Source of the DNA: Ruegeria lacuscaerulensis ITI-1157 | GTDB lineage: Bacteria > Pseudomonadota > Alphaproteobacteria > Rhodobacterales > Rhodobacteraceae | Direction: 5' to 3' | DNA length: 64,000 nucleotides | Assembly (NCBI GenBank): GCA_000161775.1 | Contig: GG704595.1 | Span: 29,558 to 93,557, forward strand | In this document: in pieces, positions 1-64,000 of the stretch | Position numbering within the stretch: the stretch's first letter is position 1 | Layout of the letters: the number at the start of each line of letters is the position of its first letter | Translations under genes and position numbers: made by a program | The notes under the pieces: generated by a model | The model's database searches: none | What the model saw: only the letters and a program-made list of their open reading frames with translations | What the model was told of the DNA's origin: nothing

Positions 1-28
1 ACAGTTCAGTTCATGTTCGGAGAGTTCC

Positions 29-1402
29 ATGCACTTTCAAGCCGCTCACGCCCTTTTCGACGGCGCACACACCACGCCCGGCACCGCGCTGCCGATCACC
101 GAAATCCTCGGGCAGCCGGTGGTGAATGCAGAACCCGGGCCGGTCATCACCACGCTTTTGGATGGTCACCGCCGGACCGTCCTTTTCCTGAACGCCCATT
201 GCGCAAATGTCCGGGCAAAGAATGACCAATATCGAGCAGCCCTGACGCAAGCCGACCTCGTCCTGCCCGACGGGATCGGGGTCGAGCTTGCCGCCGCGAT
301 GCAGGGCGAACGCCTGGCCGAGAACCTGAACGGAACCGACTTTGTCCCGCGCCTGGTCCGGCGCGCGGCCAAGCTGGGCCAGTCGGTCTATCTGCTGGGC
401 GGAACGCCCGGCACCGCACAGGCCGCAGCAGCGCGCCTGCAAGACATGGCGCCCGGCCTGAGGATTGCCGGTTCCCGCGACGGGTTTGGTGGCATCGAAC
501 GGACGGACGAAGCCCTGGACGAGATCAACCAGTCCGGCGCAGATATCCTGCTGGTGGCCATGGGCGTTCCGCTGCAAGAACTGTGGATTGCGCGGCACCG
601 CGCACGGCTGAGCGCGAACCTGGTGTTGGGTGTCGGCGCGTTGTTCGACTTTCTGGCGGGCAACGTCCGGCGGGCGCCTGGGGTCGTGCGGCGGGTCCGG
701 ATGGAATGGGCGTGGCGGTTGGCGATGGAGCCACGCCGCATGGCCGGTCGCTATCTGATCGGAAATTTCGAATTTCTGGGCCGGTGCGTCGCCCAGGCTC
801 TTGGCCGGCTGACGCCCAACCGTATTCTTGACCTGACCGTTGCGCTGGCGGCTATGACGTTTCTGGCCTTGCCGATGCTGGCCATTGCCGCCCTTGTCTG
901 GCTGGATAGCCGCGGCCCGGCCCTGTTCCGGCAGACACGGGTGGGCAGGAACGGGGTGCCTTTCACCGTCTACAAGTTCCGCTCGATGACCACCGACGCC
1001 GAAGCGCAAAGGGCCAGCCTGCTGGCGCAGTCCGACCGCGCAGGCGTGTGCTTCAAGGCCCGTCACGATCCGCGTGTCACGCGGGTGGGCAAGGTTTTGC
1101 GCCGCTTTTCGCTGGATGAGTTGCCGCAGATCCTCAACGTGTTGAAGGGCGACATGTCGATCGTCGGACCGCGCCCTGCCCTGCCCGAGGAGGTCGCCAA
1201 ATACCCGCCCCGCGCGCTTGAACGCCTGGCCGTCCGCCCCGGGATCACCGGCTTGTGGCAGGTGTCGGGCCGGGCCGCCATCGACTTTGACCGGATGATT
1301 GACCTGGACACGGCCTATGTGCGGTCCCGCTCGGCCCTTCTGGATCTGATGCTGATTGCCATGACCGTGCGGGCCGTCGTGTCCGGCCGCGGCGCCTACT
1401 GA
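29..1402 (+). CDS. Fused WecG/TagA-type glycosyltransferase and initiating sugar transferase
   Basis: 457-residue protein that joins two polysaccharide-assembly enzymes. Residues about 20-250 resemble the WecG/TagA/CpsF family, with LNAHCANV, LPDGIGVE and MGVPLQELW segments. After a hydrophobic segment near 271-293, the rest is a bacterial sugar transferase (WcaJ/ExoY type) with KFRSM at about 316, SLDELPQILNVLKGDMSIVGPRP and RPGITGLWQVSGR. The second domain should attach the first sugar phosphate to undecaprenyl phosphate at the inner membrane; the first should transfer a following sugar. The ATG has GGAG five bases upstream. galU follows after 21 bases, so the two are probably one operon. 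Family calls are strong; the sugars are unknown. Having both steps in one chain is unusual. Confidence 0.9.
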   Translation: MHFQAAHALFDGAHTTPGTALPITEILGQPVVNAEPGPVITTLLDGHRRTVLFLNAHCANVRAKNDQYRAALTQADLVLPDGIGVELAAAMQGERLAENLNGTDFVPRLVRRAAKLGQSVYLLGGTPGTAQAAAARLQDMAPGLRIAGSRDGFGGIERTDEALDEINQSGADILLVAMGVPLQELWIARHRARLSANLVLGVGALFDFLAGNVRRAPGVVRRVRMEWAWRLAMEPRRMAGRYLIGNFEFLGRCVAQALGRLTPNRILDLTVALAAMTFLALPMLAIAALVWLDSRGPALFRQTRVGRNGVPFTVYKFRSMTTDAEAQRASLLAQSDRAGVCFKARHDPRVTRVGKVLRRFSLDELPQILNVLKGDMSIVGPRPALPEEVAKYPPRALERLAVRPGITGLWQVSGRAAIDFDRMIDLDTAYVRSRSALLDLMLIAMTVRAVVSGRGAY

Positions 1403-1423
1403 GAAAACCCAAGGAGAATTGAT

Positions 1424-2311
1424 ATGACCAAGATTCGCAAAGCCGTCTTTCCCGTCGCTGGACTGGGCACAAGGTTTCTGCCCGCGACCAAGACCGTGGC
1501 CAAGGAAATGCTGCCCCTGATCGACCGCCCGCTGATCCAATATGCCGTCGACGAGGCGCGCGCGGCCGGGATTGAAGAGTTCATCTTCATCACGTCACCC
1601 GAGAAAACCGCGCTCGAGGCCTATTTCGGGCGGAATACGGCGCTTGAACGCAAGTTGAAGGATGGTGGCAAGACCGAGCTTTTGAACAACCTGCGCTGCG
1701 CCGATCTGGAGGATGGCAAATACTGCTTTGTCCGGCAGGACGCGCCCCGTGGATTGGGCCATGCGGTGTCGCTGGCGCGCGAGTGTGTGGGCAATGAGCC
1801 GTTTGCGGTGATCCTGCCCGATGACGTCATCAGCGCCCGACGCCCGGCCCTGTCACAGATGGTCCAAAGCTATTGTGACCAAAGCGGCCACATGGTTGCG
1901 ACCCAATCCGTGCCGTCCGACAGGATCGGGTCCTACGGGGTGGTCGATATCGCCCTGCAGGCCGGGCCTGTGCAAAAGCTGCGCGGCCTGGTCGAAAAGC
2001 CCAGCCCGGAGCAGGCGCCGTCGAACTACGGCATCGTCGGGCGGTATATCCTGCAGCCGTCGATCTTTGATCGACTGGCCGGCCAGGCACCGGGTGCGGG
2101 AAATGAAATCCAGCTGACCGACGCCATCGCTGCCGATATCGAAACAGCTGGCTGCTCGGGCTACGCCTTCGCGGGTGAACGCTTCGACTGCGGCTCGGTC
2201 GCCGGATATCTTGAGGCCACCGCGGTCTTTGCCCTGCAGCGGTCAGAGCTGCGCGAAGGGTTTGAGCGGATCATGGCACAGCGCATGGGCCACCTGCGCC
2301 CGGCCGCGTAA
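1424..2311 (+). CDS. galU: UTP-glucose-1-phosphate uridylyltransferase
   Basis: 295 residues, normal length for GalU. It makes UDP-glucose from UTP and glucose-1-phosphate in the cytoplasm, feeding exopolysaccharide and glycolipid synthesis. The N-terminus carries the nucleotide-binding signature FPVAGLGTRFLPATK, followed by KEMLPLIDRPLIQYAVDEA, and later LPDDVI and GLVEKPSP, all typical of bacterial GalU. An AAGGAG Shine-Dalgarno sequence precedes the ATG. It lies directly behind the sugar transferase gene and ahead of a strong palindrome, which may end the transcript or bind a regulator. Confidence 0.96.
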   Translation: MTKIRKAVFPVAGLGTRFLPATKTVAKEMLPLIDRPLIQYAVDEARAAGIEEFIFITSPEKTALEAYFGRNTALERKLKDGGKTELLNNLRCADLEDGKYCFVRQDAPRGLGHAVSLARECVGNEPFAVILPDDVISARRPALSQMVQSYCDQSGHMVATQSVPSDRIGSYGVVDIALQAGPVQKLRGLVEKPSPEQAPSNYGIVGRYILQPSIFDRLAGQAPGAGNEIQLTDAIAADIETAGCSGYAFAGERFDCGSVAGYLEATAVFALQRSELREGFERIMAQRMGHLRPAA

Positions 2312-2317
2312 CGGCGC

Positions 2318-2341
2318 GCACCTATCCGTTCGGATAGGTGC
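2318..2341. promoter_or_regulatory. Perfect palindrome (operator or terminator) after galU
   Basis: Two perfect 11-base arms, GCACCTATCCG and CGGATAGGTGC, flank a TT centre, seven bases after the galU stop. No T-run follows, so a classic intrinsic terminator is not obvious. The 20-base core has the size and symmetry of an operator for a dimeric regulator. The half-site TTCGGATAGGT recurs exactly at 6813-6823, in the divergent promoter of two other polysaccharide genes, which favours an operator role. No regulator can be named. Confidence 0.6.
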
Positions 2342-2411
2342 TTATCCCGATGCCCGTCTGTTGCCCGGTCACGCTTTCTGATCTTGTGCAATTGGACACT
2401 AGGAGAACGAC

Positions 2412-2912
2412 ATGCGGATTTTACTTGCAGCCCTGGCAATGATTCTGACCCTGGGCCAGGCACAGGCCCAGGATCTGGCCGAACCCACCGGAGAGGTGGT
2501 TCTGACGATCACCGGCAACCTGACCCAGTCCGGTGCCGAGGATGGAGTGCGGTTCGACATGGACATGTTGAAAGCCCTGCCCGCGCGGACTTTTGCGACC
2601 TCGACGATCTGGACCGAAGGTGAAAGCACCTTTGTCGGCGTTCCGTTGTCGGTAGTGCTGGAGGCAGTCGGTGCAGATGGTAGCATGATCCGCGCCACGG
2701 CGATCAACGACTATGCGGTTGAAATCCCGATGGACTCGGTCACCGAAAGCGACCCAATCGTCGCCTATGAGATGGACGGAGCCGAGATGTCGCGTCGGCA
2801 GAAGGGCCCGCTGTGGATCGTCTACCCCTATGACAGCGATCCGAAATACCAGACCGAGGTGACCTATTCACGCAGCATTTGGCAACTCGATCGTCTCGAG
2901 GTCGTCAAATAG
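2412..2912 (+). CDS. Periplasmic SUOX-fold (molybdopterin-binding-like) protein without cysteine
   Basis: 166-residue exported protein. Residues 1-19 form a signal peptide ending AQA. The rest resembles the small oxidoreductase molybdopterin-binding (sulfite-oxidase-like) fold: VVLTITGNL at the start, a VGVPLSVVLEAVGA segment, YAVEIPMD, and the C-terminal block GPLWIVYPYDSDP. The mature chain contains no cysteine at all, so the Mo-coordinating ligand of true sulfite oxidases is missing. A ligand-binding or sensory role is more likely than catalysis. The hybrid histidine kinase gene begins 50 bases later on the same strand, so it may be the kinase's periplasmic partner (inference). An AGGAG motif precedes the ATG. 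Confidence 0.75.
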   Translation: MRILLAALAMILTLGQAQAQDLAEPTGEVVLTITGNLTQSGAEDGVRFDMDMLKALPARTFATSTIWTEGESTFVGVPLSVVLEAVGADGSMIRATAINDYAVEIPMDSVTESDPIVAYEMDGAEMSRRQKGPLWIVYPYDSDPKYQTEVTYSRSIWQLDRLEVVK

Positions 2913-2961
2913 CTTGCAACCGGAACGAGTGCAGTAATGAGTAAAGTGCAGTGAACAATCG

Positions 2962-5511
2962 ATGAGGCTCGGTTTGAGCGATACCGACACGCACGTTTTG
3001 CGCCGCCGATGGGTCTTCGGGCTCATCGGCTTCGGCGTTTTGTTGGGTCTGGTCGCGGTGGCGTGGCTGTCGGCGCAGGTGTTTACCGATTTCAATGACC
3101 GGCGGGCGGCGCCTTCGGACAATGTCCAATGGACGTTGTCGCAGGTCGAGGTCGACTATCTGTCCTACCTGAATGCTCTGGAAACCGCGTCGGCGGCACA
3201 GGACGCGGAAAATGGTACGTTGGATCTGGTGCGCCGGCGGTTCGATCTGTTTTACAGCCGTGTCGATACGCTGGCCCAATCCCGCGTGTTCCAGCCTTTG
3301 CGCCAGGATGACCGGTTCCGCCTGCCGTTGGAGCGGGTGACCCGGCACCTGAACGCCGCGATCCCCTTGATCGACGCGCCGGATGCGGAGCTGTCCGAAC
3401 AACTGGACGATCTGAAGCGCGCGGCCCTCGAGATCGGTCCGCATGTCCGCACGCTGGCCGTTTCGGGCATCTCGTATTTTGCCACCGAGTCTGACCAGCA
3501 GCGCATCCAGACGGCGGCAAACCTGCTGCGACTGGCGATTCTGTCGGGGGCCTTGCTTCTGACCCTGGGTGCCGTCAGCGCCTATCTTCTGGTGGTCAAC
3601 CGGCGCGCCACGCGCCGCGGCCGGGCGCTGCGGCAGGCGAATGAACGGATGAACACGATCCTCTCCACCTCGTTGGATGGGGTGATCGTGGTCGATGCCA
3701 AGGGCGACGTGATCGAGTTCAACCCAGCTGCCGAGGCAATATTCGGCTATACGGCGGATAAGGCCCGGGGTCGCGCGATTGGCGATCTGATCGTGCCGCC
3801 GCATCTGCGCGCGGCACATCGCGCCGGCATGGAACGTATGCAGGCGGGCGGAGACCTGCATGTCGTCGGCAAGGGGCGGGTCCAGTTGGAGGCGATGCGC
3901 GCGGATGGCGAGCAGTTCCCGGTCGAACTGGCGCTGCAGTCGGCCCGAGCGGGGGATCAGGAAATCATCATCGGCTTTGTCCGCGACATCTCGCAACGGG
4001 TTGCCGCCCAGCAGGAACTGATCAGCACCCGCGACCAAGCCCTGGCCGGTGAAAAGGCCAAAGCCGAATTCCTGACCGTGATGAGCCACGAGATCCGCAC
4101 GCCGCTGAACGGGCTGCTGGGCAACCTCACGCTGTTGAAAAACACCCGCACAACCCGGGAACAGGCGCGGTTTGTCGAGAACATGGAAATCTCGGGCCAG
4201 ATCCTCCTGAGCCACGTCGACTCCGTTCTGGACATCGCCCGGTTCGAGGCCGGGAAACTGTCGGTGGCGTTGCAGCCGACCGACCTGAACGACATCCTGC
4301 AAGAGATTGTGGACGGTCAAAGCGGCAACGCTGCCTCGCGGGGGAACTCCATCTCGTGGCAATGGGTGGGCGAGGCGCGCCCCTGCGTCGCCGCCGATGC
4401 CCAGAGGTTGCGGCAGATTCTTCTGAACCTTGTCGGCAATGCCATCAAGTTCACGGAAAACGGTCGGATCTCGATCGAGGTCGAAGTAACCGAGCCTGGC
4501 CCAACGGCCGGCGTCAACATCTTTGAATTCCGCATCATCGACACGGGCATCGGTATCGGCCCGGATGAGGTCGACGTCATCTTTGATGATTTTCACACCA
4601 GCGATCCAAGCACCGGTCTGGGCCTGGGCATCGCACGTCGGTTTGCTCGGGCCATGGGCGGAGAGATCGGCGTTGAAAGCACGCCCGAAGAGGGCAGTGT
4701 ATTCTGGGTTCGTCTGCCGCTGCAGGACGCGGAATTGGACGCCAACGTTGACAGTGACCAGTCAGACGTTCAGCACGCCCAGCCGTTGGACGTGCTGGTG
4801 GTCGAAGACAACGAGATCAACCGCGAGGTGATCTGCAACATGCTGAAACTGGACGGTCACCGGGTGACGGTTGCCGAGAACGGCCAACTGGGCGTGGACG
4901 CGGCGGCTGCGCATCGGTTCGACGTGATCCTGATGGATATCAGCATGCCGGTCATGGACGGCCCGACGGCCACGCGCCACATCCGCAGCGGGGGCGGGCC
5001 TTCGGCGGACATCCCGATCATTGCCGTTTCGGCCAACGTGCTGCCTGATGCGGTCGACGCGTTCCGCGCCGCCGGTATGACAGCCTTTGTCGGCAAGCCG
5101 ATTGCCCTGGATGCCTTGCGCAAGGCCCTGAGGGCGGTCACCGAACCCGACGCTTTGATCCAGCCCGAAGACGAAACGGATCATATCGGCGATCTGCGCG
5201 CCAGCCTCGGCGCCGACGTCTTTGACCGGTTGCTTGGCAAGTACCTGTCCGAAGGGGATGCCGTCGTCGCGCAGCTTGCCGGGCTGGACGGGGGTGAAGC
5301 CGATCTGGACCAGGTCGCGCAGGAGTGTCACAAGCTGGCGGGAAGCGCGGCGACCTTCGGCGCGATGGGGTTCCGTGATGCGCTGATTGCGATCGAGATG
5401 GCCGCAAAATCCGCAGACCGCGAGCAGGTCGCCCACCTGTTGCGCAGCTTGCCCGAGGAGTGGGAGCGGGCAAAGGCTGCGCTGCCCGCCCCCGGTGCGG
5501 TCAAGGGCTGA
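2962..5511 (+). CDS. Membrane-bound hybrid sensor histidine kinase (PAS, REC, Hpt)
   Basis: 849 residues. Two membrane spans (about 14-36 and 186-208) enclose a periplasmic domain of roughly 150 residues. A PAS domain follows (about 225-345), then HisKA with the phospho-acceptor His376 in MSHEIRTPLNG, and a HATPase domain with NAIKF, DTGIGIG and STGLGLGIARRFA. Next comes a receiver with Asp659 in VILMDISMPVMDG, and a C-terminal Hpt domain with His790 in CHKLAGSAATFGA. It therefore holds a full internal phosphorelay and needs an external response regulator, none of which is adjacent. It follows the Cys-less SUOX-fold gene. Its 3' end overlaps by 11 bases the convergent polysaccharide export gene. 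Confidence 0.95.
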   Translation: MRLGLSDTDTHVLRRRWVFGLIGFGVLLGLVAVAWLSAQVFTDFNDRRAAPSDNVQWTLSQVEVDYLSYLNALETASAAQDAENGTLDLVRRRFDLFYSRVDTLAQSRVFQPLRQDDRFRLPLERVTRHLNAAIPLIDAPDAELSEQLDDLKRAALEIGPHVRTLAVSGISYFATESDQQRIQTAANLLRLAILSGALLLTLGAVSAYLLVVNRRATRRGRALRQANERMNTILSTSLDGVIVVDAKGDVIEFNPAAEAIFGYTADKARGRAIGDLIVPPHLRAAHRAGMERMQAGGDLHVVGKGRVQLEAMRADGEQFPVELALQSARAGDQEIIIGFVRDISQRVAAQQELISTRDQALAGEKAKAEFLTVMSHEIRTPLNGLLGNLTLLKNTRTTREQARFVENMEISGQILLSHVDSVLDIARFEAGKLSVALQPTDLNDILQEIVDGQSGNAASRGNSISWQWVGEARPCVAADAQRLRQILLNLVGNAIKFTENGRISIEVEVTEPGPTAGVNIFEFRIIDTGIGIGPDEVDVIFDDFHTSDPSTGLGLGIARRFARAMGGEIGVESTPEEGSVFWVRLPLQDAELDANVDSDQSDVQHAQPLDVLVVEDNEINREVICNMLKLDGHRVTVAENGQLGVDAAAAHRFDVILMDISMPVMDGPTATRHIRSGGGPSADIPIIAVSANVLPDAVDAFRAAGMTAFVGKPIALDALRKALRAVTEPDALIQPEDETDHIGDLRASLGADVFDRLLGKYLSEGDAVVAQLAGLDGGEADLDQVAQECHKLAGSAATFGAMGFRDALIAIEMAAKSADREQVAHLLRSLPEEWERAKAALPAPGAVKG

Positions 5512-6730
5512 GCAGAACCGCGGCCCCGACGATGCCCAGCGACCGGGCGATTTCGGTCACGCCGGTTACCTTGCTGTCGTAACAGGCAACGGCATCACCC
5601 GGCAGAACATAGGGATCGTAGTCGTCGCGGTCTCCGCGCCGCAGCAGCTTTTCGATATTGCGTTCGATCACGACCGAGGACCCGGTCACGGGGTTGCGCG
5701 TGAACAGCACCGCGCTGCGGTTGGCGTTTGTCGTCTTCGAGCCGCCGACGCAGTTGCTGTCGACCACGGCTTGCAGGAACCGGGTGCCATACGGCACCTC
5801 GCGCACGTCGCGCCCGATGGCGGACTGGGCGTTGCCCGCGGCCGGTTGGGTCAGGTTCGACATATACAGTGACACGCCGGGCGGGCTGATCGGGCTGGGG
5901 CGCATCAGCGCATCCTGGAAACACCCACGGCTGTTGACCACGATCTGGTCGCCGGTCAGCAGCATGATGTCGGTCGGGTCCGATCCTTCGAACACGCCGC
6001 GCAGATCCATGCGATAGATGCGCCCTTGACGGTGCAGCTCGACCGCTGACAGATCGGCATCCGGCCTCACCCCGCCCGCGGCGCGCAGCGCCACCGACAG
6101 GTTGCGCCCCTCGGTCGAGGCCCCCAGCGCGCCCTGGCGCCGACTGTCGAGGGAATCGCCCGGAACACCGCCGATCTCGACCGAGTGCGGCTCGAACACC
6201 GCGCCGCGCACACCCACGGTCACCGAGGCAAAATCGCTGACTCGCACGGTTACGCGGGGTTCGGCGTCATAGAACTGGGCCGCGACCAGAACGCGGGCCA
6301 CCTCTTGTTCGACCTGCTCGGTGGTGCGGCCTTGGGCGCGCACGGGCGGCAGGTAGGGCAGCTTGAGGTCTCCGTCACGCGAAACGACATAAGCGTCGCT
6401 CAGCAGGTCGTCCCCTTCGATGGTGATCTGGACCATGTCGTTGCGCGACAGTTTCTCGCCCAGCAAGGGGCTGAGTGCCGGTTGTGACCATTTCGCATAG
6501 GCATTTGCGCCCTGATCGCCGGCCTGCGGCATGCAGGTCTGGTCGTTCATCGCGGCGGCCTGCAGCAACGGCGTGTCGCCCCGCCGACGTCCGGGTTCGC
6601 GGTATTGCGCCTGATAGCTTTCGCCGCGCGATACGGCTTCGATGTTGCGCGGGGTCTGCATGCTGCTGCACCCCAGCAGGGTCGAGGCGCTGACGGCCGA
6701 AATAAGGAAGGTCCTGAAATTCATGGTCAT
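5501..6730 (-). CDS. Outer-membrane polysaccharide export lipoprotein (Wza/OPX family)
   Basis: 409-residue lipoprotein of the polysaccharide biosynthesis/export family. The N-terminus is a lipoprotein signal peptide with lipobox LLGC. A poly-export domain (VQITIEGDDLLSDAYVVSRDGDLKLPYL) and SLBB-like repeats follow. It should form the outer-membrane channel for the exopolysaccharide. I chose the ATG at 6730 because AGGAG lies six bases upstream; the ATG at 6736 would touch that Shine-Dalgarno. The reading frame stays open upstream but without coding character. The gene is divergent from the flippase gene and convergent with the histidine kinase, whose stop it overlaps. Confidence 0.92.
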   Translation of the reverse strand: MTMNFRTFLISAVSASTLLGCSSMQTPRNIEAVSRGESYQAQYREPGRRRGDTPLLQAAAMNDQTCMPQAGDQGANAYAKWSQPALSPLLGEKLSRNDMVQITIEGDDLLSDAYVVSRDGDLKLPYLPPVRAQGRTTEQVEQEVARVLVAAQFYDAEPRVTVRVSDFASVTVGVRGAVFEPHSVEIGGVPGDSLDSRRQGALGASTEGRNLSVALRAAGGVRPDADLSAVELHRQGRIYRMDLRGVFEGSDPTDIMLLTGDQIVVNSRGCFQDALMRPSPISPPGVSLYMSNLTQPAAGNAQSAIGRDVREVPYGTRFLQAVVDSNCVGGSKTTNANRSAVLFTRNPVTGSSVVIERNIEKLLRRGDRDDYDPYVLPGDAVACYDSKVTGVTEIARSLGIVGAAVLLSP

Positions 6731-6812
6731 TTTCATCTCCTGATCTGTCACAGAAGATAGACCGCGCCGCGCGGCCTGCGTCAGCCCGGCATCGGGATGG
6801 CGGCTTGTCCCA

Positions 6813-6834
6813 TTCGGATAGGTCCCTCTCCGAA
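6813..6834. promoter_or_regulatory. Dyad sharing the galU palindrome half-site
   Basis: TTCGGATAGGT at 6813-6823 is identical to half of the palindrome at 2318-2341. The dyad TTCGGA-N10-TCCGAA spans 6813-6834. It lies between the divergent export lipoprotein (start 6730) and flippase (start 6926) genes, a normal place for an operator serving both. The regulator is unknown; co-regulation of the polysaccharide genes is inferred. Confidence 0.45.
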
Positions 6835-6925
6835 CGGTCCCCTGCCCCGTCCGACCGCGTCCGGGACACAGGCCTTGGCCACCCGTACAACAGAACCAAC
6901 AACTGTTTTTCGGGATCACGGCGTC

Positions 6926-8164
6926 ATGACGCACAGCTTTGCACAATCCGGTTTTCTGCGGCACCTGTTGGCCTACACCGCCTCCGAAGTGGCGGCCAAG
7001 GCGTCGCGCCTGGTCGTCGTGGTCGCCGTTGCCCGTACCCTCAGCCCCGAAGCGATCGGTCTGGCCGCTGCGGCTCTGGCGGCGGGCGACATCCTCAAGG
7101 CGCTGACCGAGAACGGCGTGAACCAGCGTATCATTCAGGCTCCGTCCGAGGAGCTGGCGCAGCGGTGCAACATGGCACACCGCATCTTCTGGGTCTGGTG
7201 CGCGGGGCTGTGCCTGCTGCAACTGGCGGTCGCGGCGGCGCTGTTCGTCATGGGCCACACGATGCTGGCGATGCTGCTGGCGGTGCTGGCCGGGGAATAC
7301 CTGTTCATGCCGGCGGGCCTGGTTCAGGCCGCACTGGCAATGCGCGAGGGCAAGCTGCAGCAGACCGCCGCGATCGCCGGCGGGCAAGTCGTGGGGGCCA
7401 ATGCCCTGACGGCGCTGCTGGCGGTGGTCTGGGCCTCGCCTCTGGCGCTGGTCCTTCCGCGACTTCTGACTGCACCTGTCTGGCTGGTGCTGATGCGCCG
7501 CCTGCGTCGGTGGTCGCCTGATCGCCGGGCCGGGTTTGCAGCCTTGAAACCCTTCGTGGTCTACGGCTGGGCCGTTCTGGGCGTCGAACTGGTCAAGGTT
7601 CTGCGCATGCAGGCCGACAAGCTGGTGGTGGGGGCCATGATGGGCGCCGAGGCGCTTGGCATCTATTTCATGGCTTTCAATGCGGGGCTTGGGCTGGCCA
7701 CTTCGTTCACGCAAGCCTTCTCGGTCGTTCTGTTCCCGCATCTGTGCGCGGCCGAGGACAAGCATGGGGCGCTGCGCCACGGGCTGGGCTTGTCGCTACT
7801 GATCCTGACGCCGCTTGTTCTGCTGCAGGCGGCGCTGGCCCCGGTCTATGTGCCGCTGCTGCTGGGACAGAGCTGGGCCGAGATCGCCCCGGTGGTGTCG
7901 GTTCTGTGCCTGGCGGCCCTGCCGACGGTGATCTGGTCGGCGGTCGCCGGATGGCTGCGGTCGGAAAACCGCCCCGTCACCGAATTGCGGGTCAGCACGG
8001 TTCTAGCCACGGGCCTTATCGCCAACACGGCCCTGATGGCGCCGCTGGGTCTGATGCCCGTAGCCGTCGGGTACGTCTGCACCTGCAGCGCCATCATGCT
8101 GGCCGCTTCCTGGGCGCTGCTGCCGCGGGGTTCTGCAATCATCCAGGAGGCACGCGCCCAATGA
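6926..8164 (+). CDS. Polysaccharide flippase (Wzx/MATE-like oligosaccharide translocase)
   Basis: 412 residues, almost wholly hydrophobic, with about 12 predicted membrane spans. It resembles the polysaccharide synthesis (PST)/oligosaccharide flippase family: N-terminal GFLRHLLAYTASEVAAKASRLVVVVAVARTLSPEAIGLAAAALAAGD style segment, and ADKLVVGAMMGAEALGIYFMAFNAG in the middle. It should flip the lipid-linked repeat unit across the inner membrane. The ATG at 6926 fits the family's usual N-terminus; an upstream in-frame start would add a non-hydrophobic, arginine-rich leader. Its stop overlaps the next start (ATGA), showing translational coupling to the glycosyltransferase gene. Confidence 0.88.
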   Translation: MTHSFAQSGFLRHLLAYTASEVAAKASRLVVVVAVARTLSPEAIGLAAAALAAGDILKALTENGVNQRIIQAPSEELAQRCNMAHRIFWVWCAGLCLLQLAVAAALFVMGHTMLAMLLAVLAGEYLFMPAGLVQAALAMREGKLQQTAAIAGGQVVGANALTALLAVVWASPLALVLPRLLTAPVWLVLMRRLRRWSPDRRAGFAALKPFVVYGWAVLGVELVKVLRMQADKLVVGAMMGAEALGIYFMAFNAGLGLATSFTQAFSVVLFPHLCAAEDKHGALRHGLGLSLLILTPLVLLQAALAPVYVPLLLGQSWAEIAPVVSVLCLAALPTVIWSAVAGWLRSENRPVTELRVSTVLATGLIANTALMAPLGLMPVAVGYVCTCSAIMLAASWALLPRGSAIIQEARAQ

Positions 8165-9081
8165 CCCGGTTTTCCATCATCGTTCCCTTCCACAATGATG
8201 CGGCAACCATTGCCGACACCCTGAACAGCCTGCTGGGGCAGAGCTTTGCGGATTTCGAGCTCATCTGCGTGGGCGACAAACCCTCGCGCCAGACGACCGA
8301 AGTTGTCCGGCAATTTTGCGCGCGGGACACCCGGGTGCGGGTTGAGGCCAACCCCAATCGCGGCCCCAGCTCTGCGCGCAACCATGGTGCGGCAGTGGCC
8401 TCCGGCGACATCCTCGCGTTCTGCGACGCGGATGACCTGTGGGTCACCGACAAGCTGGCCCAACTGGACCAGTTGTTTGCAGAGACCGGCATTGATGCGA
8501 CCTTTGGCCAGATCGGGTTCTTTTCCGAAACCCCCGGCGATTGTCCGACGCGCTCGACGGTTCCCACCGATGCCCTGACCATTCCTGACCTGCTGGCGGA
8601 AAACGCTGTGTGCACGATGTCGAACCTTGCAGTGCGCCGCCAGGTGTTCGCTGCTGTCGGCGGGCTGAACCCGGCTGCGGTCCACAACGAAGATCTCGAG
8701 CTGCTGATCCGCTTGGCGGGCGAAGGCCACGTGATCATCGGGGTTGATCGCCTGCAGGTCTGGTACCGGACCAGCGGCAGCGGTCTGTCTTCGAACCTCG
8801 AGGCGATGCGGGCCGGGCGCGCTCGGGCGGTTGCAACGGCGGCCCGCTACGGCGTTGCACCGTCGCCCGCATCCGAGGCGATCTACATGCGGTATCTGGC
8901 CCGGCGCGCACTGCGTCTGGGCGCGGAACCGTCGATGGCCCGCGCCTATGCCCGCGCCGGTCTGGCGCTGAGCGCGCGCAGCTTTCTCAACCCAATCCGG
9001 CGCGGTGTGCCCACTGCACTTGGCGCGGCACTGGCCCCCGCCCTGCCCCGCCCGATCCGTCAGGCGCTGTTTGCCCGCTGA
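8161..9081 (+). CDS. Family 2 glycosyltransferase
   Basis: 306 residues with a GT-A fold. The start FSIIVPFHNDAATIADTLNSLLGQ is the nucleotide-sugar binding strand of GT2 enzymes, and FCDADDLW holds the DxD metal motif. The acceptor side has NEDLELLIRLA. It should add one sugar of the repeat unit at the cytoplasmic face. It starts inside the flippase stop codon, and another GT2 gene follows after 20 bases. Donor and acceptor cannot be read from the sequence. Confidence 0.92.
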   Translation: MTRFSIIVPFHNDAATIADTLNSLLGQSFADFELICVGDKPSRQTTEVVRQFCARDTRVRVEANPNRGPSSARNHGAAVASGDILAFCDADDLWVTDKLAQLDQLFAETGIDATFGQIGFFSETPGDCPTRSTVPTDALTIPDLLAENAVCTMSNLAVRRQVFAAVGGLNPAAVHNEDLELLIRLAGEGHVIIGVDRLQVWYRTSGSGLSSNLEAMRAGRARAVATAARYGVAPSPASEAIYMRYLARRALRLGAEPSMARAYARAGLALSARSFLNPIRRGVPTALGAALAPALPRPIRQALFAR

Positions 9082-9101
9082 TCCCAACCAGGAGACCCAA
9101 A

Positions 9102-10088
9102 ATGCCCCAGGCATCCATCATCGTTCCCGCCTACAACACCGCCGCGACCCTGACCGAGACTCTGGCCTCGCTTCTGTCGCAGACCCACGATGATTTCGAA
9201 ATCATCATCGTGGATGACGGCTCGCAGGACGAAACCCCCGCCATTGCCCGCGCCCATGCGACCGACCCAAGAGTGCGGGTGATCCGGCAGGAAAACCGCG
9301 GCCTCGCCGGGGCGCGCAATACCGGCATCGCGGCCGCGCGGGGAGAGTTCGTCGGCTTCTGCGACGCCGACGATTTGTGGCTGCCCGAAAAGCTGGCCAC
9401 CCATGTGCGCCACCTGCAGGCAGAACCCGACGTTGCGATCAGCTATTCCGGCAGCGCCATGATCGACGAGGGTGGTCGGCTGATGCGCGTCCGCCAGTCG
9501 CCGCGCCTGCGGGACGTGACGGCGGCGCATGTCCTGAAACGCAACCCGATCGGCAATGGATCGGCAGCGGTGATGCGCAAATCGGCCTTGCTGGATCTGG
9601 CCTACCGCCCCGCGTTCGAGACCAAACGCGACTGGGTCTTTGACGAGACCTTTCGCCAGTCCGAGGACATCGAATGCTGGCTGCGGCTGATGTTGACGAC
9701 GGATTGGCAGATCGCAGGCGTGCCGGGGTTGCTGACCCGCTACCGGATCCATGCGACCGGCCTGTCGGCGGCCTTGGACCGGCAGTTACAGGCATGGGAG
9801 CGGATGGTTGACAAGCTGCGTCCGCTGAACCCCGAATTCTTTGCCCGGCACGAGGCGGCGGCGCGCGCCTATCAGCTGCGCTATCTTGCGCGCCGCGCGG
9901 TCAGCAATCTGGATTCGCAAAAGGCTTGGGAGCTTGCGCAGCGGTCGGCTTCAACCAGCGCCCGGCCCCTGATCGAAGAACCCGCCAAAACGTTGACCAC
10001 CATCATCGCGGCCGCAGCACTGCGCGCGGTCGGGCCGGCGTCTGTTGTTCAAGCCGGCCGCCTCATGCGCCGCCAGACTTCCATCTGA
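9102..10088 (+). CDS. Family 2 glycosyltransferase
   Basis: 328 residues, paralogous in layout to the preceding gene. It has ASIIVPAYNTAATLTETLASLLSQ at the start, IVDDGSQDETP, NRGLAGARNTGIAAARGEFVGFCDADDLWL with the DxD motif, and a later SEDIECWLRL acceptor segment. The two GT2 genes also share the C-terminal MRYLARRA/LRYLARRA block, which suggests an old duplication. AGGAG lies upstream of the ATG. It sits in the same operon as the flippase and the GT4 gene. Confidence 0.92.
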   Translation: MPQASIIVPAYNTAATLTETLASLLSQTHDDFEIIIVDDGSQDETPAIARAHATDPRVRVIRQENRGLAGARNTGIAAARGEFVGFCDADDLWLPEKLATHVRHLQAEPDVAISYSGSAMIDEGGRLMRVRQSPRLRDVTAAHVLKRNPIGNGSAAVMRKSALLDLAYRPAFETKRDWVFDETFRQSEDIECWLRLMLTTDWQIAGVPGLLTRYRIHATGLSAALDRQLQAWERMVDKLRPLNPEFFARHEAAARAYQLRYLARRAVSNLDSQKAWELAQRSASTSARPLIEEPAKTLTTIIAAAALRAVGPASVVQAGRLMRRQTSI

Positions 10089-10102
10089 ACCGAGGTTTCC
10101 AA

Positions 10103-11086
10103 ATGTCCAAGATCACCGTTCTTCACCTTGTTGATGACACCACGGCCGGTGGGGTCATGCGTATGCTCGACCATCTTTCGCAGCTGCCCGAACTAGCCGA
10201 CGAAGTCCACCAAGAGGTTCGCCCGGTCAAGCGGACCGCCTTCAGCTGGGGCAGTTTCGACGCCGATGTCATCGTGTGCCACATCGCCCCCGGCTGGCGC
10301 TGCCTGCCGGCCTTCTCGGCCCTGCGGGCGATGCATCCCACCACGCGGCTGGTTCATGTCGAACACAGCTATACCCGGTCTTTCACAGCCTTGAACGTGC
10401 CGCACAAGCGGCGGTTCTTTGCGATGCTGCGCGTGACCTATTCGTTGTTCGATCAGGTCATCGCCGTCAGCAAGGCGCAGGCCGGCTGGATGGCCGAACG
10501 TCGGTTGGCCCCCGCATCCAAGCTGAGCGTGATATCGCCCCAGGTTGACCTGAGCGCAGTTGCCCGCGCAGCCGGGCCGGTCGAGGCGGCCCGGGTCATC
10601 GGTGCGATCGGACGGCTCGAGCCGCAGAAAGGCTTCGATCTGCTGATCGAAGGGTTCCGCATGTGTCCCAACCCCGAGGCACGGCTTGTGATCTTTGGCG
10701 AAGGCAGCCAGCGCGACCGCCTGATGGCCTTGGCCGCAGGCGACCGGCGGATCGAGTTTCGGGGCCACGCCGACGACCCGGCCGAAGCCTATCGGGCCGT
10801 GGATGTGGTGGCGATGCCCTCGCGGTGGGAGGCCTATGGGTTGGTGGCGGATGAGGCGCGCGCGGCGCGGCGTCCGGTTATCGTCAGCATGGTCGACGGT
10901 CTGCGCGACCGGATCGGGGCAAGCGGCGTGATTCCGTGCGGGTCCGATCCCAAGGCGTGGCGCAAATCGATCGAGGCGGTTCTGGCAGGTACGCCGCCGG
11001 TGGTTCCCGTCCTTGCGCTCAAGGCTGACAGATCCCGCTATGCACAGCGGTGGCAGCAGGTGTTCGATCCGGCCAAACGGTTGTGA
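10103..11086 (+). CDS. Family 4-type glycosyltransferase
   Basis: 327 residues of the GT-B/GT4 type. The N-terminal half starts ITVLHLVDDTTAGGVMRMLDHL with the glycine-rich acceptor loop. The C-terminal half has IGAIGRLEPQKGFDLLIEGFR, RLVIFGEGSQRDRL and VVAMPSRWEAYGLVADEARAARRPV, the nucleotide-sugar site with the conserved EX7E-like acidic positions. A cytoplasmic sugar transfer in repeat-unit assembly is expected. The ATG at 10103 gives the family's usual start; longer in-frame starts would overlap the preceding GT2 gene. It is the last gene of the polysaccharide operon. Confidence 0.9.
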   Translation: MSKITVLHLVDDTTAGGVMRMLDHLSQLPELADEVHQEVRPVKRTAFSWGSFDADVIVCHIAPGWRCLPAFSALRAMHPTTRLVHVEHSYTRSFTALNVPHKRRFFAMLRVTYSLFDQVIAVSKAQAGWMAERRLAPASKLSVISPQVDLSAVARAAGPVEAARVIGAIGRLEPQKGFDLLIEGFRMCPNPEARLVIFGEGSQRDRLMALAAGDRRIEFRGHADDPAEAYRAVDVVAMPSRWEAYGLVADEARAARRPVIVSMVDGLRDRIGASGVIPCGSDPKAWRKSIEAVLAGTPPVVPVLALKADRSRYAQRWQQVFDPAKRL

Positions 11087-11103
11087 GGGCGGCGTGGCCA
11101 CGG

Positions 11104-11526
11104 CTACGGCAAGGGGCGCCACAAGAACCAGCGGCAATGTCCGGGCGGGCTTTGCGTGGGCGTGTTGGCCAGGCGACCAAAGGGCTCGAAGCCCAAAGCC
11201 TCATAGAACCGCGCGGCGGCCGGGTTGGATGTGTCCAGCCACGCAGAATGACACCCACGCCGGCGCGCCTCGGCAAAGGCGTGGTCCAGCAACTGCCGGC
11301 CCAATCCGCGTCGTCGATGGGCCGGGTCGATCCATAAGGTCTTGATCAGCAGCCACCCATAGGAGGTGGCGCCATGCAGGCCGCCCACCCGGCCCGCACC
11401 GTCCTGCGCAATCAGCGTGATGCTGGCATTGACCCCTTGCGGCGCGGTTGTCCGCAATTCCGCAAGAAGGGCTTGCTCGACCCAGTCCGCCTGCCCGGGG
11501 GCGGAAACAATGGATGGGCTCGCCAT
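11104..11526 (-). CDS. GNAT family N-acetyltransferase
   Basis: 140 residues with the GNAT fold. The acetyl-CoA pyrophosphate loop is visible as RRRGLGRQLLDHA, preceded by the beta-strand LLIKTLWIDPA and followed by AARFYEALGFEPFG, the usual motif B end. The substrate is unknown. It lies 44 bases downstream of the glycoside hydrolase on the same strand and may be the last gene of the LacI-controlled operon, though the short gap alone does not prove that. Confidence 0.85.
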   Translation of the reverse strand: MASPSIVSAPGQADWVEQALLAELRTTAPQGVNASITLIAQDGAGRVGGLHGATSYGWLLIKTLWIDPAHRRRGLGRQLLDHAFAEARRRGCHSAWLDTSNPAAARFYEALGFEPFGRLANTPTQSPPGHCRWFLWRPLP

Positions 11527-11570
11527 CGGTCAGGCCTGTATCCATCGGGCGGAGACCGTTTCCGCGCCGC

Positions 11571-12848
11571 TCATGCCGGGGCGGTTTCCGCGTTCAGGAT
11601 CTCGATCACCATCGCGGCCGTCCAGGTAAAGCTGCTGCCACCGCAGGGTTCGGCTGTGACCGGGTCGTAATACTCGGCAAAGCCGCTTTGTTCGATCAGG
11701 CGCAGGCTGTCGTCGACGATCCGCTTCACGATCCGGGTCTTGCCCGCGCGTTTCAGCCCATCGGCGATCATGTAGTTCACGATCAACCAGACCGGGCCAC
11801 GCCAGTACCTCAGTCCGTCGAATTCGGGGGCCGCCGGGTCGTGGCTGGGCACCAGAAACGGGACCGTGGCACCGATGGCTTCCAACCGCTGGGCGATGGC
11901 CTGCGCGCTGTGCTCAGGGATGGGACAGAACGCCGCCAGCAACCCGCCGATCGAAGGGCTGTCGATCAGCGCCCCGGTGACCCGATCAAGGCACAGATAT
12001 TGCCCGCGGGTCTCACTCCACAGCGAATCCATCGCCGCTATCCCCGCCTGCGCAAAGGCGCGCGAGGCGCTGGCGATCTCGGTCTCGCCCAGGTCTTCGG
12101 CCAGCGCGGCAAGGTCGAGGCATGAGCGGATCAGGATCGCGTTGAATCCCGGGTCCACGACCCGGAACGGCGAGGCATCATGGAGCCTGGAATTGTCCCA
12201 GCCAAGGCCGCGGAAATGTTGCACCAGCCAGATATAGCGGCGGTATTCTTCATCGGTCGGCCTGTGCGCCGGGTTGGCATGGGCCACGTCGCGACGCTGG
12301 AACGGGGCCACGCCCTCGGTCGGGACGCGGGCCAGCGCCGCGTCCCAATCGACCGAGTTGTCGCGCCCCGATTCCCACGGATGGATGATGGCGACCAGAC
12401 CGGTGCCCTGCGGGTCGCGGTTGGTATAGAACCATTGGTGCCAGGCATGGATCTTGGGCAGCAGTGCGCGGGCCTGCTCATCGGCCAGCGCCCGGTTCTT
12501 CGCCCGCGCATGGATCCGCCGCACGGCGAACCCGGCCACCGCCGGCTGCGTGATGCCCGAGGTGGGAACCGCCCGGCCCGTGGCCCACACATCCGGCCCC
12601 GGGAAATAGCCGTCATTCATCTCGTGAAAGATGATATGCGGCACCATCCCGTCGTCCCACTGATGCCGGAACAGGGTCTCGATCTCGCGCCAGGCGCGCG
12701 CCTCGTCGAAATGCGAGAACCCAAGGGCGCTGAGGGCGCTGTCCCAGTTCCACTGGAACGGATAGAGGCCGTGGGTGGGCACCGTGTAGTCGCCCCGGTC
12801 GTTTCGGGCCAGAACGGCGCGGGCCTGTTCGATCAGATCCTGTTTCAT
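11571..12848 (-). CDS. GH63-like glycoside hydrolase (mannosyl/glucosylglycerate hydrolase type)
   Basis: 425 residues, cytoplasmic (no signal peptide), resembling the compact (alpha/alpha)6-barrel hydrolases of the mannosylglycerate/glucosylglycerate hydrolase group. Visible blocks are YPFQWNWDSAL near the N-terminus, WDDGMVPHI, HPWESGRDNSVDWD (which holds the likely acid residue) and the C-terminal YWRGPVWLIVNY and FAEYYDPVTAEPCGG...FTWTAA (which holds the likely base region). It should cleave a glycoside brought in by the ABC transporter encoded directly upstream, 10 bases away. The substrate (glucosylglycerol, glucosyl- or mannosylglycerate, or a small oligosaccharide) is inference. Confidence 0.75.
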   Translation of the reverse strand: MKQDLIEQARAVLARNDRGDYTVPTHGLYPFQWNWDSALSALGFSHFDEARAWREIETLFRHQWDDGMVPHIIFHEMNDGYFPGPDVWATGRAVPTSGITQPAVAGFAVRRIHARAKNRALADEQARALLPKIHAWHQWFYTNRDPQGTGLVAIIHPWESGRDNSVDWDAALARVPTEGVAPFQRRDVAHANPAHRPTDEEYRRYIWLVQHFRGLGWDNSRLHDASPFRVVDPGFNAILIRSCLDLAALAEDLGETEIASASRAFAQAGIAAMDSLWSETRGQYLCLDRVTGALIDSPSIGGLLAAFCPIPEHSAQAIAQRLEAIGATVPFLVPSHDPAAPEFDGLRYWRGPVWLIVNYMIADGLKRAGKTRIVKRIVDDSLRLIEQSGFAEYYDPVTAEPCGGSSFTWTAAMVIEILNAETAPA

Positions 12849-12858
12849 TGCACGCTCC

Positions 12859-13899
12859 TCAGGCCACGGCTAGGGTTGTTTCGGGGTCGAACCAGCGCAC
12901 CCTGTCGGGCTGCGGGGCCAGGGTCAGGGTGTCGCCGCGGCGGACGGTCAGATCGCTGTCCAAAACCGCGCGGAACAGGGCGCCATCCACGCTGCAGGTG
13001 ACAAGCAGATGCGCGCCCAGTGGTTCGACGACCTTGACCATGGCGGCCAGGCCCGTGTCGGCCGGGCGCAGATCCTCGGGGCGGATGGCGAAATGCAGCG
13101 GCGTGGTCCGGGACGGCCCGTCGAGGATCTGGCCCGCGACGGTCCATTTTCCATCTCCGGCCGGGGTGGCGGGCAGGAAGTTCATCGGCGGATTGCCGAT
13201 GAACCCGGCCACGAACTCGGCCGCCGGGTTGCGGTAGACCTCGATCGGCGAGGCTGCCTGAACGATCTTGCCCTGATGCATCACGCTGATCCGGTCGGCC
13301 ATGCTCATGGCTTCGACCTGGTCGTGGGTGACGTAGATGGCGGTGGTGTTGCTTTCGGCCAGAACGCCCTTGAGCTCGGCCCGCATCTCCATCCGCAGCA
13401 GCGCGTCCAGGTTCGACAGCGGCTCGTCCATCAAGATCACGTCAGGCTCCATCGCCAGGGCGCGGGCCACGGCGACGCGCTGGCGCTGACCCCCTGACAG
13501 CTCGCCGGAATAGCGCCCCAGCAACTGGTCGATATGCATCAGGCCTGCCGTGCGTTCGACCCGGCGCTTGACCTCGTCATTGGGCAGTTTCTGCATCCGC
13601 AGGCCGAACCCGATGTTTTCGAACACGGTCAGATGCGGGAACACGGCATAGTTCTGGAACACCATGGCGATGCCCCGATCCTTGGGCGGCAGGTGGTCCA
13701 CCCGGCGCCCGCCGATCCAGACCTCGCCCTCGGTCGCGGTCTCCAGCCCGGCGATGATTCGCAGCAGCGTGGTCTTGCCGCAGCCCGAGGCCCCCAGCAG
13801 AACCATGAATTCCTGGTCCTGGATGGTCAGGTTGATGTCGCGCAGCGCCTGATAGCTGCCAAAGCGTTTCGCGACGTTCTTGATTTGAATTTCTGCCAT
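12859..13899 (-). CDS. Carbohydrate ABC transporter ATPase (MalK/UgpC type)
   Basis: 346 residues. The nucleotide-binding domain has Walker A GASGCGKTT (about 36-44), signature LSGGQRQRVAVARAL, Walker B VILMDEPLSNLD and the H-loop YVTHDQVEAMS. A C-terminal OB/TOBE regulatory region of about 110 residues, as in MalK and UgpC, follows. It energises import by the two permeases encoded upstream. The gene is in the minus-strand operon between a permease and the GH63-like hydrolase. Confidence 0.94.
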   Translation of the reverse strand: MAEIQIKNVAKRFGSYQALRDINLTIQDQEFMVLLGASGCGKTTLLRIIAGLETATEGEVWIGGRRVDHLPPKDRGIAMVFQNYAVFPHLTVFENIGFGLRMQKLPNDEVKRRVERTAGLMHIDQLLGRYSGELSGGQRQRVAVARALAMEPDVILMDEPLSNLDALLRMEMRAELKGVLAESNTTAIYVTHDQVEAMSMADRISVMHQGKIVQAASPIEVYRNPAAEFVAGFIGNPPMNFLPATPAGDGKWTVAGQILDGPSRTTPLHFAIRPEDLRPADTGLAAMVKVVEPLGAHLLVTCSVDGALFRAVLDSDLTVRRGDTLTLAPQPDRVRWFDPETTLAVA

Positions 13900-13920
13900 T
13901 AGTCCAACTCCTTGGGGCTG

Positions 13921-14760
13921 TCAGCGGTTGGCGATGCCCCACATGGCGAACAGGTATTTGCGCACGGCGAAGATGAAGATCAGCGCCGGCACGACCAGGA
14001 TGAAACCGCCCGCGAATTTCAGATGCAGCGGCGAGGTGTCGAGGTTTTGCAGCAAAAAGGCCGTCAGGGTCCGGTTCTCGATCGTCAGAACGGCGGCGGC
14101 GAACACCTCATTCCACGAGATCACGAAGGCGAAGATGGCCGAGGCCGTGATCCCCGGCAGGATCAGCGGCAGCACCACCTTGGTGAAGGCGGTCAGCCGG
14201 GTGCAGCCCAGCGTCCAGGCGGCCTCTTCCAGTTCCAGCGGAATGCCGGAAAACAGCGAAAAGGTGATCAGCACCGCAAACGGGATGGCCAGCGTGGTGT
14301 GCACCAGCGAGAGGCCGAATACCGTGTCATCCAGCCCGGTCCGGATGAACATCACCGCCAAGGGCAGCGCCAGCAGCGGCAGCGGAAAGGCGCGGGTCAG
14401 CAGGATCAGCAGGCGGAACGCCTCTTTCCCGCGAAAATCGAACCGCGACAGGGCATAGCCCGCCGGCGCGCCGATCAGGATCGACATGATCATCGTCAGC
14501 CCTGCCACCAGGATCGAGTTCTTGAGCGCGCTCAGGATGCCCGCGAAACCTGCAAAGAACCCAAGGCTGCCCAGATCGAATTCGGGGATGAAAGGCTTGG
14601 GAAAACTGTTCACCGTTTCCGGCGAGGACAGCGTGTTGATCAGCAGGAAATACAGCGGCACCAGCACCCAGGCGCACAGCAGCACCACCGCGGCGATGTA
14701 GACATATCGTCCGGCCCGGCGCGTATCGGGCGCGGCGACATCGGTCGTGACGGTCGTCAT
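13921..14760 (-). CDS. Carbohydrate ABC transporter permease (MalG type)
   Basis: 279 residues with six predicted membrane spans, beginning with a cytoplasmic tail and the span YIAAVVLLCAWVLVPLYFLLI. The EAA coupling loop reads EEAAWTLGCTRLTAFTKVVLPLILPG, which docks on the ATPase. It pairs with the MalF-type permease; the two genes overlap by four bases (ATGA). It belongs to the MalG/ThuG-like branch of sugar importers. Confidence 0.93.
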   Translation of the reverse strand: MTTVTTDVAAPDTRRAGRYVYIAAVVLLCAWVLVPLYFLLINTLSSPETVNSFPKPFIPEFDLGSLGFFAGFAGILSALKNSILVAGLTMIMSILIGAPAGYALSRFDFRGKEAFRLLILLTRAFPLPLLALPLAVMFIRTGLDDTVFGLSLVHTTLAIPFAVLITFSLFSGIPLELEEAAWTLGCTRLTAFTKVVLPLILPGITASAIFAFVISWNEVFAAAVLTIENRTLTAFLLQNLDTSPLHLKFAGGFILVVPALIFIFAVRKYLFAMWGIANR

Positions 14761-15602
14761 ATCGTGGCTCCTTTCGGGACACGCAGGGCGCGCAGGATGA
14801 TCAGGGTGAACCCGATCGAGATGGCGAGAATGATCAGCGCCATCGCCGCCGCCGCGCCGCTGTCAAGCAGGTCGAATTGATAGGCGTAGGTTTCGCTCAT
14901 GAGGACGGGGAACAGGGTGCCACCGAGCGCCAGGACCACGGCGAAGACTTCGAAGGCCAGTATCACGCGCAGCACCAATGCCGTCTGCAACGACGGGCGC
15001 AGCAGCGGAAGCGTGATGCGGGTGAAGCGTTTCCAGGGCGAGGCGCCAAAGACCTCGGCCGCCTCGTAATATTCCTTGGGGATCAGGCCGATCCCGGCCA
15101 CCAGGATTACCAGCATGATCGCCGTGGCGCGCCAGATCTCGGCCAGGGCGATCGCCAGGAACACCACGCCGGGGTGCTGATAGCTGAGGAAATTCACCGG
15201 CCGGTCCACCACGCCCAGCCCGGAAAGCATGGAGTTCAGGAAGCCCGACTGTTCGAAGATCGCCAGCCAGATGATTCCCGCGGCCAGATCCGAAATCCCC
15301 AGAGGGATGGTCCAGACATACAGCACCAGGTCGCGCCCACGCTGCATTTTGTTGACCATCGTGGCCATCAGCAGCGCCAGCGCCAGTTGCACCGGAACCA
15401 CCGCCGCCGCCAGCAACAGCGTGTTCTGCAGCGAGATCGGGAATTTCCAGTACCCGACCACCTGCCGGAAATTGTCCAGCGTGAATCCGTCGCCGGTGCT
15501 GAAGGCCTGTTTGGCGACCAGAACGAAAGGATACAGAAAGAACAGGCACAGAAACGCCGTCACGGGCAGGATCAGCACATAGGGCAACACACGAGCGTTC
15601 AT
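14757..15602 (-). CDS. Carbohydrate ABC transporter permease (MalF type)
   Basis: 281 residues with six predicted spans, the first being VLPYVLILPVTAFLCLFFLYPFVLVAKQAF, a common MalF/UgpA-type start. The EAA loop is YYEAAEVFGASPWKRFTRITLPLLRPS. It forms the import pore with the MalG-type partner that follows it. The gene is separated from the binding-protein gene by 100 bases that contain a perfect hairpin. Confidence 0.93.
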   Translation of the reverse strand: MNARVLPYVLILPVTAFLCLFFLYPFVLVAKQAFSTGDGFTLDNFRQVVGYWKFPISLQNTLLLAAAVVPVQLALALLMATMVNKMQRGRDLVLYVWTIPLGISDLAAGIIWLAIFEQSGFLNSMLSGLGVVDRPVNFLSYQHPGVVFLAIALAEIWRATAIMLVILVAGIGLIPKEYYEAAEVFGASPWKRFTRITLPLLRPSLQTALVLRVILAFEVFAVVLALGGTLFPVLMSETYAYQFDLLDSGAAAAMALIILAISIGFTLIILRALRVPKGATI

Positions 15603-15656
15603 CAGATCGCTCCTTTCCTCGCGGAAGGTCCGGTGGTTTCGGGCAGAGAGTTCGGG

Positions 15657-15685
15657 GACACCGGGCCTGCGTTAAGCCCGGTGTC
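15657..15685 (-). other. Intra-operon stem-loop between binding protein and permease genes
   Basis: Perfect 10-base arms, GACACCGGGC at 15657-15666 and GCCCGGTGTC at 15676-15685, enclose a nine-base loop. There is no U-tract, so it is not a full terminator. In many sugar ABC operons a stem-loop here stabilises the upstream mRNA or causes partial termination, giving more binding protein than permease. That role is inferred from position. Confidence 0.6.
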
Positions 15686-15702
15686 AGGATCAGGTCAGAC
15701 CC

Positions 15703-16971
15703 TTATTCGACGGGGCATGGTCCGTCCGAAGGCGCATCCGGAGCCCAGCAGGGCGCGCCGGTTTCCTGCATGATCGCCTCCAGCGCGCTTTTCTGATCGT
15801 CCAGCACGGTGCGGATGTCCTGACCGGCCAGCACGATCCGCTCGAACGCGTCGGTATAGACACGGTTGAAGTCACCGCCCTTGTCGCCCAGTCCCGCGGG
15901 CAGCAGGCCGGGGTTGGCATCAGCCGAGCCGCTCATCTTGGCGACCGCGTCGCCTGCGGCCTTGACGGCCGGCGGCAGGTCGTCGGGCAGGTCAACCGCG
16001 ACGACCGGGAAGAAGTTCGTCGCACGCAGCGTGGCGATCTGGGTTTCCGGTTTCATCATATAGGCGACCAGAGCCTTCGACGCCTCCATGTCGGGGGCCG
16101 TCCGGGGGATCGCAACCCCAGCCAGAACCGGCATGAAGCCGCGCCCGGTCGGGCCCGCCGGGGCCGGGAAGGCCACGAAGTCATCGGGCCGCTCGTTGAA
16201 GGCCTGCGCCAGACGCGAGGTGTGGTCGAACACGATCCAGGCATCGCCCGACAACAACTGTTCCTGCATGAACGAGAAATTGGTCGAGGCCGGGTTGGTA
16301 TGCGTCCACAGCTCGCGGAATTTTTCCCACGCGGTCACGGCATCGTCGCTGGCAAAGGTCCGCACCACGCCGTTCGTGTAGGACGGGTACAGATAGCCCT
16401 GGAAGAAGCGGTGCTTCAGGCCCTTGGGCCCGGCCGGGAAGCCGAATTTCGGCTCGCCCGTCGCCTCGTGCACATTGGCCGCCCAAGCGATCAACTGGTC
16501 ATAGGTCAGCGCGTTGATGTCGGCGCCCTCGGGCAAATACTGCAGCGCCTCTTTGTTGGCCGCCATGATATAGCTGGCCTGCATCCAAGGGATATACTGC
16601 AGGCTGTCTGTGCCCAGCTTGGCGAGTTCATTGAACGTGTCCGAGGCCGAGGCGATGCCCAGATCATCGAGGTCGACCAGATCATCGGGATTCATCGCCG
16701 AAAAATCGCCATGCAGCGCGCCCAGCACGCCGATCGTGCCCGAGCCGGCCTGCAATTCGGCTTGCAGGCGCGTCAGCCAGGGACCTGCGTCATTGGGTTG
16801 GTAGTCCACGCCACCCTCGAAGCCTGAAAGAACCTGTTCGCGCATGGCCTGCGCCTCTTCGACCGGCTTGGCCTGTGTCGACCAGAACAGAACCTCGGCC
16901 TGCGCCACGTTTGTGGCCAGGGCCAGAACAAGGCCGGATGCGGCACCGACCAGCTTGGATTGAATTGACAT
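15703..16971 (-). CDS. Carbohydrate ABC transporter substrate-binding protein (family 1)
   Basis: 422 residues. A signal peptide of about 25 residues ends VAQA; the mature periplasmic protein begins EVLFWSTQAKPVEEAQAMREQVL. It has the size and fold pattern of family 1 extracellular solute-binding proteins, with DSLQYIPWMQASYIMAANKEAL and ALVAYMMKPETQ as typical segments. It delivers the substrate to the two permeases. It is the first gene of the minus-strand operon, opposite lacI-type regulator DNA. The substrate is not readable from the sequence; the adjacent GH63-like hydrolase suggests a small glycoside. Confidence 0.92.
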   Translation of the reverse strand: MSIQSKLVGAASGLVLALATNVAQAEVLFWSTQAKPVEEAQAMREQVLSGFEGGVDYQPNDAGPWLTRLQAELQAGSGTIGVLGALHGDFSAMNPDDLVDLDDLGIASASDTFNELAKLGTDSLQYIPWMQASYIMAANKEALQYLPEGADINALTYDQLIAWAANVHEATGEPKFGFPAGPKGLKHRFFQGYLYPSYTNGVVRTFASDDAVTAWEKFRELWTHTNPASTNFSFMQEQLLSGDAWIVFDHTSRLAQAFNERPDDFVAFPAPAGPTGRGFMPVLAGVAIPRTAPDMEASKALVAYMMKPETQIATLRATNFFPVVAVDLPDDLPPAVKAAGDAVAKMSGSADANPGLLPAGLGDKGGDFNRVYTDAFERIVLAGQDIRTVLDDQKSALEAIMQETGAPCWAPDAPSDGPCPVE

Positions 16972-17082
16972 GGACTCCTCCCAGAGTTTCGATTGGGCCT
17001 TTTGCCCGTTCTGCCCGGTGGGGTCGGTTTGCTGTGCGTGTCGTGCGGCGACTCACCCCAGGCGATGCCATTAGCATGGTAT

Positions 17083-17093
17083 AACGATATATC
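17083..17093. promoter_or_regulatory. Putative LacI-family operator 1
   Basis: AACGATATATC with a central CpG, embedded in an imperfect TATA-ACGA-TATA dyad, 112 bases upstream of the binding-protein start. The same 11 bases recur at 17194-17204. LacI-family operators typically have a central CG, so this is a likely binding site of the regulator encoded at 17218. Confidence 0.6.
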
Positions 17094-17193
17094 TCGCGTC
17101 AACGAATATTTTCCAATCGGTTGGTCTGAACTTCAGAAAATAGTGGGAATTGCTCGTTGCAATACCCATGTGGGTTGGGCATTTTGATGATGC

Positions 17194-17204
17194 AACGATA
17201 TATC
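17194..17204. promoter_or_regulatory. Putative LacI-family operator 2
   Basis: Exact second copy of AACGATATATC, 111 bases from the first and 13 bases before the regulator's start codon. It is placed to allow autoregulation, and with the first copy could support a DNA loop over the divergent promoter. That reading is inferred from spacing and identity. Confidence 0.6.
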
Positions 17205-17217
17205 CGAAGTCCGAGAA

Positions 17218-18228
17218 ATGCCCGCCAAACCCACCCTCGCCAGTGTCGCCAAAGCCGCCGGAGTTTCGATTCCGACGGTCAGTCAGGTGATGCGCGGCAC
17301 CGGGCGGATTTCCGATCAGACCCGAAAAAAGGTGCTGCAGGCGGCCGAGGCCTTGCACTATGTCACCGACTCGCGCGCAGCGTCGATGCGATCGGGCGAG
17401 AACCGGGAAATCGGGTTCGTTCTGAACCAGTTCGCAAACCCGTTCAACGCCGAAGTCGTCAGTGGCGCGGTCGAGTTGCTGGAGGCCGAGGGGTATCTGG
17501 TCTCGATTCTTGATACGCGCGACGACGCGGACCGGCAGGGCAGGCAATTGCGGGATTTCATCCGCAACGGGCGCGGCGGCCTGCTGTGGGTGCCTGCGCT
17601 GGAAACCAGCGCGCAGACGCTGGACCTGCTGCGCACTCACCGGGTGCCCACGGTGACGTTCCTGCGCCACATCAGCCCCGATTTCGACCATGTCGGCATC
17701 CGCAATGCCGAGGCGACCGAAACGGCCACGCATCATCTGGCCGATCTGGGCCACAGGCACATCGCGTTTTTCGGCGGCACCGGCATGAACCCGGTCCGCA
17801 AGGATCGGATTGCCGGGTACCAACGCGCCGTTCAGGCCAGATCGCTGGCCGCGCCTGTCATCTGGCCCTCGCCCGACACCAAGCGCGCAGGGATGGAGCA
17901 GATGCTGAAGCTGCGCGACGCCCACCCCGAGGTGACCGCCATCGTTTGCAACGGCGACATGGTCGCCCTGGGTGCCTGCTACGGGCTGATGCGCGCCGGT
18001 CTGGAGCCCGGGCGCGATGTGTCGATCATCGGCTTTGATGATACCGAGGACGCCTCGGTTGCCATCCCGGCCCTCAGCACCATGGCGGTTTCACCCAAAC
18101 GGCTGGGCCGCAGACTGGCGCAAAGCTTGCTGGACCGGATCAATGACCCGGACATGCCCGCCACCGTTTCCGAGGTCTCGGCCCGCTTCATCGCTCGCGA
18201 AACCACCGGGCCGGTCCCGACTGGCTGA
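17218..18228 (+). CDS. LacI family transcriptional regulator
   Basis: 336 residues. The N-terminal HTH reads TLASVAKAAGVSIPTVSQVMRGTGRISDQTRKKVLQAAEALHY, followed by the hinge region and a periplasmic-binding-protein-like effector domain with IGFVLNQFANPFNAEVV and ISIIGFDDTEDASVAIPALST-like segments. It is divergent from the ABC/glycoside hydrolase operon and almost certainly its repressor, released by the imported sugar or its product. Two identical candidate operators lie in the 246-base gap. It ends 13 bases from the convergent HxlR gene. Confidence 0.94.
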   Translation: MPAKPTLASVAKAAGVSIPTVSQVMRGTGRISDQTRKKVLQAAEALHYVTDSRAASMRSGENREIGFVLNQFANPFNAEVVSGAVELLEAEGYLVSILDTRDDADRQGRQLRDFIRNGRGGLLWVPALETSAQTLDLLRTHRVPTVTFLRHISPDFDHVGIRNAEATETATHHLADLGHRHIAFFGGTGMNPVRKDRIAGYQRAVQARSLAAPVIWPSPDTKRAGMEQMLKLRDAHPEVTAIVCNGDMVALGACYGLMRAGLEPGRDVSIIGFDDTEDASVAIPALSTMAVSPKRLGRRLAQSLLDRINDPDMPATVSEVSARFIARETTGPVPTG

Positions 18229-18241
18229 GCGCCGCGGCGGC

Positions 18242-18607
18242 TCATCCCTCAGAGACGGGCAACTGCGCGCTCCATTTTCGCAGCTCGTCCAGAAAACCCA
18301 GCGCGGTGCGCCCCAGATCCGTCACGGAATATTGCACCGACACCGGCGAGGTTTCGAGCACCTCGCGGCGAACCAGCCCATTCTGCTCCAATTGGCGCAG
18401 GCGCTCGGCGATCATCTTCTTGCTGGCGCCACCGATCATCCGCGACAGGTCGTTGAACCGCACCGGCTCGTCTTTGAGGTGCCACAGGATCGACCCGGTC
18501 CACTTGCCACCGATGATCCGCATGCCGCGCTCGATGGGGCATGGTTCGCGGCACGCATCCACAGCTTGCCGCTTGCCTTGGTCGTCCTGTTCGATACGGG
18601 CACGCAT
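18242..18607 (-). CDS. HxlR family transcriptional regulator
   Basis: 121 residues, typical HxlR size. Winged-helix features are CPIERGMRIIGGKWTGSILWHL, FNDLSRMIGGASKKMIAERLRQLEQNGLVRREV and VQYSVTDLGR. The ATG at 18607 has GGAG six bases upstream; a GTG directly before it is the other possible start. The family commonly senses electrophiles or redox state through cysteines, and one cysteine lies just before the HTH (ACREPCPIERG). It is divergent from the quinone reductase/GST pair and probably represses it. Confidence 0.92.
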   Translation of the reverse strand: MRARIEQDDQGKRQAVDACREPCPIERGMRIIGGKWTGSILWHLKDEPVRFNDLSRMIGGASKKMIAERLRQLEQNGLVRREVLETSPVSVQYSVTDLGRTALGFLDELRKWSAQLPVSEG

Positions 18608-18630
18608 CACCTTCTCCAGTCCAGTCGCAG

Positions 18631-18645
18631 GTTACAAAAAGTAAA
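18631..18645. promoter_or_regulatory. Putative HxlR operator
   Basis: GTTAC-AAAAA-GTAAA, a near-perfect dyad 24 bases upstream of the HxlR start and about 90 bases before the reductase start. HxlR-family regulators bind short inverted repeats of this GTAAC type in divergent promoters, so it is the likely site. The specific assignment is inference. Confidence 0.55.
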
Positions 18646-18735
18646 CTGGTTGCAATTCATCACTGCTGTTCTCAAGTTCGGTTTCACCCCGACCGAAGTC
18701 AAGGGGCAAGCAGTTTCAAAACCAAGGATATGGAC

Positions 18736-19344
18736 ATGAGCAAGATCCTGATCGTGAACGGTACGCAGCCTTATGAATTCGCACCTGGCCGCCTGAATGC
18801 GTCGCTGGTGCAACGGGCGCAGGACGCGCTGACCGGCATGGGCCACGAGGTGCGCGTGACCACGGTTGCCGAAGGATACGACATCAATGCCGAGATTGAC
18901 GCCCATGTCTGGGCGGATGTGGTCATCATGCAGTTTCCGGTGAACTGGATGGGTGTACCGTGGGTGTTCAAGAAATACATTGACGAGGTCTATACCGCGG
19001 GCATGGACGGCCGGTTGCTGGCCGGCGACGGTCGGACCGCCGAGGCGCCCAAGGCGAATTACGGCACCGGAGGCCTGCTGCACGGAACGAAATACATGCT
19101 GTCGGTCACCTTCAACGCCCCGCGTGAGGCATTCGACAACCCGGCCGAGCCGTTCTTTGCCGGGGCCAGCGTCGATGACCTGCTGTGGCCCATGCACCTG
19201 AACGCCAAGTTTCTGGCGATGCAACCTCTGCCCACCTTTGCGGCCTTCGACGTGATGAAGAACCCCATGATCGAGCAGGATTTCCAGCGGTTCGACGCAC
19301 ATCTGAAAGAGCATTTCGAGGAGATCGCGCATGTCGCGGCCTGA
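18736..19344 (+). CDS. NAD(P)H:quinone reductase (MdaB-like flavodoxin fold)
   Basis: 202 residues of the MdaB/NQO-like family: SKILIVNGTQPYEFAPGRLNASLVQRA at the flavin end, VVIMQFPVNWMGVPWVFKKYIDEV as the diagnostic block, and YGTGGLLHGTKYMLSVTFNAP. It reduces quinones with two electrons in the cytoplasm using FAD or FMN. The ATG at 18736 is seven bases after AAGGA; the in-frame ATG at 18730 is too close. The glutathione S-transferase gene overlaps its end by 14 bases, so the two form an electrophile-defence unit probably under HxlR control. Confidence 0.9.
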   Translation: MSKILIVNGTQPYEFAPGRLNASLVQRAQDALTGMGHEVRVTTVAEGYDINAEIDAHVWADVVIMQFPVNWMGVPWVFKKYIDEVYTAGMDGRLLAGDGRTAEAPKANYGTGGLLHGTKYMLSVTFNAPREAFDNPAEPFFAGASVDDLLWPMHLNAKFLAMQPLPTFAAFDVMKNPMIEQDFQRFDAHLKEHFEEIAHVAA

Positions 19345-20050
19345 CATCCACCTGTACACCGCGGCCACGATGAATGGCTACAAACCGGTGATTTTCCTGG
19401 AAGAGGCAGGCGTACCCTACGACCTGACCCCTATCGACTTTTCAAAGCAGGAACAAAAGACGCCCGCGTTCTTGTCGCTGAACCCCAACGGCAAGATCCC
19501 GGTGATCGAGGACCGGGCCGAAGGACGAGCGATTTTCGAAAGCGGCGCGATCCTGTGGCACCTCGCGCAGAAATACGGTCAGTTCCTGCCCTCAGATCCG
19601 GTGCAGCAGTCCGAGGTGATGCAGTGGATGCTGTTCCAGGTCGGGCATGTGGGTCCGATGATGGGCCAGGCCATGTATTTCCAGCACATTGCCGCCCCCA
19701 ATGGCCATACCGAACCGTTCTCGATCCGCCGATACGTGGACGAAAGCCGCCGCCTGATGGAGGTGATGAATGATCGCCTGAATGGGCGCGACTGGATCGC
19801 GGCGGGGCAATACACGATCGCGGACATGATGCTGTACCCCTGGGCGCGGGCCTATGTCTGGGCGCGGGTGCAGGTCGATGACCTTCCGCATCTGAACGCA
19901 TGGTTCGACCGCATCGATGCCCGCCCCGCAGTGCAGAAGGCGCTGACCATTCCCAAGGCCAATCCTCAGTTTTGGGATGCCACGGCTGATGCCAGCGCCT
20001 TTGTGCGGGAGAACGCCGCGCGGTTTGCCGGTGACGTGAAAAAGGACTGA
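19331..20050 (+). CDS. Glutathione S-transferase (YghU/nu-class-like)
   Basis: 239 residues. The N-terminal thioredoxin-like half has LYTAATMNGYKPVIFLEEAGVPYDLTPIDF, SLNPNGKIPVIED and the glutathione-binding FESGAILWHLA. The helical C-terminal half has VMQWMLFQVGHVGPMMGQAMYF and ADMMLYPWARAY, close to the YghU/YfcG disulfide-bond oxidoreductase branch. It probably acts on glutathione conjugates or disulfides in the cytoplasm. It overlaps the quinone reductase gene by 14 bases. Confidence 0.93.
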   Translation: MSRPDIHLYTAATMNGYKPVIFLEEAGVPYDLTPIDFSKQEQKTPAFLSLNPNGKIPVIEDRAEGRAIFESGAILWHLAQKYGQFLPSDPVQQSEVMQWMLFQVGHVGPMMGQAMYFQHIAAPNGHTEPFSIRRYVDESRRLMEVMNDRLNGRDWIAAGQYTIADMMLYPWARAYVWARVQVDDLPHLNAWFDRIDARPAVQKALTIPKANPQFWDATADASAFVRENAARFAGDVKKD

Positions 20051-20271
20051 GGCCGCGGCCCGGGCACGCCAGCCCGGGCCCGCTCCACATCACCTAAGGC
20101 GCCGCACGGCCCAAGCTCGGGTCAATGGCCGGGAGGACGCTTTACTCGGGTGTCAAAAGCGGTCAGTCTGAAATCGGCGTGCCCGGTGATCCCCTCGGGC
20201 CGCGCTGTCACATCATTGTCGTCTTGGACGTTCAGATGATGCGTCGACCAATTTATTTCGAGAGGTGCCCC

Positions 20272-22251
20272 ATGACCCCATCCAGCAAATTCGCGATGTC
20301 ACGGCGTCAATTCCTGACCACCACCACGGCCGGCGTCGCCATGGTTTCCCTGCACCCGTTCTCCGCCGCCGCCGCAAGCAACCAGGCGCATCTGCGGATC
20401 ATGGAAACGACCGACATTCACGTTCACGTCTTTCCCTATGACTACTACGCCGACAAGCCGCGCGATACGGTGGGCCTGTCGCGCGCGGCCTCGATCATCA
20501 ACCAGATCCGGGCCGAGGCCACCAACTCGATGCTGGTCGACAATGGCGACTTTCTTCAGGGCAACCCGATGGGCGACTACATCGCCTACGAGCGCGGTAT
20601 GAACGACGGCGACACCCACCCGATCATCAATGCGTTCAACACGTTGGGCTATGATGCCGCGACGCTGGGCAATCACGAATTCAACTATGGCCTGAGCTTT
20701 CTGGAAAAATCGCTGGCCGGGGCGCAGTTCCCGATCGTGCTGGCCAATATCGCCAAGGAACAGGGCGCCAACCCGCGCGCGGACAAGACGCTGGTGCAGC
20801 CCTATGTCATCCTCGACCGCGAGATCGAGCTGGGCGACGGCAGCAAGCAGCCGATCCGCATCGGCGTCATCGGCTTCACCCCGCCGCAGATCATGAACTG
20901 GGACCGCCGCCACTTGGAAGGCAACGTGCAGGCCCGCGACATCGTCGAGACCGCCAAGGCCTATGTGCCCGAGATGAAAGAGCAAGGCTGCGATCTGATC
21001 CTGGCCCTGTCGCATTCGGGCATCGGCGCGGCCGATCACGTGGACGGGATGGAGAACGCCTCGGTTCCGCTGGCCGGGGTCGATGGCATCGACGCGTTGG
21101 TGACCGGGCACAACCACCTGGTCTTCCCCTCGCCCACCTTCGCCGACCGTGCGGGCGTTGACGTGGACAAAGGCACGCTGATGGGCAAGCCGGCCGTCAT
21201 GGGCGGGTTCTGGGGGTCGCATCTGGGCGTGCTCGACCTGCTGCTGGAACGCGACGGCAACGAATGGCGCGTGGTCACCACCACCTCCGAGGCGCGGCCG
21301 ATCTCGAAGCGCAACGAAGACCGCTCGATCACTGCGCTGGTCGAGGACGACCCCAAGGTGCTGGCCTCGGTCGCGCAGGATCACGAGGAAACGCTGGCCT
21401 ATGTGCGCCGCGCGGTGGGCAAGACCTCGGCCCCGCTGCACAGCTATTTCGCGCTGGTGGCCGATGATCCGTCGGTCCAGATCGTGTCGATCGCGCAGAA
21501 ATGGTATGTCGAAGAGATGTTGAAAGGCACCGAGCATGAAGGCCTGCCGATCCTGTCGGCGGCGGCGCCGTTCAAGGCCGGTGGCCGGGGTGGGCCCGAA
21601 TACTATACCGACGTGCCGGTGGGCGATGTGGCGATCAAGAACGTGGCCGATCTATATCTCTATCCCAACACCGTGCGCGCGGTGCGGGTGAACGGCGCGC
21701 AATTGCGCGGCTGGCTGGAGCGTTCGGCCGGGATGTTCAACCAGATCGAGCCGGGCGCCAAGGATGCGCTGCTGCTGAACCCCGAATTCCCGTCCTACAA
21801 TTTCGACGTGATCGACGGCGTGACCTATCAGATCGACCTCTCGCAGCCCTCGCGTTTTGGCCCGAAAGGCGAAGAGATCAACCCCGACGCGGCGCGCATC
21901 GTGAACCTGCAGTTCGACGGTGCCCCGGTGACCGACGACATGGAATTCATCATCGCCACCAACAACTACCGCGCTTCGGGCGGCGGATCGTTCCCGGGGG
22001 CGATGGGCGACACCATCGTGTTCGAGGCCCCCGACACCAACCGCGACGTGATCGTGCGCTATATCGTCGAGCAAGGCACGATCGACCCCAAGGCCGACGG
22101 CAACTGGTCCTTCGCACCGCTGGGGGACACCACGGTTCTGTTCGAAACCGGTCCCAAGGCCCGCGATTACATCAGCGACGTCAAAGGGTTGGCGCTGGAA
22201 GATGCAGGCGACGGGGCCGACGGCTTCGCGGCCTTCCGCATCACGCTCTGA
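20272..22251 (+). CDS. cpdB: 2',3'-cyclic-nucleotide 2'-phosphodiesterase/3'-nucleotidase
   Basis: 659 residues, the length of CpdB. The N-terminus carries a twin-arginine signal ([18 protein letters not shown]), so it is exported folded. The metallophosphatase domain has [44 protein letters not shown] and GHNHLVFP. The 5'-nucleotidase C-terminal domain follows, with [18 protein letters not shown] and [13 protein letters not shown]. It releases nucleosides and phosphate from cyclic nucleotides in the periplasm. The ATG at 20272 follows GAGAGG. An intrinsic terminator follows the gene. Confidence 0.94.
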
Positions 22252-22271
22252 CCGGCGACAGACTTCGGATC

Positions 22272-22296
22272 GGGCGGCCAATCTGGCCGCCCTTTT
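22272..22296 (+). terminator. Intrinsic terminator after cpdB
   Basis: GGGCGGCC at 22272-22279 pairs perfectly with GGCCGCCC at 22285-22292 around AATCT, and TTTT follows at once. It lies 20 bases after the cpdB stop and separates it from the urease operon. Confidence 0.85.
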
Positions 22297-22500
22297 CATT
22301 TGGCTTGGGGGCCGAGGGCCGGATTGTCACACGCATTTAGGCAATGCTTATTTTTCGGGCGACGGGGGAAATAATGCCTAGGAAATGGGCGAACGAGTGT
22401 TCTGGCCCAATTGCCTCTGCCGGGCTGCACTGACTCCAGGAAAAGGCTGTGGTGCTTTCGCATCCGACAGTCCTTTCGCCCGGAGCCACCAATAACCTCT

Positions 22501-23331
22501 TTGTCCGCAATAACTCCCGCGCAAGCGATCGCCGCGCCTCCCCGTGCTGTCGGGCGGGGTGCTGTGTCCGTGGTTGGCCGCGCGGGCCGGACCGAGTTGC
22601 AAGACCTGCGCCAGCAGGGGTCGCTGAAGCTGCTGTTTCCTCGGCGTGATGGCGCGGACATGCAGGCCGTTCTGGTCAATACCGCCGGCGGCGTCACCGG
22701 CGGAGACAGTTTTGACCTTTCAGCCAGCGTTCAGGCAGATGCACATCTGACCCTGACCACGCAGGCGGCCGAGCGGGCTTATCGCGCGTCCGGAGCAATT
22801 CCGGGCCGGATTCGGACACATCTGACCGTGGAGTCAGGCGGCGTATTGAACTGGCTACCGCAGGAGACGATCCTTTTCGATGGTTGCGCGATCGACCGCC
22901 GCCTGCGCGCCGATCTGGCCCTCGATGCCGGCTTGCTGCTGGTGGAATCGCTGATCTTCGGACGCACCGCAATGGGCGAGCAGGTCACATCGGCCCACTT
23001 CCAAGACCGCATCGAAATCTGGCGCGCGGGCCGGTTGGCCCATCTGGACGCGCTGCGTCTGACCGGTGATCTGGCGGCGGAAATGGCCCGGCCGGGCGTT
23101 GGCGGCGGCGCGGGCGCGCTCAGCAGCCTGATACTGATCCGCCCGGATGCCGCCGCGCATTTGGACCCGATCCGCGCAGCCTTGCCTGACACCGGCGGCG
23201 TCAGCCTTGTGGGTGATGACATGCTGTTGATGCGCCTGCTGGCGCCCGACGGTTTCGCGCTGCGCCAGACCCTTGTGCCGATCCTGAACCGGCTGACCCG
23301 CAATTCCCTGCCAAGACCCTGGATGATCTGA
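22501..23331 (+). CDS. ureD: Urease accessory protein UreD
   Basis: About 276 residues. Family hallmarks are [44 protein letters not shown] and [13 protein letters not shown]. UreD is the scaffold on which UreF and UreG deliver nickel to apo-urease. The start is uncertain: the coding frame has no suitable ATG. The TTG at 22501 gives the usual N-terminal length; a TTG at 22411 or a GTG at 22564 are alternatives. ureA begins one base after the stop. Confidence 0.88.
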
Positions 23332-23332
23332 C

Positions 23333-23635
23333 ATGCAACTCTCGCCGCGTGAAAAAGACAAACTGCTGATCGCCATGGCCGCCGAGGTGGCGCGCAAGCG
23401 TCTGGCCCGGGGCGTGCGCTTGAACTACCCCGAGGCTATCGCGCTGATCACCGATGCCGTGGTCGAGGGCGCCCGCGACGGCCGTTCGGTCGCCGACATG
23501 ATGGAGGCCGGCGCGCAGGTCATCACTCGCGATCAGTGCATGGACGGCATCCCCGAGATGATCCACGAGGTGCAGGTCGAGGCCACCTTTCCCGACGGCA
23601 CCAAGCTGGTCACCGTCCACAACCCCATCCGCTGA
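23333..23635 (+). CDS. ureA: Urease gamma subunit
   Basis: 100 residues, the exact usual length. It starts [35 protein letters not shown], the standard UreA opening, and has [44 protein letters not shown]-type segments throughout. It forms the urease (alpha-beta-gamma)3 core with UreB and UreC. It follows ureD directly and is followed by a small membrane-protein gene rather than ureB. Confidence 0.97.
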
Positions 23636-23646
23636 AGGAGATGACG

Positions 23647-23805
23647 ATGAAACACCTAGCTTCCCTGCCCTTCGCCCTGATGGCCGCGCCCGCCCTGGCG
23701 CATGACGGACCGCACCTGCACCCGCATGACTCGGGCACCTGGCTGGTGCTGGTCCTGCTGCTGGCGATCGGCGGCGTCGCGATCTGGTTGAAGGCGCGCA
23801 AATGA
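23647..23805 (+). CDS. His-rich membrane micropeptide inside the urease operon
   Basis: 52 residues. A signal peptide ending ALA is followed by a histidine-rich stretch, [10 protein letters not shown] (four His in ten residues), then one membrane span ([18 protein letters not shown]) and a basic tail KARK. AAGGAG six bases upstream supports the ATG at 23647 over the one at 23641. It overlaps ureB by four bases (ATGA), so it is translated with the operon. The His cluster could bind nickel in the periplasm, but that is inference; I do not recognise the family by name. Confidence 0.75.
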
Positions 23806-24106
23806 TCCCCGGAGAGGTCATCACCGCCCCCGGCGAGATCGCGCTGAACGCGAGCGCGGCTGCAATCACCCTGATGGTGGCCAATACCGGTGACCGGCCC
23901 GTGCAGGTGGGCTCGCACTATCATTTCGCCGAAACCAACCCGGCGCTGGACTTCGACCGGGCCGCCGCCCGCGGCATGCGGCTGGACATCGCCGCCGGAA
24001 CCGCCGTGCGGTTCGAACCCGGTCAGCGGCGCGAGGTGCAACTGATCCCGATCAGCGGCGCGCGGCGCGTCTTCGGGTTCAACGGCGCAGTCATGGGAGA
24101 CCTCTG

Positions 24107-24107
<1 letters not shown>
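23802..24107 (+). CDS. ureB: Urease beta subunit
   Basis: 101 residues, the usual length. It opens [16 protein letters not shown] and contains [38 protein letters not shown] and [13 protein letters not shown], all standard UreB blocks. It overlaps the micropeptide gene by four bases and shares one base with ureC, consistent with tight translational coupling. Confidence 0.97.
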
Positions 24108-25816
<1,709 letters not shown>

Positions 25817-25831
25817 AAAGGGATACCCTCG

Positions 25832-26278
25832 ATGTTTGCCACATCACAGAAAATCCGCCGCAACGGTGACTGGGACGAAACCCATGGCACCGTGACGCTG
25901 AACTACGAAGACCGCTTTCTGCGCCGTCGGATGCTGCGCACCGCCCAGAACGAAGAGTTCCTGGTGGATCTGTCGCAGACGACCTCGCTGGACGGGGGGG
26001 ACGCGTTCGAACTGGCCGATGGCCGCCTGATCGAGGTGGTCGCCGCCGAAGAGGACCTGTTCGCCGTCACCGGCCCAGATCTGACCCGGCTGGCCTGGCA
26101 TATCGGCAACCGCCACACCCCCTGCCAGATCGAGCCTGAACGCCTGGTGATCCGCCGCGACCATGTGATCCGCGACATGCTGCTGAAGCTTGGCGCGACG
26201 GTGCAAGACATCCGCGCACCCTTCAGCCCCGAAGGCGGCGCCTATGGGCACGGACGGACGCATGGCCACAGCCACTGA
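25832..26278 (+). CDS. ureE: Urease accessory nickel chaperone UreE
   Basis: 148 residues. The N-terminal peptide-binding domain carries LNYEDRFLRRRMLRT and FLVDLSQTTSLDGGDAFEL; the metal domain has LAWHIGNRHTPCQIEPERLVIRRDHVI, including the conserved interface histidine. The C-terminus ends in a short His-rich tail ([11 protein letters not shown]) for nickel storage. It overlaps ureF by 17 bases. Confidence 0.95.
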   Translation: MFATSQKIRRNGDWDETHGTVTLNYEDRFLRRRMLRTAQNEEFLVDLSQTTSLDGGDAFELADGRLIEVVAAEEDLFAVTGPDLTRLAWHIGNRHTPCQIEPERLVIRRDHVIRDMLLKLGATVQDIRAPFSPEGGAYGHGRTHGHSH

Positions 26279-26915
26279 CCTTGATCTGCTGACGCTGACG
26301 CAATGGCTGTCACCCGCCTACCCGGTCGGGGCGTTTGCCTATTCGCATGGGCTGGAACGACTGGTTCAATCGGGCGCGGTGCACGATGCAGCCAGCCTGC
26401 GGGATTGGCTGCATGACGTGCTGGAATACGGTGCGGGATGGTCGGATGCCCTGTTTCTGACTGCCGCTTGGCGCGCCGAATCCGAGCTGGCCGTGGCCGA
26501 ACTTGACGATATGGCCCGCGCCTTCGCCGGCCCCTTCGAGCGCAGATTCGAGACTGCGCAACAGGGCGCGGCCTTCAGCGGTGTGACGGCTGCAGTCTGG
26601 GGCATCGAACTGGCGGATCTGACTTATCCCGTCGCCGTCGGCTGCGCCGCGCGCCACGTCGGTTTGTCGGTGGAGCCGACCGCGCGGCTGTATCTGCATG
26701 CGTTCATCAGCAATCTTGTTTCGGCCGCGCAGCGGCTGATGCCCCTGGGCCAGACCGCTGCGCAAGGGGTGGTCCGAGACATGGCGCCCTTGTGCGCACT
26801 TCAGGCGCACGCGGCAGTGGAGGCCGATCTGTCGGCCCTGTCCGGCACCGCCTTTCTGGCCGAGATCGCGGCCATGCAACATGAAACCCAACAACCAAGG
26901 ATTTTCCGCACATGA
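26262..26915 (+). CDS. ureF: Urease accessory protein UreF
   Basis: 217 residues, all-helical family. It has [24 protein letters not shown] near the start, and [29 protein letters not shown] and [21 protein letters not shown] later, typical of UreF. It links UreD to UreG during nickel insertion. The ATG at 26262 lies inside the end of ureE; an ATG at 26244 is also possible. It overlaps ureG by four bases. Confidence 0.94.
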
Positions 26916-27547
26916 GCAGCATGAACGGCCCTCTGCGGGTGGGCATCGGCGGCCCGGTCGGTGCGGGCAAGACCAGCCTGACCGCCGCCCTTGCCCGCGC
27001 GCTGCGCGATACCCACTCGATCGGGGTGATCACTAATGACATCTACACGCAGGAAGACGCCGAGGCGCTGATGCGCATGCAGATCCTGCCGCAGGACCGG
27101 GTGATCGGCGTGGAAACAGGAGGCTGCCCGCATACAGCGATCCGCGAGGATGCCTCGATCAATCTGGCCGCGGTGGCCGAGATGGTGCGCCGGCACCCCG
27201 AGGTCGAGATCGTTCTGATCGAATCCGGCGGTGACAACCTGTCGGCCACCTTCAGCCCGGAACTGGCGGATGTGACGATCTATGTGATCGACGTGGCCGC
27301 GGGCGAAGAGATCCCCCGCAAGGGTGGCCCCGCGATCACCCGTTCTGACATCCTGATCATCAACAAGATCGACCTTGCCCCGCATGTCGGAGCGGACCTG
27401 TCTGTGATGCAGCGCGATGCGGCCCGGATGCGCGGCGAACGGCCATTCGTATTCACCAACCTGCGAAGCGGCAGCGGAACAAGTGAAATCATCGACCTGT
27501 TGGACAAGATCGCCGGCATCGACGCCGGACGGCGTGCAACGGCTTAA
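26912..27547 (+). CDS. ureG: Urease accessory GTPase UreG
   Basis: 211 residues, normal length. P-loop [12 protein letters not shown] near residue 12, nickel-site motif [27 protein letters not shown] and [14 protein letters not shown], all standard for UreG. GTP hydrolysis drives nickel delivery to UreC. It is the last gene of the ureDABCEFG set. The 175 bases before the next gene show no clear terminator. Confidence 0.97.
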
Positions 27548-27722
27548 GACCAGCAACGCGCCTTTGGACTCTTGCTGTTCCAGACTTGGGAACCTTGCGC
27601 GCGAAGGCCCATCCGATGTAACCGGAATCGACCACCGGCGCGGCCCCGCCGACAGCCCGGTGCGCGAAAGTTGCAGCCGGGCCGATCCTGCTTGGGGCCG
27701 CCCCATCACCTGAGGACCGCCG

Positions 27723-28562
27723 GTGAGTCCATTTGTCGTCGCGATCATTCTTTCGGCTGCCATCCTGCACGCCGTCTGGAACGCCATCGTCAAAACCGCG
27801 GGCGACCGGACGACGACGCTGGGGCTTGTGGCCTTCGGGCATGTGATCCCGGCCAGTGTCATGATCCTTGTTCTGCCCTTCCCGGGCGGCGACAGCTTTG
27901 TCTACATCCTTTTGTCCACCCTGGTGCATTTCGGTTATTACTTCATGCTGGGCAAAGCCTATCAGCATGGCGACCTCAGCGTGGTCTACCCGATCGCCCG
28001 AGGCATCGTTCCGGCGCTGGTCGCGCTGTGGGCCTTTCTACTGGTCGACGAAGTTCTGCCCCTGCAAGCCTGGATCGGCATCGGACTTATTGCGGTCGGC
28101 ATCCAGCTCAGCAGTTGGAGCTCACTCCGGCAAGGGGTCGGCGGCGCGGCGCTTGGGTTTGCGGTGGGTACCGGACTTTGCATCTCGGTCTATTCGGTTG
28201 TGGACGGCATCGGGGTGCGGCTGTCTGGAAACACGCTCAGCTACTGGGCCTGGGGGGCGTTTCTGCACCTGTTCATCGCCGGGTTCGTGGGCCTGCGACG
28301 GCGGCAGGTTCTGGCACATCTGCCGCCGCGCACCTGGGCGATCGGCATCTTGGGCGGTTTCGTGTCGATGCTGGCCTATGGGCTAGTGCTCTATGCCAAG
28401 AATTTCGCACCGCTGGGGGCGGTCTCGGCGTTGCGGGAAACCTCGGTGATTTTTGCGGCCCTGATAGGCTTCGTCTTCCTGCACGAAGGCTATTGGGTGC
28501 GCAGGCTGGGGGCCGCGGTGTTGATGGCGGCGGGGGTTGCCCTTGTCGGGCTGGCGGGCTGA
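27723..28562 (+). CDS. EamA/DMT family permease
   Basis: 279 residues with about ten predicted spans arranged as two EamA halves. It starts SPFVVAIILSAAILHAVWNAIVKTAGD and has the mid-protein YPIARGIVPALVALWAFLLVDEVLPLQAWIGIGLIAVGIQLSSW block, with a related block near the end (GAVSALRETSVIFAALIGFVFLHEGYWVRRLGAAVLMAAGVALV). The start codon is GTG, after GAGGA. Members export or import amino acids and other metabolites; the substrate is unknown. It ends nine bases from the convergent TetR gene. Confidence 0.9.
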   Translation: MSPFVVAIILSAAILHAVWNAIVKTAGDRTTTLGLVAFGHVIPASVMILVLPFPGGDSFVYILLSTLVHFGYYFMLGKAYQHGDLSVVYPIARGIVPALVALWAFLLVDEVLPLQAWIGIGLIAVGIQLSSWSSLRQGVGGAALGFAVGTGLCISVYSVVDGIGVRLSGNTLSYWAWGAFLHLFIAGFVGLRRRQVLAHLPPRTWAIGILGGFVSMLAYGLVLYAKNFAPLGAVSALRETSVIFAALIGFVFLHEGYWVRRLGAAVLMAAGVALVGLAG

Positions 28563-28571
28563 TCCGCTCGG

Positions 28572-29189
28572 TCAGGTGCCGAAACGCGCCATGAACATGT
28601 CGACCGCATTCGTTGCCACGCGGTCGATTTCCTCGTCCGAAAACCGGGTCTGGATCCCCAAAGCCGCCAGCGTCCACAGACGCACCTTGCACAGTTCGGC
28701 GAATTGTTCGGCGGCAAAATGCACGTCATCAATCGCCAGCTCGCCCTTGGCCACGGCTTTTTCCAGATATTCGGCCATCTGGCGCTGGCCCTTGGCGGGG
28801 CCTGCCTCATAGAACGCCTTGCCCAGTTCGGGGAACCGGTCGCGCTCGGCCACGCAGATGCGGAACACCTGCTGCGCGAAATCCGAGACCAGAAACCGGG
28901 TCAGATGCGTGGCGGCAATCATCAACGCCTCGCGCACCGGCTTGGATTCATCGATCATCGCAAGCACGTTTTCCGCCATCCGGCTGCACTCGGTCTGCGC
29001 CACCTCGGAAAACAGAAGCCGCTTGTCGGGAAAATAGCTGTACAGCGTGGCCTTCGAAACGCCCGCCGCGCGTGCGATGTCATCGACGCTGGCGCCTTCG
29101 AACCCGTCCGCCATGAAAACCTCTCGGGCGCCTTTCAGAACCTGGTCGAATTTTCGTCCGGTACGCACGATGGTGGCGGCTTGAGTCAT
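28572..29189 (-). CDS. TetR family transcriptional regulator
   Basis: 205 residues. The HTH is clear: ILKGAREVFMADGFEGASVDDIARAAGVSKATLYSYFPDKRLLF-like opening, followed by an all-helical ligand domain. The ATG at 29189 has AAGGAG five bases upstream, which decides against longer in-frame starts. It is divergent from mbfA and has its own candidate operator 36 bases upstream. It may regulate itself, mbfA or the convergent EamA permease; the ligand is unknown. Confidence 0.92.
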   Translation of the reverse strand: MTQAATIVRTGRKFDQVLKGAREVFMADGFEGASVDDIARAAGVSKATLYSYFPDKRLLFSEVAQTECSRMAENVLAMIDESKPVREALMIAATHLTRFLVSDFAQQVFRICVAERDRFPELGKAFYEAGPAKGQRQMAEYLEKAVAKGELAIDDVHFAAEQFAELCKVRLWTLAALGIQTRFSDEEIDRVATNAVDMFMARFGT

Positions 29190-29224
29190 GGTGTCTCCTT
29201 GGTTGGGTGGTGCTGCAAATCTAT

Positions 29225-29243
29225 AAACCGGACAGTTCAGTTT
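29225..29243. promoter_or_regulatory. Putative TetR operator
   Basis: AAACCGGACAGTTCAGTTT matches its own reverse complement at 14 of 19 positions, with AAAC/GTTT ends, 35 bases upstream of the TetR start codon. Such 19-base dyads in the regulator's own promoter are typical TetR autoregulatory sites. Confidence 0.6.
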
Positions 29244-29288
29244 CAACGCATTTCGGCAAGGGTTGAAAGCCCTGCCGCACTGGATATG

Positions 29289-29304
29289 TTAGAACCATTC
29301 TAAA
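29289..29304. promoter_or_regulatory. Irr-type iron control element (ICE) before mbfA
   Basis: TTAGAA-CCA-TTCTAA followed by A, 13 bases before the mbfA start. It matches the known alphaproteobacterial ICE/Irr box pattern of TTAGAA and TTCTAA arms. Irr represses mbfA under iron limitation in other alphaproteobacteria, so the match of site and gene is strong. Confidence 0.8.
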
Positions 29305-29317
29305 GAGTGGGGCAGAG

Positions 29318-30292
29318 ATGCGGTTTTTCACCCAACGCAAACACTTCAAGGACCTGACCGAGCAGGAAATCCTCGCGCTTGCGATTTCCTCCGAGGAGGA
29401 CGACGCGCGGATCTATCGGTCATACGCCGAAATGCTGCGGCCCGACTATCCGGCCACGGCGAAGATCTTCGATGGCATGGCCGCCGAAGAGGATGAGCAC
29501 CGCCGTCGCCTGATCGCGTTGCATGAAAAGCGATTCGGCCCGGTCATTCCCCTGATCCGCCGCGAACATGTCGCCGGGTTCTACGCCCGTCGCCCGATCT
29601 GGCTGGTCGAAAATCTCGGCATCGAGCGCATCCGCGAAGAGGCCGAGATGATGGAGCGCGACGCCGAGCGGTTCTATCTGGCCGCCGCCGCGCGCACGTC
29701 CGACGCCGCGACCCGTCAGTTGCTGGGCGATCTGGCGGCGGCCGAGGCCGGGCACCAAGCCACGGCAAACGAATTGGAACAGGCCCATCTGGGCCAGGAC
29801 GAGAAAGAGGCCGAGAAGGCCATCGCACACCGCCAATTCGTTCTGACCTGGGTGCAGCCGGGGCTGGCGGGGCTGATGGACGGATCGGTGTCGACACTGG
29901 CGCCGATCTTTGCCACCGCATTCGCTACCCATGATCCATGGACGACCTTTCTGGTGGGTCTCGCCGCCTCGGTCGGGGCGGGCATCTCGATGGGCTTCAC
30001 CGAGGCCGCCTCGGACGATGGCGAGCTGTCGGGCCGCGGATCGCCGGTCAAACGCGGACTGGCATCGGGGGTGATGACCACCGTGGGCGGGCTGGGGCAT
30101 GCGTTGCCCTATCTGATCCCCGAATTCTGGACCGCGACAATCATCGCCTTCTTCATCGTGTTCGTCGAATTGTGGGCCATTGCATGGATTCAGAACCGGT
30201 ACATGGAAACCCCGTTCTTCCGCGCGGCCTTCCAAGTGGTTCTGGGCGGGGCGATGGTGCTGGCGGCGGGGATATTGATCGGCAGCGGGTGA
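29318..30292 (+). CDS. mbfA: Membrane-bound ferritin-like iron exporter MbfA
   Basis: 324 residues. The N-terminal half is a rubrerythrin/ferritin-like di-iron domain with ExxH-type helices (SSEEDDARIYRSYAEML, AAEEDEHRRRL, EEAEMMERDAERFY, AAEAGHQ). The C-terminal half is a VIT1/CCC1-like membrane domain with about five spans (GLAGLMDGSVSTLAPIFATAFA, LVGLAASVGAGISMGFTEAASDDGELSGRG). MbfA exports iron and protects against iron and peroxide stress. An ICE motif lies just upstream, agreeing with Irr control. Confidence 0.93.
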   Translation: MRFFTQRKHFKDLTEQEILALAISSEEDDARIYRSYAEMLRPDYPATAKIFDGMAAEEDEHRRRLIALHEKRFGPVIPLIRREHVAGFYARRPIWLVENLGIERIREEAEMMERDAERFYLAAAARTSDAATRQLLGDLAAAEAGHQATANELEQAHLGQDEKEAEKAIAHRQFVLTWVQPGLAGLMDGSVSTLAPIFATAFATHDPWTTFLVGLAASVGAGISMGFTEAASDDGELSGRGSPVKRGLASGVMTTVGGLGHALPYLIPEFWTATIIAFFIVFVELWAIAWIQNRYMETPFFRAAFQVVLGGAMVLAAGILIGSG

Positions 30293-30334
30293 GACGCCGC
30301 TTGCGAAGCGGTCAAATCATGTTACCACTTCGCC

Positions 30335-31264
30335 ATGGTCGATATCTTTCTGCGCACCCTGCCCTTCTTTGCGATCATCGGCCTGGGATACTGGGCCGGG
30401 CGCAGCCGGTTCTTCACCGAGGACGCAACGGCCTATCTGACCAAGTTCGTGTTCTATTTCGCGCTGTCGGCGATGCTGTTCCGCTTTGCCGCCACGCTGC
30501 CCTTTGCCGAGATCTTCAATGCGCGGCTGATGCTGGGCTATCTGATCGGCACGGCGGGCGTTTACGCGCTGGCGACGCTGGTGGCCTGGCTGCGCGGGCT
30601 CGACATCCCCACCGCGGCGGTCGAGGCGCAATGCGCGGCCATCGGCAATGTGGGTTTTCTGGGTCTGCCGATGCTGGCCATGCTGTTTTCCGAGGCCGCC
30701 ATCGGGCCGGTCATGCTGGTCCTGACGGTCGATCTTGTGGTGTTTTCCTCGCTGATCGTGATTCTGATCAATGGCGGGCGGGATGGGAAGCTGACGGTTG
30801 GCACGCTGCGGCTCATCGGAGTCGGGCTGCTGAAAAACCCCATGATCGTCTCGATCTCGGCCGGGTTGATCTGGTCGGCCCTGCAGATGCCGGTGCCTGA
30901 CCCGTTGAACGATTTTCTGACCATTCTGGGCGGCGCCGCCACGCCGGGGGCGCTGTTCGCAATCGGTGCCTCGCTGGCCAGCAAATCGGCCGAGCGGGTT
31001 CAGATCGCGCTGTGGCTCAGCTTTTGCAAACTGGCCGTGCATCCGGCCTGTGTGGCCGTGGTGCTGCTGTGGCTGCTGCCGACCGATCCTTTTGCCGCCG
31101 CCGTCGCCATTTCCGCCGCCGCCCTGCCCGTGGCCGGAAATGTCTACATGCTGGCCGCGCACTACGGAGTGGCCCCGCACCGGGCCTCGGCGGCAATCTT
31201 CCTGTCGACCCTGGTCAGCATTTTGACCATTCCCTTGGTGATCGCCTGGGTCGGGACCCCCTGA
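30335..31264 (+). CDS. AEC (auxin efflux carrier) family transporter
   Basis: 309 residues with about ten spans: LPFFAIIGLGYWAGRSRFFTEDATAYLTKFVFYFALSAMLF at the start, AAIGNVGFLGLPMLAMLF in the middle, and an inverted-repeat C-terminal half with GALFAIGASLA and AAALPVAGNVYMLAAHYG. The NVGFLGLPM-type motif marks the crossing helix of this BART-superfamily fold. Substrates are usually organic acids or unknown. It is 42 bases after mbfA, probably with its own promoter. Confidence 0.9.
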   Translation: MVDIFLRTLPFFAIIGLGYWAGRSRFFTEDATAYLTKFVFYFALSAMLFRFAATLPFAEIFNARLMLGYLIGTAGVYALATLVAWLRGLDIPTAAVEAQCAAIGNVGFLGLPMLAMLFSEAAIGPVMLVLTVDLVVFSSLIVILINGGRDGKLTVGTLRLIGVGLLKNPMIVSISAGLIWSALQMPVPDPLNDFLTILGGAATPGALFAIGASLASKSAERVQIALWLSFCKLAVHPACVAVVLLWLLPTDPFAAAVAISAAALPVAGNVYMLAAHYGVAPHRASAAIFLSTLVSILTIPLVIAWVGTP

Positions 31265-31361
31265 CGCAGGACAAAAAAACCGCGTTCCCGGCCCGCCGCA
31301 CTTTACGCGGCGTCCCTTGCCCGTTAGCCATGGCGCAAAGCCAACATAAGGATGATGCCAG

Positions 31362-32195
31362 ATGGAAACCCTTTCCGAAAACGCCTGTTTCGGTGGCGTG
31401 CAGGGCGTGTACCGCCACGCCTCGTCGGCGTGCGAGTGCGACATGACCTTTGGCCTGTTCCTGCCGGCCGAGGCCAAGGACGGCCCGGTTCCGGTCCTGT
31501 GGTATCTGTCGGGCCTGACCTGCACCCATGAAAACGCGATGGTCAAGGCGGGCGCACAGGGCTGGGCCGCCGAACAAGGCATCGCACTGGTCTTCCCCGA
31601 CACCTCGCCGCGTGGCGAGGGGGTCGCCGATCATGAGGATTACGACCTAGGCCAAGGCGCCGGGTTCTACGTCAACGCCACGCAATCGCCGTGGGCGCCG
31701 CATTTCAACATGTGGGACTATGTGGCCGAGGAACTGCCCGCGCTGCTGGTCGAAAACTTCGCCATCGACGGCGACCGGCAGGCCATCACCGGCCATTCGA
31801 TGGGTGGCCACGGCGCGCTGACGCTGGCGATGAACCTGCCGGACCGGTTCCGGTCGGTCTCGGCCTTTGCGCCGATCTCGCACCCCACGGCCAGCGACTG
31901 GGGCCGCAAGCAGCTGAGCGCCTATCTGGGCGACGACCCGGCCGCATGGGCCAAACATGACGCGACGCTGATGATGAAGGAAAAGGGCTTTGACGGCCCG
32001 ATCCTGATCGACACCGGCACCAACGACCAGTTCATCGACCTGCTGCGCCCCGAGGCCCTGGCCCAGGCCATCGCCGAGCGACGCCAGCAGGCCACAAACC
32101 GCCTGCAGCCGGGCTATGACCACTCTTACTTCTTTGTGTCCACCTTCATGGAGGACCACGTCACCTTCCACGCCGAAGCCCTGTACGGAGACTGA
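31362..32195 (+). CDS. fghA: S-formylglutathione hydrolase
   Basis: 277 residues, normal length. Esterase D family: WYLSGLTCTHENAMVKAGAQGWAAEQGIALVFPDTSPRG, nucleophile Ser146 in GHSMGGHGALT, and the catalytic His in GYDHSYFFVSTF. It hydrolyses S-formylglutathione to formate and glutathione, the second step of glutathione-dependent formaldehyde oxidation. The partner dehydrogenase is not adjacent. The transhydrogenase gene starts three bases after its stop, so the two are co-transcribed. Confidence 0.95.
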   Translation: METLSENACFGGVQGVYRHASSACECDMTFGLFLPAEAKDGPVPVLWYLSGLTCTHENAMVKAGAQGWAAEQGIALVFPDTSPRGEGVADHEDYDLGQGAGFYVNATQSPWAPHFNMWDYVAEELPALLVENFAIDGDRQAITGHSMGGHGALTLAMNLPDRFRSVSAFAPISHPTASDWGRKQLSAYLGDDPAAWAKHDATLMMKEKGFDGPILIDTGTNDQFIDLLRPEALAQAIAERRQQATNRLQPGYDHSYFFVSTFMEDHVTFHAEALYGD

Positions 32196-32198
32196 GGG

Positions 32199-33668
32199 AT
32201 GAGCAAATACGACTATGACCTGATCATCATCGGCTCGGGTCCATCGGGCCGCGCGGCGGCAATTCAGGCGGGCAAGCTGAAGCGCAAGGTTCTGGTGGTC
32301 GACCGCCGTGACCGTTTGGGCGGTGTGTCGGTGCACACGGGCACGATCCCGTCGAAGACCCTGCGCGAAACGGTGCTGAACCTGTCGGGCTGGCGCGAGC
32401 GCAGCTTTTACGGCCGCTCGTACCGGGTCAAGGACCAGATCCGCGCCGAGGACCTCAAGGCCCGGCTGCACATGACGCTGGACTATGAGGTTGACGTTCT
32501 GGAACACCAGTTCAACCGCAACCACGTTGAAACCATGGACGGCGTGGCCCGTTTTGTCGGCCCGCACGAGATCGAGGTCACCGCCGATGCGGGCGACAAG
32601 ACCCGCCTGACGGCTGCGAAGTTCCTGATCGCCACCGGGACCAAGACCTATCGCCCCGATTACGTGCCCTTCAACGGCAAGACCATCGTCGATGGCGACG
32701 AGTTCCTGGAAATGGCCGAGATCCCGCGCTCGCTCTGCGTGATCGGTGCGGGGGTGATCGGGGTGGAATACGCCACGATGTTCTCGGCGCTGGACGTGCG
32801 GGTGACGTTGATCGAGCCGCGCGAGACCTTCCTGGATTTCATCGACAAGACCCTGATCCAGGAATTCACCCACCAGATCCGTGAAAACGGGGTGGACCTG
32901 CGCCTGGGCTCGGCCGTGGAAAAGATCGAGGACGCCGGCAAGCATGTCGAGATCACCATGGCCAATGGCCGCCATGTCCGGGCCGAGATGCTGTTGTTCG
33001 CGGCGGGCCGCATGGGCAACACCTCGTCGTTGAATCTGAGTGCGGTTGGGATCGAGACCGACCACCGCAACCGCATTTCGGTGGATCGCAAGACCTATCA
33101 GACCTCGGTGCCGCATATCTATGCCACCGGTGACGTGATCGGGCATCCCTCGCTGGCCTCGACCTCGATGCAGCAGGGCCGGGTCGCGGCCTGCCACGCG
33201 CTTGAGACCCCCACCCTGCCCGAAAGCCCGTGGTTCCCCTATGGCATCTACTCGGTGCCCGAAATCTCGACCTGCGGCATGTCCGAGGAAGAGCTGCAGG
33301 AACGTGGCATTCCCTACGAAGTGGGCGTGGCCCGGTTCCGCGAGACGTCGCGCGGGCATATCATGGGGCTCGAGCACGGGATGCTGAAGATGCTGTTCTC
33401 GCTGAAAACCCGCCGGGTGCTGGGCGTGCAGATCGTCGGTGAAGGCGCGACCGAGCTGATCCACATCGCCCAGGCGGTGTTGAACCTGAAGGGCACGGTG
33501 GACTATTTCGTGCAGAACACCTTCAACTATCCGACCCTGGCCGAGGCCTACAAGATCGCCGGGCTCGACGCCTTCAACCGAATGCCGATCCCGGACGAGT
33601 TCAAGGTGCGCAAATCCGATGCGCCCGGGCCAGCAAAGCTGGCGCCCAAAAAGGCCAAGCAGGCGTGA
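32199..33668 (+). CDS. sthA: Soluble NAD(P)+ transhydrogenase
   Basis: 489 residues. FAD motif [21 protein letters not shown] at the start, NAD(P) motif [27 protein letters not shown], and a dimerisation domain with [15 protein letters not shown] at the end. The usual redox disulfide of this flavoprotein family is absent: the segment reads [16 protein letters not shown], which is the expected state for SthA. It balances NADPH and NADH, fitting the formaldehyde-linked neighbour. The following yaiI gene starts inside its stop. Confidence 0.94.
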
Positions 33669-34120
33669 CGACCCTGTATGTCGATGGCGACGCCTGCCCG
33701 GTGAAGGCCGAGGCCGAACGCGTCGCCACGCGGCACAAGGTGCCGATGGTGGTGGTCGCAAATGGCGGGCTGCGCCCCTCGGCCAACCCGCTGGTTCAGA
33801 TCGTGACCGTGGCGCAAGGCGCTGACGAGGCCGACAAGTGGATCGCCGAGCGGTGCGGCGTGGGCGACATCGTCATCACCTCGGACATCCCGTTGGCCGC
33901 CAAATGCGTCGAGGCCGGCGCGCGGGTGCTGCGTCCCAACGGTGAAGCCTTCACCGCCGCCAATATCGGCCAGCAACTGGCGATGCGCGATCTGATGGCG
34001 GATCTGCGCGCCGCAAACCCGCTGGGCGCCGGGGGCGGTGGCAAACCGTTTTCCAAGGCCGACCGATCGCGGTTTCTGGACGCGCTCGAGCGCGAGATGC
34101 GCGCCGCCTTGCGCGGCTGA
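33665..34120 (+). CDS. YaiI/YqxD family protein (DUF188)
   Basis: 151 residues, GTG start overlapping the sthA stop (GTGA). The family pattern is intact: [77 protein letters not shown], and the C-terminal [21 protein letters not shown]. This PIN-like family has conserved acidic residues that suggest nuclease chemistry, but no function is established. Confidence 0.92.
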
Positions 34121-34193
34121 GATTGGCCTTGCATCCCGCTCGGCGGGTTGGTTCAGTCAGCCCCAAACGCAACACAAGCGAACAGGAACCCCC

Positions 34194-34814
34194 ATGCCCG
34201 TAGAAGCGGTCGTTTTTGACATCGGCAACGTTCTGATCGAATGGCAGCCCGAGCGGTATTATGACCGCGTGATCGGCGAGGACCGGCGCCGCGAGATGTT
34301 CTCGGCCGTCGATCTGCACGGCATGAACGACCTGGTCGATCAGGGGCATCACTTCACCGACACGATCTATGGCTGGGCCGAGAAATACCCCGAATGGCGC
34401 GACGAAATCCGCATGTGGCACGACAACTGGATCGAACTGGCCGCGCCCGAGATCCCGCATTCGGTCCGGTTGCAGCGCGCGCTGCGGGCCAAGGGCGTGC
34501 CGGTCTTTGCGCTGACCAATTTCGGGGTGCAGAATTTCGACTATGCCACCACCGTCTATCCGTTCCTGAACGAGTTCGACCGGCACTATGTCTCGGGGCG
34601 GATGAAGATGGTGAAACCGCATGAGCCGATCTACCAGATGGTCGAACAGGATTGCGGCCTGCCACCCGAGACGCTGCTGTTCACCGACGACCGGATCGAG
34701 AATATCGAAACTGCCCGTGGCCGTGGATGGCAGACCCACCATTTCGACGGCCCGCAGGGCTGGGCCGAAAGGCTGGTGGCCGAAGGCCTGCTGACCCCGG
34801 ACGAGGCCGCCTGA
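34194..34814 (+). CDS. HAD-like phosphatase (YihX type)
   Basis: 206 residues. Motif I is VFDIGNVLIEW, where the second Asp of the usual DxD is replaced by Gly, as in YihX-type sugar-phosphate phosphatases. Motif II is FALTNFG, motif III the lysine in RMKMVKPHEPIY, and motif IV FTDDRIENIETA. It probably dephosphorylates a small sugar phosphate in the cytoplasm. Its stop lies inside a hairpin shared with a convergent, broken gene. Confidence 0.9.
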   Translation: MPVEAVVFDIGNVLIEWQPERYYDRVIGEDRRREMFSAVDLHGMNDLVDQGHHFTDTIYGWAEKYPEWRDEIRMWHDNWIELAAPEIPHSVRLQRALRAKGVPVFALTNFGVQNFDYATTVYPFLNEFDRHYVSGRMKMVKPHEPIYQMVEQDCGLPPETLLFTDDRIENIETARGRGWQTHHFDGPQGWAERLVAEGLLTPDEAA

Positions 34815-34825
34815 TCCTAGGCGGC
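34806..34825. terminator. Hairpin spanning convergent stop codons
   Basis: GCCGCCT at 34806-34812 pairs with AGGCGGC at 34819-34825 around a six-base loop. It covers the HAD gene stop and the stop of the minus-strand frame ending at 34817. There is no T-run, so termination strength is uncertain. Confidence 0.4.
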
Positions 34826-35085
34826 AACGGGCTGCGCGGAGCGGTTTTCGCGGATCGGCAGGTGCACGATCGCGCTGAATGCGCCGACGGCCACGTCCAT
34901 CCCTTGACCAGCGTGAACGGGATCACGGTCAGCGGCGTGATCGGAAACAGGATCGACACCGCAGCGGCGCTCGTGCGACCGGCATAGACCGCCGCCAGAA
35001 GGTATTTCTTGGGGCAAGGGCTGCCCGTCCATCCGGCCAGCAGGGTGCCTCCAGTCTTGACGCGGCTGATCAGCAAAAATTCCAT
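34817..35085 (-). pseudogene. Possible frameshifted small membrane-protein gene
   Basis: From an ATG at 35085 one frame reads a hydrophobic protein (KKYLLAAVYAGRTSAAAVSILFPITPLTVIPFTLVKG) to about 34900. There the hydrophobic, plausible continuation MDVAVGAFSAIVHLPIRE to the TAG at 34817 lies in another minus-strand frame, while the first frame turns into arginine/proline-rich shadow sequence. A single frameshift joins them into a protein of about 89 residues with two spans. I do not recognise the family. A palindrome lies 16 bases upstream of the ATG. It could equally be non-coding. Confidence 0.35.
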
Positions 35086-35101
35086 GCGCCGCCCGCCGAC
35101 A

Positions 35102-35117
35102 GTATCCGCATGGATAC
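35102..35117. promoter_or_regulatory. GTATCC-GCAT-GGATAC palindrome
   Basis: Six-base perfect arms around GCAT, located 16 bases upstream of the possible small minus-strand gene and about 100 bases upstream of zapE. It has the form of a dimeric regulator site. No regulator is adjacent, and the function is unknown. Confidence 0.4.
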
Positions 35118-35219
35118 GCCCGGCAATTCAGGCGTTTTGCGGCCACGGTAAACCAAAACTGATGCGCACCGGCGGATGCCCGCTTTTCAACGGCGCGGGC
35201 GGGCGCTATGGCTCGGGCC

Positions 35220-36278
35220 ATGACCGACATGATCTCGTTGTACGAGGCCCGCGTTGCCGATGGCACCCTGAACCGCGACGACGCGCAAGAGGCCGTTCTG
35301 CCTCAGTTCGAGCGCATCCGGGCGGCTCTGGCCGCGCCGGTGAAACGCGGGCTGTTCCGCAAGGCACCGCCGCCGCCCAAGGGCTTGTACCTGTGGGGCG
35401 GTGTGGGTCGCGGCAAGTCCATGTTGATGGACATGTTCGTCGAAACGCTGGGCGATGTTCCGGCCCGGCGCGTCCACTTCCATGCCTTCATGCAGGAAAT
35501 CCACGCCGGCATGCATCAGGCGCGCGCAACCGGCGTTCAGGATGCACTGGCGCCGGTGGCGGCCTCGGTCGTGAAATCCGTGCGTCTGCTGGCCTTTGAC
35601 GAGATGCAGATCACCGACATCACCGACGCGATGATCGTCGGACGGCTGTTCGACATGCTGCATGCGGGGGGCGTCGTCGTTGTGACCACCTCGAACCGGC
35701 ATCCAGACGATCTGTACAAGGATGGCCTGAACCGTCAGCTGTTCCTGCCCTTCATCCACCACATCAAGCAGCAGCTTGAGGTGTGGGAGCTGACCTCGCC
35801 CACGGATTACCGGCAGAACCGGCTCGAGGGCTCGCCGGTCTATTTCACACCCATCGGACCCGAGGCGCGAGAGAAGATCCGGGCCGTGTGGGCCGACCTG
35901 TCCGGTGGGCCGGCCGAACCGCTGACCCTGCACGTCAAGGGACGCGAGGTGGTATTGCCCGCGTTTCGCAACGGTGTGGCACGGGCCTCGTTCTATGATC
36001 TGTGCGGACGGATGCTGGGGCCGGGGGACTACCTGGCAGTTGCCGAGGCAGTCAAAGTGTTGGTTCTGGAGGATATTCCGCGCTTGTCGCGCAATAATTT
36101 CAATGAAGCAAAGCGGTTCGTGACGTTGATCGACGCGCTGTACGAGGCAAAGGTGCGGTTGATCTGTTCGGCGGCGGCGGAGCCCGAGATGCTGTATGTC
36201 GAGGGCGAGGGAACGTTCGAGTTCGAGCGCACGGCATCGCGCCTGCGGGAGATGCAAGCGCAGGATTGGGGAAAATAG
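35220..36278 (+). CDS. zapE: Cell division ATPase ZapE (AFG1 family)
   Basis: 352 residues. Walker A GGVGRGKSMLMD, Walker B LAFDEMQITDITDAMIVGRLF, sensor segment VVVTTSNRHPDDLYKDGLNRQLFLPFI, and the C-terminal FDLCGRMLGPGDYLAVAEAVKVLVLEDIPRL-like block are typical of AFG1/ZapE. In bacteria it acts at the division site; the mitochondrial relative works in protein quality control. The ATG at 35220 gives the usual N-terminus MTDMISLYEARV; an ATG at 35208 is in frame. An extragenic hairpin element follows the stop. Confidence 0.92.
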   Translation: MTDMISLYEARVADGTLNRDDAQEAVLPQFERIRAALAAPVKRGLFRKAPPPPKGLYLWGGVGRGKSMLMDMFVETLGDVPARRVHFHAFMQEIHAGMHQARATGVQDALAPVAASVVKSVRLLAFDEMQITDITDAMIVGRLFDMLHAGGVVVVTTSNRHPDDLYKDGLNRQLFLPFIHHIKQQLEVWELTSPTDYRQNRLEGSPVYFTPIGPEAREKIRAVWADLSGGPAEPLTLHVKGREVVLPAFRNGVARASFYDLCGRMLGPGDYLAVAEAVKVLVLEDIPRLSRNNFNEAKRFVTLIDALYEAKVRLICSAAAEPEMLYVEGEGTFEFERTASRLREMQAQDWGK

Positions 36279-36338
36279 GGGGCGCTGCCCCCGTCGCGCT
36301 GTGCGCGACTCCCCCGGGATATTTTCGGCCAGATGAAG
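36278..36338. repeat. Extragenic double-hairpin element with GGGATATTTT tail
   Basis: Directly after zapE come two tandem hairpins: GGGGGC/GCCCCC (36278-36292) and GTCGCGC/GCGCGAC (36293-36309). They are followed by CTCCCCCGGGATATTTTCGG and CCAGATGAAG. I associate this combination with a repetitive element found at many gene ends in Rhodobacteraceae; that is recollection and only one copy is in this window. It may also terminate zapE and the convergent folC. Confidence 0.55.
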
Positions 36339-36340
36339 CC

Positions 36341-37615
36341 TTAGCCGTTTTCGCGCAGGATGTTCCCCGCGAGATAGAGCGAGCCGCAGATCAAGACCCG
36401 GGCCTGTGGGTCGCGGGCGGTGATCGCGGTCAGCGCCTCGGCCACGCTGTCGGCGGTGGTCGCGGGCAGGTTCACGGCAGTCGCGGCGGCGGCGGTTTCC
36501 GCAGCAGTGAGCGTGTTGGCCTCGCCGGGGATGGACACGGCCGTAAGCGAACTGACCTTTTCGGCCAGTGGCGCGAGGTAGCCGGTTACGTCCTTGGTGT
36601 TGAGCATTCCGCAGATCAGGTGCGTCGGGCGCGGCGGCAGTTTGGCCAGAACATCCGCCAGCGCGTGCCCGGCGGCGGCATTGTGGCCGCCGTCCAGCCA
36701 GAGTTCGGCTTGAGGCGCCTGTTCGACGAGCGGGCCGGTCTTAAGGCGCTGCATCCGGGCCGGCCATTCGGCGCGGGTGACCGCGGCCTCGTAGGCATCG
36801 TCGCCCTGGTTGAGATGGCGCAGGACCGCCAGTGCGGCGCCAGCGTTCTGGACTTGGTGCGCGCCCAGCAGGTTCGGCAGCGGCAGGTCGCGCAAGCCGT
36901 TTTCGTCCTGGTAGATCAGGCGGCCATGTTCCTCGTGGACGTGCCAGTGCTGTCCGTGGGCGAGCAAGGGTGCGCCGAGGCGGGCGGCGGTGGCCTCGAT
37001 GACCTCCATCGCTTCGTCCGGCTGCGGGCCGACGATGCAGGGCACGCCGCGCTTGATGATGCCGGCCTTTTCGGCGGCGATCTTGGCCAGCGTGTTGCCC
37101 AGGAACTGTTCGTGGTCGATCGAGATCGGGGTGATGACGGTGACGGCAGGCTTTGCGATCACGTTGGTGGCGTCGAGCCGGCCGCCAAGCCCCACCTCGA
37201 GCAGCGTGTAGTCAGCGGGCACGCGGGAGAACGCCAGCAGGGCCGCGCAGGTGGTGATCTCGAAATAGGTGATGTTCTCGCTGCCATTGGCGGTATAGCA
37301 CTCATCCAGAACGGCGGTCAGGTCGGGTTCCGAGATCAGCTCGCCCGCCAGGCGGATGCGTTCGTGGAATCGCGCCAGATGGGGCGAGGTATAGGCATGG
37401 GCCGTCAGCCCGGCCCCTTCCAGCCCGGCGCGGATCATCGCCTGGGTCGAGCCCTTACCGTTGGTGCCGGCGATGTGGATCACCGGGGGCAGCTTGTCCT
37501 GCGGGTTGCCCAAGGCCCCGAGCAGACGCCAGACCCGGTCCAAGGTCAGGTCGATGATCTTGGGGTGCAGCGCCATCATCCGGTCGAGGATGACGTCGGA
37601 TGTGGGCGCGGTCAT
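36341..37615 (-). CDS. folC: Dihydrofolate/folylpolyglutamate synthase
   Basis: 424 residues. [49 protein letters not shown] is the ATP loop and folate region of FolC. Later blocks are [52 protein letters not shown] and [17 protein letters not shown]. It adds glutamate to dihydropteroate and polyglutamylates folates. Its start overlaps the accD stop by four bases, the accD-folC pairing common in proteobacteria. Confidence 0.96.
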
Positions 37616-38556
37616 TCTTTGGGCTGGTCTTCGGCAGGCTTGGCCTGCGCGTCAGGCTGTTCGGCCGCGCCCTCTTTCGGGGCGGGCAGATCGCCTTTGA
37701 CCGCCGGAGGAAGCCCCATCAGCATCCGGGTGATCGTGATCAGCTCGTCCCGCAGCTCGGTCCGTTTGGTGACGCGGTCCAGCATGCCGTGGTCCAGCAG
37801 GTATTCGGCGCGCTGGAAGCCTTCGGGCAGTTTTTCGCGGATCGTCTGCTCGATCACGCGGGGGCCGGCGAAACAGATCAGAGCGTTCGGCTCGGCAATA
37901 TGCACGTCGCCCAGCATCGCATAGGACGCCGTCACGCCGCCGGTGGTGGGATGGGTAAGAACGACGATATAGGGCAGGCCGGCCTCTTTCAGCATCTGTA
38001 CGGCGACCGTAGTACGCGGCATCTGCATCAGGCTGAGGATGCCTTCCTGCATTCGGGCGCCGCCGGCGGCGGAGAACAGGATCAGCGGGCGCTTGAGCTT
38101 TACCGCCTCTTGCGCGGCGGCGATGATGGCGTTGCCCACATACATGCCCATCGACCCGCCCATGAACGAGAAATCCTGCGCGGCAGCCACGATCGGCGTG
38201 CGGCCGATCTCGCCGGTGGCGACCAGCATTGCTTCTTTCTCGCCGGTCTTTTTCTGCGCCGCCTTCATGCGGTCGGGGTATTTCTTCTGATCGCGGAAGT
38301 GCAGCGGGTCTTCCTTGGGCGCGGGCACCGCGACTTCGGTAAAAATACCGCCGTCGAACAGGTGCTTGAACCGCTCGCGCGGGGTGATCAGCATGTGGTG
38401 TCCGCATTGGGTACAGACATTCTGGTTGTCCGCCAGTTCACGGTGGAACAGCATCGTTCCGCACTCGTCGCATTTGTGCCACAGATTTTCTGGCACCTCA
38501 CGGCGGGAGAAGATCGAGTTGATCCGGGGGCGGACGTAGTTCGTGATCCAGTTCAT
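37612..38556 (-). CDS. accD: Acetyl-CoA carboxylase carboxyltransferase beta subunit
   Basis: 314 residues. The N-terminal zinc ribbon is intact with Cys29, Cys32, Cys48 and Cys51. The crotonase-fold carboxyltransferase domain has [52 protein letters not shown] and [34 protein letters not shown]-type blocks. With AccA it transfers CO2 from biotin to acetyl-CoA. The ATG at 38556 gives the usual [12 protein letters not shown] start. The last 25 residues are a variable Pro/Glu/Ala-rich tail. Confidence 0.96.
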
Positions 38557-38614
38557 GTCGGAACCTTGCTGATGCGGGTTGCAGTCAAATAAGACGCAAC
38601 GGAAGGAAATGCAA

Positions 38615-39517
38615 TCAGCGCCTGAGCGCAAGACGCGCAACCAGCCAGCTGACGATCATCACGCCGAAATCCACGATCAGCCATTGCCTCAGGATGCCTG
38701 TATCAGACATGTCGAAGGGCAGATGAAACAGGGCCAGCCCGCTGAGACTGTCTGGCAGTGAAATGACCAGCAATGCCATTGCGTTGTTGGCGAAATGCAT
38801 GGCGATGGCCGGCCCGAGTGTTCCGGCACGTGCGGTCAGATCGGCGCTGAGCAGCCCGAAAACGCAGGCCCAGACTGCCACGAGCATGGCGTTGTCTCCG
38901 GCGGCGTTGGGGGCGTAATGACCGGCTGCGAACAGGATTGAGGGGATTCCCATCCAGACCCATGGAGCGCGAAACCGGGCAGCGAGGGACTGCTGCAGGT
39001 AACCGCGGAACAGAATCTCCTCGGAACTTGTCTGGATCAATACTGCAGACAGGGAAAAAGGCAGCAATGCAATCCATTGCAGGACCGGCAGGTTCGGTTC
39101 CAGAGGAACCCCCATATCGTAGGGCGGAAGCAAGGCCAGAACCAGGCCGAGAATCAACAAGGCAGACAGAACCCGCCAAAACTGATCGATCACCTGTCCC
39201 CGCGGCCCGAGTACGGTTCCCAGACCGCGGCGTTGGAACAGACGCACGGCCAGTGCGACGCCCAGCGTGGCAAAGCCGAAGCTTGCCAGAAGAATCAACA
39301 TGGCCGCCGGAGAGGAGCCACCTTGCAGACTTGAAATCAGTTCGACTGAACCGGTGTTTGCCACCGTTGCAAAAAGGGCCAGGTTCATCGTGATGATGAC
39401 GATCCCGACCAGAACCAATCCCGCCAGAAGCCGCCAGAGTTCCGAGTACTGACGCGCGGGTGCAACCAGGGTTTCGTGCGGGGCGTAGGCCGAGTGCGCG
39501 GGTCCACGCAGTTTCAT
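38615..39517 (-). CDS. CPBP family intramembrane glutamic protease
   Basis: 300 residues with about eight spans. The three CPBP/CAAX (ABI) motifs are present: [12 protein letters not shown] (Glu166, Glu167, Arg171), FAAGHY (His200) and MHFANN (His241). These bind the catalytic water in Rce1-like proteases, so the site looks intact. It overlaps the upstream ABC-cNMP gene by four bases (ATGA) and must be co-translated with it, which suggests a shared function. The substrate is unknown. Confidence 0.9.
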
Positions 39518-42500
39518 CTGCCGACCTCGGTTTCCGGGTCCGGCTCGAGTGGGGTGTTTGACGTCAGCAGGCGTTCAGATACCGTGGTGAGGTATCCGGC
39601 AACGGTCTCGAGAAGGCGCACGGCAACGGTTGCATCACTTTCAACGACGGCGCGCAATTCTTCCGCCCCGATCCTCAGAAAGGAACAATCGGTTACCGCA
39701 ACCAGATCGAGCTGTCGGGGCGCTCCGGTGATGATCGAGAGATCCCCGATCAATCGTCCCGGCTCGACCTCGGATATCACGCGTGTTTCGCCATTCGCCA
39801 TTGTCCATTGCAGCCGGGCCAGACCCGATATGCACAGATAGGCCGCATCGGGGTTCTGACCGCGCGAAAAGATCTTTTGTCCGGCCGCGGCGTCATACCA
39901 TTGCGCAGAAAAGGCCAGCAAGCGTTGGTGCCTGGCGTCCAGCCGCGCAAATAGGTCGGTGGCCCCGATGACCTTGAGCTTGCGACTGAAATCCCCGGCC
40001 GTGTCATCGTCGACCGATGCCTGCGACCGAGTGACCCCGTCGATGCGCCCGTCCTTGATCTCGATGTAGAGGTCATAGGCCTCGGGGTGGGCAAAATGAT
40101 CCTCCATGAAGATCATGGTCGATTCAGGCAACAGTCGGCGCAGCTTCAGCCGGGTCTGCAGGCGGCTTTCGGAATCGTGGCTTGCAAGAGCCTTGTCCAG
40201 AATGAGAATGTCCGGGCGTTTGATGGCCGCGCGGGAAAAAGCCGCGCGTTCCTGGAACACGGTCGGCAGATTGGCGCCGCCAAGACCCGTTGGCAGATCA
40301 TATATGATGGCTGCCAGCCGTCGCCGTAGCCCCGCCTCGTTCAGAACTTCGGCGACCACGTCCTCGATCTCGTCAGCGTGGGAACCGGCCGTCAGCGAAA
40401 TCCGGCCATAGATCGCGTTTTCCAGCACCGTCAGGCGCGGCACGTAGGTGTCGGGGCTGACCGGCACGAACAAACCATCAAAAGAATCGTGCAGGCGATG
40501 TGCCTGGGTCTTTCGAATCGCCAGGATCTTTTCCTTGTATTCCTCGGGGAAGGTCGGTCCGATCTGTTCGGCCGTCAGCATGAACGGTACCGTCAGCAAG
40601 AGCGCCATCTCCCGCTCGGTCAAGCTGCTCTCTCCGGTGCTTCTGCGGCGTTCTTCGATATCCAGAAGGCGATGGTACAGATCCTTCGAGATGCCGAGGC
40701 GAAGGAACAGAGGATGATCAGCGCCTTCGCGACCGAAGGTCTGGTTCAACGTGTCCAGCACGGCGCTGGCGATTGCCAGCGCGTCCCTGTCGAGATCATG
40801 CGCTTTGAGCATGTCGAGAAACCGGGCGTCGCCAGCAAGCAATTCGGGCGAAATATCACGTGAAGGCGATGCAAACAGAAGATTGCCGCCCAAAGGTACA
40901 GCAGGATTGAACCGGTCCGGATCGAACCTGTACACGTATTTTTCCAATCCTTTTTCCGCCAGGCGCTGCGCCACCTTGTCCCGCAATCCGACGATCCGTT
41001 CGGCCAGATCGGGATGGAGCTTGGGATCGAACTGCGATCGAAGTGTGCGGCGCAACATGAATTCATCGATGCCCATCGCTTCGACCAGTTGAAACCACCA
41101 ATCGCGTATCTCGTCCTTGCTTTGCAGTCCGGCAATGCGTGGATCGATCCAATCGTCGGACACCGAGTCGGGCGAGTTGCCGGCCTTCACGGCTTCGATC
41201 TGATAACCTGAGGGCGCTTTGCGGGCATCTTCTTCATGTTGCGGATGGGTGCGCAGGGGCATCAGCAGGTTGTCCCCCAAGGTGCCGGCGAACAGATATG
41301 GCCGCGAGTGGGCATAGCCGATCCGAGCCGCGATTACGGCCTGGTGCAATGATTTCAAAGGATGGCCGGACAGGATGACCTCGCCCTGCGCCGGCAGCAC
41401 CTCGCGTATCAGCAATTCCGCAAGCGCCTGCCGTTCGGAATCCTGCGAGGCCTTTATCGCCACCCGGGCACCGCCAGGAATGGTCAGATCGATATCTTCC
41501 AGGACGGTTTTGCCGTCCGCGTCCCGCACGGTGATGTTGCGCAGCTCGATATCGCCGCGCAGATGCGGGATGGACTCGGGTTCGCCTTCGAACAGTTCCT
41601 CGGGGATCATGTTGTCGGGATTGAACCGCTCGGTCACGACTTGCCACCGCAGCGACATGTCTTGCAGCTGGTTGTAGTAGGTCAGCAGCTCACGCCATGG
41701 ACCGCTGAGATCCTTGTATGCCCCAAGGGCCGCAACCAGCGCACCAACCGTCACCTCGCCCGTGATCGCCAGATAGCCGCCGGCCGAATAGAACAGAAAT
41801 GGCGTCATCTGCGTGATCAGGTTATTGAGAAACTTCATGAAGAACTTCTTGTTGTAGATCTTCACGCGGATCTCGAACAATCTCCCCAGCCGATGGCTGA
41901 ACTGTGCCAGACGGTACCGCCAGCCCCCGTTTGCGCGCAGGTCGCTGACCCCTGCGGCTGTTTCACCGATCTCGGTGCTCAGGTGGCGTATTTCCTGGAT
42001 TCGCTCTTTGTTCAGCAGGTTGATCTGGCGCTGCAGGCGCGGGATCAGCCAGGCCTGCAGCGGGATCAGCGCGATCGCGGCCAACCCGAACCAGACGCTT
42101 TGCAGGAACAGAAAGGTGACGATGGTCATCATCTGCCCGAACTGGAAAACCGGCTGCGCAATCGCGTCGCCCATCAGCCCGCCCAGCGGTTCGGCCTCGG
42201 ACGTGATCATCGACACCAGTTCGCCTTGGCTGGTGGACGAGAAATAGGGTTTCGGAAAACGCAACATCCGGCGGATCAGGGTAAAGCGTAATCGACGCAA
42301 CATACGCTCTGCCAGAATGCCCTTCATCGTGTTGATCCGCATCTTCATGATGCCGCCGGCAATCACCGTGCCCAGAAAGGCAAGACACAGGATCATCAGG
42401 TATTGGACCTGGGTGACTGTAATACCAAAGAACGTCACCGTGCTTCCGGTGGCGCCGATGGCATCGTTGATGATTTTCTTGGGCAGTTCCAGCGAAGCAT

Positions 42501-42594
42501 AGAGAAACGGAAAAGACAGCAAGGTCAGCGCCAGCAGAAAGAACTGCTGTTTCTTCGAATGCTTCCAAATAAACGCAAAAAGAGTGGGTTCCAT
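39514..42594 (-). CDS. Degenerate ABC transporter fused to a cyclic-nucleotide-binding domain
   Basis: 1026 residues. Residues about 15-320 form a type IV exporter membrane domain with six spans. An ABC domain starts near 345, but its motifs are altered. Walker A is replaced by KASQDSERQA (381-390). The signature is PTVFQ (777-781) instead of LSGGQ. Walker B ends ILILDK, with Lys801 where the catalytic Glu belongs. The H-loop lacks its histidine. About 275 residues are inserted between the Q-loop region (FAGTLGDNLL) and LTVLENAIYGR. Residues about 875-1000 are a cNMP-binding domain with IGDLSIITGAPRQ as phosphate cassette. ATP hydrolysis looks unlikely. It is followed by a CPBP protease gene. 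The 246-base upstream gap is shared with a divergent DUF6478-like gene. Confidence 0.88.
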   Translation of the reverse strand: MEPTLFAFIWKHSKKQQFFLLALTLLSFPFLYASLELPKKIINDAIGATGSTVTFFGITVTQVQYLMILCLAFLGTVIAGGIMKMRINTMKGILAERMLRRLRFTLIRRMLRFPKPYFSSTSQGELVSMITSEAEPLGGLMGDAIAQPVFQFGQMMTIVTFLFLQSVWFGLAAIALIPLQAWLIPRLQRQINLLNKERIQEIRHLSTEIGETAAGVSDLRANGGWRYRLAQFSHRLGRLFEIRVKIYNKKFFMKFLNNLITQMTPFLFYSAGGYLAITGEVTVGALVAALGAYKDLSGPWRELLTYYNQLQDMSLRWQVVTERFNPDNMIPEELFEGEPESIPHLRGDIELRNITVRDADGKTVLEDIDLTIPGGARVAIKASQDSERQALAELLIREVLPAQGEVILSGHPLKSLHQAVIAARIGYAHSRPYLFAGTLGDNLLMPLRTHPQHEEDARKAPSGYQIEAVKAGNSPDSVSDDWIDPRIAGLQSKDEIRDWWFQLVEAMGIDEFMLRRTLRSQFDPKLHPDLAERIVGLRDKVAQRLAEKGLEKYVYRFDPDRFNPAVPLGGNLLFASPSRDISPELLAGDARFLDMLKAHDLDRDALAIASAVLDTLNQTFGREGADHPLFLRLGISKDLYHRLLDIEERRRSTGESSLTEREMALLLTVPFMLTAEQIGPTFPEEYKEKILAIRKTQAHRLHDSFDGLFVPVSPDTYVPRLTVLENAIYGRISLTAGSHADEIEDVVAEVLNEAGLRRRLAAIIYDLPTGLGGANLPTVFQERAAFSRAAIKRPDILILDKALASHDSESRLQTRLKLRRLLPESTMIFMEDHFAHPEAYDLYIEIKDGRIDGVTRSQASVDDDTAGDFSRKLKVIGATDLFARLDARHQRLLAFSAQWYDAAAGQKIFSRGQNPDAAYLCISGLARLQWTMANGETRVISEVEPGRLIGDLSIITGAPRQLDLVAVTDCSFLRIGAEELRAVVESDATVAVRLLETVAGYLTTVSERLLTSNTPLEPDPETEVGR

Positions 42595-42840
42595 GCCCGG
42601 CCTTGCCTTGTATTCCTTGGTCTGCGGTACGTTGCGGACTCTCCGCGGCGACCGGGAGCCTGACGGTAAGCGTTGACCGAGACTATTTCAAGAACACGGG
42701 CCGGCGCCGGTGCGGGTTTCTCCCGGCAATGCGTGGCCGACCATTCACATTTTGCGAATTGATGCGCGGCAGTTGCGTTTGGCGGGTTTATCCCGTGGGC
42801 GGATTTCGACTAAAGAGGTGCAGTTTCTGGCAAGGTGCCC

Positions 42841-43602
42841 ATGCAACGGATTCTGGATCACTATCTCAATCGAAGGGTTCTGCAACGTTGGCGGCGAGCC
42901 GCGGAGCAGGCCGACAACTCAAGCTTGCCCGTGCTGCGGAGGCAGCGTGATCAAGCGCGCGGTCTGCGGGTTCACCTGGACCGGCTGATCCAGGTTGCCG
43001 ATGGCCGGCTGCTGCATCCGTCAACCGGGCCGAACCACTTTCCCAAGCCATTGGGAACCGACTGGGCCTGGAGGCCCGAACTGTGGCGTATGCCAATGAC
43101 GGTGCCGGGCCTGGCTTCGGTTCCCCGCAAGGCTCGGTTGGATAATCGCGTTGCCGTGTTCCATGATTGCCATCTGGCTGAAATCAGCCTGCGTCAGATT
43201 CGAAACTCGGATGACAGTGACCTGGCCCCGTTTGGTCTGGCGGTGGAAACCTTCGAGTTTCATGGAACCTTTCTTTCCATTTCGGTGGAATTGCCGGACG
43301 CCGCAGCGGCAGGGCTGACCCGACAGCATGCGATCCGCGCCGGCGTCATGGCCCGGCATGAACATCCCGACGTCCTGTTTGCGCGGCTCAATATTCAGCA
43401 CGGACCGAACACAGAACAGGTCCTGCGGGAAATCCGGCCAGATCGGGCGGTTTCCTTTGTCGATTTCGATCTGGCTCATTTGGAATTCAATGAAAGGCGC
43501 GTGAGCAAGATCTGGCTGGATCTGATCCTGCAGGCTCCGCGTCTGAACCGGGTAGTGCTGCGTGACCTGACACTGTGCCGGTACCATCAAGCAGATTTGT
43601 GA
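42841..43602 (+). CDS. Conserved hypothetical protein (DUF6478-like)
   Basis: 253 residues, no signal peptide or membrane span. I associate it with the Rhodobacterales family DUF6478 from its pattern (LDHYLNRRVLQRWRRAAEQAD, PLGTDWAWRPELWRMPM, VAVFHDCHLAEISLRQIRN, TFEFHGTFLSISVELPDAAAAGLTRQHAIRAG), but cannot verify this. The ATG at 42841 follows AAGG; a GTG at 42835 is in frame. Aromatic-rich blocks suggest a compact beta-rich fold. It is divergent from the degenerate ABC gene and followed after 11 bases by another small gene. Confidence 0.7.
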   Translation: MQRILDHYLNRRVLQRWRRAAEQADNSSLPVLRRQRDQARGLRVHLDRLIQVADGRLLHPSTGPNHFPKPLGTDWAWRPELWRMPMTVPGLASVPRKARLDNRVAVFHDCHLAEISLRQIRNSDDSDLAPFGLAVETFEFHGTFLSISVELPDAAAAGLTRQHAIRAGVMARHEHPDVLFARLNIQHGPNTEQVLREIRPDRAVSFVDFDLAHLEFNERRVSKIWLDLILQAPRLNRVVLRDLTLCRYHQADL

Positions 43603-43613
43603 GAGGCCGTTCC

Positions 43614-43973
43614 ATGTCGCAAGCCAAACTTTCAGAAGTCCGGTTCCAGAACGCCATCTGGGAGGGGTTCATCGCCTGCCAATCTCGTCCGCAGGTCGAG
43701 GCGCGCTATTTGGACGAGCCGCTCGCCGGGGTCGAAGTCGCCCAAGCCGAAGGGGGCTGGACTGTCCGTGCGCCAGTTCCCTCGGCGCTATTGTCAGAGG
43801 GCGTGCATGGCGTGACGATACAAGACGCTGAAACCCACGAAACACTGGGTGCGTTTACGGTGATTGCCGGCGCACCTGCGGCTGATGACCTCAGGGCCGA
43901 GGTCAACCTTCTGCGCGCCGAGCTGGACATGCTGAAACGCGTGGTGCGGCGTTTGCACCACGATCAGGACTAG
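43614..43973 (+). CDS. Hypothetical protein with C-terminal coiled coil
   Basis: 119 residues, not recognised. Residues 1-85 look like a small beta-rich domain (WEGFIACQSRPQVEARYLDEPLAGVEVAQ, then WTVRAPVPSALLSEGVHGVTIQDAETHETLGAFTVIAG). Residues 90-115 form a leucine-heptad coiled coil (LRAEVNLLRAELDMLKRVVRRL). It starts 11 bases after the DUF6478-like gene, so the two are likely one transcript. Confidence 0.75.
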   Translation: MSQAKLSEVRFQNAIWEGFIACQSRPQVEARYLDEPLAGVEVAQAEGGWTVRAPVPSALLSEGVHGVTIQDAETHETLGAFTVIAGAPAADDLRAEVNLLRAELDMLKRVVRRLHHDQD

Positions 43974-44074
43974 GCGGCATTTCCGGCCGGATGATGCGTC
44001 CTGCCTGGTCGTGCACGGAAAGTTGCCTGATTTTCATCGGCTTCGTGCCTTGATGGGACAACGGCAACACGCCG

Positions 44075-44419
44075 GTGAGTCTCGTGGGACGTGACAGTAC
44101 CATCAAGGTCACCGCGTTGAAGGTGACCGCCTTCGGCATCACGATCGATTGCGCCGGTGCCTTGATGCTGATGCCCGCGATCGAGAACCCTTTCGTGACC
44201 GACATCGCCAGCACCCAATGGGTTCTGAAAACCTGCGCGCGGATCTTTGCCATGACCATGGTCGCGGGCGGCTACCGAAAGGTAATGCTGGTCGGGCTGT
44301 CCGTGTTTCCGTTTGCATCGGTCCGGCGCTTCATCGCGCCAAACCTTTGTTTCCCGGTCGGTGCTTGGGCGCGGCAGAAAGTGGCAGCGGCGCGTGCCCG
44401 GCCGTGCGTCTGCTGCTGA
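44075..44419 (+). pseudogene. Remnant of an MFS transporter
   Basis: An open frame whose first part aligns by eye with the N-terminal helices of drug-type MFS permeases: ALMLMPAIENPFVTDIASTQWVLKTCARIFAMTMVAGG, then RKVMLVGLSVFPFASV and IAPN. The expected GDRFGRR-type loop has shrunk to YRK, and the protein ends early in basic, cysteine-rich sequence. It looks like a decayed fragment. The rest to about 44720 gives no convincing protein in any frame. Confidence 0.4.
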
Positions 44420-44720
44420 ACGGGCAGGATGCCGGGGTGGGCCAAGAGGGTGGCCAGGGATCTGAACAAAGAGGGCATTCAGACGTCGGTTTCCAATCAG
44501 AGGGCGATCAATGCCGGGACGCTCATGACACCGACGGCGCAGGCTACAAGGACCACGCTGGAAACGAACGAGCCCGAGACACTCAAAATCGCCGTCAACG
44601 CAGAGTGCGATGCGGGCATGAACGTCATCTGTGTGTTTGCCACCCTGTCCGCTTCGAGGTGCATCGGTTTCGCCGTGCTGCGGGATGGGAAAAAAACCTC
44701 ACAAGATCGAACGCTCGGCA
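44420..44720. other. Non-coding or decayed stretch
   Basis: About 300 bases between the MFS remnant and the ctpA terminator. Open frames exist on both strands but lack recognisable domains, good starts or Shine-Dalgarno sequences. A hydrophobic minus-strand stretch (ALTAILSVSGSFVSSVVLVACAVGVMSVPALIAL) could be further remnant of a membrane protein. I see no supported gene. Confidence 0.5.
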
Positions 44721-44750
44721 AAAAAGAAAGGGCCGCGACTTGCGCGGCCC
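44721..44750 (-). terminator. Intrinsic terminator after ctpA
   Basis: On the minus strand GGGCCGCG pairs with CGCGGCCC around a five-base loop (44730-44750) and is followed by TTTCTTTTT. It lies 20 bases beyond the ctpA stop and ends the gpmI-envC-ctpA transcript. Confidence 0.88.
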
Positions 44751-44770
44751 CGGTTTTTCCATGTCTGTGC

Positions 44771-46120
44771 CTATTGCGATGCGCGCGCAGTCGGGTTGAA
44801 CGCAGACAGGCCCTTCAGGATGTCGATGGCATAGGCCAGCTGATAGTCCTGCTTGCGCAGTTCCGCGGTGGCCTCGGCCTTGGCACGATCTTCTTCGATC
44901 TGGCGGATCTCGTCCTCGGTCAGGCTGTCATTGTTCAGGCTGCCCCGCAGATCGGCCTCGGACCGGGTGCGGGCTGCGCTGGCATCCTCGGCCTCGTCCT
45001 CTTCGGGTCGGGTGCGCGGCTGTTCCACGATGATGTCCGGGCTGACACCCAGCGCCTGGATCGAGCGGCCCGACGGCGTGTAGTAGCGCGACGTGGTCAG
45101 GCGCATCGCGCCATCCCCCCGCAGCGGCATCACCGTCTGGACCGAGCCCTTGCCGAAGCTCTTGGTGCCGACGACGATGGCCCGGCGATGATCCTGCAGG
45201 GCGCCCGCGACGATTTCCGACGCCGATGCCGAGCCGCCATTGATCAGTACGACGATCGGTTTGCCCTCGGCCAGATCGCCGGGTGTGGCGTTGAACCGCT
45301 CTCCATCCTCGGGGTTGCGACCACGGGTCGAGACGATCTCACCTTCGTCCAAAAACGCGTCCGAGACCTTGATCGCCTGGGTCAGCAGACCGCCGGGGTT
45401 GTTGCGCAGGTCCAGCACGATGCCATTGATCTTGTCGATCCCGCCGGCCTCGGCGATCTGTTTTTCCAGCCCCTCTTTCAGGTTCGGATAGGTCTGATCA
45501 TTGAAGGTGGTCACACGCAGAACCACGCTTTGACCTTCGGTACGCGCGCGGACGGCGGTCAGCTTGATCGTATCGCGGATGATGGTCACGTCGAACGGAT
45601 CGGGCTCGCCTTCGCGCACCACGGTGATCACGATTTCCGACCCCACCGGGCCGCGCATCAGATCGACCGCCTTGTCCAGCGTCAGGCCCAGGATACTTTC
45701 GCCATCGACATGGGTGATGAAATCGCCCGCCTCGATGCCCGCCTCATCCGCGGGGGTGCCGTCGATGGGCGAGACGACCTTGACGAACCCGTCCTCCTGC
45801 GTGACCTCGATGCCCAGCCCGCCGAACTCGCCACGGGTCTGCACGCGCATCTGCTCGGCATCGTCGGGCGACAGATAGCTGGAATGCGGATCCAGCGAGG
45901 TCAGCATTCCGTCGATCGCCGCCTCGATCAGGTCTTCGGGCGCGACCTCTTCGACATACTGGGCGCGGATGCGCTCGAAAATGTCACCGAACAGGTCCAG
46001 CTGCTCGTAGACGCTGGCCTTGTTGGCGGCCTCCTGCGCAAGCAGCGGCCCTGCGATCTGGGTTGTGGCGATGATCCCTGCCAGGGTTCCGGCCAGAGCG
46101 GCCATCACGAATCGTTTCAT
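44771..46120 (-). CDS. ctpA: C-terminal processing protease (S41 family)
   Basis: 449 residues. An N-terminal signal anchor (about 4-28) is followed by a PDZ domain (about 98-180: GEFGGLGIEV, SPIDGTPADEAGIEAGDFITHVDGE). The S41 catalytic domain has Ser299 in GGSASASEI, Lys324 in TKSFGKGSVQ and Gln328, the full triad at the spacing seen in CtpB. The tail is acidic and charged. It degrades or trims periplasmic proteins, including cell-wall hydrolases in other bacteria, which fits its place after envC. The start is six bases after the envC stop. Confidence 0.95.
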   Translation of the reverse strand: MKRFVMAALAGTLAGIIATTQIAGPLLAQEAANKASVYEQLDLFGDIFERIRAQYVEEVAPEDLIEAAIDGMLTSLDPHSSYLSPDDAEQMRVQTRGEFGGLGIEVTQEDGFVKVVSPIDGTPADEAGIEAGDFITHVDGESILGLTLDKAVDLMRGPVGSEIVITVVREGEPDPFDVTIIRDTIKLTAVRARTEGQSVVLRVTTFNDQTYPNLKEGLEKQIAEAGGIDKINGIVLDLRNNPGGLLTQAIKVSDAFLDEGEIVSTRGRNPEDGERFNATPGDLAEGKPIVVLINGGSASASEIVAGALQDHRRAIVVGTKSFGKGSVQTVMPLRGDGAMRLTTSRYYTPSGRSIQALGVSPDIIVEQPRTRPEEDEAEDASAARTRSEADLRGSLNNDSLTEDEIRQIEEDRAKAEATAELRKQDYQLAYAIDILKGLSAFNPTARASQ

Positions 46121-46126
46121 GCGCGT

Positions 46127-47259
46127 CTATCCATCCTTGTGCGTCCGGAACCATGTTTCCGGGTCAACGGGCCTGTTGTTCTCTCTTACCTCTATATAGA
46201 GCGTTTCTGACCGATCAGTTCCAGTGCCATCACCGCTTGTTGACAAAATCGCGCCGATTTCCGGCAGATCGCCGGGCATCAACCCAACCGGAGAGCCCTC
46301 GGGGATCACCTGTCCGGGTTCGCCGTAGACCTCCTGCAATCCTGAGAACACGAACAGAAGCCCCGGCTGCGGTTCCAGGATGATCAGGTTGCCAAGATCC
46401 AGCAGCGGCCCGCGATAGCGAATCGTGGCGGCGGTGGGCGACACCACCAGCGCACGCGGCCGGGTGGCCAGAACAAGGCCGGGCCGGGTGACGCCGGCCG
46501 CGTCGGTTTCCCCCGACCGGTGCACGACTACGCCCTGCGTCGGCAGCGGGATCCGGCCCTTGCGATCGGAAATGTCGGCATCGGTTTCGGCAATTTCACC
46601 GGCCGAGATCTCGGCCAGGCCGCTGGCGAACCCGTCCAGCGTTTCGGTGGACGAGATCAGAATCGCGGTGCGCACCGGGTCCTCGACGAAACGGCGCGGA
46701 AGGTCGGTGCGGTCGGCGATGGCCTCGCTCAACCGCGTGCGGGCGTCCTGCACTTGCTCCAACCCTTCGGTCAGAGTTTGCGCTGCACTTTGCTGCAGCG
46801 ACGCAGGGTCTGCACCTCGTCCAGATCGCGGGCCAGCGCCTGGGCCTTGGCGTTCAGGCCGGGGGTGACCTCGGACAACATCATGCCCGTGCGCGCGGCC
46901 CCCAGCGGCCCGGCCGGGTGCAGCATCAGAACCGGCGGCGCGGTGGTCTCGATGGTTTGCAGCACGCCCAGCAACTGGCGGATTTCGCGTTCCCGCGCGT
47001 TCAACTCGGCGGTCAGCTGGCTTTCGCGCAAAGCCGCCCGGCGCAGCCCGTCGCGCATGGCGGACAGCCCGGCCTCGTAGGCCTGGATCGTCTCGGTCAG
47101 GGCGCGCACGCGGTCGCGGGCGGTTTCGGCCTCGGTCAGGGCGATCGAGGCCTGTTCCAGCATCTGCGCCGCATCCAGCGCCGCCTGCGCGGGGTCCGGC
47201 GCGGCCCGGGCCACCTGCCCCGCCATCAGGACCGCCAGAAGAAGCGCGTGCAGCTTCAT
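46127..47259 (-). pseudogene. envC: EnvC-like murein hydrolase activator, frameshifted
   Basis: The N-terminal half (47259 down to a TGA at 46771) has a signal peptide ending ARA and a long coiled coil, as in EnvC. The C-terminal half (to 46127), in another minus-strand frame, has the degenerate LytM domain (IPLPTQGVVVHRSG, LLDLGNLIILEPQPGLLFVFSGL, GDLPEIGAILS, LYIEVRENNRPVDPETWF). The two frames meet near 46797-46804, where DEVQTLRR should continue LQQSAAQTL. Adding one base there restores a full-length protein of about 377 residues. Either the gene is broken or the base call is wrong. It sits between gpmI (ATGA overlap) and ctpA. Confidence 0.8.
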
Positions 47260-48773
47260 GACAGCAGGCTCTGACCCGTCATTTCCGGCGGCTTGGGCAA
47301 GCCCATCAGGTCCAGCACCGTGGGCGCCAGATCGGACAGGCGACCTTCGCGCAGGCTGGCGCCCTCGGGTCCGCCGACCAGCGCCACGGGCACCGGGTTC
47401 AGCGTGTGGGCGGTGTGCGGGCCGCCGGTTTCGGGGTCGATCATGGTTTCGCAATTGCCGTGATCGGCCGTCACGATCATCGCGCCGCCGGCCTTTTCAA
47501 GCGCGGCGACCACGCGGGCCAGGCCCTGATCCACGGCCTCGCAGGCCTTGATCGCGGCCTGCAGGTCACCGGAATGGCCCACCATGTCGGGGTTGGCATA
47601 GTTGGCGACGATCAGGTCATAGCCCGCCTCGATCGCCTCGACGAACTTGTCCGTGACCTCTCCGGCCGACATCTCGGGCTGCAGGTCATAGGTTGCAACC
47701 TTGGGCGATGGGGCCATGTAGCGGTCTTCGCCGGGCTCGGGCGTTTCCTTGCCGCCGTTCAGGAAGAAGGTGACATGGGGGTATTTCTCGGTTTCAGCCA
47801 GACGGAACTGGCGCAGGCCCTGCTTGGCGACCCATTCGCCCAGCGTGTTGACGATCTCGCGCTTGGGGAAAACGGTCGTCATGTAGGCGTTGTGGCCATC
47901 GGAATATTCCACCATGCCCAGCAGCGCCGACAAGTGCGGGCGCGGGCCGGTGTCGAATTCGGAAAATCCCGGTTCGCCGATGGCGCGCAGGATCTCGCGT
48001 GCACGGTCGGCGCGGAAATTGAGGCAGAAGAAGCCGTCGCCGTCGCGGACGCCCTCGTAGCCGGGCAAAACCGTGGGCGCGATGAACTCGTCCGTTTCGC
48101 CCCGGTCGTAGGCGGCCTGAATCGCAGCGCTTGCGGTATCAGCCCGCGCGCCTTCACCTTTGATGATCGCGTCATAGGCGCGACCGACCCGTTCCCACCG
48201 GTTGTCGCGGTCCATGGCATAGTACCGCCCCGACACGGTGACCACCTGCGCGTTCGCGGGCAGGCGGCGTTCCAGCTCGGCCAGAAACTCCAGCGCCGAT
48301 TTCGGGGCCACGTCGCGCCCGTCGGTGATGGCGTGCAGGGCCACCGGCACGCCCGCCTCGGTGATCGCCTTTGCGGCGGCGACGATATGGTTCAGATGCC
48401 CATGCACCCCACCATCCGAGACCAGCCCCATAAGATGCGCGGTTCCGCCCGCCGCCTTCACCTTGGCGATGAAGTCCTGCAGCGCGGTATTTTCGAAGAA
48501 CGAGCCGTCCTCGATCGCAAGATCGATCTGACCCAGATCCATGGCCACGACCCGCCCGGCCCCGATATTGGTATGCCCGACCTCGGAATTACCCATCTGG
48601 CCGCTGGGCAGGCCCACATCCGGGCCGTGGGTGATCAGCCGCGCGTGCGGGCCTTTGGACATGATCGCGTCGAATGTGGGCGTGTGGGCCAGATAGGGCG
48701 CGTTGGCCTGCGTGTCTTTGGACAGGCCCCAACCATCAAGGATGCACAGGACAACGGGTTTGGGTGCGCTCAT
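47256..48773 (-). CDS. gpmI: 2,3-bisphosphoglycerate-independent phosphoglycerate mutase
   Basis: 505 residues, normal length. Alkaline phosphatase superfamily: PVVLCILDGWG at the start, Ser63 (phosphoserine) in GQMGNSEVGHTNIGAGR, SDGGVHGHLNHI, HAITDGRDVAP, FNFRADRAREI-type block, NYANPDMVGHSG and VTADHGNCE for the two manganese ions. It interconverts 3- and 2-phosphoglycerate. The ATG at 48773 follows GGAG. It overlaps the envC start by four bases. Confidence 0.96.
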   Translation of the reverse strand: MSAPKPVVLCILDGWGLSKDTQANAPYLAHTPTFDAIMSKGPHARLITHGPDVGLPSGQMGNSEVGHTNIGAGRVVAMDLGQIDLAIEDGSFFENTALQDFIAKVKAAGGTAHLMGLVSDGGVHGHLNHIVAAAKAITEAGVPVALHAITDGRDVAPKSALEFLAELERRLPANAQVVTVSGRYYAMDRDNRWERVGRAYDAIIKGEGARADTASAAIQAAYDRGETDEFIAPTVLPGYEGVRDGDGFFCLNFRADRAREILRAIGEPGFSEFDTGPRPHLSALLGMVEYSDGHNAYMTTVFPKREIVNTLGEWVAKQGLRQFRLAETEKYPHVTFFLNGGKETPEPGEDRYMAPSPKVATYDLQPEMSAGEVTDKFVEAIEAGYDLIVANYANPDMVGHSGDLQAAIKACEAVDQGLARVVAALEKAGGAMIVTADHGNCETMIDPETGGPHTAHTLNPVPVALVGGPEGASLREGRLSDLAPTVLDLMGLPKPPEMTGQSLLS

Positions 48774-48865
48774 GTCGGGTCTCCGGTAACTGCTCTTGTC
48801 CGTTCTTCTATCCCCTGCCCGCCGCATCGTGAACCGCCTTTTGCGGCGATGCGCGCCGCGTCGGG

Positions 48866-50533
48866 CTATTTCCTGATCTGCTGCCAGGGCCGCGCCTTGC
48901 GGCCGCGATACCTGACCGTCAGCTCGGGCGGGGCGTCGCTTTCGTCATAGGCGCCCAGGATCACGCCCTTGCCGCGACTTTTGGTGCGCATCTCGACCAG
49001 CTCGGCCGCCGAGCGCGTGGTACGCTGCGACGGACGCCGGGCCCAGGCGAACAGGTGGTCATACATCTGCGCGATCACATCCGCATGGGCCGCGCTGTCG
49101 CCCAGATCGGTCAGCTCGTCGGGGTCGTTCTCCAGATCGAACAGGATCGGGCGGAACCCGCCTTCGCAATGGATCAGCTTCCACTTCTTCGTGGCCACCA
49201 TGAACATCGCCGCGTCGCGCACCGACACGCCCAGCGTCTCCGCGATGGGCGAGGCCGAATAGTCATACTCGCAGATCACGAATTTGCGCGGGGTCTCAGC
49301 CGCCTGCCCGTGCAGGATGGGCAGCAGCGAGTGGCCTTCCAGGATATGGTCGGGCACCGCGCCGCCCGCGACCTCGACGAAAGTGGGGGCCAGGTCGATC
49401 GACTCGACCAGCGCGTCGCAGGTGGTGCCGCGCGTGGCATCGGCCTGTTCGGACGGGTCGTAGATGATCAGCGGCACCTTGGTCGAAGCGTCATGGAAGA
49501 ACGTCTTTTCGCCCATCCAGTGATCGCCCAGGAAATCGCCATGGTCCGAGGTCAACACGATCATCGTGTCGTCCATGCGGCCGGTCTGCTCCATCCAGTC
49601 CAGCAGCCGCCCGATCTGGTCGTCGGCCTGCTTGATCAGGCCCATATAGGCGGGAATCACCGCCGCGCGCACATCCTGCCGCCAGAAGGTCTGGCCGATC
49701 TTGGTATGCATGAAGGCGCTCAGCACGGGATGCGCATCGGCCCGTTCGGCCTCGGACCGGTTGGGGGGCAGAACATACTCGGGCCCGTACATCGAGGCAT
49801 AGGGCTCGGGGACGATATAAGGCCAGTGCGGTTTGATGTAGCTCAGGTGGCAGCACCAGGGGCCGTCATGGGTTTCCATGAATTCGATGCCGCGCGTGGT
49901 CAGATAGGGGGTCTCGCTGTCCTCTTCGGCGATGTTCGCGGCCTGCGGCGCGTTTTTCAGGAACCAGCCCGACAACACGTTGCCGTCCTCATCCAGACCG
50001 GAATTGGCAAAGTCGTGCCAAGGGTTGTCGCTGTCATAACCCTTGTCGGCCAGCCAGGCGTTATAGGACTTGGCCCCGTCGGGGTCATAGAACCCGTCGG
50101 GGCCTTCGGGGCGCATGCCGTCGTCGCGTTCGAACACGTCAAAACCGCATTCAGCCACGCGCGCGCCGATCAGGCTGTCGGGTTCCAGGCCCAGCCGCGC
50201 CATGCCCTCGGCGTCGGCGCGCATATGGGTCTTGCCGACCAGCCAGCAGTCCATCCCCGCCTTGCGCAGATGGTCGCCCATGGTCAGCTCACCCACCTTC
50301 AGCGGGATGCCGTTCCACGAGGCGCCGTGCGACTGCACATAGCGCCCGGTATAGGTGGACATGCGCGAGCTGCCGCAGATCGGCGACTGGATGTAGGCCC
50401 GCGTGAACCGCACGCCGCGCGCGGCCAGCCGGTCGATGTTGGGCGTGTGCAGATGTGGATGGCCGTAACAGCTCAGGTAGTCCCAGCGCAGCTGGTCGAA
50501 CATGATGAACAGGATGTTGCGGGCCTTGGCCAT
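48866..50533 (-). CDS. Sulfatase/phosphonate monoester hydrolase-like enzyme
   Basis: 555 residues of the sulfatase branch of the alkaline phosphatase superfamily. The metal-site start is NILFIMFDQLRWDYLSCYGHPHLHTPNIDRLAARGVRF, and the later metal ligands are LTSDHGDFLGDHWMGEK. The modified-residue motif is C53-G-S-S-R57 followed by MSTYTG. The usual sulfatase motif is C-x-P-x-R, so the proline is replaced by serine. No signal peptide, so it acts in the cytoplasm. Substrate may be a phosphonate or phosphodiester ester rather than a sulfate. It abuts nqrM, one base after its stop. Confidence 0.88.
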   Translation of the reverse strand: MAKARNILFIMFDQLRWDYLSCYGHPHLHTPNIDRLAARGVRFTRAYIQSPICGSSRMSTYTGRYVQSHGASWNGIPLKVGELTMGDHLRKAGMDCWLVGKTHMRADAEGMARLGLEPDSLIGARVAECGFDVFERDDGMRPEGPDGFYDPDGAKSYNAWLADKGYDSDNPWHDFANSGLDEDGNVLSGWFLKNAPQAANIAEEDSETPYLTTRGIEFMETHDGPWCCHLSYIKPHWPYIVPEPYASMYGPEYVLPPNRSEAERADAHPVLSAFMHTKIGQTFWRQDVRAAVIPAYMGLIKQADDQIGRLLDWMEQTGRMDDTMIVLTSDHGDFLGDHWMGEKTFFHDASTKVPLIIYDPSEQADATRGTTCDALVESIDLAPTFVEVAGGAVPDHILEGHSLLPILHGQAAETPRKFVICEYDYSASPIAETLGVSVRDAAMFMVATKKWKLIHCEGGFRPILFDLENDPDELTDLGDSAAHADVIAQMYDHLFAWARRPSQRTTRSAAELVEMRTKSRGKGVILGAYDESDAPPELTVRYRGRKARPWQQIRK

Positions 50534-50779
50534 TCAGTGCTGCGCGCCCTGGCTTTCCATCTGTTCCAGCATCCGGCGGGCGCGCTTGCATTGCAGCTTG
50601 TCACGCAAAGGGCTGTTGGGGTCCACGTCCTTTTGGCACACCACGCATTTGTCGGCGCCCGAGATCGCGTTCAGCCCGCCGCAACTGCCCTTGATGGTCT
50701 TGCCCATCAGCATTACGCCCAGCGACATGCCGACCATGATGATCAGCAGCAGAACAAACGCGAGGATAAAGGTGCTCAT
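50534..50779 (-). CDS. nqrM: Na+-NQR maturation protein NqrM
   Basis: 81 residues. One N-terminal membrane span (about 3-24) is followed by a basic turn and TIKGSCGGLN, then four cysteines in all (Cys33, Cys45, Cys48, Cys64) in the NqrM (DUF539) pattern. It is thought to deliver iron for the membrane Fe centre of Na+-NQR. It follows apbE by 15 bases, the same apbE-nqrM order as after nqr operons in Vibrio, and the nqr operon lies 4 kb away. Confidence 0.93.
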   Translation of the reverse strand: MSTFILAFVLLLIIMVGMSLGVMLMGKTIKGSCGGLNAISGADKCVVCQKDVDPNSPLRDKLQCKRARRMLEQMESQGAQH

Positions 50780-50794
50780 CGGCCGGCCCGCCCT

Positions 50795-51820
50795 TCAGTT
50801 CGATCCCAGCGCATCCTTGAACGCGCTGCTTTGTACCGTGATATAGGCATCTTCGCCTCCTGTCACATCCCGCGAGATGAAAAACACCGCCAAACCCAGC
50901 TGATCGGCCAGTTTCAGCCCCCGCTCCTGCCCCAGCGCCAGCATCGCGGTGGCCCAGGCATCGGCCATCATCGCGTTTTCGGCCAGAACCGTGACCGAGG
51001 TCGTCCGATGCGTGATCGGGCGTCCGGTCGTCGGGTCGATGATATGCGAATAGCGTACGCCGTCCTGTTCGAAGAAGTTCTTGTAATCGCCCGAGGTCGC
51101 CATGCCGCGGTTGTCCAGCGGTACGATGAACTGCACGGTCTGCGACCCGGTTTCGGGCTTTTCGATGCCGATGCGCCAGGCCTCGCCCTTGTCGTTCTGA
51201 CCGCGGGCCACCAGATCGCCGCCGATCTCGACCATGTAGTTCTCGATGCCGGCCTCCCGCAGCGTCTCGGCCACGGCGTCAATCCCGTAGCCCTTGGCGA
51301 TGGCCGACAGGTTGATCCCCACGCCCGGTTGCGCCTTGGCCAGCGTCCCGGCCTGCGTATCCAGCGTCAGCAGGCGCGCCTGCCCCACCTGTTCCAGCGC
51401 CGCCGCGATCTCGGCATCCGACGGTACCGGGTCTTCGGGTTTGCGCGGGCCGAAGCCCCACAACTCGATCAACGGGCCAAGCGTCACGTCGAACACGCCG
51501 CCGCTTTGTTGGTGCACATGGTTGGCCGCCGCGATCACATAGGCGAACTCTTTCGATACCGGCATCGGGTCGGTACTGGCCGAAGCGGAAAAGACCGACA
51601 CCTCGGAATTCGGGTCCCAGTTGGACATCTTGGCGTTCACCTGCGCCAGAGTTTCCTCGACGGCGGCGGACAGGGCATCCTCATCCAGATCCTCGCCGAT
51701 TGCGGTGACGTGATAGGTGGTGCCCATGGTTTCGCCCGACAGGCGAACCACCTCGGGTTCCTTGTCGAACAGGCAGCCAGCGACGAACAGGGTCAGGGCC
51801 AGGGCAAGCAGTCGGCGCAT
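50795..51820 (-). CDS. apbE: FAD:protein FMN transferase (lipoprotein)
   Basis: 341 residues. A lipoprotein signal ends in lipobox VAGC. ApbE blocks are GETMGTTYHV, HQQSGGVFDVTLGPLIELWGFG, GINLSAIAKGYGIDAVAE, YMVEIGGDLVARG, YSHIIDPTTGRPI and SVTVLAENAMMADAWATAMLALG. It attaches FMN to threonines of NqrB and NqrC in the periplasm. The ATG at 51820 has GGAG upstream. Encoded with nqrM on the same strand as the nqr operon. Confidence 0.95.
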   Translation of the reverse strand: MRRLLALALTLFVAGCLFDKEPEVVRLSGETMGTTYHVTAIGEDLDEDALSAAVEETLAQVNAKMSNWDPNSEVSVFSASASTDPMPVSKEFAYVIAAANHVHQQSGGVFDVTLGPLIELWGFGPRKPEDPVPSDAEIAAALEQVGQARLLTLDTQAGTLAKAQPGVGINLSAIAKGYGIDAVAETLREAGIENYMVEIGGDLVARGQNDKGEAWRIGIEKPETGSQTVQFIVPLDNRGMATSGDYKNFFEQDGVRYSHIIDPTTGRPITHRTTSVTVLAENAMMADAWATAMLALGQERGLKLADQLGLAVFFISRDVTGGEDAYITVQSSAFKDALGSN

Positions 51821-51886
51821 CGGGTGATCTCCGGGTAGTGTGTCGAGCGGCATATGCCAGCGCCCCCTGTCAGAGTCAAACCGGCC

Positions 51887-52072
51887 TCAGACCTTGAGCG
51901 GCAGAAAGCCAAGCGCCAGCAGCCCGATCGCAGCCGGTACGCCAAACAGCCAGGCACGCTTCTGCCAGCCCGGGGGCTGCTCTTTCCACGCCTTCCGGAA
52001 GTTGTGGCCACAGACCACCACCCCGAAAAAGATCAGCGCGGCAACGGCAGGGGTCAGATACAGGTTCGACAC
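51887..52072 (-). CDS. Small two-span membrane protein
   Basis: 61 residues, GTG start. Two hydrophobic spans (LTPAVAALIFFGVVVCGHNF and WLFGVPAAIGLLALGFLPL) surround a basic loop (RKAWKEQPPGWQKR). AAGGAAA lies upstream, slightly far. I do not recognise the family. It is 66 bases before apbE on the same strand, so it may belong to the NQR maturation cluster. Confidence 0.6.
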   Translation of the reverse strand: MSNLYLTPAVAALIFFGVVVCGHNFRKAWKEQPPGWQKRAWLFGVPAAIGLLALGFLPLKV

Positions 52073-52192
52073 GCGGCCCGGGTTTCCTTTTGGTCTGGCG
52101 CGGTTGCGCGGGTTTTCGGAAATTGCACCCTATACAGGTGCGCATCCTGGGGTAAGGTGAAAGGACAGCACCAGTGAAGGAGGAGACCGCCC

Positions 52193-52717
52193 ATGGCCCC
52201 AAGCTCTTACCAGCCCCCGACGCGCGGCGACAAGCCCGAGAGCGCAACCTACAGCCAGTCGGTCGAGTCGAATCTGTCGCAGACCCAATCGACCGTGGCC
52301 AAGCTGCTGGAAGGCAAGGGCGAAGACGTGATCGCGGTTCGGCCCGATGACACGATCCACACGGTCGTGCAGATCCTGAAGGACAAGCGCATCGGCGCGG
52401 TCGTGGTCACCGATCAGAACGGCGCGCTGCAGGGAATCCTGTCGGAACGCGACATCGTGCGCCGCATGGCCGATACGCCTGGCCAGACCCTGCCCCAGTC
52501 GGTTCAGGACCTGATGACGCGCGAGGTGCGGACCTGCACGCCCGACGACCTGTTGATCGAGGTGGTGAAAACCATGACCGAAGGACGGTTCCGCCACATG
52601 CCGGTTCTGCGCGACGGGCATCTGTGCGGCGTGATTACCATCGGCGACGTGGTGCAGTTCCGCCTCAAGGAACTGGAATACGAAGCCCTGCGCATGAAAC
52701 AGATGATCGTCGGCTAG
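52193..52717 (+). CDS. CBS domain protein
   Basis: 174 residues. After a 30-residue polar leader, two CBS repeats: VIAVRPDDTIHTVVQILKDKRIGAVVVTDQNGALQGILSERDIVRRMA and VRTCTPDDLLIEVVKTMTEGRFRHMPVLRDGHLCGVITIGDVVQFRL. Such stand-alone CBS pairs bind adenosyl nucleotides and often regulate partner enzymes; none is evident here. AGGAGG precedes the ATG. It is divergent from the small membrane-protein gene. Confidence 0.94.
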   Translation: MAPSSYQPPTRGDKPESATYSQSVESNLSQTQSTVAKLLEGKGEDVIAVRPDDTIHTVVQILKDKRIGAVVVTDQNGALQGILSERDIVRRMADTPGQTLPQSVQDLMTREVRTCTPDDLLIEVVKTMTEGRFRHMPVLRDGHLCGVITIGDVVQFRLKELEYEALRMKQMIVG

Positions 52718-52727
52718 GGGCGCTGTC

Positions 52728-53492
52728 TCATCCCCTGGTCGATCCGGTGGATAGAAAACGTATCTCGCCCGCGCGAATGTCTGCGGCGGTCAATCGACCG
52801 CTTGCAAAGGCTCCGGTATCGATCGAAACGACACGGTGCCGGATGCTGGGCGTCGATACGATTGTATGGCCGTGAACAACCCACACTCCATCCCGCCTTG
52901 GTTTTTTTAGAAAATTCGGGTGCCCCCACAGACAGACTTCGCGAGGCTGGTCAGTTCGGTCTCTTTCGGGGTCAAAGGCGGCATGCACGACGGCAACATT
53001 CCCGTTTGACCAGGACAGGGGCCGGTCCCTGAGCCAATCAAGCAGCTGGGCCCCCATCGCATGGCGCAATCGGGCCGCCAGACCGATGGCCTGATCCGGC
53101 GCCATATCTGGCTCAATCCCATCCAGGCCGAAAGACAGCAATGTCTGAATACCACCGTTACGCATCCACAACCGGTGTGTGCGTTCGGGGTCGTCCAGGA
53201 ACCGCAACAGCATTTCCTCGTGATTGCCCAGAAGGCAAACGACCGGCCGCGTCCCGCTGGAGGTCAGATGGCGCAGGTGGTGCAGGACCTGAGCGCTGTG
53301 TTCGCCACGGTCGATGTAATCGCCGGCAAAAACGATCGGGACGTCAGGTTCCAGCATGGTCAGAATCTGTTGCAACAGGTCCAACCGTCCGTGGATGTCA
53401 CCAACTGCGTAGAACCGATGATCTGGTTCCAACGTGGCCACGTCGCCAGTTGGGGCTGCGCCGAACAGCTTTTTGATCCATGATCTGAACAT
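52728..53492 (-). CDS. Metallophosphoesterase (PPP-type phosphatase)
   Basis: 254 residues with all PPP-family motifs: FYAVGDIHGRLDLL, VFAGDYIDRGEHS, CLLGNHEEML, VVHAAFDP and VVHGHTIV. This is the bacterial serine/threonine phosphatase or diadenosine tetraphosphatase (PrpA/ApaH-like) branch; which substrate is used cannot be read off. It ends 10 bases from the convergent CBS gene and is divergent from the epimerase gene. Confidence 0.92.
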   Translation of the reverse strand: MFRSWIKKLFGAAPTGDVATLEPDHRFYAVGDIHGRLDLLQQILTMLEPDVPIVFAGDYIDRGEHSAQVLHHLRHLTSSGTRPVVCLLGNHEEMLLRFLDDPERTHRLWMRNGGIQTLLSFGLDGIEPDMAPDQAIGLAARLRHAMGAQLLDWLRDRPLSWSNGNVAVVHAAFDPERDRTDQPREVCLWGHPNFLKKPRRDGVWVVHGHTIVSTPSIRHRVVSIDTGAFASGRLTAADIRAGEIRFLSTGSTRG

Positions 53493-53630
53493 CTGAAACC
53501 GTGACTACTCGGAAGGCCTATGCGCAGCAACGGTTAACTGAGCGGCGCGACAGGAGAAATTCCGCTTGACCTTGCCGGGATGACAGGGTCCCTGAATGGT
53601 GAACGGGTGAACCTGCGGTCAGGAGAGTGC

Positions 53631-54650
53631 ATGAAACGGGTTTTGGTGACGGGAACGGCGGGTTTCATCGGGTTTCACCTGGCGCGGCTGCTGTTGTCCG
53701 AAGGGTTCCAGGTGCACGGCTATGACGGGATGACCGACTACTACGACGTCACACTCAAGCAGCGCCGCCATCAGATGCTGCTGCAGACGCCCGGCTTTTC
53801 CGCAACCGAGGACCTGCTGGAAAATCATGACCGCCTGATGCAGGTCGCCGAGGAATTCCGGCCCGACATCATCGTGCACCTCGCAGCGCAGGCGGGTGTT
53901 CGCTACAGCCTGGAAAACCCGCGCAGCTATGTGGAATCCAACGTGCTGGGCACGTTCAACGTGATGGAAGTGGCGCGCACGCACGAGGTCGAGCACCTGC
54001 TGATGGCCTCCACATCGTCGGTCTATGGCGCGAACGAGGACATGCCGTTTTCCGAGCTGGACAAGGCGGACCACCAGCTGACCATCTACGCCGCCACCAA
54101 GAAGGCGAACGAGGCGATGGGCCATTCCTATGCCCATCTGTGGGACCTGCCGACCACGATGTTCCGCTTCTTTACCGTCTACGGCAACTGGGGGCGGCCT
54201 GATCTGGCCTATTTCAAGTTCACCGACGCCATCCTGCACGACCGGCCCATCGACATCTACAACAACGGCGAGATGTACCGCGACTTTACCCATGTCGATG
54301 ACCTGGTGCGCGGCATCCGCCTGCTGATCGACGCGGTGCCCGAACGGCCTGCGTCAAAGGCGGATATCGCCGAGGGCGACAGCCTGTCGCCCGTCGCGCC
54401 CTTCCGGGTGGTCAATATCGGCAATTCCGACAAGGTCCGGCTGATGGATTTCATCGAGGCGATCGAGGAGGCAGTCGGCAAGAAGGCCATTCGCAACTAC
54501 ATGCCGATGCAGATGGGCGACGTGCCCGCGACCTGGGCCGACACCTCGCTTCTGCAGCGCCTGACCGGGTTCAAGCCGCAGACCGACATTCGGGACGGGA
54601 TGAAATCCTTCGTGGCGTGGTATCGCGACTATTACGGCATCGGCGAATGA
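53631..54650 (+). CDS. NAD-dependent nucleotide-sugar epimerase (UDP-glucuronate 4-epimerase type)
   Basis: 339 residues of the extended SDR family. GTAGFIGFHLARLLLSEG is the NAD loop, SVYGANEDMPF holds the catalytic Ser/Thr region and YAATKKANEAM the YxxxK pair. The segment DGMTDYYDVTLKQRR and the ending TDIRDGMKSFVAWYRDYY match UDP-glucuronate 4-epimerase-like enzymes, which make UDP-galacturonate. AGGAG precedes the ATG. It may supply the exopolysaccharide locus at the window start. A strong terminator follows. Confidence 0.9.
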   Translation: MKRVLVTGTAGFIGFHLARLLLSEGFQVHGYDGMTDYYDVTLKQRRHQMLLQTPGFSATEDLLENHDRLMQVAEEFRPDIIVHLAAQAGVRYSLENPRSYVESNVLGTFNVMEVARTHEVEHLLMASTSSVYGANEDMPFSELDKADHQLTIYAATKKANEAMGHSYAHLWDLPTTMFRFFTVYGNWGRPDLAYFKFTDAILHDRPIDIYNNGEMYRDFTHVDDLVRGIRLLIDAVPERPASKADIAEGDSLSPVAPFRVVNIGNSDKVRLMDFIEAIEEAVGKKAIRNYMPMQMGDVPATWADTSLLQRLTGFKPQTDIRDGMKSFVAWYRDYYGIGE

Positions 54651-54652
54651 GA

Positions 54653-54677
54653 AAACCGGCGCTCAGGGCGCCGGTTT
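54653..54677. terminator. Bidirectional terminator between epimerase and nqrF
   Basis: AAACCGGCGC at 54653-54662 pairs perfectly with GCGCCGGTTT at 54668-54677 around TCAGG. A/T runs on both sides let it act on both strands. It sits between the convergent epimerase and nqrF stops. Confidence 0.8.
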
Positions 54678-54686
54678 CAAGTTTGG

Positions 54687-55907
54687 TCATCCGCCGAAAT
54701 CGTCCAGCATGATGTCTTCGCGGTCCACGCCCAGTTCCAGCAGCATGTTGATGACCGACTGGTTCATGATCGGCGGACCACACATGTAGAATTCGCAATC
54801 CTCGGGCGCCGGGTGGTCCTTGAGGTACTGCTCGTACAGCACGTTGTGGATGAAGCCGGTGAAGCCCTCCCAATTGTCGCCCGGCTGCGGGTCGGACAGG
54901 GCGACGTGCCACTCAAAGTTTTCATTCTCGGCGGCCAGCTGGTCGAAATCCTCGACATAGAACATCTCACGCCGCGACCGGGCGCCGTACCAGAAGGTGA
55001 TCTTGCGCTTGGTCTTCAGACGCTTGAGCTGGTCGAAGATGTGGCTGCGCATCGGGGCCATGCCGGCGCCGCCACCGATGAACACCATCTCCTTGTCGGT
55101 GTCGCGCGCGAAGAACTCGCCGAACGGACCCGAGATCGTGACCTTGTCACCCGGTTTCAGGCTGAAGATATAGGACGACATCTGACCCGGAGGGATGCCC
55201 TCGGACCCCGGCGGGGGGGAGGCGATCCGCACGTTGAGCATGATGATGCCCTTTTCCTCGGGGTAGTTGGCCATTGAATAGGCGCGCTCGATCGGCTCGG
55301 TCACCTTGGATTTGTACTGCCACAGATTGAACTTGTCCCAATCCTCGCGATACTCCTCGGCGACGTCGAAATCCTTGTAGTCGACCTCGTGCGGAGGCGC
55401 GGCGATCTGGATGTAGCCGCCAGCGCGGAAATTCACGTCCTCGCCTTCGGGCAGCTCCAGCACCAGCTCCTTGATGAAGGTCGCCACGTTGTCGTTCGAC
55501 CGGACGGTGCATTCCCATTTCTTGACGCCGAAGACCTCTTCGGGAACCTCGATCTTCATGTCCTGCTTGACCGCCACCTGGCACGACAGTCGGTCGCCCC
55601 GAGCGGCCTCGCGCTTGGTGATGTGGCTTTCCTCGGTCGGCAGGATCGAGCCGCCGCCCTCCAGCACACGCACCCGGCATTGCGCGCAGGTGCCGCCGCC
55701 TCCGCAGGCGGACGGGACGAACAGTTTCTGTGCCGCCAGCGTCTGCAGCAGCTTGCCGCCGGCGGGCACCGAGATGGTTTTCTCACCGTTGATGGTGATG
55801 TTGACGTTGCCTGTCGATACCAGCCGCGACCGGGCCACCATGATGATGGCCACCAGCGCCAGCACGATCAGGGTGAAAAGGACAACGCCGAGCGAGAAGG
55901 TTTCCAT
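54687..55907 (-). CDS. nqrF: Na+-translocating NADH:quinone reductase subunit F
   Basis: 406 residues. One N-terminal span (about 6-26), a 2Fe-2S ferredoxin domain with Cys68, Cys74, Cys77 and Cys109, an FAD domain with RAYSMANYP, and an NADH domain with [19 protein letters not shown] and [13 protein letters not shown]. It takes hydride from NADH and passes electrons into the pump. It is the last gene of nqrABCDEF, in the usual order. Confidence 0.97.
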
Positions 55908-55919
55908 GCCCCTGCCCCT

Positions 55920-56528
55920 TTACAGTTTGACGCCCGAGAAGGACATGAAGGCCATCGCCATCAGACCTGCGGTGATGAAGGTGATGCCAAGGCCCTGCAG
56001 CCCGTCAGGAATGTCGGAATATTTCAGTTTTTCGCGCACGCCCGCCATGGCCGTGATCGCCAGCGCCCAGCCGAACCCGGACGACAGACCATAAGTCGCC
56101 GCCTCGGCAAAGCTGTAATCGCGCTCGACCATGAACAGCGAGCCGCCGAGGATGGCGCAGTTCACCGTGATCAGCGGCAGGAAGATACCCAGCGCGTTGT
56201 AGAGCGGCGGGAAGTACTTATCGAGGATCATCTCGAGGATCTGCACCATCGCCGCGATCACTCCGATATAGGAGATCAGGCCCAGAAAGGTCAGGTCCAC
56301 ATCCGGGAACCCGGCCCAGGCGAGCGCGCCCGGTTTCAGCAGATAGTTCAGCAGCAGGTTGTTGGTGGGCACGGTGATGGCCTGCACCAGCATGACCGAG
56401 ATGCCCAGCCCCAGCGCCGTCGAGATCTTTTTCGACACGGCGATGAAGGTACACATACCGAGGAAAAAGCTGAGCGCGAGGTTTTCGACGAAGATGGCCT
56501 TCACGGCCAGTGAGATGAGACCTTCCAT
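55920..56528 (-). CDS. nqrE: Na+-translocating NADH:quinone reductase subunit E
   Basis: 202 residues with six spans. It starts [34 protein letters not shown]; the cysteine in LGMCTF and that in [13 protein letters not shown] are the conserved ligands of the NqrD/E membrane iron centre. It shares one base with the nqrD stop. Confidence 0.97.
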
Positions 56529-57181
56529 CAGTGCGCCTCTACCTGCTGGATCTTGTATTCACGTTCCTCGACCTGGTTCGGCTTCCACGTGCGGAAGGCC
56601 CAGATGATCAGGCCGATGATGAAAAAGGCCGACGGCGGCAGCAGCAGCAAGCCGTTGGGCACGTACCAGCCGCCATTGTTCACGGTTTCCAGGATGGTCA
56701 CCCCGAACAACGAGCCCGAGCCGAACAGCTCGCGGATGACGCCGACCAGCATCAGGATCAGGCCATAGCCCATGCCGTTGCCCAGACCGTCGATAAAGGA
56801 CGCCACCGGCGGGTTTTTCATGGCGAAGGCCTCGGCCCGGCCCATCACGATGCAGTTGGTAATGATGAGACCCACGAAAACCGACAGCGTCTTCGAAATC
56901 TCGAAGGCATAGGCCTTGAGGATCTGATCGACCAGGATCACCAGAGACGCGATGATGACCATCTGCACGATAATGCGGATCGAACTGGGGATCTGGTTGC
57001 GCAGCATCGAGATGAAAAAGGATGAAAACGCCGTCACGAAGGTCACGGCCAGCGCCATCACGAAGGCCACCTGCAGTGACGAGGTCACCGCCAGCGCCGA
57101 GCAGATGCCCAGCACCTGCAACGTGATCGGGTTGTTGTCGACAAGCGGGTCGACCAGCAGATCTTTCTTGGTCTGTGACAT
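56528..57181 (-). CDS. nqrD: Na+-translocating NADH:quinone reductase subunit D
   Basis: 217 residues with six spans. [25 protein letters not shown], and [34 protein letters not shown] carry the conserved cysteines that pair with those of NqrE around the iron centre. It starts at the last base of nqrC and runs into nqrE, showing tight coupling. Confidence 0.97.
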
Positions 57182-57996
57182 CAGATCTCTCCTGCCTGCA
57201 GCTTGGCCAAGAACGGGCCATAGCCCGCGTCTCCCATCCAGAATTTCACCAGGTTGTCCACGCCGACCGTGGTCAGGGTCGCGCCGGCCAGCGCGTCGAT
57301 GTAGAAGTCCGGCCCGGCAGCGGGCATGGACTTGGCGACGGTGATCTGCAGATTGCCCGCATCGTCGCGCAGCTTTTTGCCATTCCACAGGGCTTTCCAG
57401 CGCGGATTGTCCACCTCGGCGCCCAGACCCGGCGTTTCGCCGTGCTGATAGAATTGCAGCCCGTAGATATCGTTGCCGTTTTCCTCGAGCGCGATGAAGC
57501 CGTACAGCGTGGACCACAGCCCATAGCCGTGGATCGGCAGGATCACCTTGTCCAGCGCGCCGTTTTCGTCGCGCAGCAGGTAGATCACGCGATATTTCGC
57601 CTTGCGGCCGATTCCGGCAGGGTCGTTTTCCAGAGGCTCGCTCAGTTCGGGGTCGCTGGCGGCGGCGATGTCGTCGAACGTGGCCGGGTCGAACTGGTCG
57701 TCGACGAACTCACCCGTCGCAAGGTCCAGCACGTGCGGTTCGAACGCGGCAAAAGCCTGAGCCACGTCGATGCCCGGTTCATAGACGCCGGCGACCTGCA
57801 GAACGTTGATCTGCTTGTCCTTCAGCTTGTTGGCCTCTTGCACCGGGCGCAGGCTGACCGCCGCGGCCGACACGATCATCGAGGCCACGAGGCACACGGC
57901 GACGGCGATGAAGATCGTCTTGCCCACCGAGTCCGGCGGCGCGGCCAGGAACCGGGCGATGACGCCTTTGGGTTCAGGGGATTGCGTATCAGACAT
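57181..57996 (-). CDS. nqrC: Na+-translocating NADH:quinone reductase subunit C
   Basis: 271 residues. One N-terminal span (about 28-48) and a periplasmic FMN-binding domain. The covalent FMN site is LAGATLTT with Thr240; the common SGAT motif has Ala in place of Ser. [30 protein letters not shown] and [11 protein letters not shown] are family hallmarks. ApbE, encoded 5 kb away, should flavinylate it. Confidence 0.96.
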
Positions 57997-59197
57997 GGCG
58001 ACGCGCCCTCCGTTTGATGTTTGCCTGCACCACGAAATAGTCGATCAGCGGCGCAAAGACGTTGCCGAACAGGATGGCCAGCATCATGCCTTCGGGGAAG
58101 GCCGGATTCACGACCCGGATCAGCACGACCATGACACCGATCAGCGCGCCATAGATATAGCGGCCCATATTGGTGTGGCTGGCCGAGACCGGCTCGGTCA
58201 CCATGAAGGCCAGACCGAACGCATAACCGCCCAGCACGACGTGCCAGTACCACGGCATCGCGAACATCGGGTTGGTGTCCGACCCGATCAGGTTCAGCAA
58301 CAGGGTAAAGCCGATGGTGCCGGCCAGACAGCCCAGGATCAGGCGGTAGTTGGCGATCTTGGTCACCAGCAGGAAGGCCAGACCGATCATGCAGGCCAGG
58401 GTCGAGGTCTCGCCAAAGCTGCCCTGAATGGTGCCATAGAAGGCATCCCACCAGGTGATGCCCTGAGCGGCCAACGCCTGATATCCGTCAGCCGCCGATA
58501 CCGCCAGCGCCGTCGCACCGGAAAAACCGTCAACCGGGGTCCAGACCGAGTCACCCGACATGGATGCGGGATAGGCGAAATACAGGAAGGCCCGTCCCAC
58601 CAGCGCGGGGTTGAGGAAATTCTTGCCGGTGCCCCCGAAGACTTCCTTGCCGATGACCACGCCGAAGATAATCCCCAGCGCCACCTGCCACAGCGGCGCG
58701 GTGGCCGGCATGATCAACGTGTACAGCATCGAGGTGACAAGAAAGCCTTCGTTCACCTCATGCCCGCGCACGGTGGCAAAGATCACCTCGAAAATGCCCC
58801 CCGCGACCAGCGTGACGATGTAGATCGGCAGGAAATACATCAACCCGTGCATCACGTTGGCAAAGATGCTGGACGGGTCCAGAGAAATGCCCAGGGCCTG
58901 CAGGATGGCGATGCGCCAACCGGTTGCCGACTCCGGGCCCAGCGTCGCGATAGCCGAGTTGGCCTGAAAACCGGTGTTGTACATGCCCCACAGGATGCAG
59001 GGGATGGTGGCGATCACGACATAGGTCATGATCCGCTTCATATCCACGTAGGACCGCGCATGCGGCGCCACGGTGGTCACGGTTTTCGGAGTGTAGATGA
59101 AGCTTTCTACCATCTCGTAGATGGGGAAGAACTTCTCGTACTTGCCGCCCTTGGTGAAATGCGGCTCGATCCGGTCAAAGAAGTTGCGCAAACCCAT
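57989..59197 (-). CDS. nqrB: Na+-translocating NADH:quinone reductase subunit B
   Basis: 402 residues with about ten spans. GFSGATALA carries Thr229, the covalent FMN site. Other blocks are HGLMYFLPIYIVTLVAGG, IGKEVFGGTGKNFLNPALVGRAFLYFAYP and AYAFGLAFMVTEPVSAS-like segments. It holds the riboflavin and FMN cofactors and the Na+ channel. It overlaps nqrC by eight bases. Confidence 0.97.
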   Translation of the reverse strand: MGLRNFFDRIEPHFTKGGKYEKFFPIYEMVESFIYTPKTVTTVAPHARSYVDMKRIMTYVVIATIPCILWGMYNTGFQANSAIATLGPESATGWRIAILQALGISLDPSSIFANVMHGLMYFLPIYIVTLVAGGIFEVIFATVRGHEVNEGFLVTSMLYTLIMPATAPLWQVALGIIFGVVIGKEVFGGTGKNFLNPALVGRAFLYFAYPASMSGDSVWTPVDGFSGATALAVSAADGYQALAAQGITWWDAFYGTIQGSFGETSTLACMIGLAFLLVTKIANYRLILGCLAGTIGFTLLLNLIGSDTNPMFAMPWYWHVVLGGYAFGLAFMVTEPVSASHTNMGRYIYGALIGVMVVLIRVVNPAFPEGMMLAILFGNVFAPLIDYFVVQANIKRRARRHV

Positions 59198-59202
59198 GTG
59201 GA

Positions 59203-60546
59203 TCAGCCCTCCTTTTCAATCTTGGTCAGGCAGTCGCGCAGCGCCAGCCCGTATTCGTACTTGGCCGGACAGGCAAAGCCCACAAGGCCCATGTCCTCTT
59301 CATCCAGCTCCAGCGCGCCCAGGGCCTGCGCCGTGTCGGTATCCATCACCAAAAGCGCCCGCAGAAGTTGCGTCGGCAGGTAATCCTGCGGCATCAGCTC
59401 TTCGAAGGTGCCGGTGGGCACCATGGCGCGGCGACCGCCGTTCAGGTTGGAGGTGAATTCGAACAGCTTTTTGGCAAAGGCCGAGCCCAGAACCGGCTGC
59501 ACCGCGTATTTCGACGGCATCGGACGGATCCAGCCCAGCGGGATCTGGTCGTGATCCTCGCGGATGATGCAGATCTGGCGCGCGAAGCGTCCCAGATAGG
59601 CGATCGGCCCGGTGGCGTGACGCCCCGACAGGACCGAGCCGGAAATGATGCGGGCCTCGCCGTCGATGGCGATCTCGTCGCGGGTCAGATCCTCGGTCGA
59701 GGCGCCCATGACCGTGCGGATCAGACGCGGCTGCCGCGCGCCGGGGCCGGTCAGGGCCACCACTACGTTCGGGTCCAGATGGCCCGACTGCAGCAGCCGC
59801 CCGATGGCGATCACGTCCTGATAGCCGATGGTCCAGACGGTTTTCTCGGCGGTCACGGGTTCGAGGAAGTGGATATGCGTCCCGGCCAGGCCCGCCGGAT
59901 GGGGGCCGCTGAACGCCACGGCCTCGACGCCCGGAAGATCGGCGCCGGGGATCATGTCGCCGTCCTTCTGGCACAGATAGGTCTTGCCTTCGGTCAGCTT
60001 GGCCACGGCGGCCAGACCGGCGGCAAAGGCCTCGGCCGCGTCATTGATGATCAGCGCGGCATCGGCGGCCAGCGGCTCGCTGTCCATGGCCGTGACGAAG
60101 ATCGCGGCGGGCTGGGTGCCCGGCTGCGGCATCTTGGAATAGGGCCGCGTGCGGAACGCGGTCCACAGGCCGGCGGCGCACAGCTTGGCGGTGAGACCCT
60201 GCGCTGTCTCGGCATCGCCCACGCCCGAGAAATCGATGCCGGGGTCGTTGGGGTCCGAGACTTCGATGACGACGCTCTGCAGCACGCGCCGCGCGCCGCG
60301 GTTGATGGCCACGACCTTGCCGGTCAGCGGCGCCACCATCATCGCGTCGGGCGCGCTCTTGTGGCAGAACAGCGGCGTGCCGCGCTGGACAGTGTCCCCT
60401 TCCTGCACCAGCATGCGGGGTTTCAGGCCGATGTAATCGGCACCCAGAACGCCCACGGTCGAATAATTCGGACCCGGCTGGATGCGTTGCTCGGGCGCGC
60501 CCAGAATCGGCAGATCCAACCCTTTTTTCAGTTTGAAAGTTTGCAT
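59203..60546 (-). CDS. nqrA: Na+-translocating NADH:quinone reductase subunit A
   Basis: 447 residues. Cytoplasmic subunit of the pump: FKLKKGLDLPILGAPEQRI, VGVLGADYIGLKPRMLVQEGDTVQRGTPLFCHK, PLTGKVVAINRGARRVLQSVVIE, and WTIGYQDVIAIGRLL. It helps form the ubiquinone site. The ATG at 60546 gives the standard MQTFKLKKG start. First gene of the operon. The 298 bases before the divergent methyltransferase must hold its promoter; no clear operator is visible there. Confidence 0.97.
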   Translation of the reverse strand: MQTFKLKKGLDLPILGAPEQRIQPGPNYSTVGVLGADYIGLKPRMLVQEGDTVQRGTPLFCHKSAPDAMMVAPLTGKVVAINRGARRVLQSVVIEVSDPNDPGIDFSGVGDAETAQGLTAKLCAAGLWTAFRTRPYSKMPQPGTQPAAIFVTAMDSEPLAADAALIINDAAEAFAAGLAAVAKLTEGKTYLCQKDGDMIPGADLPGVEAVAFSGPHPAGLAGTHIHFLEPVTAEKTVWTIGYQDVIAIGRLLQSGHLDPNVVVALTGPGARQPRLIRTVMGASTEDLTRDEIAIDGEARIISGSVLSGRHATGPIAYLGRFARQICIIREDHDQIPLGWIRPMPSKYAVQPVLGSAFAKKLFEFTSNLNGGRRAMVPTGTFEELMPQDYLPTQLLRALLVMDTDTAQALGALELDEEDMGLVGFACPAKYEYGLALRDCLTKIEKEG

Positions 60547-60844
60547 GTCGCTACGTTCTTCCAAGCCTTTTTCCTACGCCCGCCACGCAGGCCCGATGAC
60601 CCGGGCACTGAATAGCGCGGAGTTCGGCCCGCCCCGTCGCAAAAGCGACGCAGACCGGTCGAAATCCGCAGGCGTCTTTCCGATTACGGCCCCTTTACGC
60701 GGCACCGCGCCCAAACGCAAACCTGTTACCGCCCAAATCAGCCCGGAATCTAAAAAATCTGCGCTTTCATGTGCCGAAATACCAAATACTCGGTAGGCGC
60801 AAATTCCTGTCGCACGCCCACAGGCGCTGGTGTATGCACCCGGA

Positions 60845-61957
60845 ATGGATACAGCCGAGCTTGAAATCTTTCTGATCGCCACGCCGGGGTTGGAACAGCC
60901 CTTGCTGACCGAGACCATCCGCAACGGATTCGCCGGCGCGAAGCACGTGCCCGGCGGCGTGGTGCTGCGCGGCGGCTGGCCCGAGGTCTGGCGCGCCAAC
61001 CTGATGCTGCGCGGGGCCAACAAGGTTCTGGTCCGGCTGGGGTCTTTCCCCGCCGTCCATCTGGCCCAGTTGGACAAACGCGCGCGCAAGTTTCCCTGGG
61101 GTGACGTTCTGCGCCCCGACGTGCCCGTCAGGGTCGAGGCCACCAGCCGCAAATCCCGCATCTACCACGCTGGTGCAGCGCGTCAGCGCATCGAAGGTGC
61201 GATCTCGGAAACCCTCGGCGCCCCGATCGCCCAGGACGCACCAGTGCGGGTGCTTTTGCGAATCGAAAAGGACATCTGCACCCTGTCTGTCGACAGCTCG
61301 GGCGATCCGCTGCACAAACGCGGCCACAAGGCGGCGGTGGCCAAATCGCCGATGCGCGAGACGATGGCAGCCATGTTCCTGCACGAATGCGGCTTTGACG
61401 GGTCCGAGCCCGTACTGGACCCGATGTGCGGATCTGGCACTTTCGTGATCGAAGCGGCCGAAATCGCGCTTGGCCTTCCGCCCGGACGGTCGCGCGACTT
61501 TGCCTTTCAGCATCTCGCCACGTTCGAGGCTGCGGAATGGGCCCGGATGCGCCAACCGCACGTCGCCGCCGAGACCGAGCTGCGGTTCTACGGCTCTGAC
61601 CGGAATGCGGGCGCGATCGAAACCGCAGCGGCCAACGCGCAACGGGCCGGGGTCGATACGGTCACGCGGTTTCGGCAGGCCGCGGTCAGCGACATCAAGC
61701 CGCCTGCCAGCCCAGCCGGGCTGGTGATCGTGAACCCGCCCTATGGCGCGCGGATCGGCGACGAAAAACGCCTTCGGTCACTCTATGGCAGCCTGGGCAA
61801 GGTACTGATGGCCCGGTTTTCGGGCTGGCGGGTCGGGATCGTGACCAGCAGCCAGTCGCTGGCGCGGGCGACGCGCCTGCCCTTGATCGCACCGGGGCCG
61901 GTCGTTGATCACGGCGGCACCAAGATCCGGTTGTACCGAACCGATCCCTTGCCTTGA
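60845..61957 (+). CDS. THUMP-domain rRNA methyltransferase (RlmL N-terminal type)
   Basis: 370 residues. The N-terminal THUMP region (EIFLIATPGLEQPLLTETIRNGF, PGGVVLRGGWPEVWRANLMLRGANKVLVRLGSF) is followed by a Rossmann methyltransferase with DPMCGSGTFVIEAAEIALGLPPG (SAM loop), FYGSDRNAGAIETAAANAQRAG and the catalytic VIVNPPYGARIGDE. It matches the YcbY/RlmL half that makes m2G in 23S rRNA; the RlmK half is absent. The ATG at 60845 is preferred over a GTG at 60830. Confidence 0.92.
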   Translation: MDTAELEIFLIATPGLEQPLLTETIRNGFAGAKHVPGGVVLRGGWPEVWRANLMLRGANKVLVRLGSFPAVHLAQLDKRARKFPWGDVLRPDVPVRVEATSRKSRIYHAGAARQRIEGAISETLGAPIAQDAPVRVLLRIEKDICTLSVDSSGDPLHKRGHKAAVAKSPMRETMAAMFLHECGFDGSEPVLDPMCGSGTFVIEAAEIALGLPPGRSRDFAFQHLATFEAAEWARMRQPHVAAETELRFYGSDRNAGAIETAAANAQRAGVDTVTRFRQAAVSDIKPPASPAGLVIVNPPYGARIGDEKRLRSLYGSLGKVLMARFSGWRVGIVTSSQSLARATRLPLIAPGPVVDHGGTKIRLYRTDPLP

Positions 61958-62007
61958 CCACGGCGGTGTCCGGTGAAGAGTTTTGAGCACATTACCCCAA
62001 GAATCCC

Positions 62008-62036
62008 TCTTGCACATTCAAATCGCCGGGTATAGA
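62008..62036 (+). promoter_or_regulatory. Putative promoter of tRNA-Pro
   Basis: A TCTTGC/TTGCAC -35 region (62008-62015) and TATAGA at 62031-62036 lie just before the tRNA. The spacer is 17 bases from TCTTGC or 15 from TTGCAC. The TATAGA is 15 bases before the mature 5' end, a normal distance. Confidence 0.5.
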
Positions 62037-62050
62037 TCACGCGCCACGGT

Positions 62051-62127
62051 CGGAGTGTAGCTCAGCCTGGTAGAGCACTGTCTTCGGGAGGCAGGGGCCG
62101 GAGGTTCGAATCCTCTCACTCCGACCA
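62051..62127 (+). tRNA. tRNA-Pro (CGG)
   Basis: 77 bases with a perfect seven-base acceptor stem (CGGAGTG/CACTCCG), discriminator A and encoded CCA. The anticodon stem CTGTC/GGCAG (62078-62082/62090-62094) closes loop TTCGGGA with anticodon CGG at 62085-62087, reading CCG codons. The T-loop is TTCGAAT. AT-richer DNA with foreign features begins right after its 3' end, a common integration position. Confidence 0.97.
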
Positions 62128-62234
62128 ATAATTTCAATACCTTACAAGTCCTCCACAAATGTGCCTACTGCTACGGTAAGCACATAGTAAGCACGGCAGG
62201 GGTAAATCCGGGTCATTTCGGGCCGAATCCTTAC

Positions 62235-62474
62235 CTAGAGTTTGGCTACATCAAGACCGGCTGCTTTCAGCCTTGGTGCGATCTTCTTCATCTTAGCAAA
62301 CTCAGTCCCGAATGACGCTCCGATTCCTAGAGCTTCGCAGAACTCCTTGCCGGTTACGCTCTGCAACACATCAGCGTGCTTAATCACTTGAAGATGCAGC
62401 TCCGCGACATAGGCGTTGCGGGGGGCGTCCTCAATGGCGTCCTTAATTTGGGCGATCACTTGATTGATAGACAT
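62235..62474 (-). CDS. Small HTH-like protein beside tRNA-Pro
   Basis: 79 residues. An N-terminal helical part (INQVIAQIKDAIEDAPRNAYVAELHLQVIKHADVLQSV) precedes TGKEFCEALGIGASFGTEFAKMKKIAPRLKAAGLD, which has helix-turn-helix character. I recall similar small HTH-like proteins in Rhodobacterales, but no function is known. AAGGTTAAGAG precedes the ATG. A tandem heptad array lies 32-73 bases upstream and may be its operator. The AT-richer codon use and position after a tRNA suggest an acquired gene. Confidence 0.7.
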   Translation of the reverse strand: MSINQVIAQIKDAIEDAPRNAYVAELHLQVIKHADVLQSVTGKEFCEALGIGASFGTEFAKMKKIAPRLKAAGLDVAKL

Positions 62475-62505
62475 CTCTTAACCTTTCACATTTGGATGGC
62501 GGCGA

Positions 62506-62547
62506 GCATTTAGCTTTATGCTTTTAGCTATAAGCTTTTTGCACAGC
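62506..62547. repeat. Tandem heptad array with GC every seven bases
   Basis: Six contiguous heptads, each beginning GC: GCATTTA, GCTTTAT, GCTTTTA, GCTATAA, GCTTTTT and GCACAGC. The first five are AT-rich after the GC. The array is upstream of the HTH-like gene. Regular 7-base direct repeats are known as multi-copy operators, for example of ribbon-helix-helix omega/CopG-type repressors, and as iterons. Which applies here is unknown. Confidence 0.7.
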
Positions 62548-62845
62548 ATGTCAATCCACATGCTCCGCCCCCTAAGATAGATAGAGATAGGTATATCTAT
62601 AGAGCTTGTTTTCCTCGGAGCCGCCTTCGCGCCCCTCACACGCGCGACGGAAGCGGCTTCGAGGCGATACGACTACGACAACGTCACGCCGCACTCTTCG
62701 CTAAGAAACCAAACACTCGCAGAAGCGCGCAACTCAGGTTCCTTGGAATCGATGGGATATCAAACCCTCACCACTTGTAACTGTTGGCCTTCACGGTGGC
62801 ATAGTTTGCTTCCGCTCCGAAATACCTGACGACAGAAACGCAGTA
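62548..62845. other. AT-richer intergenic stretch after the heptad array
   Basis: About 300 bases without a supported gene. It begins with a TAGATAGAGATAGGTATATC-type AT-rich segment containing the imperfect dyad ATAGGTATATCTAT, followed by an imperfect inverted repeat (62613-62664). The remainder shows no coding pattern. Composition differs visibly from the flanks. Confidence 0.6.
62613..62664. repeat. Imperfect inverted repeat
   Basis: CCTCGGAGCCGCCTTC at 62613-62628 and the reverse complement of CCTCGAAGCCGCTTC at 62650-62664 can form a stem with one mismatch and one bulge around a 21-base loop. It could be a structured RNA end, a terminator without a T-run or an old element boundary. Confidence 0.4.
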
Positions 62846-62941
62846 TTACTTGGGCAGGTCAGCCAGCGTCATCGCCTTACGGATCGCTTCCAGCGCAAAC
62901 TTGGCCTTGAACTCTGGCGAGGGGTGCTTTCGTTTCTTCAC
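62846..62941 (-). pseudogene. Truncated IS3-type transposase OrfA
   Basis: A GTG-started frame of only 31 codons reads KKRKHPSPEFKAKFALEAIRKA and MTLADLPK, then TAA. The first part matches the start of IS3/IS911-type OrfA proteins, which normally run to about 90-100 residues with a helix-turn-helix. The rest of the transposase and the inverted repeats are not visible, so this is a scar of an insertion sequence. Confidence 0.7.
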
Positions 62942-63054
62942 CCTGGATCAATCCTTTCTTCATACGGCTCACCGTGAAGACCGGCACGAATATCCGCGAC
63001 AACCCCTTTCGGTCAGGGGTCCGGCGGTGTTGGCCTCCGGACCCAAGCTTCGAC

Positions 63055-64000
63055 CTAAAACGCCGCCCGGAACAGCCCGGTCAGGTTTTCCTCGGTCAGT
63101 TCGATGGGATTTCCGCCGCAGGACGGATCGGCGATTGCGCCTTTTACAAGTTCCGGAATCGCGTCCTCGGTCACACCCAGATCGGACAGCTTGCGAGGGA
63201 TGCCCAGCGTGTCGTTGAACTCCTGCACGAAAGCGCGGAACCCGTCAAACCCGCCGGAAATGCCCAGGTAAGCCGCGGCCGCGTCAAACCGCTCGGCAAT
63301 CGCCGGCGCGTTGAACTCCAGAACTGCGGGCATGCAGACCGCGTTGGTGGTGCCGTGGTGGGTGTTGAACACCGCGCCGATCGGGTGGCTCATGGCGTGG
63401 ATCGCGCCAAGCCCCTTCTGGAAAGCCGTCGCACCCATGGCGGCCGCACTCATCATCTGGGCACGCGCCTCGATGTCGGTGCCGTCCGCATAGGCGCGCG
63501 GCAGGTACTCCTTGACCAGCCGCATCCCCTCCAGCGCGATGCCCTGGCTCATGGGGTGATAATGCGGGCTGGAATAGGCCTCGACACAATGCGCAAAGGC
63601 ATCCAGGCCGGTCCCGGCGGTGATGAATTTCGGCATGCCCACGGTCAGTTCAGGGTCGCAGATCACGACGGTCGGCAGCACCTTGGGGTGGAAGATGATC
63701 TTCTTGGCATGGGTTTCCGAATTGGTGATGACGCTGGCGCGGCCCACTTCCGAGCCGGTACCGGCCGTCGTCGGCACCGCGATGATCGGCGCGATCGCCT
63801 CGGCATCCGCGCGGGTCCACCAATCACCGATATCCTCGAAATCCCAGACCGGGCGGGTCTGACCGGCCATGAAAGCGACCATCTTGCCCAGATCCAGCCC
63901 CGAGCCGCCGCCAAACGCGATCACACCGTCATGCCCGCCCGCCTTGTAGGCGGCCACACCGGCCTCGAGGTTCTTTTCGTTCGGGTTCGGGTCGACCTCG
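63055..64000 (-). CDS. Iron-dependent alcohol dehydrogenase (partial)
   Basis: The C-terminal 314 or so residues; the N-terminus lies beyond the window end, as the frame is open to base 64000. EVDPNPNEKNLEAGVAAYKAGGHDGVIAFGGGSGLDLGK is the group III ADH NAD(P) region; the metal ligands appear in GLDAFAHCVEAYSS and GAIHAMSHPIGAVFNTHHG. Such enzymes oxidise alcohols or reduce aldehydes in the cytoplasm. A hairpin without T-run follows the stop (63017-63044). Substrate unknown. Confidence 0.93.
   Translation of the reverse strand, partial: EVDPNPNEKNLEAGVAAYKAGGHDGVIAFGGGSGLDLGKMVAFMAGQTRPVWDFEDIGDWWTRADAEAIAPIIAVPTTAGTGSEVGRASVITNSETHAKKIIFHPKVLPTVVICDPELTVGMPKFITAGTGLDAFAHCVEAYSSPHYHPMSQGIALEGMRLVKEYLPRAYADGTDIEARAQMMSAAAMGATAFQKGLGAIHAMSHPIGAVFNTHHGTTNAVCMPAVLEFNAPAIAERFDAAAAYLGISGGFDGFRAFVQEFNDTLGIPRKLSDLGVTEDAIPELVKGAIADPSCGGNPIELTEENLTGLFRAAF

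Follow-up and report, generated by a model that had tools for sequence, protein, structure and literature searches.

A conserved, probable pseudo-ABC exporter of Ruegeria lacuscaerulensis with degenerate ATPase motifs, a duplicated helical region and a fused cyclic nucleotide-binding domain

The window, i.e., the whole 64,000-nucleotide stretch of Ruegeria lacuscaerulensis ITI-1157 DNA that was analysed (contig GG704595.1, positions 29,558 to 93,557), carries on the minus strand, at 39514..42594, a gene for a pseudo-ABC exporter fused to a cNMP-binding domain. The frame is intact from the ATG at 42594 to the stop at 39514 (1026 codons, 1026 aa); coordinates and open frame are exactly those of an earlier reading made from the sequence alone (the sequence-only reading), from which the strand was absent. 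A second minus-strand ORF, encoding a CAAX endopeptidase-family membrane protein (38615..39517), overlaps the pseudo-ABC gene by 4 bases. Public names of the pseudo-ABC orthologues, “ABC transporter transmembrane domain-containing protein” or “cyclic nucleotide-binding domain-containing protein”, are both generic. The positions of the features within the gene given below likewise refer to the minus strand.

Residues 1-325 (41620..42594) form a membrane domain of the type IV ABC exporter kind, assigned by the Pfam family ABC_membrane (PF00664, residues 43-289, E 1.7e-18, over the cut-off) and by sequence matches of the window protein to exporters in the PDB, with E values down to 7e-28. The exporter matches from the PDB and NCBIfam extend to about residue 443-470 and mark the N-terminal half of the nucleotide-binding domain (NBD), which is taken to reach as far as the first DNLL motif (residues 345-447, 41254..41562); in the NCBIfam search, no model among the best 25 of 82 matches reached its cut-off. 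Further on, ABC_tran matches residues 715-803 under the cut-off (22.5 vs 25 bits). The cNMP-binding domain (residues 903-986, 39637..39888) is matched by PF00027 with E 2.3e-15 and 56.7 bits against a cut-off of 27.5. Pfam recovers both the membrane domain and the cyclic nucleotide domain that had been read from the letters. A PF00381 match (E 0.14) was regarded as noise.

The motifs expected of an ABC ATPase were compared over 109 alignment rows and over a set of 71, made up of 42 close (Rhodobacteraceae-type) and 29 distant rows, the latter including L036 and L037, whose genomes fall within the family. Among the 109 are five duplicates of other rows, four of them left out of a set of 105, and L107, which is identical to L013, contributes to the counts over 42, 71, 105 and 109 rows; L035, L128 and L129, split or fragmentary, were dropped, and near-identical Ruegeria loci were mostly left out (13 of 64 related loci used). 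In the window protein the Walker A remnant KASQDSERQA (residues 381-390, 41425..41454) has R388 at the Lys position and its glycines replaced, LPTVF (residues 776-780, 40255..40269) stands in place of LSGGQ, and the Walker B remnant ILILDK (residues 796-801, 40192..40209) has K801 at the position of the catalytic Glu. The motifs quoted in the sequence-only reading, KASQDSERQA, PTVFQ (777-781) and ILILDK (796-801), are all present. Its statement that the H-loop His is missing holds for the aligned position, occupied by D832, but hinges on a one-residue register, because residue 833 is His (H833 is found in 8 of the 42 close rows). None of Walker A, LSGGQ, catalytic Glu and aligned H-loop His, the features of a functional ATPase, was found in the window protein, and the motif content supports the prediction from sequence that it would not hydrolyse ATP.

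These losses are shared. Arg replaces the Walker A Lys in all 42 close rows, so that the substitution is common to homologues and an intact Walker A in close relatives, the sign of a copy in decay according to the sequence-only reading, did not emerge (Lys in 0/42). In the same rows the second Gly of the signature is replaced in 42/42 and the first in 41/42, and neither the catalytic Glu nor an aligned H-loop His occurs (0/42 each). The wider family is less degraded: the 29 distant rows have K in 19, R in 9 and G in 1 at the Walker A Lys position, the Walker B Glu in 16 and the His in 14. Over all 109 rows, GK[ST] at Walker A is found in 4 (the window has KASQDSERQ), the Glu in 28, the His in 16 and LSGGQ in none, and the four features never occur together (0/109). 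Three rows of one genus, L154-L156, combine GKS with a Walker B DE, without signature and H-loop His, and some members of the family may therefore, judging from these motifs, bind or even hydrolyse ATP. A second paralogue, L002, likewise lacks the motifs.

About 394 residues separate Walker A from the signature in the window protein, whereas three canonical NBDs encoded by its genome have 98-104. The extra residues noted earlier are therefore real, but amount to about 260 (residues 448-708, 40471..41253, both ends being our choice) and not to about 275; the insert is common to the relatives in the alignment rows. Comparison by hhalign of columns 505-645 with columns 646-775 gave a probability of 98.4 and an E value of 7.8e-15 over 92 aligned columns, and none of 100 column shuffles scored as well. 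The two segments correspond to an extra copy of the NBD helical region, unit 2 (residues 510-625, 40720..41067), and to a copy running into the signature, unit 3 (residues 655-770, 40285..40632), within which the ABC_tran match starts at 715. An HMM of unit 3 matches unit 2 in 105/105 rows (window E 9.5e-07), and an HMM of unit 2 matches unit 3 in 104/105 (window E 2.9e-07). Since the 92 columns cover about residues 520-612 and 676-767, these comparisons assign roughly half of the insert to a tandem duplication of the helical region. The new enzymatic insertion that had been suggested as an alternative is left without support: no Pfam family matches the insert, and Foldseek with the NBD model returned no separate fold in it among the best 50 of 874 matches (E up to 0.001). 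Residues ~448-519 and ~613-675 have no match, so that they may hold a small new function. A third copy (unit 1, ~430-447) was dropped for the rarity of its HMM matches (unit 3 HMM on its zone in 3/105 rows, unit 1 HMM on other zones in 0/105); its resemblance to the other units is weak, hhalign giving probabilities of 43 and 58, with 0/100 shuffles as good.

In the structure model of the NBD (mean pLDDT 85) the ABC fold is predicted to be kept, split by the insert, and Foldseek aligns it with the TAP1 ATPase domain at a TM-score of 0.74-0.75, normalised by target length. The full-length model has a mean pLDDT of 69 and a pTM of 0.43, with a poorly predicted membrane domain and low Foldseek TM-scores for it; the structural reading therefore rests on the NBD model, built on an alignment of only 22 Rhodobacteraceae rows.

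Relatives of the window protein are present in 31 of 149 genomes of the family and 96 of 289 genomes of the class, own genome included, with at least two matches in 26 of the 31, some of them pieces of one gene. Conservation is highest in the membrane domain (mean column entropy 0.71 bits vs 1.21-1.65 for the other domains, 42 close rows), and relatives of this domain without an NBD exist and persist. Against the nearest orthologue, L066, dN/dS is ~0.10 for the gene taken as a whole and 0.04-0.16 in its domains, with 0.24 in the last 26 residues; this is the least saturated of 8 pairs, synonymous sites being near saturation in several (dS 0.97 to above 2) and some domain values undefined. The sequence comparison thus indicates purifying selection in every domain of the window gene, in agreement with the earlier claim that it is retained under selection and far from the value near 1 expected of decay. 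That the gene is decaying and kept by chance has the motif loss itself in its favour and nothing beyond; the dN/dS of ~0.10, the uniform Lys to Arg change (42/42) and the long frames that stay open in many of the class genomes refute it, and we give it practically no credence. The protein looks like a maintained machine with a conserved design.

As regards the C-terminal domain, in 23 unfused loci a homologous cNMP protein is encoded by a separate ORF adjoining the pseudo-ABC gene (in L176 and L177 the adjoining domain lies inside an over-extended ORF). The comparison of loci indicates that the cNMP domain of the window gene is an older partner protein, fused in some lineages, and a gain peculiar to the window gene, as the sequence-only reading had it, is therefore not supported. 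On the tree the fusion requires two changes and the Rhodobacteraceae type forms one clade (SH-aLRT 100); the tree was made by a quick method and rooted on the long, program-flagged branches L036 and L037, and its deep order is unsure. Within the phosphate-binding cassette region GDLSIITGAPR (G950-R960, 39715..39747), Arg 960 is found in 48/48 fused rows, and position 951 is Asp in 33, the window among them, and Glu in 15. The cassette Glu and Arg, which we take to be phosphate-binding residues, are both present in L002 and in the 9 unfused proteins listed. The control through cAMP or cGMP suggested in the sequence-only reading would be plausible.

The two types of locus differ in their neighbourhood. 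A GT_B glycosyltransferase gene is found in 18 of the 23 unfused loci and in none of the 24 fused ones; GT_A has matches in 18 unfused loci and is true in 16, the matches in L172 and L179 being weak ones to a third gene, GT_C, and excluded. None of the glycosyltransferase neighbours occurs at the 24 fused loci, and any glycan role of the fused proteins is therefore borrowed from relatives. On pSymB of S. meliloti a cyclase, a polysaccharide lyase, an importer, a glycosyltransferase, the pseudo-ABC gene and a Crp-like gene lie in a single stretch. A same-strand cyclase gene is adjacent in 3 of 47 loci (L166, L177, L173), and one is also a neighbour in the S. meliloti and Phyllobacterium stretches; the other 44 loci, the window included, have no cyclase so close, with one further off in L168 and L198. 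A cut cyclase fragment in L201 gave no Pfam match. A count over 30 genomes gave 304 PF00211 matches, roughly one in every 430 kb, and the own genome has 8 cyclase-domain matches, the genome-wide and neighbour searches having used different thresholds; since cyclases are this common, the adjacency in 3/47 loci is only suggestive, and we rejected it as proof of cAMP control.

Several known systems resemble the window protein in part. CFTR uses an ABC fold for something other than pumping, under second-messenger control, as is proposed here, and differs in being a phosphorylation-activated, ATP-gated channel; to our knowledge, it has no cNMP domain. The type IV (formerly type I) exporters MsbA, PCAT1, TmrAB and P-glycoprotein share the membrane domain and the NBD fold, split in the window protein, which differs from them in lacking the Walker A Lys, the signature, the catalytic Glu and the aligned H-loop His and in having a duplicated helical region and a cNMP domain. 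HetC of Nostoc is likewise an ABC exporter with a cNMP domain, in its case required for function; it differs in keeping a catalytic ATPase residue that is essential, in having a peptidase domain and in the N-terminal place of its cNMP domain, the ligand of which was ppGpp and not cAMP (PMC10986499). Exporters with one degenerate site, as described in a review, have also lost catalytic residues in part with the structure kept, and retain one active site, whereas the window chain has no canonical one (PMC7756269). Among the papers listed in our literature search, none was seen to describe this pseudo-ABC family.

The reading we favour, with slightly better than even confidence, is that of a non-hydrolysing protein of type IV exporter fold, controlled by a cNMP or a ligand of similar kind and with an ancestral tie to the synthesis of envelope glycans. 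The window protein would be a half-molecule, probably acting as a homodimer, whose NBD, made larger by the duplication within it, would have ceased to hydrolyse ATP and would serve as a structural and regulatory module. The cNMP domain, a separate subunit in unfused lineages, would bind a cyclic nucleotide, or a small ligand like it, and thereby shift the conformation of the membrane domain, which would then permit, block or scaffold a membrane step. Where the two proteins are unfused, this step would most likely be the making or moving of an envelope glycan or glycolipid; such a role is faintly hinted at, and most faintly for the window gene, which now lies apart from the glycosyltransferase genes. 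Weighing against the favoured reading are the less degraded motifs of the wider family, the Asp in place of Glu in the window cassette and the lack of glycosyltransferase neighbours at fused loci. As a tentative version, well short of likely, the conformational driver may have been swapped from ATP binding and hydrolysis at the NBD interface to a cyclic nucleotide on the fused or partner cNMP domain, which would open and close the exporter fold, the duplicated helical region acting as a new lever; if true, the ABC fold would be ligand-gated and serve envelope glycans as a channel, a valve or a flippase.

Other explanations were weighed against this one. That the protein is the degenerate half of a heterodimer, with hydrolysis supplied by an active partner, we hold to be unlikely. 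In its favour, several type I exporters have degenerate sites according to the same review (PMC7756269), other exporters of the own genome have intact Walker A and LSGGQ, and 26 of 31 matching family genomes have at least two matches, some of them pieces of one gene. Against it, Walker A and signature are both lost, which would damage the two composite sites alike, a conserved half-exporter partner appears neither among the neighbour clusters listed nor, by eye, in seven loci, and the second paralogue L002 is motif-less too. An intact half-exporter encoded elsewhere may still be the partner. Equally doubtful to us is a receptor or scaffold without transport, in which the fold would sense a membrane ligand or hold biosynthetic enzymes and the cNMP domain would report or modulate: the persistence of membrane-domain relatives without NBD, the higher conservation of this domain and the glycosyltransferase neighbours of unfused loci speak for it, but no output domain or partner was identified. 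A working exporter with an unorthodox ATP site, to which a P-loop-like GxxGxGK followed by Asp or Glu in 24/29 distant rows and the GKS and Walker B DE of L154-L156 would point, is quite improbable given that the window protein has no Lys, Walker A glycines, signature, catalytic Glu or H-loop His.

It is the ATPase that defines an ABC exporter, and here a family in many Alphaproteobacteria keeps the membrane domain under the strongest selection, loses the ATPase motifs and has become attached to a domain of nucleotide-sensing type, a natural experiment on what an exporter fold can do without ATP. Second-messenger signals might also reach the cell envelope by this route, which is testable in rhizobia and roseobacters.

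The CAAX neighbour, whose orthologue in Ruegeria sp. B32 is annotated as a type II CAAX endopeptidase, is found at the matching position in 11 of 50 compared loci and is perhaps co-translated with the pseudo-ABC gene.

The gene at 39514-42594 lies on the minus strand, with a purine-rich stretch preceding its ATG start codon at 42594 and a 4-base overlap with the next gene, which encodes a CAAX-endopeptidase-family protein and is linked in 11 of the 50 compared loci. The intact frame, the membrane domain, the lost ATPase motifs, the enlarged nucleotide-binding domain (NBD) and the cNMP domain described in the sequence-only reading were all confirmed in place, and its proposal that the protein is retained under selection was borne out by dN/dS. 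Against the relative L066 the whole gene gave 0.096/0.973 (Nei-Gojobori), with ratios of 0.04 for the membrane domain, 0.16 for NBD-N, 0.09 each for the insert, NBD-C and the cNMP domain, and 0.24 for the C-terminal 26 residues; all eight listed pairs were at or near 0.10 or lower for the whole gene, dS being near saturation in most. A protein that has the exporter fold but no canonical ATP site is thus maintained by purifying selection in all domains. The membrane domain is the most conserved of them.

The substitutions in the ATPase motifs were then followed in an alignment of 71 rows, 42 of Rhodobacteraceae type and 29 distant, two of the latter (L036 and L037) coming from genomes of the same family, and L013 being equal to L107 in sequence. 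The sharing of substitutions among homologues, raised in the same reading, was complete in the close rows: all 42 carry Arg at the Walker A Lys position and lack both the catalytic Glu and the His expected where the H-loop aligns. Among the distant rows the Walker A position is Lys in 19, Arg in nine and Gly in one, the following residue is Asp or Glu in 24, and Glu at the catalytic place and the H-loop His are found in 16 and 14, respectively. A recount with 38 further rows (109 in total) found GK[ST] in four (L053 and L154-L156), the catalytic Glu in 28 and the H-loop His in 16; LSGGQ occurred in none, both signature glycines occurred only in L143, where Walker A is lost, and no row combined GK[ST], LSGGQ, Glu and His. 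The loss is therefore graded: the signature is gone throughout, the Walker A Ser/Thr in nearly all rows, and the other residues to the greatest extent in the window protein's own clade. This gradient is the strongest reason not to label every member of the family dead. L154-L156, from one genus, have a GKS Walker A and a Walker B DE with no LSGGQ, and may represent an intermediate toward the dead form.

The extra residues inside the NBD proved real. Comparison of profile slices 505-645 and 646-775 aligned 92 columns (probability 98.4, E 7.8e-15), a score reached by none of 100 column-shuffled controls. An HMM of residues 655-770 matched zone 506-650 in every one of 105 rows, and the converse search, with an HMM of residues 510-625, matched zone 651-790 in all but one (104 of 105; counts are per row, and 104 of the rows are distinct), with E 9.5e-07 and 2.9e-07 for the cross-matches in the window protein and no matches in reversed proteins. 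On an intact exporter of the same genome the 655-770 HMM matched residues 437-480 (E 0.0017), between Walker A (402) and the signature (506); the other control frames gave no match below 0.01, and none below 0.1 with the 510-625 HMM. The Pfam ABC_tran match starts at residue 715, and in the NBD model (numbering plus 337 gives protein numbering) a strand at 217-219, a helix at 231-236 and a strand at 238-240 line up with a second repeat at 372-374, 386-391 and 393-395. Thus, about half of the insert is part of a tandem duplication, whose second copy runs into the signature, and the other half remained unmatched. A third, faded copy, considered from a short motif at about 430-447, received no support from the HMMs.

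The 50 compared loci comprise 24 fused, 23 unfused and three with the membrane domain only. Each unfused locus has a homologous cNMP ORF as its immediate downstream neighbour, in the same orientation. In 21 of the 23 the two frames overlap or lie within 50 bases of each other; in L176 and L177 the cNMP sequence falls within an over-extended ORF. On a tree of 70 rows the fusion state needs two changes, and the Rhodobacteraceae type forms a single clade (SH-aLRT 100) that comprises two main groups of paralogues. The cassette Arg is present in all 48 fused rows, and the Glu is replaced by Asp in 33, the window protein among them. The exporter-fold protein that lacks a canonical ATP site has thus stayed associated with a cNMP-type domain. 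A second full-length copy, with 52% identity to the window protein, is present in the own genome (L180 7974-11015; G000:C1:282964-285975); it keeps the cassette Glu, which is Asp in the window protein. Six loci of this type encode, divergently upstream, a small conserved protein that looks hydrophobic by eye.

Searches with the window protein as query (E 1e-60) gave matches in 31 of the 149 family genomes and in 96 of the 289 class genomes, own genome counted in both. A profile built from 25 members (E 1e-80) matched 30 of 398 genomes of the phylum; 29 of these share the class of the window, and the remaining one, which does not, matches by the membrane domain only. Among plasmid records 261 of 72,556 matched, 144 from Rhizobium and 80 from Sinorhizobium.

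The unfused loci carry a conserved glycosyltransferase, GT_B, in 18 of 23 cases and a second one, GT_A, in 16, divergently oriented in most; neither occurred in the stretch compared of the 24 fused loci. At one locus examined with Pfam, L195 10911-17580, the neighbours proved to be four glycosyltransferases together with a histidine phosphatase and a methyltransferase, and a further two ORFs matched no family; this cluster, conserved in distant Alphaproteobacteria, is perhaps an undescribed glycan pathway. The annotated stretches of S. meliloti and Phyllobacterium also contain an adenylate/guanylate cyclase, a polysaccharide lyase and an importer, which we read as peptide-type; that of Rhizobium johnstonii has the same kind of importer and three glycosyltransferases.

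We infer a mechanism in which the NBD pair would now transmit instead of powering, the signal would be supplied by the cNMP domain, and the membrane domain would perform or permit a putative step in the handling of envelope glycans or lipids. The annotation names of relatives in public records are generic, no NCBIfam model reached its cut-off among the best 25 of 82 matches, and the portions of the literature covered by our search yielded no description of the family to which the window protein belongs. The nearest described parallel found there is HetC, an exporter for which both an ATPase residue and the cNMP domain are reported to be essential and whose N-terminal region binds ppGpp (PMC10986499).

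The own genome also encodes, on the minus strand, an ABC exporter membrane domain of 314 aa whose frame includes no NBD (L181 8390-9331; G000:C1:2157389-2158330). It is 28% identical to the membrane domain of the window protein and has matches in 11 of 80 family genomes, own counted (E 1e-30). Two further NBD-less relatives of about 400 aa (L196 8001-9197 and L197 8543-9781) are 41-42% identical. These frames suggest that the exporter membrane fold can persist without a motor. The neighbourhoods of L196 and L197 are similar in the two genomes and include proteins that by eye resemble cupredoxins, a heavy-metal ATPase and a multicopper oxidase.
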